A DNA stretch of 64,000 bases, taken from assembly GCF_032854445.1 (NCBI RefSeq), contig NC_088295.1:46489385-46553384 (forward strand), written 5' to 3'. Within the stretch, counting starts at the first letter, position 1. The number at the start of each line of letters is the position of its first letter. The position numbers and the translations under genes were made by a program. The DNA comes from Liolophura sinensis (Eukaryota > Mollusca > Polyplacophora > Chitonida > Chitonidae). The notes below the pieces were generated by a model, which was not told where the DNA came from, searched no databases, and saw only the letters and a program-made list of their open reading frames with translations. Below are positions 1 through 64,000 of the stretch, one piece after another.

Positions 1-317
1 TTCAAATAGCCAGCCAGCTCAAGCCTGGAGAAAATCATCGTATCTAGAAAGTCACTGCATTGGTTGTACAAGCATGACTGCAGACCGAGCAACATTGTTA
101 TTTTTTTTTTTTCATTAGCCAGAATACATACCATAGCGAAGATAAAAATGTGAAGTTGACACACTTTAATCATATAAGCAGTTTTTTCACCTGTGACCCG
201 AATAGTATCAAATATATACCACAGTGTTGGATGTTTCTGATTTTTAATATATTGCTGCACCTGTGCTTCCACCATCTAGTATCATCATACATGTTTTGAT
301 GAAAATGTTTGCAGTAT

Positions 318-545
318 GTCTGATGGGTAAAATGCTATCAATCAGGCCCTTGACCAATAAGGACGCATGTTCAAATCCAGGCCTCTCTTTTTTTGGCTGC
401 AGTTTTAAGCCAGCATGTTTGTCAAGTACCTTGTGAAGGTAGGTGGCAAAATACTCTGGCCACACCGGTTTTTTACACCCACAAACCGGACTGCTATTTT
501 ATATGTGAAAAATTCTTGAGTGTGATATTAAACACCAATCAATCT
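318..545 (+). mobile_element. SINE-like element, family D
   Basis: A tRNA box-B-like GTTCAAATCC near 369, then a body and a tail TGTGAAAAATTCTTGAGTG ... TTAAACACCAATCAATC. A tail-only relative lies at 13439-13490 and a looser one at 18375-18497. Confidence 0.6.
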
Positions 546-633
546 ATCATAACATAAAGGTCAAATATACAAAACAACTAAATGAAATGGAAAATAATAA
601 ATGGAGCAATTATTTTTTTTGGTGTGATTTCAG

Positions 634-734
634 ATGTAGCAGCTGAGCCTGCTATTTAGGGATGGTTACTGAGCAGTTTCCGTTAGCGACACCAACAGCT
701 CGGCCAATGGACGGAGCATCTGGCTTGATTCGTG
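634..734 (+). other. 5' UTR part of the first POPDC coding exon
   Basis: A T-rich tract ends in TGTGATTTCAG at 633, a plausible 3' splice site about 100 nt upstream of the POPDC ATG. This suggests at least one upstream non-coding exon outside or at the left edge of the window. No promoter is visible. Confidence 0.5.
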
Positions 735-1387
735 ATGACAACACTTCCAGGTTTTGAGTATACCAACTACACCGGGGCCTTCGACAATATAAGCATCAAC
801 AATGTTACTATTACCAATATCTCATTCCAAAATGATCTTGCTGGCAAAGACAGCTATAGTCTGGCACATGCGTTTACCACGGAGGCTCCTGCAAACTCCA
901 CCTTCAACAGCACGTCGTGGACAACCGGGAGTCCTACCAGCGACAAGATCTGCGAAACGTGGCTTGAAGCCCAGCATGCACTGTTCCAACTGGCAAATCT
1001 TTGCTTTGCCATTTCGTTCTTGACACCCAGCGGTTTCAAATACCATTGCCTGTTTCTACGAACCCTATTGCTGCTGGGCTTTTCTATGTTTATATTCTGG
1101 TCGGGACTGGTTGTGTGCATGCTGGATGTTCTGGGCTGGAACATCACTTTCTTCATCATCAATGTCATTCACATCATCTATCTAGCCTATTCCACCTATC
1201 CTGTGAAATTCCACCGAGAACTGGAGGACCTGTACGTCAAAGTCTTCAAGCCTCTCAAAATGACGCGCTTTGAATTCAAAGCGCTGACAAAAGTTGGCAA
1301 GCGCTGCAATCTTGCCAAAGGAAACATTTATGCTATTGAAGCTGTCACTAACACCAATGAGAAGTTTTCTATCCTTCTTAAAGGCAG
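735..1387 (+). CDS. POPDC: POPDC coding exon 1
   Basis: Encodes residues 1-217 plus two bases of Arg218: the glycosylated N-terminus, all three membrane segments and the start of the Popeye domain. The donor is GGCAG|GTGGGT. An alternative GTAAAT donor four bases downstream (1392) would break the frame with exon 2 and is rejected. Confidence 0.93.
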
Positions 1388-4300
1388 GTGGGTAAATGGT
1401 GTGGTTTATATATCCATTGACAAATTACCATTGTAGCACATGTTAACTTGTCCTTAGGGTTTGGCTTTCTTGGCATATGTTTTGTTATGTTCAAGAATGT
1501 CTAACTGTCTATGTGTCCATGCAGTTTTCAGAACATTAGTACACATGTGCATGTATAATGTTAATGATGAAAATAAGGTATAGGTGTATGAAAAATGCCC
1601 TGATCTCATAAGTACAAAATAATAAGAAGATATCTCAAAATTATTAATGCAAGCATCATCAGAGTGATTATTAAATTTTTTGTTTAATCAAATCTTTTAG
1701 TTCTTTGGGTTCTTTTCCATAAAACTGCCAATGCTTGGACAGTCTTGCTGTTAAATGTCTGATTTAGTGGCTGCTCCCTCATATTGACTTGTCTCTATAA
1801 CATGTAGGTCTGAAGTACACCTTCTCCCAGTCCAATCAGTGGTCAGAAAAGTTATGCTGATGAACCAAAGACAAATGCCATTAGAATATAGTAGTATATG
1901 CAAAGAAATCAAAGAGCAGTCTTCACATACCTGGTTTACGGATGTGGCGACTTGAAAACGTCCCAAAATTGTATAAACTACAACTGAAAAGGCACCTTTT
2001 TATTTTGTCCCAACATGATGTTCTTCAAGTTATGATTTTCTTGTTGAGTTCCAATTCCAATCATATAAATATGTATTGAACTGGATACGTAGCTACATGT
2101 AGGATAGTCCACATCTCCCCCAAATTGGGTGATTTTCAAGTTTCATTTTTATTGCCTTCCCTGACAATATTGAAAAGAAATATTAATTCTGCCCATAAAA
2201 TAAGAATTTAAATGAGTGCGACCTTTGACTTTTTGAAAGCAAAAATTCTGGGGGTACACTGGGGGCACACTGGGGGTACACTGGGGGTACCTTTCCCTCC
2301 AGTGGTGACTGGTTCAGGCCCAAGCTGAATATTTTATTATTCTCTTCTAAGTGTGACCGGTGCAGGTGGCTCAGTTGGTAGAGGATCTACTTCGGGGGCG
2401 GTAGATCCAGGGTCAATCCTGGGTCGGGGCACACCTAAGACCATAAAAGAGGAATTTGTAGCTTCGTCTCTTGGCGTTCAGTATTAAGAGGAAGTGCAAT
2501 GACTGGCTGACCCCTATCAGCATAATGGCTCAGGTGGGGAGGCTTTAACTTGCCTTCTGTAAGTTGCCTCAGTGAAGCAGCACTAGATAAAAGAGCGGTG
2601 GGAATCCGTCCTGCAACAAGGAGGCACGTTACATGCACTCCTTCGTCGATTCATGCCTGAAAACTTGTTAAGTACGTCGTTAAACCCCAAGCACTCACAC
2701 ACTCACTCTTGTAAATGTGAGTAATACAAGTTTTTGAAGGAAACATCATTGCAAAAGCAGGGATGAACAATGGACTACACAGCTCAGACCCAAGTTATGT
2801 ACTTTGGGTGGAAATTTTCCCCGTACTGGACCAACAACAAATGGGTGATGTATGTTACTTCAGGGCCAAATTTTTCAAAGCCATTTCTGGCCTACGTCAA
2901 CATTTGAAATGTTATCTTAAAGCTCATTTTTTGGCTTCAGAAATTAAAACATTATCCACCTCATCAGTATTATCTTAAGACAAATGTGTCTTAAATTTCA
3001 GCTTCCAGTAACTTCCAACTTCCAGCAAAAACTAAGCATTGTGAAGAGGTTTTAAATGTTGACTAAACTTGAGAAATGGCTTTCTGGAATCAGCCTCAGA
3101 TCTTCATGCATTTAGCAGCAAGTCAATGTAGGGAGCGATGCACAGTATCTACAGGGACTTCAATGAAATTAATGCCTAGGCCAGGACCTTAAATTTTTTT
3201 TAAGTGCTCTTTTGATCATGGGTAAAAAGATCAAAAAACATCAAAACAGACATACATGAACATGTCTTTTTGAGTGGAAAATATAGATTGATCAATACAC
3301 TAACATAATATTCAGTCTGTCATTCAGTCACATAATGTATGTGCCTCTCCTTTGAATTCAAACATTTTTAAATGTACTCATTATATAACACCATAATGCC
3401 ATTTCAGGTTAGTGTGATTTTTTGTTCATTTATTTCATTGGTGTTTTAGGCGATTGTGAAGATTATTTCACTTTTAATATATGATGAAGGCCAGCATTAT
3501 GGTGGTAGGAAACTGGGCAAAGCCAGAGGGAAACCCATGACAATCTGCAGGTTGCTGTCAGACCTTCCCACATACGGTCGGAGAAGAAGCCAGAATGAGC
3601 TGGACTTGAACTCACAGTGACCGCATTGGTCAGAGCCTCCTGGGTCATTGTGCCACCCTGGCATGCTAACCAGCTTGGCCATGGAGGTCCCCCCCCCCCA
3701 CCCCGCCCGTGTGATTTGATGATATCTGTTGATGTTTTCTCTGATACATATTGAGGTGGGGGAGGAGGGAGGGGGCAGTAGTATGTACATGTATATTGCA
3801 CATATGTCAGTACAAAAAAATAATACATTTATTTAGTTGTGTTAAAATAGCCGCTGTATCTAATGATCTTGCATTGATAATAAGACAGTAAATCCATAAT
3901 CTCAGTTAAGACCTATTTTAAACCACTGAATAAATGTAGCATTGTTTTGTTCTGAGATAAATTTTGTTCTCACATTAGTACTCTGTTTCAATTAATTTGA
4001 AGCATTTTTCAAGTGAATGCATTTTACTTTATTTCTCATCGATTCAATTCGTCGTACAGGTCAATTAAAACTTTCCTGTGTAGTTTCTTATCAGAAAAAG
4101 CTATGTGCTGGCATCAAAATTGTTAAACTATCATTTAAAGCCTTTACCCATTCATCCTCTCACATTGCTTTGAGATCTCACAGGGCATTTTTTCATGTTT
4201 AAAACAATAATAATAGACATTATGGATGAGTAAATAACACAGGAATTTCTTCTTAAGGTTTGTGAAAATAAATAGAAAAAAAATGCAGTATTTCACATTT

Positions 4301-7300
4301 ATATTACCGGTGTCCAACACGATTCGCTATTTGGTTCATACAACCCGTCTTAGAATTCAAACATTTGAGTGCATTGCCTATAACTCTTGACATAAAACCT
4401 TGAAAAACAGTGAAGGCATTTCCTGATTTATGGTCTAAATATGTACAAGATTGCTTATTTATCCATTGTCTTTTTGGTGGGAAATATTTAATGGTATATT
4501 AATAATTTACTGTCTTAAAAAATACCTGCGCCGCGTAATGACCAGGAGTCTCACCAATGCAGTCACTGTGAGTTCAAGTCCAGCTCATGCTGCTTCCTCT
4601 CCAGCCATACATGGGAAGATCTGCCAGCAATCTGCGGATGTCGTGGGTTTCCCCTGGGCTCTGCCCAGTTTCCACCTACCATAATGCTGGCCCGCCGTCT
4701 AAGTGAAATATTCTTGAGTACGGCGTATCAGTCAAATAAATAAATAAATAAAAAATACCTCAACTCTCGCATGCTGGCTGTCCTCTCCTGGGTCCCAGTT
4801 TCCTCCCACCATAGTTCTGGTCACTGATACATCAGTGGTAATATTCTTAAGTACAGCATAAAAACACCAATCAAATAAATACAGAATGTTTCCATTTCAT
4901 TAAAAATAAAAGTGATATTTTAACAGCAATTTCTGCACTACAGGTATATATTAAAAATGGTCTGAGTCAGGTTTTTCATGTAAACTACATGTAACCTAAT
5001 TGTTAAACATAATTAACAGAACGCTGATGGCACTGTTGCAATCTGAGAAAGATTCCGGTGATTTCAATTAAAAAATAAATACAATTTAGGCTTAGCAGTT
5101 TGAATTCCTGCAATGACAACGTTTTTCGTTCGAATGAAATCCTACACATTTGAGGAGATCCCAAGGTCATCAGTTTGTTTTTCCCTGAACTACACTGATG
5201 AATATATACAGCCGTGTCGGTTAGAGACTTTTTGCAAACCTGTCTTGCCATATGCCAAGTGGCAAGGAGGTCAGAAATTACTGTATTTCAGCTATGACCC
5301 CGTGTTATTTAAAAATGCACATTCAGAATCACCAGAAGGCCCAAACATTATACCATTAATGCCAACAATTAAGTTTTTCTGATAAGACAATCAACCTTTT
5401 TCAAAAAAAAAAATTCAGTGGCCCTATAAGGTGGATGAATTCATCAGAATTAAGCAAGTTAGATATTCCTCATGAAAAATGCTAAACTTCAGGTGAAAAA
5501 GGGTATCTCATGAAAAATAACTTAATTGTAAGATGTTGAGCACTGGATATGTAGCTATTTGGGGTCATCTTCTAGTGGTTTAAAGGATCATTGAATGATT
5601 TTTATTTGTTCAGTGGAATATAACCTTTAAAATGGTCTCCAAATTTTATTAACCAGTCATGTTCCCTGGCTGTTGTGTAATAATCTATATACACCTTAAA
5701 GGTGACTTTAGGAATGTCGAACCACAAACGGTGAAGAACTTTTTTATTTTGCGGCGAGAAAAGGATCAATTGATGATTGTGTGCTTAATTGTTGGTGAGG
5801 GAATTGCAGGTATGCGCTAGTTGTCGGATGGACCCCTAATGGCTTGCGTCCTGGGAATTATGTCACAAGCATGATGCAATGTAACATACATATTAACCTT
5901 GCTGCACGTATGCACTCGTTTGTTTTTTCGAAAATAAATGTTGCTGTATGCATGTTTGTAGTTCATAATGACATCAGCCTACGCTGTTTGCTCAGAAATT
6001 CCAGACAGTCCTTTATATTTGCACAAGCCGGTGGCTCACATTTGTATTTGCCAAATAAAATCAATTTGTGCAGTTTTAATGATAAACGGGCAAAGGGACT
6101 TTCTGCCCAGCTGCATCCTTTTATCATCCTTGTATCAGATGTCATCCATGTGTGATCAGTTGTTTTTCTATGACCCACGTTTAATAAAGGTTATTATTTT
6201 ACAGGTTAAAGGTGACTGTAGATCGTGTGTTTTTACATTACATCAACCCTAATCAGTTTGTTGATTCCCCGGAGTATGAGAGTGTCACGACCGAGACTAC
6301 TGCCAGTGAAAAATATCAGGTAGGCGAATATAGGCTTTGTTTTCCTAACGGATGAATTTAACATGTGCACAGTGCTAATCCATCAGGGGACAAATTCCGG
6401 GGAAAAATGATGAAGTTTGGGTGGATCTAGAAGAGTTGTGTTTTGAAAGTACAACAGAATGCTTTTAAGGTGTTGATGTTTTTAACACCGTAGCAGACTT
6501 GACTCTAAAATGATGTGAATTAAAGCCAAGGTTGCAGTGTAATTTTGTGTTGCCATTTTTAACTTTTTAAGTTGCAGCAGGCAGCTCTGTAAGCCATTCT
6601 GTGACTGCACGTCAAATTTTTCACATCCCACCTTCATTGACTGTTCATTTAATGATGCTAGTGCATCAGATTTTTTGCGTGATGTCAAAGCTATTACAGA
6701 TTTGCAATTGGTATAGGTTTAATTGTCACATAGTCTGTTGGAATATCGGAATAATATGTCGACAAGCGTTTACTTCATGTCTGTTTATAAGTTAGAATTG
6801 CAGTGCCGAACAGACCTACATGTGCATGTATAGCACATTATAAACATCTGTATTGAAGACTGCAGTATCCATGTTTACTCTGCTTTAATCTGCTTAATCT
6901 AATCATTCCAGTCATCGTTTGACCAGTCAGTTTAAAAGCCATGTAATCAAACTCCAGCATAGTTAAGTGATTAATTGTGCCCGTTAGGGAACTTTCTAAT
7001 TGAGCTAGACTGCAGTTGAAGTCTGCATAAATGAAATTTCATGTTGTTTATACATTCACCGCATGCTACCTCGTTTTATACCTAGTGGCTTGAGTGTCTG
7101 CTTTTCCTTCTGTGTTAGATAAGTGATAATGCCGAGATCGAATATTGCCAAAGAGCAACATCCGTTCAGGCTTGTGCTTATACTTAACATTGCAAGACAC
7201 CCATTATCCTTTCTCTATCTGAGTGAAGTTGTGAAAGCACTAATTATCTGAGATCCATTACTTCAGTTTAGATGTTGGCTCGATCATGGTTGAACTTAAC

Positions 7301-10300
7301 TGATCATTCGCCAGAACACCAAGAGAACTTCTTTCTGACCAAGATGTTCACCATTATACCCACTAAACCTATATATTATACTGATAGTGCATACTGTACG
7401 TGGGGTGGATATCAGGAATTGTCAGCCAGAGAAGAGTAATATTCAAAGAGAGCGTTTGTTTACCTTAGAAGTAAGCAGACATAACAGAGCTCATAAATGG
7501 AGATAATTGCTGTGGAATAAATGCACATGACTGTTGGACATTGCTGCGATCGTTGGCTAGTGCCTATTGGGATATTACTTTGTTAGCATGAAGCATACCT
7601 TGGGCGCATGATAGTTGTACATCATGTTTTGTGTTATATCATATGACCTTCTCTCGACCAATGGAAAGTGTCCTTCGCATGATACTTCAGTGGCAGCAGC
7701 ACTTTGGTGGCATGGATTCACCCTGCCACAAGAAGACATTAATAATCATGCATTTACATACACCTAATGACTCCTTGTCATCCTGTGACTGAAATTTTTT
7801 TAAGAACAGTGTTTTAACCCAAGCATATTTTCCTAAAGACACATGAAAACAGTGTGTTAAAATCAATGGAGCCTTTAGAATCAAGCGAAATGAGTAATTT
7901 TGTCATGGAAATTTTATTCCTGTATTGAACACTTGCATGGGATCTAAATCACCTGTTGGGGTCCTAGCTTCCTTCTTGGGCTGAAGCCTCACGGCAACAC
8001 AAATTGTAAGTTTGATTAAATCCCCCACTGATTCAGCTTACAGCTCAGATTTGTCAGATGTCTGCCAAAGGGTAGTGGTTTTATTCCAGGCAGCAGGACC
8101 TTTATTCCATTTTATTGACCTCTATGATGTCAAAATAAAGATAACATGAAGTTACGGTAAAATGTTATTTATTGTAACGTTGCACATGCATATGCTGTGA
8201 GTTACCATTTTTGGTGTAACAATAACTCAACGAGTGCTCCTTACTATTGAATAAAAAATTCTGGTGTTGATTTCTAAATCAGTTATATCATAATTTTTTT
8301 TTATTTCGGTGGTCATAAGACACCGTATATGGAGTAACTCCCAGAACTGATTCAGTTTACTGTTAACTTTAACGTACCCAGTCATGCCCTGTATAGCTTC
8401 TCTGACAACAATGGACTAAAATTCAAATTTGAAATCTGTTGCTTTCTGGTTGATCACCAAGCCATATAATATTTCTAGAACATTCACCTTAACACTGCTA
8501 CAACATTTGGTCCTTTGTTCCAAGCCTTAACGATCCAGTTCAACAATCGATCAGTCAGGAAGCCCTCCTGCTGCTCAATCAATACCTGACAATTCATCGG
8601 CTGGTTTCCTGCCACCCTCGTGGCCTGGAAGGATGGTCTGAACTTTCGGGAGACATCATATGAAGCTGTCTGGAGCCTGGGTGTAAGCTTCACCTCTCCG
8701 TCTCTTTGATCACTCTGTTTGTTACAGTGATTGGTCTGTATTAAAGATAGATGAGCTTAAGGCCAGAGTTCTCACGTGTGGAACACAGTGTCTGGGAACA
8801 ACAGGGTGCATGCTCTGACTGACATCACCTTCTTGCCATTGTCCAATGCAAACTCTCTGGATAAATTTTTCCCACATTTCTACTGGTTCAGTGAGTGCAG
8901 ACACACAAGGGCTGCTAGCTGGTAGCTTTTATAGTCAGAACCCATCATCATTGACATTTACCATCAACTTCTATCCAGACTTAATTGCTCTCTCAGTAAT
9001 GGTGTAATTCATCCCTGTAACAGATACAGACATACGGTGTGTTACAAAGCTATAAAAATGGAAAGAGCTACTAAATAATATTTCTGTTGCAAATGGGAAT
9101 TTAAGGTCATATAAAGTAACTTGCCAAAGGTTGGTCATGTACGCTCAGCACCCCACCTAAGACCATCTCTCCAACATTTTACAGTTTTCTCCACCTGCAT
9201 TGTTTTACAATGAACTAAATTTTCACAATATTTCATAGCATATAAAATCACAGTTTTGAAGGCAATATGAAAGCCCCATTATCTAATTGATCCATTTTTT
9301 TTTCTTTTTTATAAATTTTATCAATGTGTTATTGATCTCACTCACCAGAAACAGACTCAGCAGGTACTAAAGCTCTCTAAAGTATTCTATTGTTTGTTTT
9401 TTTCATTACATTGTCTATTTCAGTTTTATTTTACAGAGTCAACCTTATTTCTGAAGGCAGCTCATGCTCGCTTCCTCTCTGGCCCTAAGTGGGGAGGTCT
9501 CTCAGCAACCTGCGGATGGTCATGGGTTTCCCCCGGGCTCTGCTCTGTTTCCCCCCACCATAATGCTGGCCGTAGTCGTATAAGTGAAATATTCTTGAGT
9601 ACAGCGTAAAACACCAATCAGATAAATAAATAAATTATTTCTGAAGGGAATTGAATTTGCTGTTTGAGGGAAGCTGGTATAGCCACTCTCCCGATCTCAG
9701 CAGCAGAACACATACGTGTGATTGTTGTAAATTGCCCTCTTGTGACTTGGTTGTATTTTGTCCAAGTAACTGTTGGACATGTTAAATGTTTTCAGCATTT
9801 GGCTTTTCAACTAGGCTTATTGATTTGCATAGTGAGCTGTGATTAAATTCTGGAGGAAAAGCCTCAAAATAAAAGCCTATTTTCAAAAGCTGTCAGTTTA
9901 ATCAAGTGTGTGGGATATAAAGATAAGGTGTGTCCAAGTCTGTCGATTTTCCTGATAAAATTCTACCTTTTCTCTGGCAGCTAGATGGCAGGACACTATT
10001 TTGACACTATTGAAGCTGATTTACGAGTGTGTTTCCGATGCTCTGACCACCATGTGTTCAGCCTAATGAAGCCATTGTATGCTTTTGGCAAAGGAATGAG
10101 GCCTAACTTGACCTGCTTCAGTATCTCTACAGACTATCAGCCTTTTCCAGGTCAAAGTTTCCCTAAGCTAGCTGGGCCAGATACTGTAAATATTCTAAAC
10201 ATTTTATGTTTTTCCATTAATTTTCTCAAAGGACAAATTTGAATTCAGTTTTTGTGCACGTTTGACTTTGAATGTTAACACTTTTCGGGGTTGAAATGTA

Positions 10301-13300
10301 CATGTATTTTCGGTGCAATAAGATATCATTTGTAATTTTCTTGTATGATAAGAAATACTCTTTGTATATTGTTGAGTCATTTCAATATTCCAGATTTGTT
10401 TAGATTTATAGTACAATATTGACAAGCTTCAAAATAACCAAATATTTTTGGATTGTACAATGTAATGAATAATCAGCTGCAATTGTTTTTTTAGTTCTTA
10501 CCCTTCATGAAATAAGAAATAAAATACATCATAATTACACAATAAAATTCAACTATCAGATTTTTATTGATGTAGCTTAATTGTCATACATGTAGAATTC
10601 TTAACTGACTTGAATATCTGAACACATTAAGACTGGATAAAGATAGATGGATTTGCCTGGCCATTAAAGGTTTTGTCATGTTTGTATATAATTTACATGA
10701 CCCTCAAAAGAACAATAGCCCTTGAGAGGCTTCTGCTAACTGACCTGAGACCAGTGAAAGGAGAATGCATGTAGAACACTATTCGATGTGAAAAGAGAAT
10801 GCATTTAATTGTTTAAAATCGTAATTACTTTCTTACAATCACCTTAAAGTGCTTAAACCACTGATGCTGTATACTGAAGTAAATTAAATGAAAAACAGTA
10901 GTGCTTGTCATGAGCCTTGCAGGCAGCCATTTCATCCATGCTGAACAGCTAGACTGCAGATTTCACTATACACTACAGCTGAACCAGTAGATTAAGCATC
11001 AGATATTTTCTTTCTGGTTGCTCCTGCAATAATGGAGACCCCATTCCAACTGGCTGTGGAATCCTTGATCGCTAGGGTGAGAATGTAAATAACTATGTGT
11101 AATAAAATGGCAAGAATTACAGTCCCTCTGCGAAGCCAGGTTACCAGCCTCTGGGGCAATTTCCTTTATTAGTCAGGAGGTCTGTCAGATACCTGACGAG
11201 GGCTGATGATTTACTGAATGATCTGGTCGTTTTCCTTCACCCATAAACCTGACTGCATCAGCTTTCATATAAATGATATATTCTTTATTAAGGGATACTT
11301 GTATATTGAGGTTGCATAGATTTATAAGCAAGGCCTTGGCAGGGATACAACCCCAAAATGTTATATTCTGTACACAGAAGGCATCGCCATCATCATAGAG
11401 ATGTGCAAAAACTACAGTCAGGGTCAAATACAGCTTGTACTTTGGACACCCTTTCAGAAAGATAACTTGGGCTAAAATAGTTTCACATTTTCAAAGTTAA
11501 ATTTATGGGACAATAATTCCCATCATTTCAGCTTCTTAGGGTATTGTTGTAATTTGGGTACTTCTAAAGGGCATCAAAACGCCCTTGTGTGTGGCCATGG
11601 CGGTAGTATGGGTTGTTAATATTTAGTAGACATGAAAATGTATCAGTAAGTGCGCTTAAATCCCAGTGGCCTTTTTTTTTGTAGGGAGGCTTCGAAATAC
11701 ATATGGGACATGCATGGAAGTGATGTGGGATTCTGGTTGATTTATTTTATTTTAATGTTCAGTCATTAAAAGTTAATAAAGCATTTAGCATTTGTATACA
11801 TTTATTTATTTGATTGGTGTTTTACGATATACTCAAAAATATTTCACTTATACGACGACGGCCATCATTATATATAATGCCAGCATTGTGGTGGGAAGAA
11901 AGTTGGCAGAACCCGGGGGAAACCGACATGAATGAACATGAATGTCCGAGAGGAAGCCAACATGAGCTGGACTTGAATTCACAGAAACGGCATGGGCGAG
12001 AGGCTCCTGGTCATAGAGCCGCGCTGGCATGCTAAATACCTTAGCCATGGAGGACACCATTCTGGTTAAAATTCATACTTGCATGGCACAACGAGAGACA
12101 TGTAGTAGGCTACTACTAGTACTAAGGAGGAATAAGATTGGAGCCAGCCTTTATGAAAATTTAAGCTTGCCACATTAGCTACCCCAGCTAGCTGATGTGT
12201 TAGCTTGCAACATTAGCTGCCCCAGCTACATGTAGCTGACATGTTAGCTCGCCACATTAGCTACCCCAGCTAGCTGACCTGTTAGCTGCCACATTAGCTG
12301 CCCCAGCTAGCTGACGTGTTAGCTCACCACATTAGCTACCCCAGCTACCTGTAGCTGATGTGTTAGCTCGCTATGCACATTAGCTACCCCAGCTAGCTGA
12401 CTTGTTAACTTGCCACATTAACTACCCCAGCTACATGTAGCTGATGTGTTAGCTCACCACATTAGCTGCCGCAGCTAGCTGACATGTTAGCTTGCCACAT
12501 TAGCTACCCCAGCTACATGTAGCTGACGTGTTGGCTCGCCACATTAACTACCCCAACTAGCTGACATGTTAGCTCGCCGCATTAACTGCCCCAGCTAGCT
12601 GACGTGTTAGCTCACCACATTAGCTGCCCCAGCCAACTGACTTGTTAGCTCGCCACATTAGCTGCCCCAGCTAGCTGACGTGTTAGCTCGCCACATTAAC
12701 TACCCCAGCTAGCTGACGTGTTAGCTTGCCACATTAACTACCCCAGCTAGCTGACGTGTTAGCTCACCACATTAGCTGCCCCAGCTAGCTGACTTGTTAT
12801 CTCGCCACAACCTGTGTATGGGTGATTCATGCACAGTGAACATGTATCACTTCCACTTTCACGTAGTCATGCAGGCTAGCTGGTTAATTGCTTCAATTAA
12901 AGCACATTACATTATTTTAACACGTATAACTTTTAACACTCTCTAAGAAAAGCAATCACAGACTGAGGAGGCCTGACTTAATCAGGCTCTGGTAAACCCA
13001 GTCAGGTTCTGTGATAATCGCGTCAGAAGCGCCAACAACTTGTCTCAGGTGCAATTTGGCTGATTGGACAAACGTGCTGTGGATGCAGAATCGGCTTCTG
13101 TGAGTGTCATGGATTAATTAGATGTAAATTAAAATTCACCCTGCTCACTGGACATTTCCTCAGCTAAAACGTATCTTGTTTGTAGCATGTTGCCGGGAGT
13201 TTTCAGTCCAGCCTGGATTGCTGCCTTTTAGTTTGCAACGCAAGTTTTGCACGGAACTGTCATATTTGTTGTCTTGCTCTCATCAGCTTGTGTGCAGGTG

Positions 13301-16300
13301 GAGTGGATACTTCTGGCCTGTTTTGGCCCAGATTAATTATTTGTTAGATGTTAATAGTTTTGAGATGTCTGGAAGCTCTGATCACAAGTAATGATCAGCC
13401 CACAGGATCTCCGTCAATCTGATCATCATCACATTTGATGCGTGTGAAAAAATTCTTGAATCTGACATTAAACACTAATCACTTGATCAGTTACATACTT
13501 TAGAGGGAATTTTGTCAATAAAACTGTGATTACATGATGACAGTGCTGGCTCTTCCTTTCTGTAGGCTGGACCTATAATCCAACGTGTTTTTGATGTAGG
13601 TGTAGGTGTAGGTGTACATATGTGTATATTTTTTTTACAAATATTATTACTGGTTTCATTGAAAATTCCATTCCAAAGGTCATAATATAATAAAAGCAGG
13701 TTAAAGGATAATTCGATCTTGCCTGTTTTCTTCCTCTCCAGCTGTAGTTAAGAAGCTCTGTCATGGGTTTCCCCTCGCAAATAAGTTGTCTTCCACCATA
13801 ATGCTAGTTGCTGTCATCTGTATGAAGTATTGTAGGGTGCAGCAAAAAGCACCAATCAAATAATAAAATAAATAAATATATACATGTGTATCTTAGAAAG
13901 ATGTTTTAAGCTTTCTTCAGAATTCAAGAAAATATCATGTCAGCATCAGAAGAAATATTTTATGACCTTATTCGCATCTAAAAAACATTTTTTCGTGCAA
14001 GTACACCATGCCCCAATTCCAGCGACCCTACAAGGTGTTGGTGGGCTGCGTTATAAGTGAATATAAAGTCAGCCACTAAAGCTGAATTAATTAGTAAAGT
14101 AGTGTTCCAGAAATGTTCTAAAAATTTTTTTTTAAAATTCTACATTGCTTATCAGCAAAATAAATAGCAAACAATTATCAGTACCTAGCCACTCATTTGG
14201 TGACGCCATGTTGCAGTGTTATAGCTGTCTAGAGCAAAGTCACAAAACCTAGGAGCTCTCCCATATCATCGGTATTAAACAATGTGACGATGAGAAAATA
14301 CAAACAAAAATGCCTGATACCCAATCAAAGAGGATCAGCTCTGTTCCATGTACAAAGGGCAGATGTTTATTCTAGGTTGACGTTCAGTTAGGGAGATATT
14401 CGTGGACACAAGCATCATGTTTTAGCAGTCCTGCTTGTCCTCGTTTGGCATGAGCGTACATATTTGGCCTAGCTGACTGTACCGACTTCAGGGAATTGAT
14501 CAAACACAGCATGACCTTCTGATTGATAACAGACTATTTCATTCAGATTTTGGGAAGATATTTTCGTAATAAATCTGACTTTGTGGAGGAAAAATAATGC
14601 AAAGTCACAATACTTCTCTTCAAGCTATGACTCTCCCTAGGTGGTTTTCTTGCCAGCTCACCCTGACTAATTACTGCACTATCCTGCCCAACATGTACAC
14701 ATTGTGACGTGCCCTTAATTGTGTGGTTCATCAGTTTAACTCATCACAAAATCCAATTTATTGCGTTAATATCTGTCTATCCACTATAAGAAACCACACG
14801 GACAATAGAGACCTAATACGTTTTTTGACGTGACAGCCAGTTTTAACACGACGTTCTCAGTGCTAGTGATTGGAAGTTCATAAGGGCTTCTTCAACATGG
14901 CTACTTGGAGAGAATTGTCCGTCAGTGCCATATCCCCAGTGCTGAACTTCAACTTTTCGGCTTTCAAAACTTTATAGAATTTTTTTTACATATTTTTCTG
15001 TGATAACTGTCCTATATCATTTTTCGTATGTATATAGTGGCAGACTTTATGTTCACTTTAAATGTATTCAGTCAATCTCTTGTTGCATTCCACAGGCACG
15101 TCACACCCATTTATTTTGTTTGCTCTCGGCCAGACCAATTTAAGATTGGATTTATTATGTGGACAAGACAAGTGAGGTGATTTAATTATAATGATGCCAT
15201 TTAAAAGCTATGCAGTAAGTTCGTCTCAGGGCATTAGAGACATAAGTTGTGCATCACACTGTACACCAGTGACATCCAGTCAGAACCTGGTTTTGATTAG
15301 CATAACAATATTAAAATGGAAATGAGAAAAACTCATCTCATGCCTTGAGTTTCATTTCTGCATACATGTATATGTATGTGGATAATTGAGGTTGAACTTT
15401 TGGGACTATTGTGAACATTAAGGCTTCATTGGTGATATTTTCAAATGATGACACGAACATTTTGAAAACTACAAAGGGTTTTAGTACTGTTTTCAATAAT
15501 TTTTGTTCTTGAATTTATTCATGAGGATGTTGTTTCTAGGATCCACTTAGTACTACTGTAACTGAAAAACATGCACCTTTCTGGAAAAGATCAAAACCTA
15601 GGATTTGACTTGGCCTGATATAACTCATATCCAGGCTAATCTTTTACTTTTTTGCTTGCAAATCTTTTGGGGGAAATGATTCATAGCAATGAATTTCGAT
15701 GGGTATCAGCCTCAACATGCCCAATTTTCACAGCCAGTAGAACAATATTTGAAAGGGAAGGGCAAGATTGCTTCCTGGAATCTGCAAAGTAAAATTGTAT
15801 TTGAAGGAATAGTGCCATTTTGAAATCTTTTTTTTTTTTCCTTTGCTGGTGTGGGGGGGGGGGTGCGGGGGGGAGATAGAAAGCCATTTCAAAGTGCTTT
15901 GCTCTGCCAGCCTGTTATTTATAAATGGCTTCAGGAAAACAAATCATTGTAAAATATTAGTTTCAGTATCAGTTGATCTCTCATGAGATTGCTTGAGTCT
16001 TTTTGTCTCACAAAATGATATTATACACATTTTGTTTTGGGTACGAGGATTTGATCACATCTACAAAAAATAGGCCAGTATTTCTTGACGGTATGCCCAG
16101 AATCCTTTTAAAATGTTTTTTTTGTTTTTGGAATTTATTTTTTTTTTGCATGTGTGTCTTTTCTTAATCCAGCCATGATAAATTAACCAGAATTATAGTG
16201 ACAGTTGTTACACCCAAAAGGAAATAAGAAAGACTGATTTAAATATGATCCAGTAGGGAGTAGTGTCAGGTTTGCCTCTCCAGTTGTTGTAGTATCGATT

Positions 16301-19300
16301 GTTAAGTGATTGATTATTCTTGGACTGTTATGTGGGAACGTTGAGATGACAGAAAATCTCTACAATGCTCTGCTTCTCAGTACATTCACCCCAATTTGCA
16401 TAGTTATTCACAAAAGGCCATGCGCCCCAGCCAATTTTTGTATAAAGCAGGCTTAAGCAAGCAAAAGAAATGTTGCATTTCTGTCAGATAAATTCTCAAC
16501 TTGAATGGATATTTATGGGAATTGACAGATACCTGTCTCACAAGTGTGAAAGTCCCATGCATAACTTGGCCAGTAGAGTGTCTGAATGAACTAAGGCCAT
16601 CAATAAAAATGTTTGTTAGCTTAACCCGACCAACTCTCCAAAAAAACGTCCAATTTTTTTTTGTTATTTGTCTCCCTGTCTCATAGCTGTTTGAAATCTT
16701 TATCTTTTTCATAAGCCATGATGAAAAAAAGAATTCCATATTGACTGACCTGTTTTTTGTGATTGGGTGTGGGTTATATGCCCAGCAGTTTATTTGTAAC
16801 ATTTGGTTTGAGTCATATGCCCAATAGTTTGTAAGATTGGGTTGGAGCTCATATGCCCAATAGTTTGTAAGATTGAGTTGGAGCTCATATGCCCAATAGT
16901 TTTTTGTAAGATTGGGTTGGAGCCCATATGCTCAATAGTTTTTTGTAAGATTGGGTTGGAGCTCATATGCCCAACAGTTTTTTGTAAGATTGGGTTGGAG
17001 CTCATATGCCCAATAGTTTTTTGTAAGATTGGGTTGAGCTCATATGCCCAACAGTTTTTTGTAAGATTGGGTTGGAGCTCATATGCCCAACACTTTTTTG
17101 TAAGAAATGTTCAGATACATGTGGAAGTCTGGTTTTGTAATGTGTGGAATTCCATTTATTTTGCTCAGTCGGTTAACACGCTAGCGCAGCGTAATAACCT
17201 AGGAGTCTCTCATCAATGTGCTCATTGTGAGTTCAAGTCCAGCTCATGCTGGCTTCCCCTCCGGCCGTACGTGGGAAGGTCTGACAGCAATCTGCGGATG
17301 GGCGTGGGTTTCCCCCGGGCTCTGCCCGGTTTCCTCCCACCATAATGCTGGCCGCCGTCGTATAAGTGAAATATTCTTGAGTATGGCGTAAAACACCAAT
17401 CAAATAAATAAATAAATATATCTATCTATTTTTGGTCATGCACATGCTGGAGTAAATTATCATGTAGCAGCAACCTTTATAAGCAAAAAGGGCTTTGTAA
17501 GATAAATGTTTTTAGACTAGCTTTTTTTGTTGTCATGTACAGCTATCTCTTTACATGTATGTCTGGGGATTTCTGAAAGACTTGGTATTTAAACCTTATT
17601 TATCATGGCTCATAGTAGTAAATTAACCTACCCCCTTAAAGCCCTTGGTGGAAATATCCCCTGTGTGTGATCGAAGGCCTTAATTCTTACAATGATCATC
17701 CCAGGAAGAGGATTCGTACTTACAAGTTATGGAATGAATATGGGCTGATGGGAAGGAGATTTATTTTTGCATGGCATTAAAGCTACGCTAGGCAAAAATA
17801 GTCCAGCAAAAATCAGCCCTTATTCATTTAATAACCAAATGAACATTTGATGCAAAAATTTAAGAGAGTACATCTTGTTGTAATATCAGTGGCTCCAGAA
17901 TTTGTCCAGTGAGAAAAGACGCAGTGTTATTTAATGGTGTCATGGGAAGGCCACGTTGCTAATGCCCGTGTGCATGGGGAATGTTGCTAATGACGACATG
18001 CAGTATGAAATATATGTACATACAGCGTGATTGCCACATCATTAAACATGGAAAACGTATAATAAGTCTTTATACATCACCTTGGGTAGACTAAACTGAA
18101 TGATCTCACAATTCATCTAGTTGTTTATTGATTTATTTGATTGATGATTTACTCCATACTGAAGAATATTTCACTTATACGACGACGGCCATCATTATAT
18201 ATAATGGTGGGAGGAAACCGAGAAGAGCCAGGGGGAAACAGATGACCATCCGCAGGTTTCTGGCAGCCCTTGCCACATATGTATGGAGATGTCTTCTACC
18301 AATATGGCTGGCATATATCACACATGACATAATGCATGAAATTAGATCTACAGAGAATTGTTCAGTAACTTTTCAACATGTGGGAGGTTTACACAGCCAC
18401 CTCCCCGTAGTTTCTCCCACCCAAAGTCAGTGGCCATAGTCATATATGTGAAACATTCTTGAATACATCATAAAACATCAAAATAAATACATAAATGTAC
18501 CTGCATGCCTTTGTGTCCAACATTTTAAATGATCCCTTATTACCAGAGATTATTGAAAGAAAGAGTGACCATTATTCAAAGAGGGAAACTTGGACTGTTG
18601 GCTCTTCCCACAGGACCTCTGGGAGGAAACATGAATGAGCATATGCAATTCCATTTTTTAACCATGAAGACAGTCAATAATACATCGATCACTACACACA
18701 TCAGCTGAAATTATCAATAAATAGACCAGTTTTTCAATGTAGTGGTTGAAATAATTTTTCATATATTGTGACCAGTGATGGTGCTGTTTTGAAATTGATT
18801 GTACAATCAAGATGAATCCATCAGTTTTTGCTATTTATTCACTCATTGACACACTTATCACAGATGGGCACACTTATCACAGATGGGCACACTTATCACG
18901 GACCCTCTGTTCTGTCTACAGGTGACCATCAGCACTGTGGAAGACAGCTCCCTGTTGATCTGGCCCATGGACGGCCTTGAGCACTTTCTGCGGGGTAATA
19001 TGTACCTGAGCACGGTGATCAACACCCTCGTCGGGAAGGACATCACCCACAAGATGTACCAGATCCAGGAGATGCTACTGAACCGCAGCCACGATGGGGT
19101 GCTGCACGAGCAGGTGCTGACCCATTGTCCCTCCTCCATCATGAACCTCCGTAGTAACATGGGTCGCTCTGGCTCAGAAGTAAGCCTTCCGCGGGTTCAC
19201 AGCCCTAATGAGGATTGTAAAGGTATGACAGTTAATGTGATGGTGAGCTTTGGCTTCCAGAAAACAGACTGTCAAATTTAGGGCTTAATTAACATGCTGA

Positions 19301-20923
19301 TTCCTGGGAGCAATGTCTGATTCAAGACAAATTTTTGAAATACATGTATGAGTTTGGAGAATCGTAGAAATTGAAATTCTGACAGATGAATGTTCACAAT
19401 GACATTGCCTGCCAATAACACTATAAATGGTAAGGAGGTTTATTTTATTCTGAGATATTTCCTCCTTGTACAGTTAGCATCATTCATGATTTAGACTGAT
19501 ATTAAGGCAATATGTGCATGTCATTGAAAGTAGGGGATTGAACTGATTCTGTCCATGACAAGATTTGTAATTTTTTCTGGCCTGGAGGCGACACTTTTTC
19601 TTTTTTTTGACTGTATTTCTTTGAGCTTTGAACCTTAGCTTGATCAACCCAGATTTCATAAAAAGAAATTTGGCTCTGCTGGTAATCCCATTTGAGGCTG
19701 TAACTGGCCCTAAAGGCAGTGTTGGAAATTGGATTTGCATTTCATCTGCTGGTGAGAAAATCTTTGACACACCAAACAATCATCACGCTGCACCTGTCAC
19801 AGCGAGCACACAAACGTAATTATTGCGTCAAATTTTCACTGCTCAGGCTAATTCTGAAAATTAGTTTAAAATAATTAATGCTAATAATTAATTGTTTGAT
19901 TTCTGGCACATGATTTTATCATATGGAAAGAATTTCATGTTATTTCCCTCAGTATTATGGCTGAGAAATTGGCCTTGGATTAAGCTTCAAAATATTTAAA
20001 TCTAAATATTTACACCTACATTTGTAAATAGTTAAACTTAATTTTAAGCCAAGGCCTTTACTCTTTCAGTATGGAAAACTTAAAAAGTAAAGTGTAAGCA
20101 GTGAACAAGTATGAGAATTTGGCAATACTGATGAGAGCGAATCATGAACATCAGCCACAACGGTTTTGTTTACTGTTACTTTTCAAACTTCATGTGTTCA
20201 TGTCTTGTGCCCTTGTGAACAGTTATTATCGGTTTTGCACTATGTAAAGTTGAAAGCTTTGTTAAACTTATTTATCATACATGATAAACACAGCCTGATG
20301 TACCTGAGAGTTGAAGAAACTAGGACAGAGGACAAATGTTTAAACACCTTAAGATCGCTGGAGATCCCGCAGGAGCTACAGACTCAGATTGGCCGCTTGA
20401 TGTCAAGGGCTGATCAGCACCATAATGGAAATAGGGTGCCTGAAAATTGTTTTTTTTTCTTTTCCAGAATGATGTATAAGTATTTCATTTTATTAACTAT
20501 ATAAAAAATTATCCTTAGCAAAAATATGGTAGTGCATACATGTACATGCATATGTGTATTGTACATGTACATGCATATGTGTATTGTACATGTACATGCA
20601 TATGTGTATTGTACATGTACATGCATATGTGTATTGTACATGTACATGCATATGTGTATTATACATGTGTTTTGTGTACTTTGTGTATGTTTTATTTTCC
20701 AAACTTCTTTTTTCTCCTCTGTTTTAATTAGTTCATGAAATTTTTTAGAGAAGTACTTTATTCATCGCAAATGTTGGCTGATCTACATTTGTTTGAAGAT
20801 GCGCTTGATAGTGTTTCTTTGGTGTTTACAGGAATCCAGTTCTCAGCCAGTGCGTTCTCCAACTCACATCAGTCCTCGCTGAAAACCTTGCCCTCATCAA
20901 ACACCTATGAGACAAGTGTCTGA
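735..20923 (+). CDS. POPDC: Popeye domain-containing protein (POPDC/BVES-like), 4 coding exons
   Basis: The coding exons 735-1387, 6205-6319, 18922-19222 and 20832-20923 join with matching phases (2, 0, 1) and GT-AG borders to give 386 residues. The order is a short extracellular N-terminus (1-78) rich in N-glycosylation sequons (about N11, N18, N23, N28, N54, N58), three hydrophobic segments near 81-99, 106-130 and 136-152, then a cytoplasmic Popeye domain from about 155 to 320. Family hallmarks seen are LEAQHALFQLANLC, the LLKGR turn (214-218), DSPE (238-241), YQVT (255-258, split by intron 2) and GKDITHKMY (294-302). In vertebrates DSPE and FQVT line the cAMP-binding pocket, and the proteins sit in the plasma membrane of muscle and epithelia, where they modulate channel trafficking. 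The tail after about 330 is Ser-rich and not conserved. The ATG at 735 is chosen because the glycosylated N-terminus follows it and a candidate acceptor lies at 633; a GTG directly precedes it. Which vertebrate paralogue it matches cannot be decided. Confidence 0.94.
2248..2290. repeat. 11-bp tandem repeat, 4 copies
   Basis: CTGGGGGTACA repeated four times with one T to C change. Confidence 0.85.
2353..2708 (+). mobile_element. tRNA-derived SINE, family B, near full length
   Basis: The head carries a tRNA box A (TGGCTCAGTTGGTAGAGGA) and box B-like GGTCAATCC. A conserved body and a tail AAACCCCAAGCACTCACAC follow. Reverse copies at 48599, 55652 and 59685 share body and tail, supporting one family. 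Confidence 0.8.
3428..3690 (-). mobile_element. SINE family A, reverse copy
   Basis: Reads tail to head on the plus strand: TTTATTTCATTGGTGTTTTA, the core with CCAGCATTATGGTGG, then the tRNA-like head with GACTTGAACTCACAG. The head is followed by a C-run. Confidence 0.8.
4525..4755 (+). mobile_element. SINE family A, forward copy
   Basis: Partial head (GCGCCGCGTAATGACC), box B GAGTTCAAGTCC, core, and an AAATAAATA tail. Confidence 0.85.
4766..4882 (+). mobile_element. SINE family A, 3' fragment
   Basis: Only the 3' half: CCTCCCACCATAGTTCTGG, AATATTCTTAAGTACAGC and CACCAATCAAATAAATA. It lies directly after the previous copy in the same orientation. Confidence 0.75.
6205..6319 (+). CDS. POPDC: POPDC coding exon 2
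   Basis: Begins after TTATTTTACAG and completes Arg218. It encodes residues 219-256, including the conserved FVDSPEYES stretch of the cAMP pocket, and ends TATCAG|GTAGGC in phase 0. Too short to stand out as an ORF, it was recognised from the LKVTVDRVFLHYINPNQFVD homology to BVES. Confidence 0.92.
7655..7800 (+). mobile_element. SINE family C fragment
   Basis: Shares GGCAGCAGCACTTTGG, CCTGCCACAAGAAGACA and TAATGACTCCTTGTCAT blocks with the fuller copy at 50011-50352. Confidence 0.65.
9457..9635 (+). mobile_element. SINE family A, truncated forward copy
   Basis: Starts inside the core at CAGCTCATGCTCGC, lacks the tRNA head, and ends AATCAGATAAATAAATAAA. Confidence 0.85.
11801..12057 (-). mobile_element. 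SINE family A, reverse copy
   Basis: Tail TTTATTTATTTGATTGGTG, core with an internal duplication (GGCCATCATTATATATAATG), then the tRNA-like head ending GCCATGGAGGAC. Confidence 0.8.
12160..12812. repeat. 38-bp satellite, about 17 copies
   Basis: The unit begins TTAGCTCGCCACATTAGC, passes through TACCCCAGCTAGCTGACGTG and repeats. Some units carry a 4-bp insertion making the palindrome AGCTACATGTAGCT. Point changes are scattered and there is no conserved frame. Confidence 0.9.
13739..13878 (+). mobile_element. SINE family A, decayed 3' fragment
   Basis: Weak match to the core (CATGGGTTTCCCC, CCACCATAATGCTAG) and the tail CACCAATCAAATAATAAA. Confidence 0.6.
16758..17103. repeat. 39-bp satellite, 9 copies
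   Basis: The unit is GATTGGGTTGGAGCTCATAT followed by GCCCAATAGTTTTTTGTAA. The first three copies are 3-5 nt shorter in the T-run. As 39 is 13 codons it opens long repetitive ORFs on both strands, which I do not treat as genes. Confidence 0.9.
17163..17419 (+). mobile_element. SINE family A, full-length forward copy
   Basis: A complete element: tRNA head (GCTCAGTCGGTTAACACGCT), box B GAGTTCAAGTCC, the well-preserved core (GGGTTTCCCCCGGGCTCTGC), and a CAAATAAATAAATAAATA tail. A good reference copy for the window. Confidence 0.9.
18123..18295 (-). mobile_element. SINE family A, reverse fragment
   Basis: Tail and core only; shares the GGCCATCATTATATATAATG variant with the copy at 11801, suggesting a common subfamily. 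Confidence 0.75.
18850..18900. repeat. 19-bp tandem repeat, 2.7 copies
   Basis: CACACTTATCACAGATGGG repeated, ending about 20 nt before the acceptor of POPDC exon 3. Confidence 0.85.
18922..19222 (+). CDS. POPDC: POPDC coding exon 3
   Basis: Follows the acceptor TTCTGTCTACAG. It encodes VTISTVEDSSLLIWPMD, the rest of the Popeye domain (GKDITHKMY) and a Ser-rich linker. GC content is clearly higher than in the flanking introns. The main donor is AAAG|GTATGA at 19223 (phase 1). A second, better-consensus donor GAA|GTAAGC lies inside the exon at 19180 (phase 0). Confidence 0.92.
19223..20831 (+). other. POPDC intron 3
   Basis: 1.6 kb, AT-rich, with a 25-bp tandem repeat at 20537-20660 shortly before the last exon. 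A short protein-like stretch near 20350-20430 lacks convincing splice sites. Confidence 0.7.
20537..20660. repeat. 25-bp tandem repeat, 5 copies
   Basis: TACATGTACATGCATATGTG plus TATTG, nearly identical in all copies. Each unit holds the palindromes ACATGT and ATGCAT. Confidence 0.9.
20832..20923 (+). CDS. POPDC: POPDC terminal coding exon
   Basis: After GGTGTTTACAG, joining in phase 1 gives GIQFSASAFSNSHQ...ETSV and a TGA at 20921-20923. If exon 3 ends at 19179, the same exon is read in another frame as ESSSQPVRSPTHISPR and stops earlier. Neither tail is conserved enough to prove which is used. ATTAAA at 21145-21150 is one possible polyadenylation signal. Confidence 0.75.
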
Positions 20924-21998
20924 CACAAGCACAGCATAGGTTCCAACATATGTGTACAACTCCTGTCACCATAATTCTGTGAAAATGTCTGAGTATCTTG
21001 TGTGCTAGCTATAGTTATCCCCCCTTAGTGTGCCCAGTTGGGCCAGTTGTCTCCCCTCTTACGTGGTATTTCTGATGATCCTGCAGGTAGGATGATGTGA
21101 AAATCATGAGAAAGTAGCTTCCATATAGATCACGCAGTGTGTAGATTAAAACTTGAAAAAGTGATTGTGAAGGGATTATGAAAAATGTGATGGTTATATA
21201 TACCCCCCAAACTTGTTAAATGCCATCTTGCTCATGTTTTGATAATTGCTTTGTGATCACAGTCTATATCACAAACCTAAATTTAACCAAGTTGCCTTGC
21301 TTTTCAAATTTTGGAAAAAGTGAACAAATCTATTATTCTTGAAACCCGTATTGTTTTGCTCATACCCCTGTTCTATGCTAAGCCTAGTCTGTATATTTTT
21401 GCTACCTGTGTAAAGCTGAAGCAATATGCTGTTATGCCTGGTACATGTGTGTAACATTGTATAACATTGTTTATGATTAAATGTTAGTTTTATATTGTGT
21501 TTAATTTGGTTAACTGTATATAAGAAGTGAAAATATTTGTATTTCTTCAACCTTGGAAACCTTTTGGCACAGTGACGCATAGTTTGACCTATATGCAGGC
21601 CAAATGAATGTTTAAAAATAAGATTGTTGTACTTGAAAAAGACTCATTTGCATTTCAGTGAGTAAAATAGATTAAGTGAAGAGTCTTTAGTATTTAGTAC
21701 TAAACTGGTGAAGGCCTTTTGAAAACAATTCATGTGTGCCACCAGTTGTAAATGACTTGCCTCCACTCATATAGCATTCATTCAACAGTCAGTGAAATTA
21801 TGCATAACTTCATGATTGCCTAATTTGCATTCATGATTTTCAGAAACTGCACAGGGGCTTCAGCATTACATGTGGCAAGTGTTGAGTAAATATGATTAAT
21901 GGTTGCAGAGAAAATCAAGGTAGCTGAATAGATGTATGGCGTGCAAGGGACCTCTGTGGCCGAGTGGTTAGCCTGTTAGCACGGCACAATAACCCAAT

Positions 21999-22124
21999 GG
22001 CCCCTTTCACAAAGAGCATGTTATGTTACGTGCATGTATCGTCCATGGCAACCAGTATTGTAAGCATGACATGGTCAAGGTAGTTACGTGAACGTAGCGC
22101 TACATGCACTTTGTGAAACGGGGC
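21999..22124. mobile_element. Short palindromic MITE-like element
   Basis: Terminal inverted repeats GCCCCTTTCACAAAG and CTTTGTGAAACGGGGC continue into imperfect subterminal pairing (GTTACGTGCATGTA). AATG is present at both outer edges, a possible target duplication. It follows a SINE-A head fragment (GTGGCCGAGTGGTTAGCC) at 21951-21998. Confidence 0.7.
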
Positions 22125-22740
22125 AATGTTTGACAATAAGTCCACAGCAAATGACATGAAAAGATCCAGTATAAAGCAAATTAAGTCTCTGGGAAGAATT
22201 CCCGTGATTCAGAAGTACATTGTAATTAATTTTATATAAAGTTATTGGAATGGTATTAAAGTCCACTGCTTGCATCATGCTTGTCAAGGTTGAAGATTTA
22301 CGCAAATATTGGCTTTCCATGATTTTTGAAGATGAGGTTAAAATTTATAATCTTTTTGTAGAATATTGGTATTGGTAAAGTTGTGTTAGCAAGCCTGATT
22401 AAGTGTGACTTGATTTACATGCTGTACTGTTATATGTGTGAAGTAGACACTCTGGTTCAGGTATTATTTTTTGTCCTTTGAATTTGATGTAAACATTTAC
22501 TGTGGCTATATTGTTGAAATATGTACTACTGAATTCCTGAAATGCAAAAAAATGTTGTGGGAAAGTATAAAGATAAGAGATCTTAAACTACATCTGTTTC
22601 ATGTGTATGTCAAATTATTGAAAATTGTCTGAAGTGTCGTGACTGTTCATATTAATACAACTGACCGAGTCAGTCACAGGCTGAGATAACAATATATAAT
22701 TCTCCTTTGTGAAGTGTGGTGCATTTTATGTCCATAGTGT

Positions 22741-23300
22741 ACGAGTCAGGGTGCAGGTGTGTGTACATGTCAGGGTGCAGGTGTGTGTACATATCAGGGT
22801 GCAGGTGTGTGTACATGTCAGGGTGCAGGTGTGTGTACATGTCAGGGTGCAGGTGTGTGTACATGTCAGGGTGCAGGCGCGTGTACATGTCAGGGTGCAG
22901 GCATGTGTACATGTCAGGGTGCAGGCATTGTACATGCCAGGGTGCAGGCATGTGTACATGCCAGGGTGCAGGGCGTGTGTACATGTCAGGGTGCAGGTGT
23001 GTGTACATGTCAGGGTGCAGGTGTTTGTACATGTCAGGGTGCAGGTGTGTGTACATGTCAGGGTGCAGGAATGTGTATGTCAGAGTGCAGGTGTGTGTAC
23101 AGGTCAGGGTGCAGGCATGTGTACATGTCAGGGTGCAGGTGTGTGTACATGTCAGGGTGCAGGCAAATGTACATGTCAGGGTGCAGGCATGTGTACATGT
23201 CAGGGTGCAGGTTTGTGTACATGTTAGTGTGAAATCATCTGTACGTGTCAGGTTGCAGACATGTGTACATGTAGGTGTGCCGGTATGTGTGTATGCATGC
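22741..23300. repeat. 24-bp satellite, about 23 copies
   Basis: The unit GTGCAGGTGTGTGTACATGT plus CAGG is highly regular to about 23230, then decays. As 24 is a multiple of three, four long Cys/Val-rich ORFs appear on both strands; they are artefacts of the repeat. It may lie in or beyond the POPDC 3' UTR. Confidence 0.9.
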
Positions 23301-23929
23301 GTATATTGATGAGTGCAGGCATCAGGTATTTAGGCTGTATAGTTTGCCATGGATTCTAGGTCTATATACGTCATGTGTTTTATACTGTAAGTACGACTGA
23401 CTGTTCATATGGTATAGATATGAGCTGATATCAGTGTGCACATAGGTGACTTATTAATGCCTGAGCTTGTATGTAATTTCCTTCCTGGTAGCACCTGATA
23501 ATGCTGACTACAAAGCCAAGCCCAGTCTCAAATATAAAGGTGTTACTGACTCCTTACTTTTATGATACAGCCTGGCAAACCTGGGTGCCCCACCTTCACA
23601 TAGATGGCTAAGTTTGATTTGTTTCAAGAATCATGATAAAAAAAAAACAAAGGTTTGTCAGCATCAATGGTGTGCAAATGTAACACTATTATAAAGAAAA
23701 CACATTTGCACTTTGACAGTAAAGTTGCTACATCATTGTATTTATGTTGTGAGGTACATTGTCACATAATTGAGTAATTGTATTCTCAGTCAGGATTTGT
23801 CTGAAATGCTCAGGCGGCAGTGAACCAAACTTCTGGGCTTCCTGTACACATGTACCCTCTAGGAGCGATAAAACAGCTGTAGTATTACCCAGCAGTATTA
23901 CCATGTTTTGTACAAATAACACATAAGAG

Positions 23930-24776
23930 ACATGTACATGTAGTCACAGTAGGTCCTATAGAGACCTGTACATGTAGTCAAAGTAGGTCATGTAGAGACA
24001 TGTACATGTAGTCACAGGAGGTCCTATAGAAACATGCACATGCAGTCACAGTAGGTCCTATAGAGACCTGTACATGCAGTCACAGTAGGTCTTGTAGAGA
24101 CATGTACATGTAATCACAGGAGGTCCTATAGCGACCTGTATATGTAGTCACAGTAGGTCCTATAGAGACATACACATGCAGTCACAGTAGGTCCTATAGA
24201 GAGGTGTAGATGCAGTCACAGTAGGTCCTATAGAGAGGTGTAGATGCAGTCACAGTAGGTCCTATAGAGAGGTGTAGATGTAGTCACAGTAGGTCCTATA
24301 GAGACATGTACATGTAGTCACAGTAGGTCCTGTAGAGACATGTACATGTAGTCACAGTAGGTCCTATAGAGAGGTGTAGATGTAGTCACAGTAGGTCCTA
24401 TAGACATGCACATGCCCTCACTGTAGGTCCTATAGAGTCCTGTACATGCAGTAACAGTAGGTCCTATAGAGAGGTGTAGATGCAGTCACAGTAGGTCCTA
24501 TGGAGAGGTGTAGATGTAGTCACAGTAGGTCCTATAGAGACATGTACATGTAGTCACAGTAGGTCCTGTAGAGACATGTACATGTAGTCACAGGAGGCCC
24601 TATAGAGAGGTGTAGATGTAGTCACAGTAGGTCCTATAGAGAGGTGTAGATGCAGCCACAGTAGGTCCTATAGAGAGGTGTAGATGCAGTCACAGTAGGT
24701 CCTATAGAGAGGTGTAGATGCAGTCACAGTAGGTCCTATAGAGAGGTGTAGATGTAATCACAGTAGGTCCTATTAG
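23930..24776. repeat. 34-bp satellite, about 24 copies
   Basis: The unit is GTAGTCACAGTAGGTCCTAT then AGAGACATGTACAT. Two variants alternate in blocks: ACATGTACATGTAG and GGTGTAGATGCAG. Confidence 0.9.
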
Positions 24777-25339
24777 AAATCCGTTACCTAGAAGTATTCA
24801 ACTTCCCTATAGTCTCCACGACACAGTACACGTCATCTGTAGAAACACGCGCCACTTGGTGGAGAAACATGCCAACCTCTTCGGTGGAAATTGTGAACTG
24901 AATCATGGGAAATCTAACTGTAAACGGCTGCTACAAGAACTGGACACATCTTGAAACTGAAACTAGTATTTAAAAACTATGATTTCGATAATCATTGTTG
25001 GTATGCAGTTATAAACCCATTGAATATTTTTGTATTTCAAATCAACTTTAAAATGATTACTATCAAAGACATTGTTGTCCTTTTACAAAACTCTCCATTG
25101 TCGTAATTTTGTTAAGTCTGTTTCAACACAACCACATTTGGATCCCACCATCCATCATTCATTTCTGAAACATAACTGCACAAAAGAGAGAGAAAAAAAT
25201 ACATGGCTGCTCAGATAAGTCACATAAGATGGAAGTGAAGTGCCAACGAGACTAGTTATAGGGAAGTTGCATAATTCTAGGTAGTGAACTCCTGGCGCAA
25301 AAGATTCATGTAGGCTTATAAACTAGGATTATAAAAGAA

Positions 25340-25532
25340 TAGCGCAGGCGCCTCTCACCAATGTGATCCTGTGAGTGTAAGTTCAGCTTGATCACAATGA
25401 CTTCTTATCGAGCCATACATGGGGTACTGCGCTGTTTCCTGCCACCATATTGTTGGACACCATCATATATTAAAGTGAAATACACGTGAGTATGACATAA
25501 AACAACAATCAAATAAAAAATAAATAAATAAC
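25340..25532 (+). mobile_element. SINE family A, decayed forward copy
   Basis: Head remnant AGCGCAGGCGCCTCTCACC, degenerate core, and CAATCAAATAAAAAATAAATA tail. Confidence 0.7.
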
Positions 25533-25779
25533 AGAACAGTGTGAATTCTTGCATCAATAGCTGCTAGTGTGAAGAGTATATGGCCAGTTTGTTGTGTAGA
25601 ATGATGTGGTAAACAAATTAAAACACATACATCTAGGTCCTGGGCCAAAGTCAAAAATTGAAACACATCTGCAGTTAAAATGTTTTACTATGGAATGTTC
25701 AAAATTTGTACTCTTTACTGCAGAACAATGTATTAACCCACAATTTGAGTGCTTTCCTATTCTGAGTGTGATGGTTTTT

Positions 25780-25962
25780 TCAAGGGATACAGAATCTGAT
25801 TGGCTGACCGTGGAGATAGGGTTTCCTGGGTTAAACGCAACTGCCTTTGTCACGCTTGGTTAAATGTATCATACCCAAAATTCTACTTAGGCTAGGCATG
25901 GCCTGGGCTTGCCTATCTCTCACACCAGCCAATCAGAATCAATTCTGTATCCCTTAAAAGAA
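25780..25962. mobile_element. MITE-like element with ~45-bp inverted termini
   Basis: AAGGGATACAGAATCTGATT at the left pairs with AATCAATTCTGTATCCCTTA at the right, and pairing continues inward to GAGATAGG/CCTATCTC. There is no ORF inside that could be a transposase. Confidence 0.75.
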
Positions 25963-27697
25963 ATAAAACTTTAAAGGAAATAAAAAGTGTTACATGTATC
26001 CTTTGAACACTTGCAATTTATGACCTAAGTTTTAATAAGTTACTTGATATTCATACGGGCCCTGGCCGTTAATATTAAGGTCTGGTATTGTTGAATGATA
26101 AATGGGATGTATTTCAAATGATTTGCTGCACAGTAGATGTTGGCCTGTGAATTAACTCTGGTTGTGGAACGAAGTTGCACTTGAGTAAATGATGAAATGC
26201 TTTGTTACAGCTTTCAAGCCCCCTATAAGCAAACAAATGTGCCAGTGAAAAGCCAAAACCTAACATGTTTATACTTGACTGTGCAATCAAACTGCAATGG
26301 AATTATTTTCATGTTGGTTTGTCAGCTGAGAATTTCACATACTTGTATTAATACAAGTATTGATCATAATGGTTTTTGTACCAGGGTTAGATGTCTACCA
26401 CCTCACAACATCTGTGAAACAGACAGAAGTGTAAAATAAGCTGTAAATGAGCTATGTATTTATTTTGAAATGTGAAATTCTTACTGTGTTCAAAACAGGA
26501 TGAGTGTTTCACATTACATTTATATGTAGATTAAGGGGAGACAACTTTGAACTTGGAGCGCAATGTACACGCATGTAAACACCAGGTGTGATATTGTATG
26601 CAGGAGGTACAGTATACATTTACATAGTACACTGTAAAGTTTTAAAGTTTTCATGGGAACCAGATGAAGGGGTTACTTAAAATATTTGGGTCGGTAAAAT
26701 ATCCTTGCTTGCCTGTAACTAGTGAAGTTGTAGAAATTTTACCAGAAGAGACCAGACAGTTTACAGTGTTTTTTTTTTTTTTTTTTTAAAGAGGCCTGTA
26801 GGCCCATATGGGGGATTCTGTGGATATGCATGTCTGCTTCGGGAAGCATTGCATGAACTCTGTGGCCATGCAGCTTAAAAACAAATAGGCACTGCTGGAT
26901 TTGGCAGAATCTCATTATGATGTAGATGTAATCGATCTGCTGGGATTTGGGGTTGAAGGAGGGACTTTTTCCATGTGCCTACGTACAGGTTAACTGGCTG
27001 GCTACCACAGCCATCATCTCATTAAAAGAAAAATAAGAGATCCACAATTTCCATGAGATTTTGTTTCAGTTGTTATAAGCATAAAAAAACAGGGGATTAG
27101 CCTTTTTACGTAGATTCTCAACCAGGTGCAATTTGGACGATTTCAGGAAAGCTTTCCTTGTAATCTTTTAAATAAAAACACTTGACTTATATTCCAGGAT
27201 GCAGGCCTTGTTTGAGTGACACATTCTAGTGATTGCTCTAGAATGAAGCTGTGTTATTAGTTTAGTTTTGCAATTATAAATGGTACATGATTGGTCATTA
27301 TTATGCTCATTATAGTCAGTACTACCTATGCTACAGTATTAAAGCCCTGTTCACATTCACATGTACATAGCTAAAGTATCAAATGGCATACATTTAAACG
27401 CATATCATACTGATTGTATGTGTATATCCTGTAAGTGTAAAATACACGCATGTTTACCATAAGATGCTGACAATTGTAATATGACCAACAGTGGGTAACA
27501 TGGAATAAAACTGATTTCCTAAAATATTACAACATTTGCCTGATGATTTTTATTGATTTACATTGGGGGGGGGGGGGGAGGGCGGCACTGAATGCTGTAT
27601 TCATGTATACATGACTGATATAAGAGCACTTGGAGGGAACCACAAATTTTTGGCAAGTTTATATGCTGACAAACTTTTCCACATGCGATGTACGTAA

Positions 27698-27898
27698 GAG
27701 GTCTCCATGGCCTAGAGGTTAGCATGGCAGACTAGCACAATGACCCAGGTGTTTCTCACCTGTGCTCGCTGGCTTCCTCTCCGGTCTTACGTGGGAACGT
27801 CTGTTGACAACCTGCGGTTGGTCATGGGTCCCCTCGGTTCCCCCGGTCATAATGATAAGTGAATTATTCTCTGATATGGCGTAAACATTAACCACCAA
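27698..27898 (+). mobile_element. SINE family A, forward copy
   Basis: A tRNA-like head (GTCTCCATGGCCTAGAGGTT) of a different variant from the 17163 copy, then the core with short deletions and a tail without AAATAAATA. Confidence 0.75.
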
Positions 27899-28743
27899 AT
27901 ATGGAACAGGGATTGAAATTTACAAGCACGGTGAGCATTGTATAAACACGGCCATCACAGTGTGATACTGTGACTTACTGGTAATGTTCTCCAAATCAGA
28001 TCGTATCTGGTCCATCAGAATTGATGAAAAAAATTGCTACTAACTTCATTTGTATACGTAGAAATTGAGCTTGTATTTCCCCACTTCTGGTTTATTCAAC
28101 TGAAACATACAATGCTGTCTTCTCCCTTACTTACATTTTGATTTATACATCTGTATATATTAGCATCACCGTTAAATCTATTACATTATATTTACTTATT
28201 ACAAGAATGCAGTGTACCATACAATGCAAATGTCTGCCACCATCATTCTTAAAGTCTATTCTCTAATAGACTTGGGCCATTCTCAAACAGAGGTATACCT
28301 ACTGCCTCCGTTGAGATTATTGGTATCGTAGGATCGCGTAGAAAGGCGAGTGATCTCGAATGTCATTACTGTAGACTTTTTTCACTTTCAATCCAGTATG
28401 AATATATATGTTGACGTAAAATGGGTAAGTTTTTTTGGTATAAAACAGTACATGACTGATGGCAAGAAAATGTAAAACCAGGGACCATTACAATGTTTAA
28501 AGCAGAATGAAGTCTTCTTAAAGCTGGCAGTACCTGAAAAAAATAACCCATATGTAAATTCATATCTTATGAAGTGGAAAATTATCTTTCACTCTTTTAG
28601 CATTTTGGGTTTTCCTCCATTCGATGAAATATATATATACATATACATATATATAGGCCTACATAAATACCTGTGCCACAGACACCTTTTAAAAACAAGA
28701 AGATCATACTACAATTATTTAAGTACATGTGAATTCCTGACAG

Positions 28744-28792
28744 TATTTATTTAATTGACTGGTGTTTTAAGCCGTACTCCAGACGGTATTCA
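28744..28792 (-). mobile_element. SINE family A tail fragment
   Basis: TTATTTAATTGACTGGTGTT and the first bases of the core only. Confidence 0.5.
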
Positions 28793-30007
28793 CGTCTATT
28801 AAAACTTTTTACAACATATGCTTTTTCACAATCACAGAATTAAAACACAGCATTACATAAGATCTACACTCAACACCCTGAGTCAATCAACAGTGATGAG
28901 TGCTCGTGTAAAAATCAATGTGAAATATACAAACGGCCACAAATCTATCTAACAACTTCACCCCACAGAAAATTGATTTCTAGAGCTTAAGTGATAAATG
29001 TAGCTTTTGTACATTGATTATGAGCACAATTTACATATCATGTAAATCCACCTACTAGTACATGTATATAAAAAAAAAGGTATTATAAAGAGGCCCCACT
29101 GTTAATTTTATAAACTAAAATTGGAAACCAAAAATTTGCAACACTGAGGTGCAATTTTAAATGTTTATTGATTTTATTGTTGTTTAATGATACTCTCAAA
29201 CTTTTAATAAATACCTGGAAATTTTGATGTCGTCCATCTTATTTAACATTTGCAACAAAATTAAGCTTCAAATGGACCACAGCTGTTTCACTGTATAATT
29301 ATTCCCTTTTGTGGAGAAAGACAAAAAACATACTCAAAGACCTTTTTTATCTTTGCAAATATATCATGAGAATTTAACCTTTTTACTATAAAGAAATAAT
29401 ATATTATAAAACACACTGTATTTTTATTCTAGACTACACCATAATAAATGTCAAAAATAAGAGTTAAGGGACTGCATGTATCACATTTCTTTTGAAAAGC
29501 TCTTTTACTGAATCTTATGTGTTGAGATATGCCTGTATTTTCAGTACCTGGGGTTGATTCCACTTTTTTTTCTTTTTTTTTTTTCGATTTTGAAAATTTA
29601 TTTAAATTCTCAATTTCAGACTAAACGAGTTGAAACTGGGAACACTTAGTAATTGTTATGATAAGGCAAATTTATCACAGTTTCAAACCTCATAAACTAT
29701 GCATACTATCCAAGTTCTTAAATTTTGACCTAAAGTAAACCTAAAAGTTTGCCTCCTGAAGTCTAGATGTATATACGGAGGCAAATAAATGTCGTAATGA
29801 TTTTAATAAATTTTTCATGTAGGATATCATCATATCTTCCAAACTAACCTCAAAAAACCTTCTCAAATTCAATAAAGAAGTATCAGAATCAGGCAAAATG
29901 AGCAACTGATTTCATCAACCCCTGGTCCTTACTAGGCTGCCCATAGCTAACATCTCCAGTTTAACAAACACACATTCGTAGAACACTTTTATACTTTTTC
30001 ATTTCAG

Positions 30008-30223
30008 GTACTCTAATTCTTCTAAAATTTGGGACGGATATTAGTAGTGTTGAAAGCAGAATACTACATTTCTTTACCAGCCTCTTGAAAAAGATTATGA
30101 GTATGTTGTTCATTAGATGGTCTAACTATGTGAGAAGAAAGAAACTCAATATTCTTGCTACAATTACATGTATTGGCTAAAATGAGCAGACCAGGTGTCC
30201 CAAATTTTAGAAGAAATAGGGTA
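30008..30223. mobile_element. MITE-like element, TACYCTAATTCTTCTAA termini
   Basis: TACTCTAATTCTTCTAAAAT at the left mirrors ATTTTAGAAGAAATAGGGTA at the right, 216 bp overall and non-coding. The element at 63246-63446 has matching termini. Confidence 0.75.
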
Positions 30224-30713
30224 ATGTTCCACTAGCCTTCATTACGTGTAATTCTGAATCAGGAGTACCTATTGTCATTTGTGCATATGACCAATAGTTA
30301 ATTTCCTTTACTGATCTAGTCTCAGGAAACCTCATACTGTCTCGCATTACCTAGAATCCATCACGCTGCCCTGTATAAATGTCTGACAACAACAACATGT
30401 GAACACTGTAGCACTCTGTAGATTGACATGCAGGCAGGCAATTTCCTGTGTGGTAGTTCAGACACTTGACCCAATTATCACACATGGACATGTGCATGCA
30501 GGTCTACAGGTTAATTAGTCACAGTTAATTAGCCTCTGACAGGTTAAAGGCACGCTACATCTGTCTGTCCGACTTTTAACAATGCACTCACACATGAATT
30601 GTCACTCCAAAGAATGAAGAGGACGTATGTCACATTACTTCCGTTGATTTTAGTTTACAAAACATCCGCAAATTTGTTAGCTCGTACATGTTTCAGAAAG
30701 ATCTCTTCAAACA

Positions 30714-30736
30714 GCCACACACACACACACACACAT
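30714..30736. repeat. (CA)n microsatellite
   Basis: An uninterrupted CACA run of about 22 nt. Confidence 0.85.
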
Positions 30737-31383
30737 TAATACAATATACTTTCCTACAATCACAATGCACAAACATACAGCACATCTTGTTATTGCACGT
30801 AACAACGATGTACAACAGCAGGCAGTATATTTACACACCATCTCAGCATAAAACACACACAAATCCTCTTCAATTTTTTCTCGTTCCTGGTGCCTGATGT
30901 CATAGAAAACGCCATCAAGGGAGTAACCTGAGGATCTGTCTGTCGTGTTTGAACAGTCTGTTGTGTCAGTGTACAGCCCGACAAGAGTAGCTCACATGAA
31001 CCTGTCTTTTGTCTGAAATCTCATGAGGAAAAAGTCTTTTTACCTGAACAACGTCAATTATCAGCCAACCAAACTTCTGGCTGTGACACTTTGAAAAGAC
31101 TTTAACATAAGAAGGCAATGAGCAATAATAATATAACCGCGGGAACATGGCCTTTTGCGTACTCCACTCTTCTTGCTTCCAGAAATCTTGTGCGAGTGCT
31201 GTGAGGTGGTCTCTTTTAATAGTTCTGCGTTAGGAACTGCACTGCAAGTGACAAACTGGTACTCTGACTATCAGTTGAGAATTAACTGTAATAACCCCTA
31301 ACTCCAAACAATTAGCCCTTACCAATGTCAATGAATGCTGATAATACTGCTATCTGTCACCATTATTGAATGATGATAAGCCA

Positions 31384-31715
31384 TCACCAGTGAATGCTGA
31401 TAGAACCAATGTCAGTAAATGCTGACAACTTCTCTATGAGAAAATGACGAAAATTCCAGCATCTGTAAATGCTGACAACTTCTCTATGAGAAACTGACGA
31501 AAATTCCAGCATCTGTAAATGTTGAGAACTTCTCTATGAGAAAATGACAATTCCAGCATCTGTAAATGCTGACAACTTTTCCACGGGAAAATGACGACAA
31601 ATGATAAAACGATAAATGTTGACAATTCCAGCATCAGTAAATGTTGACAATTCCAGCATCAGTAAATGCTGACAATTCCAGCATCTGTAAATGTTGACAC
31701 TGTAAGTAGAGACTG
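31384..31715. repeat. ~50-bp tandem repeat with nested 26-bp unit
   Basis: The longer unit runs AATGCTGACAACTTCTCTAT, GAGAAAATGACGAAAATTCC, AGCATCTGTA. The last copies collapse to TTGACAATTCCAGCATCAGT plus AAATG. Outlying copies of AATGCTGA start from 31330. Confidence 0.8.
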
Positions 31716-32289
31716 ACAACCTCACTACGCATCGTTCACAGCTGTCAAATGCTGACAATTTCTCTATCAGTATAAATAATGGCAATTGCACCATCCGCAT
31801 ATAATGACAAAATTATCACCACTACCAAAATGGTGTCATTGCCATCAACAGGTATCACTGATGGCTTCCCCTGTCAATCAGCGTTGACTTCCACACTTGT
31901 GGTGTCTTGAAGATCGTTGAAATCACCACTCTGGCATCTTGGTTACCAATCTTGGTGAAGCAATGTCAATTTTTCCTAACAAGGTGAAAGCTAAGACTAT
32001 GTGGGACATTTGTCAACAGGTAAGTATTGTGTGAACCACTTACAGCCTTCCTCTTTCCAGGTCTACACACAAAGGCTGGAGAACGTCATGGGACAGTTAA
32101 ATGTAATTTCGTCATTAAATAAAGAACGCCACTGTCAGAATTCCTGGTTTTGATGCACCCAGTAGTCTCTGGAATTACACTCTAGGCTGTCTTCGATGTG
32201 CTAGCTCTGAAAAACATAAAAGAAATACATGTAAACTGAGATTGTACAATAGCTGATAGAATTTTGGGGAGGGGTGGGGGGAGGGGCTT

Positions 32290-32442
32290 GTTTATTTATT
32301 TATTTGACTGGAGTTTTACGCCATACTCAATAATATTTTACTTATATGACAGCAGCCAACATTTTGTTGGAGGAAACCGGGCTTGGAGAAACCCACGACC
32401 ATCCACAGGTTGTTGGCAGCCCTTCCCACACATAGGAAGGCA
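32290..32442 (-). mobile_element. SINE family A, reverse fragment
   Basis: Tail TTTATTTATTTATTTGACTG and core up to CCTTCCCACA; the tRNA head is missing. Confidence 0.8.
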
Positions 32443-33125
32443 TTTCAATGTCAATCCATGAATGTTTCAGATGGACGAGCCATCCACGAACAGCTGAAAA
32501 AGGAAGACAATGTCATGTCACATAAATCTTCAAATTTAATGACAGCCATACACACAGTGCAGCATTCTGGCATATTTTATATGTTCTATGAAATTCATAT
32601 GTGCCTAAAATAAACATATGAACAAAAGATTTGACATGTAGTCTTCAAAATCGTACGAATTGTGTTTTCATATCGGATACATAAACTTTACTGGTCAAAT
32701 TTGTTGAAGATTTAAGATAGATACTTACAAATTACAACAAATTTCACTTTAAGTTTGATGTGCAAAAAAGCAATTTCAAAAGAACAAAAAGGAATTAAAA
32801 TAATGCCATGCATGCCAACACTTGGGTGTTTATGATAAAAAATTACTCAAGCTCCAAACAAAAAGAACTTCAGTGGCCCTCTTAGGTGGATGAACCAATC
32901 AGAATTAAGCAAAATGTTTGCTTGAATAATGCTAAATTTTAGTTAAAATAGTCATTAAATTGTGAAACTTTGCCATTTACTCCACCATCCTGCAAAAGAA
33001 ACATCTTAGTAATCAGTGTCGTAAGTTGTTGACTTTCCATTATTCACTCATTTCACTTTCTCAGTGTGATGGTGTTTCATACTGTTCATTAAATATCTTT
33101 AATGAAAATCATTGCAAGGCGAGAT

Positions 33126-33264
33126 GGGCCCACTTTCACGAAACTTTGTAAATCGATTTTCTCGTAAATGACATCGCCTTATGGCATTATAACGTAGACA
33201 ACATCTTTCATGAAAAAAAAAAGATACGAGAAATTATGACTTACAACGTTTTGTGAATGTGGCC
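33126..33264. mobile_element. MITE-like element with GGGCC(A) termini
   Basis: GGGCCCACTTTCACGAAAC at the left mirrors GTTTTGTGAATGTGGCC at the right, with further internal pairing. The termini resemble the 21999-22124 element (TTTCAC plus AAA), so the two may be related. Confidence 0.65.
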
Positions 33265-34565
33265 TCTGGATCCTACATGACGTTTACATGTAAATAGAGC
33301 ATAATTTAATCATTTCTTTCAAAAATTTTTAACCCATAGTCCCCAAGAATATAGCTCATGCTCAAAATGAATAACTCGTGCAAATAAAGGTTTCTACAAA
33401 CATCCGCTCTGGCAAACCAGAAAAGCACCATGAATTCATTCGTTACAATTTGTGTCACTGACTTCTACAAACTTTCGGGTTGTCTGACAAATGAGACACC
33501 CGAACTACTAAGTAAGGAGTTACATTATTCACATAGCATTCTCTTACTTTCCCTTTCAAAGACTTTTATAGCGACTGTGCTAAACATTATCACCCAAGCA
33601 ATAAAAAGTCATGCCCCATTTTACCATAAGATGTGCAAATAAATATAAGGCATCAGAATGTATATTACATATTGCAAACATTCCAGACAGCATCCCCATT
33701 TTTAATGGCTTTCCAAAATAAAATGAAAAAATTTCAAAATCAAAAACGGAAAAATAAATAAAATTTGAACACTTCATTGTTATACGGTAAATCAACATTA
33801 CCAACTCACAAGGAGGGATCCAGCCAGTCAAAACACAGGTTTGGTTATCTCCCCTTAAAACATGAATGTTTCTTAACTTTATCTGCTTGCATTTAGTTGA
33901 AATCATCACCCTCAGAAGTGGCCGAACAATGTATGTTCAGAAGAAAATTCCGATTATAATGTGACCATTTACATTTTTACAAAGGGCTCCATGTCCACAC
34001 ATATAATAGGTTATAAACTTTTTTTTATTTCACTCTATAAAATCGAAAATTAAGTTACAAAAGTTACAAAACAGCTTCTGATCTTATCCTCATTGTATAC
34101 CATAGCATATTTAAAGAGGCTATAACAGAGATTTGGGGAAATAAATCCTTATTGGCCAAACAATTAAATTTTCTGTCTTCACCAAGAACAGCTTAAATTA
34201 TTAAATTTCACTAAATACTAAACTAATACCTGTACTATTTGCAACATTAAAATTATTCTAAGGTTTGAAAAAGTTATGATGTGGGACATGTGTAAATTCT
34301 AGGAGCTTTATTACCATATTTTATAACAGAAACAAATGCATGAATAAGGCTAATATTCTGTGAAAAATAATTATTTCGCCTATTCTAAAATAACAGCAAA
34401 AATTTGACTGGAGTTGCACTGATTGATGTTTTGCCAAAATTCTCCAGTATACATGTAGCCTATGTAACTTGATAACAAAATAAAGAGTTTAACCACTCTG
34501 CCATCATAATACATGTATACAGTGTTACTTTTTATGTACATCTGAAAGCTTACAAAATACATGTA

Positions 34566-34828
34566 TTTTTTTTTTTTTTTTTTTTTTTGATTGGTGTTTT
34601 ACACCGTACTCAAGAATATTTCACTTATACGACGGCGGCCAGCATTATGGTGGGTGGAAACCGGGCAGAGCCCGGGGGAAACCCACGACCATCCGCAGGT
34701 TGCTGGCAAACCTTCCCACGTACGGCCGGAGAGGAAGGCAGCATGAGCTGGTCTTGAACTCACAGCGACCGCATTGGTGAGAGGCTTCTGGGTCATTACG
34801 CTGCGCTAGCGCGCTAACCGACTGAGCC
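34566..34828 (-). mobile_element. SINE family A, full-length and recent
   Basis: A complete reverse copy with an intact tRNA head, flanked by a perfect 12-bp target-site duplication AAAATACATGTA (34554-34565 and 34829-34840). The tail is a pure T-run on the plus strand, unlike the AAATAAATA tails of its relatives. Confidence 0.93.
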
Positions 34829-37215
34829 AAAATACATGTAAGTGTAGAATACTACAATATTCCTCAAACCATACATTTGGGAGCCTGTTAGTCTGCATAC
34901 TCACATTTAGTATCCCTATTGAAAAAAAACAGCTTTCCCTCCACTCAGGGGAAGGCAAAGAGATTAATATGTTAAGATATATATGTATGTTTAATCACAT
35001 TCCAGTTATTAATAAAGTTACCCATTCCAAGCAAAACATTGAATGACCAAAATTATTACCATGGTCCTTTTCCAGTTGCTAGATTAAAATGAACAAAAGA
35101 TTTACAGTTTTCATCAGAGTGTGTGTATTTTTTCAGTTTCAAACAGAGATTTTATTTTATTTACTCAAGAATTCTTGACTTCATGTATGATGAACATCAG
35201 TTTATGAGCGGAGTTCCCTGATAACCCATGACCCTTCACCCAATGTACCTGACAAACGTCCTGGCTTGAAACCACAGGCCCTCGTGCCTGTCCTACATTT
35301 CTGGTCATACTACTACAATATATGTGTACTGTATATAAAGAAGAACAAGGTTGGAAACAATGTTTTGCCGATTACAGAAATAAAGTATTTCTCCGAGTTT
35401 AACACTCATCTCTACCTTGTGGTTTGTTTTACATCGCCAACAGTTTGTCCACATTATCCACAATATGGACAAAATACATCAAAATTTAACCGCCTGGCAT
35501 TCTGGGACAGAGTCGACAGAACAAAATGGCGCAGCATCCAGATAAAGCACTAATCTATTTTTGATGGATCTGATGGATTCTGTCCAGGTGGTGGATATTT
35601 CCAACAAATTACAGGCTGCTTGAGGCTCACAGGACACCATGATGTACAGATGAGTGTAAAATGCTTTATTTCTAAAATCGGTAAAACTTTGTTTCCGACC
35701 ATGTCATTCTTTATATATTCAGTACACTTACAGTAGTATGACTGGGCCTATAGGATTGATACAACGGCCTGTGCTGTAAACCTAAAGCCCCAGCAAGAAA
35801 CTGCATGAATGCCTGCAAGCTTAATGATCAGGATGGGATCAGTTGTGGTGGGAAAGCTTTGACCGCAAAACCAGAGAGTTATGTGATGCTGTAAACAGGA
35901 TCATTTCATTTAATACTGGTGTCAAGAAATTTGTTCAGACACAAGAAACCTAACACACTCTTTAGACAACAAGGAAGTTCTCTCATCACAATTCTTTTAA
36001 AAGGACCAAGTGTTTAAGATCACATATTCCTCCCATGAAGGCTTCATGTTGTCTAAGCCAAATTGTAAAAACATTATTTTCTGATTAAAAATATTGTCAA
36101 ATTGTCATAATCCTTACTTGGAATATTGACAGACACCTCAAAAACAACAAAAAAAAAAATAACCTGTTTCAGCAAAACAAACACTCGTGTGTCACACAAG
36201 GCTTGTGTCTTGATCAGACAAGTCCAGCTTGAACTGTTAATGTGTGAGTTTGATTGTTTGTAGATAGTTAACAGCACCGTCTCCCCATCTACTGATTCAT
36301 GTGGTTTTGAAGCTACAATGTACCAAAGCATCGTCTTATCCATTTGTGGCACAAAATCACCACTTTAAAATTCAATATGGATGGTTATATACTAGAATGG
36401 TAGTTATCCAAAATCAGATATAGAAACCATCTGAATTATGACTCTCAAGTGGCACAGGATGTTATTAACTGCAAAAATAACAACACAGGCATTAGATTTT
36501 TCTTAAATACACAAATTCTCATTGTGTCCCGAAAGAAGGTATCTCTCCCAAGATGGGTAAAAATCAGGCAGTATCAAGTGAAATTTTGCCATCTGTGACA
36601 AACTGTATCAGTTTTGCATCTTGACATTGATTTCATTTACATTTAAATTCTACACTTTTCCGTACTTGAAATTAATCTAATGCTACTCTACAAACAGTTC
36701 CGAAGGTAGCCCTGGTATACCTGCAACGCAGGTGAGCAGCACTACTATACCCCAAAATGGCCACTTCACAGCACAGACAGAAATAACCGTGTTGTGATAA
36801 CCTCAAAACATCAAAACCTGCATTTTTTTTAGCAGAAATGTAACCTGTTACACATAGAGGATGTAGATCTCTGCACAAAGAATTACCATGGTGATGTCAG
36901 GCCTAAAGTACTGCTCAGCCACCATGGTGGTTTTCTGAACATCAGGGTCTGAGCATCTCATACAACAGACAAACAGCTCTCGCAAAGGTGAAATCAATTT
37001 ACTTCACTCTAGTGTTCTACACCTTGCTTTAACAGGCTATCCTTGAAAACACTTCTTGACTCTTCTTTGTTGGGTGTAAACCAACCCTACCAGAACAAAT
37101 AGGTTAGGATGGATGGCAATTCTATTTTTTTTTGTCTTCTGGCTAATGAAGAAGTTTTTAAAGAAATTACCAGAGGGAGAAGAACAAACCACCAACCAAA
37201 ATAAGAAAAATAACT

Positions 37216-37221
37216 TTTATT
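37216..37221 (-). terminator. Candidate polyadenylation signal of the GT7 gene
   Basis: AATAAA on the minus strand, about 550 nt after the stop codon. An ATTAAA lies slightly closer (37284-37289). Neither can be confirmed without transcripts. Confidence 0.3.
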
Positions 37222-37767
37222 CAAAAAATCTTTAGAATGGGCTGTTTTTGAAGGGTCAGTCAGGTAATACCCTGTGAAAATATTTTAATGACGGCCTTAC
37301 AATTATATCACGTAATGATCTTCATTCCGGAAACAGAAAGGGAAGGTGGGAACCTGGGAAGAACAGTTCTACTATACTTTTATAAAACAAAGACTCAGAG
37401 ATTAACACACAGCCTAAACTACGATAGTTCAACTTGGTTGATTTTCTAAAAAGCTTGCCCTTTTCAGGTTTAGGTTTAGGTTTCAACCCTCAACTGTCAT
37501 CAAAAGATCAGTTTTATGTACTAGTTTTTGTTCAGCCATCCATTAGAAACTCCTCTGAAACACATCTAACTCCAGTCCAAACTGTCCAACTGACAAACAC
37601 TTAGAAATACAAAACTTAATAAGGCTTTTGAAATCACCAAAAGAGTTTTCAATGACATTTCACGGAAAATGCATGACACTTCTGCAAAGGAGTCACCTTG
37701 AACACTCTCTGTAAAAATGTCATTCGATAGGTTACCGAAAAAATAAGAATGCTCAATGCTTCTACAC

Positions 37768-37939
37768 CTATCTTTTGTAAATGTAGCTGTTTTCACCTAC
37801 CTTTTTCACTTCCTCTTCATTTATTTCCACATAGACCCAGGTGTACAAAGGCCTCAGCTCAACTTTATTCACTTTGTATTTTAAACTATTTAAACCATCA
37901 GAGGCGAAGCGCTTTCGGCCCTGATATAAAAGACCCATC
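37768..37939 (-). CDS. GT7 gene terminal coding exon
   Basis: Encodes MGLLYQGRKRFASDGLNSLKYKV, matching the family's SDGLNSLTYQV block, and runs to TAG at 37768-37770. A consensus donor AAG|GTAGGT at 37801/37800 would remove the last ten residues, so a further 3' exon is possible. The nearest minus-strand AATAAA is at 37216-37221, about 550 nt beyond the stop. Confidence 0.9.
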
Positions 37940-40900
37940 CTGAAAAGACAATCCACACCGTATCATGCCACATGTAGATCTGACATGACAAGAGTGCCAC
38001 TATTCAAATCATGAGATGTGGGAGAGTAGATAGAATATATATTATACAGCTGAAGGAATTTGCTCAACATCAAAATAAACAGTACAGTGTCAAACATATT
38101 GTAAAACTTCCACCTTTTCAACCACTAAAGCACTTTTTTTCAGATGAATTTATGCATACAATTATCATAAAAATGATGCTATTAAAACACGATTTGTTTG
38201 TGTCATTAAAGATGCAAGCTTCAGTCGATGTTGCGAGTTCAAATCCAGCTCACGTTGGCTTCAGTATATATCAGGAGGTTTCTCCGAAGGCACATTTTAC
38301 TTCTCCGAAGGCACATTTTACTTCATAAAATTCTGCAAATTGTTCCTCTACACCCTATTGTTCTTTCCGCATGTTTCAAAATATTGGTTGCAGAAGTTGT
38401 TGAAAAAGTTGAAGAATTAGGATAAATTGTGCAATGTCAAAGCCTTCAAGAACTGGACTTGAACAGCGCATCTCACTCAACGAGATGATACACTGATGTA
38501 GAATATTTCACCAGTCTAGAATATTTCACCTGTCTAGAATATTTCACCAGTCTAGAATATTTCACCTGTCTAGAATATTTCACCAGTCTAGAATATTTCA
38601 CCTGTCTAGAATATTTCACCAGTCTAGAATATTTCACCTGTCTAGAATATTTCACTTCTACAATACTTCAGGCTTCACAGGTCAAGGAACCCAGTGCCTT
38701 TACATAGCTGGTGAAAAACGGCTGCACTTTTCACCCTTCACATACCTGACAAACCTGGACACACCTACTGGCATGACTTCTGAGAAACCTCCTGATATAT
38801 ACTGAAGCCAATGTGAGCTGGATTTGAACTCTCAACATCGACTGTCTCGTGCTGGTTATCTGAACTCGGGCAACGTGGACTGCTCGACCACGGAGGACAC
38901 GGTTATGATAATGTTAACAGGACTTAACCTGAAGGTATACTATAAACTTTTTTTTATAAATTTCCCTTTTTTTCTTTCTAGAAGTGTTTAAAAAAGTGGC
39001 AGTTGTAACATCATTCTCTAAAATGCTAACAATCAACAAAACAGTTAAAACTGTCTTTTTTCAACTGTTTTGACGTTTTTAAACAGATTAGTTTTTGGTA
39101 AAAACAAAACATGAGTGTCACATACACAAAAACTTTCAATCTTCATTGTAAATTAATCAGTGACAAGTTAATCTGCCTTTAAACATTTTCACTGTGTTTA
39201 TTTATTTATTTCATTGGTGTTTTACACCATACTCAAGAATATTTCACTTATAAGAAAGCGACCAACATTATGGTGGGTGGCAAACATGCAGAACCTGGGG
39301 AAAACCCACAGCCATCCGCGATTTGCTGGTAGACCTTCCCACATACAGCTGGAGAGACTTTTAGTGAAATCACTTAGCAGTTATTATATACATGTATAAG
39401 TATATAGTACCTTAATCAGAATTTACCGTTCTTGAAAGACGTCTTACCTTTCAGGATTGGCTTTATCTTTTTTGTGTGACAGCATTTTGTATCTAGCCAC
39501 TTTTATTGGATAACGTATAATTTTATAGCCCTTTGCTACAATCCTGAAAGAAAATATCAGAAAAGGGAAATAGAAGATGTGGTGAATGGTTGGAGATTTG
39601 TGGGGTTTAAACCTCAGGGTAACATTATCCAATTATCATTTTGTATTAAAAGCAATATAACAACAAATCTACACTTTATTTATGTATCGGTTAGTTGTTT
39701 AATGCCAAACTCATCAATTTATCATTAATATAATGGCTGTCAGTTTTATGGGTGGAGGAAAATGAAGTGCCTGGGATAAACCACCGACTTTTGTCAAGTA
39801 ACTGACAAATTTACCAATGTGTGACATTCACATATGCACGCTGTACCGATGGAAATAAGTGAACAGTTAAGATTGTTCAAACGGCCCAAAGAGCACTGTC
39901 AACCGTTTATGGGGTCACTTAAGACCCCATCATGAATACATGTAATAAAAGCATGGGAATCAACGAATTCCCTGTCCAATTCCAGACTTGAACCCGTATC
40001 TCGTGTGTCCTTGTAATTGAAAGACTGTGGAACAAACTTCTCAGGGTGACATGTTTGGGTGTAGATCATTTTCTTAAACCAATGTATTTCAATGTATCTC
40101 ATTTTCAACAGCCATCTTTGATGAAACCTAAACTGCTGAAATGCAATCCACTACAAAAGAACAATAATTCATGTACGTCTACAAGTATATGGGGAGATTT
40201 TCCGGGTGATTCAAGCAGCCTTGAAGAGACAAATCAGCATAGTGTTCCTTTGATTTTAAAACTTTATCACTGAAAAACTACAGTGTATGCAGATGTTGCA
40301 TTTAACTGGTCAAGCAAGTGGATTTTAACAGTTACACACTTACCTATTGTGCATATCATCATCTTCTCCACCCCAGCCAAAAAACTTGTTTGAAAAACCA
40401 TTTACGTTTTTCATTTGATCTTTGGTCAATGCACTAACCCCTCCAAATATAGCCTCATAAGGTAGCCTGCAAACAGCAATGGTAGACATAAAGACTTTCT
40501 AAATCAAAAGTAGATTCAAACTTGGATAGTCATAGGAGGCCAAGCCAATTTACATCAAAGAACTGTACATGTACGTGAAAAACGCACGGTGTTAATCCAA
40601 AGGATTAAATCATTATGTGTGGAAGGTCAGTAATTCAGCCATTGTATGCTATCAACAGGTGTATTAAACAGATAGCAGATAACACATACCTATGTGACAC
40701 TTTCTTCTGGGAAAATAGCCATGTGAGTGTTGAAGTATAAAAAAAAAAAAAAAAATCCTAAAAAGTGTTTGCATGTGAACGTTGGCAGAATCAAAGAAAC
40801 ATCTCTGGTGTTAAGCTTTCTTGACTTTACCAGGTTCACCGTGTTATTACGAATTCAAAAATACACAAAACATTGTTGATATGGTTTTTACCGTTCGTTT

Positions 40901-43900
40901 ATGACATGACCTTCTGATGTCAATAATAACAGGGTGGAATGATTTCATTCCTTGAATTACTGTAATTCTTCAACCTTTTAGCATGTTTGCAAGGTGATTA
41001 TTTGAGGATACTCGATGGCATTATTCTGATGTAATCTGATAAAATTTTACTTTTCTTTCCAACCAATCCGAAGTTTTTGTCTCCAAAATAAAAACAAACA
41101 TGTGCATAAATAGCACTGAAAGTTGCTCTTTCATGTGTAAAAAGGTTGAGCAACAAAAGTAACACTATTTTGTGTTTTTTTTTTGTGAATGTTCATAGCG
41201 GAACACCCTGACTAGGAACAGCAGTTTATTACCTGTAGCCCATGGTGTCTACGGCAGCAGACATGTGCCTGGGCTGTTCAGGGCATGAATATATATTCCT
41301 CTCATCTTCTGGTATCAAATCCACATCGTGGAAAACAAAGCACTGGTAGTCATACAGCTTCAACGCTTCAACAAACCCAATGTTCATCAACATTGCTCTA
41401 TTGAACTTGGTTGGCATAGCCTGAAACAGAGCAAAGGATCGTTTAAAAGAAACCCAAATTCCACATGTTACACTTGTATGTACTGAACTTGGTTCTGTTG
41501 GCATTGCCTGAAACAGCAGAAACGATAATTTAATCGAAACCCAAATTCCATTACACATGTATGTAGTGAACTTGATTCTGTTGGCATTAACTGTTGACAT
41601 TGCCTGTTGATATTGCCTGTTGACATTGCCTGAAACAGCACGAAAGATCAATCTAACTTAAAAACTACTGCCATTACTAAACTTTATATTTTATTTGTAA
41701 GTGAACTTTTAAATATTGGTATTACCTTACACATCACCAAAACATTATTCCTCATTATTAAACACAACTGAATTCAACTTTGCCTGAAACTGCAGAAAAT
41801 AATTAGTCTATTTGACACAATTCTTAACTTCATTATCAAACTTAGTTCAGTAAAGTTTTGTTGGTGCTTCCTGAAAGAGTACAAGGAAAAACTGGCTCAT
41901 GCACATCGGCATTGCCTCAAGTCCTACCTTAAAAGAAAAAACATGTGCATGTACATGTCTCGTAACTACGCTTATTGATTTATAACGTTTCACTTATACG
42001 ACCGTGACCAGCATTATGGTGGGAGGAAACCGGGCAGAGCCCAGGGAAAACAAGTCCTGCTTTAAGAAACATACATGTGCATGTCTTGTGACTTGGATGA
42101 TTGATTTATAACATGGATATTACAACCATGGTTAAGATGAAAGCTAAGTGTATAACCATGACAACCACGATGTAAGTACAGCCATGTTACCTTTAATAAC
42201 CCCAAAGTGCTGCTTTGTTAGTTCTATGCCCTAGCTCACTTACGACTTATTGGCCCCTTTTATCCCTTCTATGCTCTTCATTATCTGTTCTATGCACTTC
42301 CTTGTCAGTTCTATGCACTTCAATATCAGTTCTAAGCACTTCAATATCTGTTCTATGCACTTCATTATCAGTTCTAAACACTTCATTATCAGTTCTAAGC
42401 ACTTCATTATCAGTTCTAAGCACTTCCATGCCAATTCTATGCACTTCCTTGTCAGTTCTATACCCCACTTTACCATCCTTGGCGTTCCTCAAGAGTTCTA
42501 TGCCCCATTACCAATCTTATGCCCACCCTTATCAGTTTTACATCCACCCTTACCATTTTTACACCCACCCTTACAGGCTTTGTGCTCACCCTTACCAGTT
42601 TTGTGCCTTCCCTTACCAGTTCTATGACATATATGCCATAATCCAGCTGTTGGTCTTGTAAAAACTTGTGCATGTGCTGCAGAAAGACTTTGAGATGAGC
42701 TTCTCGGTCTCTATATGGGATGATAATGGCAACACGATGACGAGACACACAGTCCTTGGGTTTCCATCGGCCACCAGGCAATAGATCGGGATAGTTAGCC
42801 TTTATTTCATCGTAGCTTTTTATGGATTTGTCCACAGACACTGCCCCACCTGATGTGAGAAAACAAGAAATATGCTGAATTCACTCTGATGACAGTCATA
42901 AATATGGCACACATTAAATATACAGCACTTTAAATCTTCTACAAACTCAATCACTTTTTTTAAGTTAGTTGAATTTATGCAAACAATTACCATGGAAACA
43001 ACACTAAAATTATTTTTTTTCTCAATTAATACACATGCTTCATTAAACTGTGCAAATTATATCTGTACAACCCATTGTTCTCTCAGAATGTGTCAAAATG
43101 TTGGTTGCATACGCGATTGAAAAGGCTGATTAATTAGGGTATGTAGCATTTACCTGTAATACAAATATGTAACAGCATATGTACATGTAACTGGTCTTCA
43201 ATCACCAAAGTCCTGGATCTAAATGTATGTCTACAATCACTTGCATGCCGTGTTTGCATGGCAAACCATGTCAACACATCAGCTTTCATGAATGTGCTAT
43301 TTATATAGACATGCATGTAGACTCTGCTACTGAACAAAACCGTACAAACAGATGATGAAATTTATATATATGATCAGTGTACATGATATAAGCTCTGCCA
43401 AGCCTTCAGTATGATCAATTCAGAAAATGACCTTTCAGGCATGGTATGCACACATTTTCTCCTTCAGAACAGGTAATATTGGAAAGCTTGCTGAAGGACA
43501 AATATTTGAATGCTTGATGTACATAACTTTAACTGTTGACTGCCAGGCTTCCTGCGACTGAAGGCCTCAGCATGAAGAGACAGCGAAGGAAACCTGGCAG
43601 AACCCTGGGGAAACCCATAACAATCTGCAGATTGCTGACAGGCCTTCCCATATAGGACGATAGGAAGGCAGCTTGACTTGAACTCATCGTGACCACATTG
43701 GAGGTTCTAGGATAATACATAAAGTATCCCCTACACGCAGAGTAAAATTTAAACCAGCATTTCTACTACATGTAGTATAGATACAAAATGCAGGTAGGAC
43801 CTATAGTACCAGTATAATCAAGATATATGTAAGTTTGACTTACGTAAATTTGGTGGTATAAAAGGACAAGCCTCGTCTTTCCTTGGTAAGCTGGCATTGG

Positions 43901-44165
43901 CATTTAGTGAGGGACTAGCTATGCCCAAACGGTCCTTGTGTCGCAACTGTCCGCTGACAATGAAGTCTCTAATGTCTACAAATTCTCCTGAAGAGTTCTG
44001 TTTACCAACAGGGGCAATTTTCGATGACACTAACACAGCCAAAGGATGGTAATACTGGTAAAAAATCGAACTGACACCAAACTGCAGGATGATCAGAATC
44101 ACCGTGGTGACAGCAGCAACCTTGAACACATTTTCTTTTGTGCACTTGGAGGTTTTCCCTGTCAT
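37768..44165 (-). CDS. beta-1,4-galactosyltransferase family (GT7) enzyme, probably beta4-GalNAc-transferase, 6 coding exons
   Basis: Minus-strand exons 44165-43844, 42849-42617, 41420-41233, 40466-40344, 39543-39448 and 37939-37768 join in phases 1, 0, 2, 2, 2 to 377 residues. It is a type II Golgi protein: cytoplasmic tail 1-12, one membrane anchor about 13-36, a stem with sequons (N57, N90), then the catalytic domain from about 100. Seen are AIIIPYRDRE (148-157), the DVD metal/donor motif (217-219), GWGGEDDD (278-285) with the loop Trp279, and M309-x-x-H312 as the other metal ligands. The four disulphide cysteines (C100, C141, C212, C231) are also kept, and numbering runs a constant 35 behind beta4GalT1 over the catalytic core. 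Ile254 replaces the vertebrate Tyr289 that restricts the donor to UDP-Gal. Invertebrate enzymes with Ile there make LacdiNAc from UDP-GalNAc, so that is the likely reaction; UDP-Gal or UDP-GlcNAc use is not excluded. ATG 44165 is the first in-frame ATG after a TAA at 44217-44219. Confidence 0.95.
38222..38844. repeat. 63-nt inverted repeat with ~500-nt loop
   Basis: Arms 38222-38284 and 38782-38844 are reverse complements with two mismatches. The arms contain a box-B-like GAGTTCAAATCCAGCTCA, so they are probably opposed fragments of one SINE family. Confidence 0.85.
38501..38655. repeat. 18-bp satellite in a 36-bp alternating array
   Basis: About nine units of TCTAGAATATTTCACC, alternating AG and TG at the junction, so the true repeat is 36 bp. 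Confidence 0.9.
39197..39358 (-). mobile_element. SINE family A, reverse fragment in GT7 intron 5
   Basis: Tail TTTATTTATTTATTTCATTG and core to CCTTCCCACATACAGCTGG; head missing. Confidence 0.8.
39448..39543 (-). CDS. GT7 gene coding exon 5
   Basis: Encodes IVAKGYKIIRYPIKVARYKMLSHKKDKANPE, carrying the metal ligands Met309 and His312 and the HxxDKxNPxR consensus. It is bounded by TTTCTTTCAG and GAAAG|GTAAGA. Confidence 0.94.
39675..40024 (-). mobile_element. SINE-like element, family E
   Basis: A tail-like TTTATTTATGTATCGGTTAG at the left and, at the right on the minus strand, a tRNA-like GGGTTCAAGTCTGG box B. It lies in GT7 intron 4, and I see only this copy. Confidence 0.5.
40344..40466 (-). 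CDS. GT7 gene coding exon 4
   Basis: Encodes LPYEAIFGGVSALTKDQ through GWGGEDDDMHN, the acceptor/donor loop and catalytic core of the family. Ile254 sits in PYEAIFGG. The borders TTTGCAG|GCTACC and AATAG|GTAAGT give phase 2 at both ends. It lies outside any long ORF and was found by homology. Confidence 0.95.
40959..41158. mobile_element. MITE-like element, CTGTAATTCTTCAAC family, copy 1
   Basis: ACTGTAATTCTTCAACC at one end and AAAAAGGTTGAGCAA at the other, about 200 bp, in GT7 intron 3. The interior is shared with copies at 46263, 49472 and 50441. Confidence 0.7.
41233..41420 (-). CDS. GT7 gene coding exon 3
   Basis: Starts after CTCTGTTTCAG with AMPTKFNRAMLMNIGF and contains the metal-binding DVDLIPEDERN and the C212/C231 pair; ends GGCTACAG|GTAATA in phase 2. 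The frame stays open upstream through copies of the acceptor, so the exon start rests on homology (vertebrate AGDTIFNRAKLLNVGF). Confidence 0.93.
41421..41910 (-). repeat. Degenerate repeats of the exon 3 acceptor junction
   Basis: Copies of the TGTTTCAG|GC acceptor occur with exon starts at 41420 (true), 41507 and 41629, with more decayed versions near 41785, 41870 and 41910. A 15-bp sub-repeat (TGCCTGTTGACAT) lies at 41590-41630. The first two copies share about 40 nt of intron before the AG. Confidence 0.75.
41967..42053 (-). mobile_element. SINE family A core fragment in GT7 intron 2
   Basis: CACTTATACGACCGTGACCA through AAACCGGGCAGAGCCCAGGG; no head or full tail. Confidence 0.75.
42249..42616 (-). 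repeat. 21-bp tandem repeat carrying splice-donor copies
   Basis: About 17 units of 21 nt. The four nearest exon 2 keep an intact GT donor, with exon ends at 42617, 42596, 42575 and 42554. Farther units have GATAAT or GACAAG in place of GGTAAG. Because 21 is a multiple of three the frame stays open across the array. Confidence 0.85.
42617..42849 (-). CDS. GT7 gene coding exon 2
   Basis: Starts after TTTTCTCACATCAG and encodes residues 109-185, including DCVSRHRVAIIIPYRDREAH and QQLDYGIYVIEL, the nucleotide-sugar-binding start of the catalytic domain. It ends GAACTG|GTAAGG in phase 0. The donor is the first of a 21-bp tandem series of similar sites. Confidence 0.95.
42935..43140. repeat. Dispersed repeat shared with 38125-38430
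   Basis: Blocks GAATTTATGCA, AAATT..., CCCATTGTTCT and AAAATGTTGGTTGCA occur in the same order in both places. The 38125 copy is interrupted by the SINE fragment of the inverted repeat. Confidence 0.55.
43585..43710 (-). mobile_element. SINE family A, reverse fragment in GT7 intron 1
   Basis: GGAAACCTGGCAGAACCCTG, CTGCAGATTGCTGACAGGCC and a degenerate head CTTGAACTCATCGTGACC. Confidence 0.7.
43844..44165 (-). CDS. GT7 gene coding exon 1
   Basis: Encodes the tail, membrane anchor (VFKVAAVTTVILIILQFGVS), stem and CPFIPPNL with the first conserved cysteine (C100). It ends AATTTAC|GTAAGT in phase 1. The frame is open upstream to 44210 but holds no ATG there. Confidence 0.93.
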
Positions 44166-44956
44166 TTTGACACGTACTGAAGAGTGAGCTCCCCTATCTG
44201 AGCTCTTCACACAGAATTAAATTTTATTGCACCATTGGCATATCCCAAAACAGACATACACACATAAAAGTTTGCACTCCAACCGATACACACTTCCTTG
44301 AACAGTTTAACATGAAGGCCGTACAAAAGTACGGCAATAGCTGTGCCAGCACACTTTATATATATAAACCATACAGATCATGTAGATGATATCTTGTAGA
44401 ATAATAAAAACACACCAAAAATATTTTTAAATTTGCAGTGCGCAAAAAGAGCTACTGCCAGCGTGATATCAAACTTCACAACTATTTTTCACCATGACAA
44501 AAAAAGTTTTCTTTTCAACTGTAAAACAAAGTCCGATCAAGACCCTCTCGTTCTGAGCACGACAGAAACATACCATGGATATGCAAGTGTATGAATCAGA
44601 ACCTCAAAAACTTCCTCAAGTTTCCCAGGTCAAGATTACCTAAGAGAGAAGCCACACATAATTTCACAGAAATCCTGGCTTCCTATGCCTCAGTATTATG
44701 CGCAGAGATCCTTCCAAGACATGTGAAACTTTCCTGTTCTTGCGTTTTACTTCGCTCTATTCCTTGCACACAGACTTAGTTTTAGCACTGGCTCTAAGGA
44801 TTCAAGTCATTCTGGTTTCACTGTATGTACTTGTATCTTTCACCTAGTTTCTACTTAGCAGCATTCTGGTGGAGAATACAATGCAGTATTCACATGCTTT
44901 TTCTTAATACAGTGCAAGATTCATTTGGTTGCAGTATTCACATTGCTTTTCAGAGT

Positions 44957-45225
44957 GCCAGTCACTCAATCCTGGTTCCAGCACTGGTGTCAATTTTCTT
45001 GTCAGTCACTCGGTTTTGGTTCCAGCACTGATCTCACTTTTGTTGCTTGTCACTCAGTTTTGGTTCAAGCACTGATCTCACTTTTGTTGCCTGTTACTCA
45101 GTTTTGGTCCAAGCACTGATCTCACTTTTGTTGCCTGTCACTCGGTTTTGGTCCAAGCACTGATCTCACATTTGTTGCTTTGTCACTCGGTGTTGGTTCA
45201 AGCACTGACGTTACTTTGGTTTCCA
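44957..45225. repeat. 44-bp tandem repeat, 6 copies
   Basis: The unit is GTCACTCAGTTTTGGTTCAA, GCACTGATCTCACTTTTGTT, GCCT. The outer copies are more diverged. Confidence 0.85.
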
Positions 45226-46110
45226 GATTTATGAGCATCCAATACATTAATCTATGATTCGCACTGTCGGCCTTCAGGATTCCAGCGAGTACGTTTTGCC
45301 ATGCTACAGTTCCGCGGTCGAGGTCATTTTCTACAGTTACAGGTAGTCCATGTCTTCTTGGGGCTATTAATGCTGCTAAAGTTCACAGTTCTTAGCTTAG
45401 GTTGGCTGTGCATGGGGCCGTACAGCTTGCCACAGTGTCTTTATAGGCAGTCACATGGGTGCACAGATGTACAAGGGCCTAAGAAAAGAAGACCATTCCC
45501 AGGAGAACCCTACAAAAGAAAAAAAAGAAAATAACAGTATAATAATAAGGCTGCTTATGATAGAATAAGCAAGCACATTTATGTAATTCACAGCATATAC
45601 ATTTAAAAAAAAAAAAAAAAATTACCAAACATTATGAAACTGTGCTAACCAAAATGTGATTAGCTCAGATTAGCTGCACGTAGGTGTCATGTGGTGAAAA
45701 TTAGTACAATTACACTGACTGATTGACTACATGAGTGACAAACAATGTACACGTAAGTTTCTGATGAAGATAATTACTGCAGAGTTTAACTATATGTATT
45801 TATGCAGGTGAAAAAACAAGCTCATGCAGTCAGCCCACCTAACAAATAAAGTTAACAAAATGTTCAGACTTGCAAATGAACAGATTTATTAAAACAGAAA
45901 ACATAAAATATATGCACAGTACTAGAAGTCCGCTTCTGTACTATACAAGCTTTCAAATAAGTACCCTAACAAGAACATTTTCGGGTATCAAATCCGTTCT
46001 TAACAAAATTCCCACATAAATATAAACACCGGGAATCTTCAACACATTAGTTTGATTTAATAAATAAGATTTAAGATTTGTCAGTCATGCCTTGAAGAGT
46101 TAGGCCGGCT

Positions 46111-46139
46111 ATGTATGTATGTATGTATGTATGTATATA
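46111..46139. repeat. (TATG)n microsatellite
   Basis: About six TATG units followed by TATATATATG. Confidence 0.85.
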
Positions 46140-46262
46140 TATGCACATACTGTATGTGTATCACTATACTCAGCTCTCATCGAATGGTTCACCTCATCAA
46201 ACAGCTGCAAACTCTGGACATTTTTCATGCTTGTCTCAAAATTTGTAACCTTAGGTACCAGT

Positions 46263-46450
46263 ACTGTAATTCTTCAACCTTTTCACATGGTTGCAAGGTG
46301 TTTATTCAAGCATATTCTGAAGGCATTATTCTGTGTTGACTGATAACATTATACTTCTTGTGAAGCCCTAAAACTGGCCAATCCAACCAATACAGTTTTG
46401 TCACCAAAATCACATTAAAATGATGCATAAATCTCACTGAAATTGCTCTT
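46263..46450. mobile_element. MITE-like element, CTGTAATTCTTCAAC family, copy 2
   Basis: Left terminus plus interior blocks TTGCAAGGTGTTTATTCAAG and CTTGTGAAGCCCTAAAACTGG; the right terminus is missing. Confidence 0.65.
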
Positions 46451-46516
46451 CCACAAGCGTATGTTTTACACATCTGCCTCATTTCCGAGGGACAAATCTA
46501 CCAACCAGACATGTAT

Positions 46517-46668
46517 TAATTTATCTATTTATTTGATTGGTGTTTTATGCCGTACTCAGGAATATTTCACTTATACGACGTCAACCAGCATTACGGTGGA
46601 AAGAAACCGGGCAGAGCACAGGGAAAACCCATGACCATCCACAAGTTGCTGACAGGCCTTCCTACATA
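46517..46668 (-). mobile_element. SINE family A, reverse fragment
   Basis: TTTATCTATTTATTTGATTG tail, core to GACAGGCCTTCC; head missing. Confidence 0.8.
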
Positions 46669-48598
46669 TCAACCATACATGTCCTAACTGGTGCGTTTTG
46701 TATAACGTTGGATTATCCATGACTCATACATGTGATACTACATGTAGGTGTACACGTGGCTGTATATAGGAAATGACACAGCTAGTGTGACACACCTGGA
46801 TTTAGTAAGCCAAATCAACACATCATCATGTCTTTCAATTAAATATTTTAATACAGGATCAACCAAGCCTAAAATCGCAAGGGAAGGTAAAACAATCAAT
46901 CACTTATACGACGGTCAAAAATTCTCCTGTGAAATTCTCAATGAGTCAGACATCACTATAATTCAATGTCATTTATGCGTCAGAAAAGTTAAATGACCAG
47001 GAGCCATGACGGTCAACCCAAGATATAAACAGTTGAACATCATTTACATCTGGAGTCTTGTATGTTGATTCCAGATTAATTCACAAATAGATGTTGACAG
47101 TTATAACGACTTTCACTCTGAATAATTCTTTCATCTAATATTGTTACTTGTTCAAATATTTCTATGGCCTCACTGCAAAACTATGAATATTGCTCAGCCA
47201 GCAGTTTTGAGTCAGGTTGATATGCAATGCCTATGTCACAGCTGCGTTAAACCAGTTAACAAGGAAACTAAGGAAGGAGATCAGTGCTGATACACATGTG
47301 TTGATGTATAATTATTTATTTGTATACATACGCACAGACGATATTGAATAAAAGATGGACTACAATTTACAGCTGTTGTCTTGGTTAACATATGCACATG
47401 TCGATGACTGATATGAGGACATCCATACACTTCCAAAAATAACAGAAAGGAAACTAAGAAAACCTTTAAACATAGAACATATATGTAAAGATTAAAGGTT
47501 TGTAAAATGATACATGCCTGATACCAAGCTGTGGTATTTGCCGCACCTCAAAAACCTGAGTGACTATCAATATTTGAATGAAATATTCACAAGTGTGAAA
47601 TATACTGAAATAAGTGAAAATTGCAACTCAATACATTTTATTATCTTTATTTCTAAAGATTTCTCCATAATGGATACACTACTCACAGCCACTGCTTGTA
47701 CATATACTTACAGGACATCTTCAACAGAACCAGTTGCATCCTATCTGTATACATGTACAACTGAGTGTACTGTAAAACTTCTGTTGGGCAATATATACAT
47801 AAATGCATATAGTATACATTACTCAGATGTCTGCAGTTTCCCTACTCCTGACAAACAAATAGCCCAGCCCTTGATCACTTATCTCAACAATTGTATGCCC
47901 ACAAGCCACTTAATGGCTGTGGGCCATGTTTTAGTTACTACTTACTTATTTAATGTAGGCTTTGTTACGCACAGGCTGAATCCTATGACTTTGTGGTGCA
48001 GTGTATGATAAGCCTTTGTCTTATGTACACATTATAACCTGATATGTGTTCTCACTGCGCAACTGAGCATAAATACACATGTACATCTATACATACCTAT
48101 ACAAACATCTATATGTACATGTACAAAGAATGTAGGCCGTGTGGCTATTAAAGCATCACCTAAAACTCATCATATAGCTTCATAGCAGCTACTTATATCA
48201 AAAATGCGGCAGTTTTTTTGTTTTTCATCTATTATCTTTATTCAAAGCATAGAGAATATTCCCCTTAAGACGTTGTTTCGTAGTGGCTTTAAGGTATCTA
48301 GAGCTACATTGTATGCTGACATTTTAATATGAGCTACAATGTACATGCAAAACAGGAGACTTCGTGATGGAACATCTGTAGAGTCAGGGATAATTACAGA
48401 AATTAAGCTCTCATACCGTGTCGGAATAGTTATTTTAGTCCTAGAAACAGGTATATCTTCACATGAATGAAGCCAAACATGACAGATGCCAGGTTTTTAC
48501 CTGATACATGTAGCAAATGATGCGTTTGTAATGAAGACACAAATTCATCATAAAAGCAAAACCAGTGGTGAATTATTATAAAGTATATTAAAGAGGGA

Positions 48599-48907
48599 GT
48601 GATTGCTTGGGGTTTAATGTCATACTCAACAATTTTTCATATGACAAGTGCATGTAATGTGCCTCCTTGTTGCAGGATGGATTTCCTTTATCTAGTGCTG
48701 CTTCACTGAGACGCCTTACCAAAGGCAAGTAAGCCGCAACGCCCAAGCCATTATACTGATACGGGTCAACCAGTTGATGTACTATCCCCTTCATGCTAAA
48801 CGCCAATGCTATGTGTGCGTTAAGGTCTTAGGTGTGACTCGACCCAAGATTGACCCTGGATGTACCTCTCCTGAAGCGGACGCTCTACCAACTGTGCAAT
48901 TAGGGCT
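48599..48907 (-). mobile_element. SINE family B, reverse copy
   Basis: GCTTGGGGTTTAATGTCATA tail, body GTGCCTCCTTGTTGCAGGA, and head with CGCTCTACCAACTGTGC, the reverse of a tRNA box A. Confidence 0.8.
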
Positions 48908-49074
48908 AAAGTATATTAAGGCCAGTGAGTACATGTATGTGTTTACTGTACATGTATTACGAAGTGCTAAAACAGATGTGTGAGAATTTGGACACAGAGA
49001 ATATGATAAAACTTTGGGACATTTACTATATTGCAACATCTTCTTACTGTCAGCAACCTGGCATTAATTTACAT

Positions 49075-49286
49075 TTGATTTATTTATTTGATTGCTGATT
49101 TATGCAGTACTCAAGAATATTTCACTTATGCGACGGCAGCCAGCTTTATGGTGGGAGGAAACTCAGAAGAGCCTTGGGTAAACCCACGACCAACTGCAGG
49201 TTGCTGAAAGATCTTCCCCCTTGCATGATCGGAGAGGATGCCAGCATGAGCTCAGAGCGACCGCATTGGTGAGAGCCTCCGCGCTG
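49075..49286 (-). mobile_element. SINE family A, reverse copy
   Basis: Tail, core and part of the head (CAGAGCGACCGCATTGGTG); the head end is truncated and rearranged. Confidence 0.8.
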
Positions 49287-49471
49287 GATTTATAAACATA
49301 AAACCATAATGTGTATCACTGTGCAGCAATGAAGCTTCACAACAACACTGGTTTGCTGCTCTGCGGCCAGCGGAATTTGGTCAGGAGATACATGTATTAC
49401 AACAAGCACTGGTTCGACTGGAATGTAAATTTACACCAATGTTTACTTCAGTTCCCAGTAACCGTACACAT

Positions 49472-49692
49472 ACAGTAATACTTCAACTTCTTCGCATGTT
49501 TGCAAGGTGTTTATTCAAGCATATTCTGAAGGGTTGGAATTATTCTGTGTTGGCTGATAAAATTATACTCTTTGTGAAGCCCTGTAACTGCCCAGTCTGT
49601 CCAATGTAGTTTTGTCTCCAAAGTCAAATGAAAAATGTGGATAAATTGCACTGAAAGTTGCTCTTTTTTATGCAAAAAGTTTGAAGATTAAA
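49472..49692. mobile_element. MITE-like element, CTGTAATTCTTCAAC family, copy 3
   Basis: ACAGTAATACTTCAAC to AAAGTTTGAAGATTA, with the interior GCAAGGTGTTTATTCAAGCA as in copy 2. Confidence 0.7.
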
Positions 49693-50010
49693 GGTACCCA
49701 TGCCAATCATCTCAAAGCATGGCTTTTACTAAATGCGTAGTATACACCACTTTTGTTCATGTAGATAAACATCATTGTGCAACAGTTTAATGATCATGTT
49801 TTCCTTTATTTAAAAAGTAGACCTCTATTAAAGGACACAGAATGGCCGTACTGGTCAGTGATATTTTGTAACTAAATTTTGAACCCTTTTGTAGGTTATA
49901 TGTAGATAATCTTCAAATAATAAACCTTTCATAAGCTACATTTACATGTATTAATCTCAGCTACTTAACACCTCCTTATGTCATGTATTAAAAATTAACA
50001 TACAACTGCT

Positions 50011-50352
50011 TTGGGGGCCTAATAGAGTATCTGCCTGGAAGTCGGGAGACCTGGGATCAAACCCAGATTGGGTCAAACCAAAGACTTTAAAAACTGTACT
50101 TGTTGTTGTCAGAGACACTGAGAGATTAGAGCAAGGAAACAGGACTCCTTGGCCCAGTGTCAGTATAATGTCACTCAGACTGGGTGGGGTGTCAGGTCTG
50201 GTGTCTTCGGCATGATAGTGATGGTGTCTTCAGTGGCGGCAGCACTTTGGGGGCTTGGACTCGGCCTGCCACAAGAAGACACAGCACAAGAACCTAACGA
50301 CTCCTCATCATGACTGAAAAATCGTTAAGTATGACATAAAAACCCAAAGCAT
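50011..50352 (+). mobile_element. tRNA-derived SINE, family C
   Basis: The head resembles a tRNA with GGGATCAAACCC as box B. The body carries GGCGGCAGCACTTTGGGG and CCTGCCACAAGAAGACA, and the tail is AAATCGTTAAGTATGACAT. A fragment lies at 7655-7800. Confidence 0.75.
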
Positions 50353-50440
50353 ACAAACATATATCCATACATGTACATATAAATCTTTCAGGTTTTTGAT
50401 CCAAATTACTCAATACCATTACTTTTACAATATAAATTCT

Positions 50441-50661
50441 ACCCTAATTCTTCAACCTTTCTGCATATGAAAAAGAACAGCTTTCAGTCCAATTTATGCA
50501 CATTTATAATTTGATTTGGGAGACAAAACCAGATTGGTTGGATTGACCATTTTCAGGGCTTCACAAAACGAGTAATTTTATCAGTCTACACAGAATAATG
50601 CCTTAAGAATATACTCAAGCAAACACCTTGCAAATGTGCAAGAAGTTTGAAGAATTACAGT
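50441..50661. mobile_element. MITE-like element, CTGTAATTCTTCAAC family, copy 4 (inverted)
   Basis: The most complete copy, 221 bp: ACCCTAATTCTTCAACCTTT at the left, GTTTGAAGAATTACAG at the right. The interior is the reverse complement of copies 2 and 3. Confidence 0.75.
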
Positions 50662-53265
50662 TATAAATGATGCACATATTGAACTCCATGTTATCCAGGG
50701 ACTGACCAGCGCAATGGCCAAAAGTAACACCAATGCCCTTTTCAATCAGATTACCTTGTTCCACTTAATACAAACAGCAAGTTGAAAAGAAGCCCAAATA
50801 CAAATACATGTACCTAACAGAATCTTTTCACATTTTGTGAATGTATGGTGTGTAATAATTTGTAATTGCCTCAGAGTTGACGTGGCAATGCGTTATATTG
50901 AGGAGTTTATATTGAGGTTCACTATACGATGATCAGCTCAATACATGAAGTACTGAAAGATTTACATTCTAGTATATAACCAAGGAAAAAGACACAGTAA
51001 AGTCACGAATTCTGAAATTTAATTATGATCATTAATATATCACCATATTCAGTGGATTGCAGTTAATAGAGAGGAATGAAATTAAAGTAAAATGAAAAAT
51101 ACAAATACCACAGTGTCAATTTCCTTAAGCTGTCAATAGGGGAGTTTCAAGTTAGAGCCCTTTTCTTTTTGAAGCTAAAGACACGTCTCACTGCATCATG
51201 TGACTTTTGTGTTATGCAACTTTTGTTGACATTAAGTTACCACTCACCTGCTCTTGAGGCACATATAAAAACCCTTTCCTGCAGGAATTTCTAAAGTTCA
51301 CAGCTCTTCAGATCTTCAGTTCTTTCCATTGTCCATGATCTATTCTAAATAACTATTGTAACTTTTTCAGACGACTATGTTCTGGTAAACAATGGTTTTT
51401 TTTAACCTTTATGATATCATCAAACATTTCACGACATGTATATCATCAAGCGACTTGCAGATACGTGCGAGTAATTAAGGCCATTGTCGCATCATTTACA
51501 GATATCTGCAAACCATTTAATGATACAGCTGAAAATGATTCAATACTGAATGCTCCATTTTGTCCTGACTTTGATGATATCACTAAATATGTAGTACATT
51601 TGATGGAATTAATAATGATGGCCACTCAAGGCCTTGAACAGCTCCCAGAGTAGGGAGCAGATTATGGACTGGCCCTTCAATTTATACCACGCTTACCAAA
51701 ATATGCTTTTCTTTGCAAGGTGATAAAAAAACCCAACAATCTTTCTCCTGCACAATTAACATTTCTGCCATATCAGCAGACAATCTCAAGATATTGTGCA
51801 ATGTTGTTCTTACTGAAAAAAACATGCTTTAGGCTGAACTGTACTCAAGCGCAGAATCAACACTGCACCATCTTGCATCAAGGATAAAACTAGCCACAGG
51901 GAGCAGTCATTTACAGGTACGCTTCATATCAAAATCTGTAATCTTACACGATGTTATCAAATTCACTTGAAAATATCATAAAACAGTGATTTCATCACAT
52001 CACCAAGCCATTTACAGATGTAGAACTGTATTAAAATGATCTGATGACACTATTAAAATCATTTGGTGACATGTATTAAAATCATATGATGACAGACTCG
52101 GCGTACACTTGACTGTTGTGAATAAATAACAAAACGGCTTGCCATACTGACAACCTTCCCTGCTTTTGTTTTTCTGACGAGGTCTGGTACCCTCAAACAC
52201 AAAGTTTTTAAGCATGACCTGGTATTAAAGGCTGGGGGTTCCTCCTGGTTTCTGCTCAGTTTCCACACCAGACTGCCTAATACAAATGTAGATAATATTT
52301 TCCCAAAGTAGATATTATACAATCCTTCACAAGTATGCACCTTGCCTTGCATTTCGCTCACAATATTGTCATGTATTGATATTCAGCCTAGACACAACGG
52401 CTGTATGAAAACATGCAAGTTTTTGTCTCCTAAGGCAGCAAGTAATCCTGAACAATGCACCACCCTTGTTCATCAGGCGATGTAAAACTGCTGTTTGAGG
52501 GCCTGTTTTGGAAGAAGTAGCTAATAGCGCATAACAACATGTAACTTCATACAATTTCTACTATCAAGCATAGTATAGCATCTTTTTATATGTCCAAATT
52601 AAGGCATTTAAATTTTAACCAAATTCATATCTCCATTCCAGTAAATAATCACTATTGCATACACATTTGGAGTTCACAGTCCTGCTGACATAACAATGAT
52701 GACTTAATATCCTACATACCCCATAGCACATTCCGTCTTTTTTCCCATCACGATCATCCTGTTAATCGACAGTGCACGTGGTTTCCTATTATACAGTAGT
52801 AACCATGGTTCTATTGTCTGAGGTACCGCTTGTTGAGTTGTTGCTTGAAAATCATGACGGGAATGTGCAAAAAGAGATTATCTATGACTGACTTGGACTA
52901 TACAATCTTGTCTAATCCTTGTCCATCATGGTCAAACCTCTACATACTTGTACATTTGAAAACCATGATCAAAACAGCGCATTCACCTCCAATATCCACA
53001 ACTCATCAAGATACATGTGGCTGGGTACATTTAGCTGTATATCACGTGAGCCTATTAATAAATTCCCATAAGTTGAACTACGGGAAACCATATAAATATT
53101 TGCATACAAATGTACATACATATTATAATGTATAAAGATAAGACTGATAAATATTCAATGTGTCCAGCTCATACATGCATGTGACATTATTATTTTCATC
53201 TCAAGTTACGGTCTGTATATTCACTGTAAAACAGTTGTGACACACAAGATAGATCTATACCTACA

Positions 53266-53497
53266 TACGTAATGACTCAGGAGCCTCTCACCAATGTGTT
53301 TGCTGTGAGTTCAAGTCCAGCTCATGCTGGCTTCCTCTCCGCCTGTACGTGGGAAGGTCTGCCAGCAACCTGCAGATGGTTGTGGGTTTCCCCCGGGCTC
53401 TGCCCGGTTTCCACTTACCATAATGCTGGCCGCCGTGGTATAAGTGAAATATTCTTGAGTATGGCGTACAACACCAATCAAATAAATAAATAAATAT
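53266..53497 (+). mobile_element. SINE family A, forward copy
   Basis: Well-preserved core and tail with a partial head starting at ACGTAATGACTCAGGAGCC. Confidence 0.88.
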
Positions 53498-55651
53498 ACC
53501 TACATGTAGTAAGGGGCACACTGTCTTAAAGTTTGAACGGGTGAGCGTACCTCTTCACTGCCCCGTTGTTCATGTGTGCCTGCTTGTGCACTCAAGAGAA
53601 GCAGTGATCAACAGCATTAGTACCTGTCAACTATCACACATCCCTCTTTCATACATGTCTATGTATATTAGAGCTCTGTAGACTAGCATTCTACATTTTA
53701 ATAACTTACAATTACAACACACCTTGGATAATGCACCAGATTACCATCAGCTGTTAGCTAAATGTGTCCTGAACAATAGATGTTATTAATTCCCTTCATA
53801 TTCATGTGAACAGCAAACATGCACATTGTATATACATGGCCTTTTAGGTAACTTCTAGCTTATCCGTGTTACTAATTATTTTTCAAATAGCTAGGACCAT
53901 AGAGTTAGCCTGCGTGGACGGGGGAAATAGAAAACTGACGCTAATGTGGACACCACGTTTTCAGCACTTTCAACATGGGAGAGATAGGAGAACATGAAAT
54001 CTGGACACCCTGCTAAGACAAAATGGCCTTAAAAAGGGATATATGGACGCCCTATTTCACATTTCTAGCTAACCTGCTGGCTCTGACACATGCAAACTGA
54101 TAGCTTGCCTTCTGTTCCTCTTGCTGAAATAGGCCTAATAAGCAAAAAGGAACTTAAACAGAATTGGAACAAGCTCAAATTTGTGAAATTCCACAAAAAG
54201 CTGACATTATCTTGCACTCAGCCCCCTTATTAAATGAATGGCGGTTATCTTGAAGGATACTGATCTTGACAGAGAGCAAGAAGCTACTATACATGTACCT
54301 GTAGTTAGGTGTAACTTCAGGTATATTACATCCACATGTATATATCCAGGTACAATCATAGATTTAGCTAGAATTTCCAATTTTCTCCTATTTTCCCTAC
54401 ATTTCCCCCATATTAATTTTGTCAGAATAGGGCTTATCAAAGACACTGAGGCACCCCTCTGGCTAAATCTATGCGTAAAATATACTATACAGTATTGTCC
54501 AGTATGTCCAAGGAAACCCCAAGGAAAGTTTAAATATATAGGTAAATACAGCGATATTGCTCATTTAATACTCACGGTTATACACTGAGCTATCCTCCTT
54601 AAAGACAAGATCCTCATTCAAAATGGGTCAGATGATATTTAGATGATACCGGTATGTCAAGTTTCTTGGAAAAAGTAGTTCATACATGTAAATAAAGCGT
54701 TCTCATTTAAATTTAGTTGTCTGTTCACTGAAATAAAAACTGACTTCTTAAATGTACATACTGCCGAAAAAAAATTCTGAATTTTTTTAACTGGTTCAGC
54801 TAAATACAAAATGAGTTGCATTAGACTCCTATAAGACCTCTTGTGCCTATATTTTCCTAAAAATGTCAATTAGGAGAATTAAAAGGAGAAATCCATCACT
54901 GGTCTAAACTGTACGCCAGCCAAAGTAACACCCAAATGATTTCCACAATGCAATTATAAGTCTAGTAAACCAAATACCATCTTCATATCTATCGACAATG
55001 TTTTATAAAGTATTCATAATGCCCAACAATCTGTGCAGCAGATATGAAGTTACACGGTAGACTGAACAATTACAACACAATACCGTGTCTAAAGAAACAG
55101 CTTACAATTTTTTTGCCCCCCGTCAGCAATAGTTGTATGTTCCTTTAAATAGGCTGCCCAACCGGCTGGTTTTTGACAACAATTTAGACAAAATAGCTCC
55201 CTTTTATAGCATATTATTAACAAATGTACATGAACGAGGCATGTGGCATAAACAAGTCTATATAATAAGCATTACATTTTTTAACGTACTGTAGTTTCAA
55301 ATGTAACGTTTCAACACGTGCATGCCCATGTATACACCAGAAGCAAAGAGTGGTGCACACAAGAGGATTCTTCTTAAAGGAAAAAAAGTTATTTGAGTTA
55401 CTTGGCAGCTCAACCGGATTCCCACCATTAATGTCAACGCAAAAGAAGAGTGGATACAATAGGCCTTTTGCAGCCTCACGTGATTCAAGTTTTGTGTACT
55501 GTTCAGGGTTCAATTATCACGCTACCCACAAAATTGGCAAAGATTTACTGCTACATACAGTTTAACTTCTCTGAAATCTACCCAACAGTTTGATCCCTGA
55601 ATTAAATCTTTATTTTCTGAACAACTTAGAGGCAAAGGAATTGAGAGAGTT

Positions 55652-56007
55652 AATGCTTTGGGTTTAACGTTGTGATTAACAATTTTTCAGTCATAGGACG
55701 ATGAAGGATTCCTATTAAAGAGTGCATGTATGTGTAATGTGCCTCCTTGTTGCAGGACGGATTTCCACCACTCTTTTATCTAGTGCTGCTTCACCGAGAC
55801 AAATTACCGAGGGCAAGTAAGCGGCCCCATCCGAGCCAATATACTGGTACAGGTCAACCAGTCGTTGCATTATCCCCTTAATGCTGAACGCCAAGCAAGG
55901 AAGCTACAACTTCCTCTTTAAAGGTCTTAGATGTTATCGACCCAGGGTTGACCCTGGATCTACCACCCATGAAGCAGACGCTCTGCCAACTGAGCCATCA
56001 AGGCTGG
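55652..56007 (-). mobile_element. SINE family B, full-length reverse copy
   Basis: Tail TTTGGGTTTAACG, complete body, and head ending CGCTCTGCCAACTGAGCCAT. It is longer and better preserved than the 48599 copy. Confidence 0.85.
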
Positions 56008-56964
56008 TTAAGAGACAAAGGAAATCCTGTCATAATCTAACCTATTTGTCCTAGTGTATCACAAGTAATGAGTTATAGGTGTTGTCAATGCCCCAGCAAT
56101 AGTGTTGTGTCAGTCATGGAACTGTACAGTGATATTTGATTGGATACAAACTTTTTCCAGTTGAGCACTTGCCTTAGGACCACTGCAAATGGTATGGGCA
56201 AGATTCAAGAAATATCATGCGATAAATGTATTTTTCTCACAGCCTTTCATGGCTAAAATGTCAGTAAAAAAAGGCGGTGAAACAAGGGATGGCACTGTGC
56301 TGAAAGGCACACGTTAGCCATCTGCTTGTCGCATGCCTCCAGATTCAGATTTAAATCTTACAGGATACATGAAAAGAAATTCCAGAGCAATGTATATTTC
56401 TGGGAAATGAAGAATGTTTTACCAAACAATCATTTTTGAGGCACATTTCATATCTTTTAATATTAAACCCCACTATTTTATGCATAGTTTCTGTCTGTGG
56501 TGGAAAATTTTTGGAAATGACATGCATGAGCTTACCGAAAATGCGAGGCCAGCTTAGCTCCCTTACTCAGACTCTGTCATGTCTGTCCCACAAACATTTG
56601 TTTGTGACCAATGCAGGCCACTTTGCAGGCTGACCACTGTCAGAGGACTCTATAAAAGATATGCGTAGTTTAAATCCATTTTACATCCCACAAATAATCC
56701 TGAAAGCTTTGATGTACTTTAACATGCTAAAAGGCATATTAAGAAATAAAATTCAACAGCCATAAGCTACATGTACCTGTAGCTATAAGCCTTACCCATT
56801 CAATCGCTATAGAAACAGGTTTTTACCTGGCACACCCACAACTAAAATGGAGAAGTTGCAAAGTGGGATCCAAAGACTACACGTAGAGGGAATTCTTTTG
56901 GGGCACTCAGCCATCAAGCAATTCATATACATGTACATGTATGAAACCTTACTCTAGTTTCATG

Positions 56965-57149
56965 CACAATGCTGTTGCTGTGAGTTCAGCTCATGCTTGC
57001 TTCCTCTTGTAAGTGGGAAGGTCTGCAGGTGGTTGTATGTTTCCCCTGACTCTGCCCGGTTTTCTCCCACCATAATGCTGGCAGCCGTCATATGAGTAAA
57101 ATATTCTTTAGTAAAGCGTAAAAAAAAACATCAATCAAATAAATAAACA
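56965..57149 (+). mobile_element. SINE family A, forward fragment
   Basis: Core with a deletion after GGGAAGGTCTGC, intact CCACCATAATGCTGGCAGCC, and ATCAAATAAATAAA tail. Confidence 0.8.
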
Positions 57150-57448
57150 GTTTCAGGCACTACATACATGTACAGATTTATACACTTCATTTCTTCCTCA
57201 GTTTGTGGATCTGTGGGTGATCTTGGGGGATCGTGCGAGCAATCTTTGATAAAGTTTTGGGTGGGATATGTAGAACTTGTTTTCAGAATTTCAAAAGACC
57301 TGTCCATGCAATTCTGTACATGTATAAGTACATCAGAATGTACCTGTATTTTTGTTTTCATTTCCACTAGGTACTATCAGGTATATGTTCAGGAGTGCTG
57401 TCCAAGTATACAAGAACAGACATGTACATTCAGTACATTTATCTAAAA

Positions 57449-58750
57449 TTTATGAGAATAAGTTGAAGAAATAGGGTGTCCCTGAACTTTCATTCCGAGT
57501 GAGTCAACAGGTGTACAACTGAAAATATTAAATCATTCATTTAACAATATTGAAAAATTTTTGAGAATAAGTTGAAGAAATAAGGTGTCTTTGAACTTTC
57601 ATTCCGAGTGAATCAATAGGTGTACAACTGAAAATATTAAATCATTCATCTAACAATAATGAAAAATTTTTGAGAATAAGTTGAAGAAATAGGTTGTCTC
57701 TGAACTTTCATTCCGAGTGAATCAATAGGTGTACAACTGAAAATATTAAATCATTCATCTAACAATATTAAAAAATTTTTGAGAATAAGTTGAAGAAATA
57801 GGTTGTCTCTGAACTTTCATTCCACATGAATCAACAGGTGTACAACTGAAAATATTAAATCATTCATCTAACAATGACAAATTTATGAGAATAAGTTGAA
57901 GAAAAAGGGTGTCTCTGAACTTTCATGCCGAGTCAATCAATAGGTGTACAACTGAAAATATTAAATCATTCATCTAACAATATCGACAAATTTTTGGGAA
58001 TAAGTTGAAGAAATAGGGTGTCTCTGAAGTTTCATGCCGAGTCAATCAATAGGTGTACAACTGAAAATATTAAATCATTCATCTAACAATATCGACAAAT
58101 TTTTGAGAATAAGTTGAAGAAATAGGGTGTCTTTGAACTTTCATGCTGAGTGAATCAATAGGTGTACAACTGAAAATATTAAATCATTCATCTAACAATA
58201 TTGACAAATTTTTGAGAATAAGTTGAAGAAATAGGTTGTCTCTGAACTTTCATTCCGAGTCAATCAACAGGTGTACAACTGAAAATATTAAATCATTCAT
58301 CTAACAATATTGACAAATTTTTGAGAATAAGTTGAAGAAATAGGGTGTCTCTGAACTTTCATTCCGAGTCAATCAACAGGTGTACAACTGAAAATATTAA
58401 ATCCTTCATCTAACAATATTGACAAATTTTTGAGAATAAGTTGAAGAAATAGGGTGTCTCTGAACTTTCATTCCGAGTGAATCAACAGGTGTACAACTGA
58501 AAATATTAAATCCTTCATCTAACAATATTGACAAATTTTTGAGAATAAGTTGAAGAAATAGGGTGTCTCTGAACTTTCATTCCGAGTGAATCAACAGGTG
58601 TACAACTGAAAATATTAAATCCTTCATCTAACAATATTGACAAATTTTTGAGAATAAGTTGAAGAAATAGGGTGTCTCTGAACTTTCATTCCACGTGAAT
58701 CAATAGGTGTACAACTGAAAATATTAAATCATTCATCTAACAATATTGAC
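57449..58750. repeat. 110-bp satellite, 12 copies
   Basis: Each unit runs GAGAATAAGTTGAAGAAATA, GGGTGTCTCTGAACTTTCAT, TCCGAGTGAATCAACAGGTG, TACAACTGAAAATATTAAAT, CATTCATCTAACAATATTGA, CAAATTTTTG. The copies are mostly a few percent apart and neighbours share variants (ATGCCGAGTC, ATCCTTCATC), as expected from local unequal exchange. No ORF spans it. Confidence 0.95.
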
Positions 58751-59684
58751 ATGCACATTAGCTTTGAGATATGATGGCCTGCTTGACTATGTTCCCAGCT
58801 TAACTTCCATATTAACCGCTCTTAAATGTTAGATTCACAAACCTGAAACACGGTCCTGCCACCAGTACTGTCCTGGAAAGTGTCAAAGCTGTATGACAAA
58901 AAAAACCCCAGATATCTCATGATCTTTACGTAATTCTGAACTCGCATCACCTCGTTATGCAGGAATAATAAAGACAAGAACATTGCAATGAATATAAATC
59001 TAACCAACACGTCTGCTTAGACAGCATCCTACCTTTGCAAACCCAAATTTTCAAATCATGTGCCTATCCTTATCTTCTTGCAAAAATTATGATCTACTTT
59101 TTCCACAATTGTTGCTTACTGTATAGTTACTGTTCATTATTAAAACAAATATTAATGCTGAGACTCCCAAAGTAGTTGTCAGTCGAGATTTTAATGTACA
59201 CATGGAAAATGGCAGTTAGCGAAGTTTCCCTTCCCTTGTGCTTGATGCGGTACATTTGTGTGAATTGTGACTTTACTCTGCAAGAATAAATTGATACGAA
59301 GCCAGAATTACCATAGGGTTAAAGGGAACATGCTCTCACTGCACACAACATGACATGATGATGAGAGCATACTTTAACAGGCCGAGTTTGAGTTTAGTGA
59401 CCTCTGAAAGCTGGCAACGTTAAAACACATCTCAGATCTAGCATGTATTTCAGAAGGCTACATAACAACTTGATACATGTAAGTAAGGAAGGGGAAGAGA
59501 GGAGGACTTGTAGCAGTGTAGCCTGCAAATGGAAACTGAGAATGACATACCATCCCATTCCAAATTCATGATTCCAGACTTACTATTTTCAGTCAGCTGC
59601 TTTAGATGCCAAAACTTGGAATAACTCAGGTTTCCATGCATGTAGTTTAAATACAAAGTAACTGACCTAAAATTTTGTTTGTGA

Positions 59685-59775
59685 GTGAGTGAGATGTGCT
59701 TGGGGTTTAAAACATTTAACTATTTTTCAGTTATTTGCAGTCATATGACGACGAAAGAATCCTTAGAGTGCATTC
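59685..59775 (-). mobile_element. SINE family B tail fragment
   Basis: GTGCTTGGGGTTTAAAACAT and AGTCATATGACGACGAAAGA only. Confidence 0.6.
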
Positions 59776-61247
59776 AACGTGCTGTTTTTTCTTTTACTCT
59801 GTGTCTAAAGTGTTAATTTTGCGTCATTATAAAGTTCCATTGACCTTAATGGAAAGCTGTTTTCGGGTTTTTGCAACGTGTAAGGAAAAATGTAATTTTC
59901 AGCCCCAAAAGTACTATTTCGTGACATTTATTTGCCACAAAAAATTCCCTTTTTTTGGCAAATTTTTACAAAATGTGCCTTCTGCTGTGAGCAAATGTAT
60001 GATTTAAATTCATTGGAACTGGCCATTTCTGGTCTGTTCCCACCAAAACCAAAAATTTTGTTGAATCTGCCCCAGTTAAATAAGAAATTGCACATAACTC
60101 ACTGCACTACGAGCCTGCATATGCAACATCATATATGAAATCCTTACCAGACGTGCTTTGACCTACACTCTGATACAATAATTGAAATTTTCCCAAGCTG
60201 CTGATATTGATGTACATCTGTAGAAACCAGAAAATTGATTGTAAGAGTCCTGTTTAAACAACCATTCTGGAAGTATTGTGAAGGCAATATGACATGCGAG
60301 TCCCCTATTGGTTTGAGTCATAGGTGACTAGAATAGAGCTCTTATATGTACATTAAATGACCTCAAATTTCACTCACAAAAGTGAATATTTAGAGGCAAA
60401 TAAATGTCACAAAGTATTACTTTTGCCGCTAACACCTGAATCACTTAAAATAATTTCTACTGCTTTCACATTGTTTAATCTCGCTTTTGACAATTTCTTG
60501 GTTTAGAAACTAAACTAAAAATTGTATTTCAACAATGTCTCAGGTGAAATAAGAAAACTTGTACCACTTTACATATGGCCAAACGGATGGACAGATAGAC
60601 AGGCGTTATAACGATATGATCTTTTCAGCCTAGTGTTCTGATGGGATAAAAGTGGAACCTTGAATAGAATTAGGGGATCTACTTCTAAAGTACATATAGT
60701 AATAATTCAACCAATAAAACTTCTGACAAGTGTCATTTATGCCAGATTCCAAATTGAAGACATCACTTTTTGTGCACAAAACTGTTGACTGAGCTGCGCA
60801 TTAAAAGTAACACCAAACCACCATGCATAACAGCTGCCTAAATACAGCAGATGTTCATCTGCGAAATTCCACAGCAACAGAATCAATACAGTGGAAAATT
60901 TTATGTATGTAAATGCTATTATGTCAACAGTACAACTAGAATATTTGCTTACGGCAAATCTAGAATTCTATAACTCTTGACTGTTTTCAAATTACATACA
61001 TGTATAAGGAAGACAATCAGAGACTACAAATCTCATGTTTTACTCCCTTTGGTGCACGTGCAAAATGTTCGTCAAATAACGTAAACAGAACGAATGAGCC
61101 TGTTATAAAACAGAATGTTGTCTTCAATGACAAAAATGAATGGACAGATATCACAGGTCAGGTGTAAACAGAACAATGTCTCGCGATATAGTTAATTTCA
61201 TTCTATCCTCAGTGAAAGCTATTTTGATGTCATGACATCATAGAAAG

Positions 61248-61722
61248 GTTAAAGTAAAAGAAAGCTAAAATATGAAGTAAGGTTTATCATACACAAAACT
61301 GAAAACTGTGTACAAATACTTTTGTAGATTTTTTTACATTTTCTAAAGAGTGTTTAAATGCATTCAAATATTTGAGTTCTATGGTGGGCTTTATGGGCCA
61401 TACTGACAATATTTAGGAACTCACCTGTTTTTCCTGATCTTCACCAGAAGGAAGGCACTTTAGAGAACATTATTTCAGTAATCTTTTATTCAAGGGTTAA
61501 AAGAGTTATTACAACATTCAGGGTCGTGATTAAAGTTGGAAAAACTTCTTGCACTCTGATAGTATGGTACATAAAGCCCACCTTAGAATTCAAAGATTTA
61601 AACTGCTTAAACTATCTTCACAAAAATCTAAAAAAATAAATGAAACTACATTTATGTATAGTTTTAAGGTGTTTTGTACAATGAGCCTTACTTCATATTT
61701 TAGCTTTCTCTTACTTTAAACA
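61248..61722. mobile_element. Foldback element with ~170-bp arms
   Basis: The left arm 61248-61420 (AAAGCTAAAATATGAAGTAA, GGTGGGCTTTATG) is inverted at 61555-61722 (CATAAAGCCCACC, TTACTTCATATTTTAGCTTT) around a ~135-bp centre. Both arms have diverged by substitutions and small indels. There is no transposase. Confidence 0.8.
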
Positions 61723-62224
61723 TACACTGTATGTAATCAGCATATGGCGGACGCTTTGCAATTTTGTATTTCAAAACAATTACATCACAGAAAGATTGAA
61801 CATGTTCACGTACTAACCAGTGTGCTGCAGACGATATGTGAACAACACTTTGCAGCAGTGTTCATTTCATGGTGAGAAATGTGCCATTGTCAAACACTGC
61901 AAGCAGATCTGTCCTGGTCAACGAATGCTTCACCATTCAAAACACTTCACAGAATAACAGCCGCATTTGCCGTCAGTTTGATACTCGTTTGAACTGAAAT
62001 TATGAATGACGTTATAGACTGGTTAGGTACCCCTTTCATCCAGAAATAATGGTTTTGCCTGGTGTGCAAGACGTTACAGGTCATGCGCTATTTCGAACAA
62101 CTGCGGGGATCTTCCAACGTTACACCGGATGGGTGTATGAGTGTTTACATGACCAGAGTTTTTCATGTTGAGTCATAAGATTACCTGCATTAAACGTTTT
62201 GGGGATGGTTATAGAATTGAAAAA

Positions 62225-62370
62225 ACATTCCTCCTATGGGTGTCTAGCCGCAGTTTTACAGTCAATAAAATGGAAGTAGTTAAAAAATTTTAGGTCTCAG
62301 ACTATGCCTTTGACCTATAATAACCTACTCTGCCATAAACTGCCACTAGACACCCATAGCAGGAACTTTA
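62225..62370. mobile_element. Short inverted-repeat element
   Basis: TTCCTCCTATGGGTGTCTAG at the left mirrors CTAGACACCCATAGCAGGAA at the right, spacer about 75 bp; non-coding. Confidence 0.6.
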
Positions 62371-63245
62371 TTTCTTAATTGGAAACAGTTCGAATAAGTC
62401 AAGTGTCATTCCAGGGACGTTGGCAGTTCACAAAGTTGATTTAGGCAAAGACAGGGTGGAGGCTCTCAGAGACTACCGCGTTATTTTAAGGTGTGTACAA
62501 CATGCACCATTGTCGACAAACAGGTGCAAATTCAATCTAGCAACTTTCAAAAAAATCACAGCTTTAACCTTTTACTTTTGCAGGAGATCCCACCTTGTCT
62601 GGCCTATATCTGCATGAACTTGCAAGATTGCAGATTCCTACCATTCTTTTATGGTAGGCTCCTTTCCTCACGTGACAATGAAGACAGGATCCGTCAAAAC
62701 AATTGTTGGATTAAATCGGTTTAAGAAATTTGTGGGACTTGTTTCAAAAACTTGTTTGGATAGCTGCATTGCGGTACACTGCATGTAATCCAGAACATCC
62801 ACTCACAAAATAAAGCCATTTAGCTGGTCTACAACTTAATGCATGGCTTACCACATACAGAACTCTTGGGCACCGTCCTAAAGCACGCACCCCAATAACA
62901 GAGAGAATGCACTGGATACACCCAAGCTAAGAACACAGATCAACTTAAACAGGTAAGCAGCAGTCAGAGTCTAATATTGTTTATTAGATAAGACTTTAAG
63001 GAAACCTTACCTGTGACACGAGTTTCCTCACACATTACCAGATCCTGCTACATAAACATATACACAGTACTATTGACTTGTACGTACATGAACTTAATTG
63101 TGCATACCAGCAAGTATGTCGCAGCGACTATTATGGTTCTGAAAACTGTGTTTAGCCCTGATTGGGCTATTATATTTGTTTGGTGAAGCGTGTCACACCG
63201 GTTCTACATTCTCTAGTCACTCAAAAGCTACAGCTGGAGATCACC

Positions 63246-63446
63246 TACCCTAAGTCTTCTAATTTTTGGGGCACCTAGTCTGCTCTTTGTAGCAGGAATA
63301 TGTAGTTTCTTTTTTTTCACATGGTTAGTTCATCTAAAGAACAACAAATGTATATCTTTAATTTTCCAAAAAACTGGGAGAGAAGTGTAATTCTTTGCTT
63401 TCTGCACTACTAATATCTGTCCTATATATTAGAAGAATTAGGGTAC
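63246..63446. mobile_element. MITE-like element, TACYCTAATTCTTCTAA termini, second copy
   Basis: TACCCTAAGTCTTCTAATTT and TATTAGAAGAATTAGGGTA form the ends. The interior does not obviously match the 30008 copy. Confidence 0.65.
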
Positions 63447-64000
63447 TGAAGAATAGGGTACCGTATGGGGTAACGTAGAATGCCATACATGATGTGATAG
63501 CCCAGTAGTCAGAGTACCCTGACTGTGGGTTGAGGAGTTCTATATATGTTAATCTTGACTATCCTATCTTTTAATAATTCATTAATTAATGTCCCAGGCC
63601 TGGGTGCATGATCCGAAGACAACTATCCAACATGTATTTCAACAGTTTTATGATTACACATGTACGTTCATGTTACCACTGAATTTCTGTCTGCACCAGT
63701 CCAACATTTGTACGATAATATGCACGACACTTATTTTAGAGGAAGAAAATTACACTTACATTGTTTCAACACGGATGCTTGCTGCAGCAGCCTGTGGAAC
63801 GAAACTTTTGCAAGTGTCGCAATACTGTTTATTCATCAAAGACAAAGACGAAGAAAAGCCGGTTGTATGGCAGCCATATTGTGGCGAAATCCAGTGTGTG
63901 CAAATCTAGATTAGAGTTTATTATGCAATGAAACACCATCATCAAGATGTAATTACTTTGGTAACTACCACTTTATGATCAAAAACGTTCACTCGAAGTG

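Follow-up and report, generated by a model that had tools for sequence, protein, structure and literature searches.

Tandem copies of splice junctions in an intron of a galactosyltransferase-like gene, and at other exon boundaries, of the chiton Liolophura sinensis

How does a gene keep its splicing in order when one of its introns repeats the signals by which that intron is recognized? The question is raised by a 64,000-nucleotide stretch of the Liolophura sinensis genome (the window, in whose numbering all positions below are given unless a locus is named), on the minus strand of which about half of intron 2 of a beta-1,4-galactosyltransferase-like gene is made up of clear tandem copies of that intron's own two junctions, the donor as well as the acceptor. 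An earlier, sequence-only reading of the window had described the donor copies and had offered two interpretations, namely a source of graded protein isoforms and a set of decoys to be disregarded by the spliceosome. The explanation favoured here, to which we give a probability of roughly three in four, is that the minisatellite is of the 'mirage' type known from amphioxus, that it grew from the junction itself, and that it is tolerated because the exon-proximal donor at 42617 is probably the one chosen.

The gene and its canonical splice sites

The gene belongs to the GT7 family, with both PF13733 and PF02709 above gathering score in a Pfam profile scan (Table 1). Exon 1 has a hydrophobic stretch close to its start, as judged by eye, and gave zero Pfam families above cut-off in the Pfam scan. 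When exons 2 and 3 are joined, they align with human B4GALT1 (6fwu) over 123 residues without a gap at the junction, where YGIYVIEL/AMPTKFNRA stands opposite YGIYVINQAGDTIFNRA (a slash marks a splice boundary throughout). Because of this gap-free junction, 42617 is the canonical donor and 41420 the canonical acceptor.

Table 1. Features of the galactosyltransferase-like gene and of the repeats in its second intron (window positions)
Feature	Position	Strand	Description
Exon 1	43844..44165	minus	ATG at 44165; 107 codons + 1 nt; from ORF, donor AC/GTAAGT, phase fits exon 2
Exon 2, end YGIYVIEL/	42617..42849	minus	PF13733 92.9 bits; aligned to human B4GALT1 6fwu
Intron 2	41421..42616	minus	1196 nt
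Donor array, near block	42508..42621	minus	21-bp units; TRF period 21 x5.4
Donor array, far block	42260..42461	minus	21-bp units, 63-bp higher order; TRF period 21 x9.6, 63 x3.2
Further acceptor-like copies	41578..41870	minus	Exon-like starts 41629 (out of frame), weaker 41783, 41870
Acceptor-side 87-bp repeat	41410..41588	minus	Polypyrimidine tract + AG + exon-3 start; TRF period 87 x2.1
Exon 3, start /AMPTKFNRA, end GY(R)	41233..41420	minus	PF13733 73.1 bits; no gap versus human B4GALT1
Exon 4 (LPYEAIFGGVSALT...GWGGEDDDMHN)	40344..40466	minus	PF02709 73.4 bits; ends read by eye

Intron 2 lies at a position that is common to family members of the same genome, at both junctions in one of them (L004) and at the start of exon 3 in another (L003). 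The L004 intron, 394 nt long and at the same position, has 0 matches to the junction 21-mer of the window gene at 14/21 and lacks junction copies at both ends, and in L003, where the sequence compared begins 796 nt upstream of exon 3 and thus concerns the acceptor side only, acceptor copies are absent. Intron gain by tandem duplication was considered and rejected, since the shared position shows that the intron is not new.

Copies of both junctions within intron 2

The 21-mer that spans the end of exon 2 and the donor, CATAGAACTG/GTAAGGGAAGG, recurs in the form of degenerate 21-bp copies, with 14 places in the first 368 nt of the intron matching at 14 or more of 21 positions, whereas 2000 dinucleotide shuffles averaged 0.20 such places and never exceeded 3. 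The proposal that the exon end and its donor are repeated into the intron with a 21-nt period was therefore right, in its coordinates as well as its copies. The last 10-mer of exon 2 occurs nine times at 9/10 or better (shuffle mean 0.03, maximum 1), and only the last three of the 224 10-mers of the exon recur at all (1, 2 and 9 times), so that homology ends at about the last 10 exon bases. The match to exon 2 coincides exactly with the exon end, and homology to human B4GALT1 imposes a constraint on this exon. That the array derives from the splice junction, as the sequence-only reading had also proposed, is borne out by this exact coincidence with the constrained exon end and by the copy-free intron of L004.

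The donor copies form two blocks, between which the register slips. In the near block, in-register donors follow the exon ends 42617, 42596, 42575, 42554 and 42512 (the last as TTG/GTAATG), and 42533 has AT and no GT. The near units from 42596 to 42512 mostly retain GTAAGG and have drifted in their exon part; the far units, from 42453 on, largely retain ATAGAACTG and have AT, AC or GC in place of GT. The earlier description, in which GT survives in the first four units and is lost from the distant ones, needs three corrections, for the fifth in-register GT at 42512, for the drift of the exon part in the near units as against its better preservation in the far ones, and for the slip of register between the blocks. 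Near and far units resemble the real junction about alike, at 13-15 of 21 positions, and the array is thus not fresh.

Several of the surviving donors remain consensus-like. Scored with mammalian frequencies, they reach 10.2 bits at 42617, 10.2 at 42596, 6.5 at 42575, 9.4 at 42554 and 3.4 at 42512. Since 42596 and 42617 carry an identical full 9-mer, CTGGTAAGG, local donor strength does not argue against the use of 42596. The frame that enters from exon 2 stays open until a stop at 42470-42472, and the donors 42596 and 42554, as well as the weaker 42575 and 42512, are all in frame.

Copies of the acceptor, which are additional to the donor array of the earlier reading, occupy the other end of the intron. 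The copied unit consists of the acceptor and the first ~22-48 nt of exon 3, and the 87-bp repeat that contains it (112 nt at 80 % identity by blastn) supplies an extra acceptor at 41507, which is in frame and open, would add 29 residues, and scores equal to the canonical 41420 (4.9 bits each). A 13-bp sub-array detected by TRF at 41578-41632 lies within the further acceptor-like copies. The exon part of the acceptor copies is statistically less certain, 10 of 2000 Markov resamples having reached its local score, although no windows within exons 1-3 are conspicuous except those in the first part of exon 3.

Two other repeats were seen in passing. In mid-intron, 41988-42051 is the 64-bp core of a repeat that is dispersed and SINE-like. 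About 10 more copies of it are present in the window (17308-17371, 34619-34682 and 46565-46628 among them), and an imperfect direct repeat of 69 nt (41918-41986 and 42051-42112) flanks it here. Outside the gene, 57446-58751 is a 109-bp tandem array of 12 copies with 95 % identity.

Junction arrays elsewhere in the genome

The chiton genome was published under the name Liolophura japonica, for which L. sinensis was substituted in a correction (PMC12441733); the assembly searched comprises 632 contigs and 609,464,459 bases. The sample consisted of 181 exon matches from four protein families, cut so as to leave flanks of 400 nt: kinesin (89 of 132 listed), Cpn60_TCP1 (32 of 50), myosin head (48 of 81) and GT7C (12 of 20, one locus being exon 4 of the window gene). 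For GT7C, and for the first 30 kinesin loci, the matches with the highest scores were taken; the remainder were chosen manually, largely among the leading entries of the lists, and many, though not all, of the overlapping or stop-rich matches were left out. A copy was called by blastn at E 0.001, the minimum being 8 exon and 5 intron nt for donors and 7 exon and 6 intron nt for acceptors.

The rule alone found arrays of the own junction at 10/151 called donors and 1/155 called acceptors (Fisher 0.005). After hand checks, the figures were 9/150 donors and 2/155 acceptors (Fisher 0.033, or 0.018 with L066, a weak case in which TRF counts 2.4 copies and the any-site rule yields a single blast copy). 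The donors that stand are L032, L048, L069, L086, L094, L096, L127, L134 and L171; the acceptors are L019, which the best-site acceptor rule missed and the any-site rule added, and, with some doubt, L140, which shares 9 exon bases only and has an uncertain exon start. TRF, run separately, spans nine donors (the same set without L134 and with L066) together with the acceptors L019 and L140, and wrong-side controls gave 1/151 donors (L024) and 0/155 acceptors. Among the first 141 exons, 9/119 donors, L066 included, stood against 2/120 acceptors (Fisher 0.034; 0.059 at 8/119, without L066), and an earlier pass over 37 loci had found copies at 1/25 donors and 0/25 acceptors. L086 and L094 are close neighbours that seem to belong to one gene, and not every case is therefore independent.

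Several candidates from the automatic calls were dropped by eye, namely L043, in which the real donor (MQG/GTAAGT) lies upstream of the array; L145, in which the profile match ran through stops; exon 4 of L004, in which the array begins 3 nt past the donor and is without an exon part; and L126, L146, L140 as a donor, and L104 and L165 as acceptors. L143, which is used in some counts below, is outside the 181 and was chosen for a listed 1339-aa open frame that proved to contain stops.

The window array is therefore not a one-off, as the same architecture is present at other genes of the genome. The kinesin exon of L032 (end NESETKSTLMFGQR) is followed by 20 donor copies, the first at 68 nt and then one every ~73, of which the nearest two are identical over the 26 positions compared. 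The units that follow the myosin exon of L171 (end GYPTRLPFQTFLDR) carry ~100 nt of exon, those of L096 carry up to 93 nt of conserved coding sequence, and the kinesin exon of L019 (start EAMSINKSL) has a 64-bp array upstream of it. Side observations concern three of the loci. In L032:1605-3168, exon end and donor occur about 21 times with a 73-bp period; in L171:1-995, three or more repeats of high identity each comprise ~100 nt of exon plus the donor, so that every unit resembles a partial spare exon; and L086:1-992 is a chaperonin donor array of 66-bp period whose five copies are all in frame and open. No other sampled array is as good a candidate as L086 for giving real length isoforms.

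A bias of junction arrays towards donors is likely, on few cases of which two are apparently in one gene. On the exon side, tandem arrays cover 5.9 % of the last 20 bases before donors versus 0.9 % of the first 20 after acceptors, and, in the 20 adjoining intron bases, 6.8 % at donors versus 1.8 % at acceptors. Since several percent of the sampled boundaries carry arrays, the splicing machinery must often choose among near-identical copies.

Are the copies used?

The strongest alternative to the mirage-type reading is that the near copies do function as donors in their own right, like those of human IFI6, so that the enzyme would come in isoforms graded by +7, +14 and +21 residues (and by +29 with 41507). 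The earlier claim that no stop intervenes and that such insertions are possible was sound, given the open frame and ten tested donor/acceptor combinations that are all stop-free; moreover, four downstream GT donors are in register and in frame, one of them with the identical 9-mer, and two downstream units of IFI6 are reported to be used (PMC4526556). Nonetheless, we regard this alternative as improbable. Of the five forms scanned with PF13733, the canonical splice, 42617 to 41420, scores highest (175.8 bits), and the insertions cut the score by 8 to 13 bits, to 167.4 (+7), 162.8 (+14), 162.7 (+21) and 164.1 (+29). They also adjoin the conserved FNRA, at a junction where all three of the B4GALT1 chains shown are gap-free. 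The insertion point is just before FNRA, and the analysis gives no ground for equating this site with an acceptor-sugar loop, next to which the earlier reading had placed it.

The comparison with other arrays bears on the same issue. Outside the window, 64 copies are contained in ten arrays (L032, L048, L066, L069, L086, L094, L096, L127, L134 and L143, without L171), and 29 of these copies have a score that differs from that of the canonical donor by no more than 2 bits. Only 5/64, all of them in L086, combine a GT with a preserved frame and no earlier stop, so that in-frame open copies occur in just one of ten comparable arrays and the copies in most of these genes, 59/64 being unusable in frame, must be ignored. 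Functional graded isoforms are accordingly possible in the window gene but unlikely as the array's purpose, and, between the two interpretations offered by the sequence-only reading, the decoy array is the better fit.

GT is retained in 64/69 copies of nine other arrays (L143 included), a count in which six of the 11 matches of L127 are secondary half-unit matches and whose 26-nt threshold missed the window's own GT units 42575 and 42554. Because GT is kept at this rate although the copies are mostly unusable in frame, GT-bearing decoys appear to be tolerated. For the same reason, selection against decoys is unsupported as a rule for the loss of GT from the far units, and that loss looks like an effect of age or of a loss in one founder unit. 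Selection on frame was also considered. Periods divisible by three characterize six of ten donor arrays (that of the window plus nine from elsewhere, without L171), which is not significant (one-sided binomial 0.077); together with the open frames of the near donor copies and of 41507, this leans slightly towards frame mattering.

Origin of the arrays

That an unrelated 21-bp minisatellite of the intron spread, or drifted, into likeness with the donor is very unlikely. Tandem arrays are common enough in this genome, covering 13-15 % of the bases 100-360 nt past sampled donors, but chance likeness does not account for nine near-perfect copies of the exon 10-mer when only the final three of the exon's 10-mers recur, and, as regards other genes, the long coding segment copied in L096 cannot have arisen by convergence. 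An assembly or sequencing artefact is scarcely credible, although tandem arrays are a known source of assembly error, given HiFi reads (mean 8,347 bp, 14X, according to PMC11068029) that far exceed the 368-nt array, units that differ among themselves, and a single match of the locus in the genome assembly.

Under the mirage-type explanation, short stretches across the exon-intron boundary were tandemly duplicated into the intron, as 21-bp units at the donor and as units of ~87 bp at the acceptor, probably via slippage or unequal exchange, and the far block may have descended from a unit that was already without GT. The exon-proximal donor at 42617, being transcribed first, would be used in most or all transcripts; homology, the other arrays and the reports on amphioxus mirages all point to its use alone or nearly so. 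If 42596 or 42554 were used now and then, the protein would gain 7 or 21 residues, respectively, and no stop would be met. The copies are presumably tolerated and not selected, and donors may tolerate copies downstream of them since the canonical donor is transcribed first. More tentatively, and with the odds somewhat against it, junction amplification may be a genome-wide and donor-biased process that affects ~6 % of conserved donors, the bias arising since splice sites are committed in the order of transcription: copies downstream of a donor would come too late, whereas copies upstream of an acceptor would come first and hence be purged.

Comparison with known boundary minisatellites

The papers found that treat mirages, minisatellites and splicing together concern amphioxus globins and lancelet/vertebrate PGBD5. 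Amphioxus mirages, found in Adh3, troponin C, the globins BflGb6/BflGb9 and PGBD5, are minisatellite-like boundary duplications at either intron end, whose copies often retain splice signals; in the available text of the two reports, splicing is described as normal and the phenomenon as possibly general there (PMC3087553, PMC3902484). Like these, the chiton repeats span the exon-intron boundary, in this case at both ends of intron 2, and their unit holds true exon sequence and a splice signal (the last 10 nt of exon 2 plus the donor). Unlike them, the chiton case is in a mollusc, has been surveyed across 181 exons from four protein families, affects one intron at both ends and donors more than acceptors, and is known from genome sequence alone.

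The minisatellite of human IFI6 (6-16) has a unit of 12 nt. Its tandem units provide donors at the exon end (Turri et al. 1995, via PMC4526556), and two downstream units serve as donors, according to the available text of PMC4526556. Both systems thus have tandem donor units at an exon end, with different unit lengths and in unrelated genes; however, the downstream donors of IFI6 are used, whereas those of the chiton are consensus-like candidate donors. In human segmental-duplication genes, variable minisatellites with an average unit of 30 bp lie at exon-intron boundaries and accompany novel introns (PMC2812944, available text). Those are recent paralogs with new introns, whereas the chiton intron has an older position, common to a family member, and intron gain was not seen. 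Similarly, potato RdRp gained an intron by tandem genomic duplication, as far as the available text of PMC4974935 goes; both cases involve tandem duplication in a coding gene, but the potato gene gains a new intron and the chiton gene expands an existing one. Minisatellite introns also occur in earthworm (PMC12783039) and abalone (PMC6905558) genes, splice-junction arrays not being described in the available text of these papers. A limited full-text search, which covered few subscription journals, showed no mollusc or polyplacophoran report of junction arrays among the titles and abstract openings listed. Boundary minisatellites are thus already known from amphioxus and human genes, and there is weak evidence, in that no earlier report was found, that their occurrence in a mollusc had not been described.

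Significance

Constructs are the usual means of studying which of several equally strong donors the spliceosome takes. The chiton arrays are natural cases, in which conserved genes (those of kinesin, myosin and chaperonin subunits among them) hold as many as 20 repeats of one donor and its flanking exon, mostly at places where the wrong choice of donor would wreck the protein. If confirmed with RNA, they would show how strongly position decides the choice of donor; they would also place junction amplification of the amphioxus type in molluscs, as a route for the growth of introns and the multiplication of splice sites. If the reading based on the order of transcription is true, the arrays would be a natural series, of up to ~20 near-identical donors, that tests this rule in vivo.
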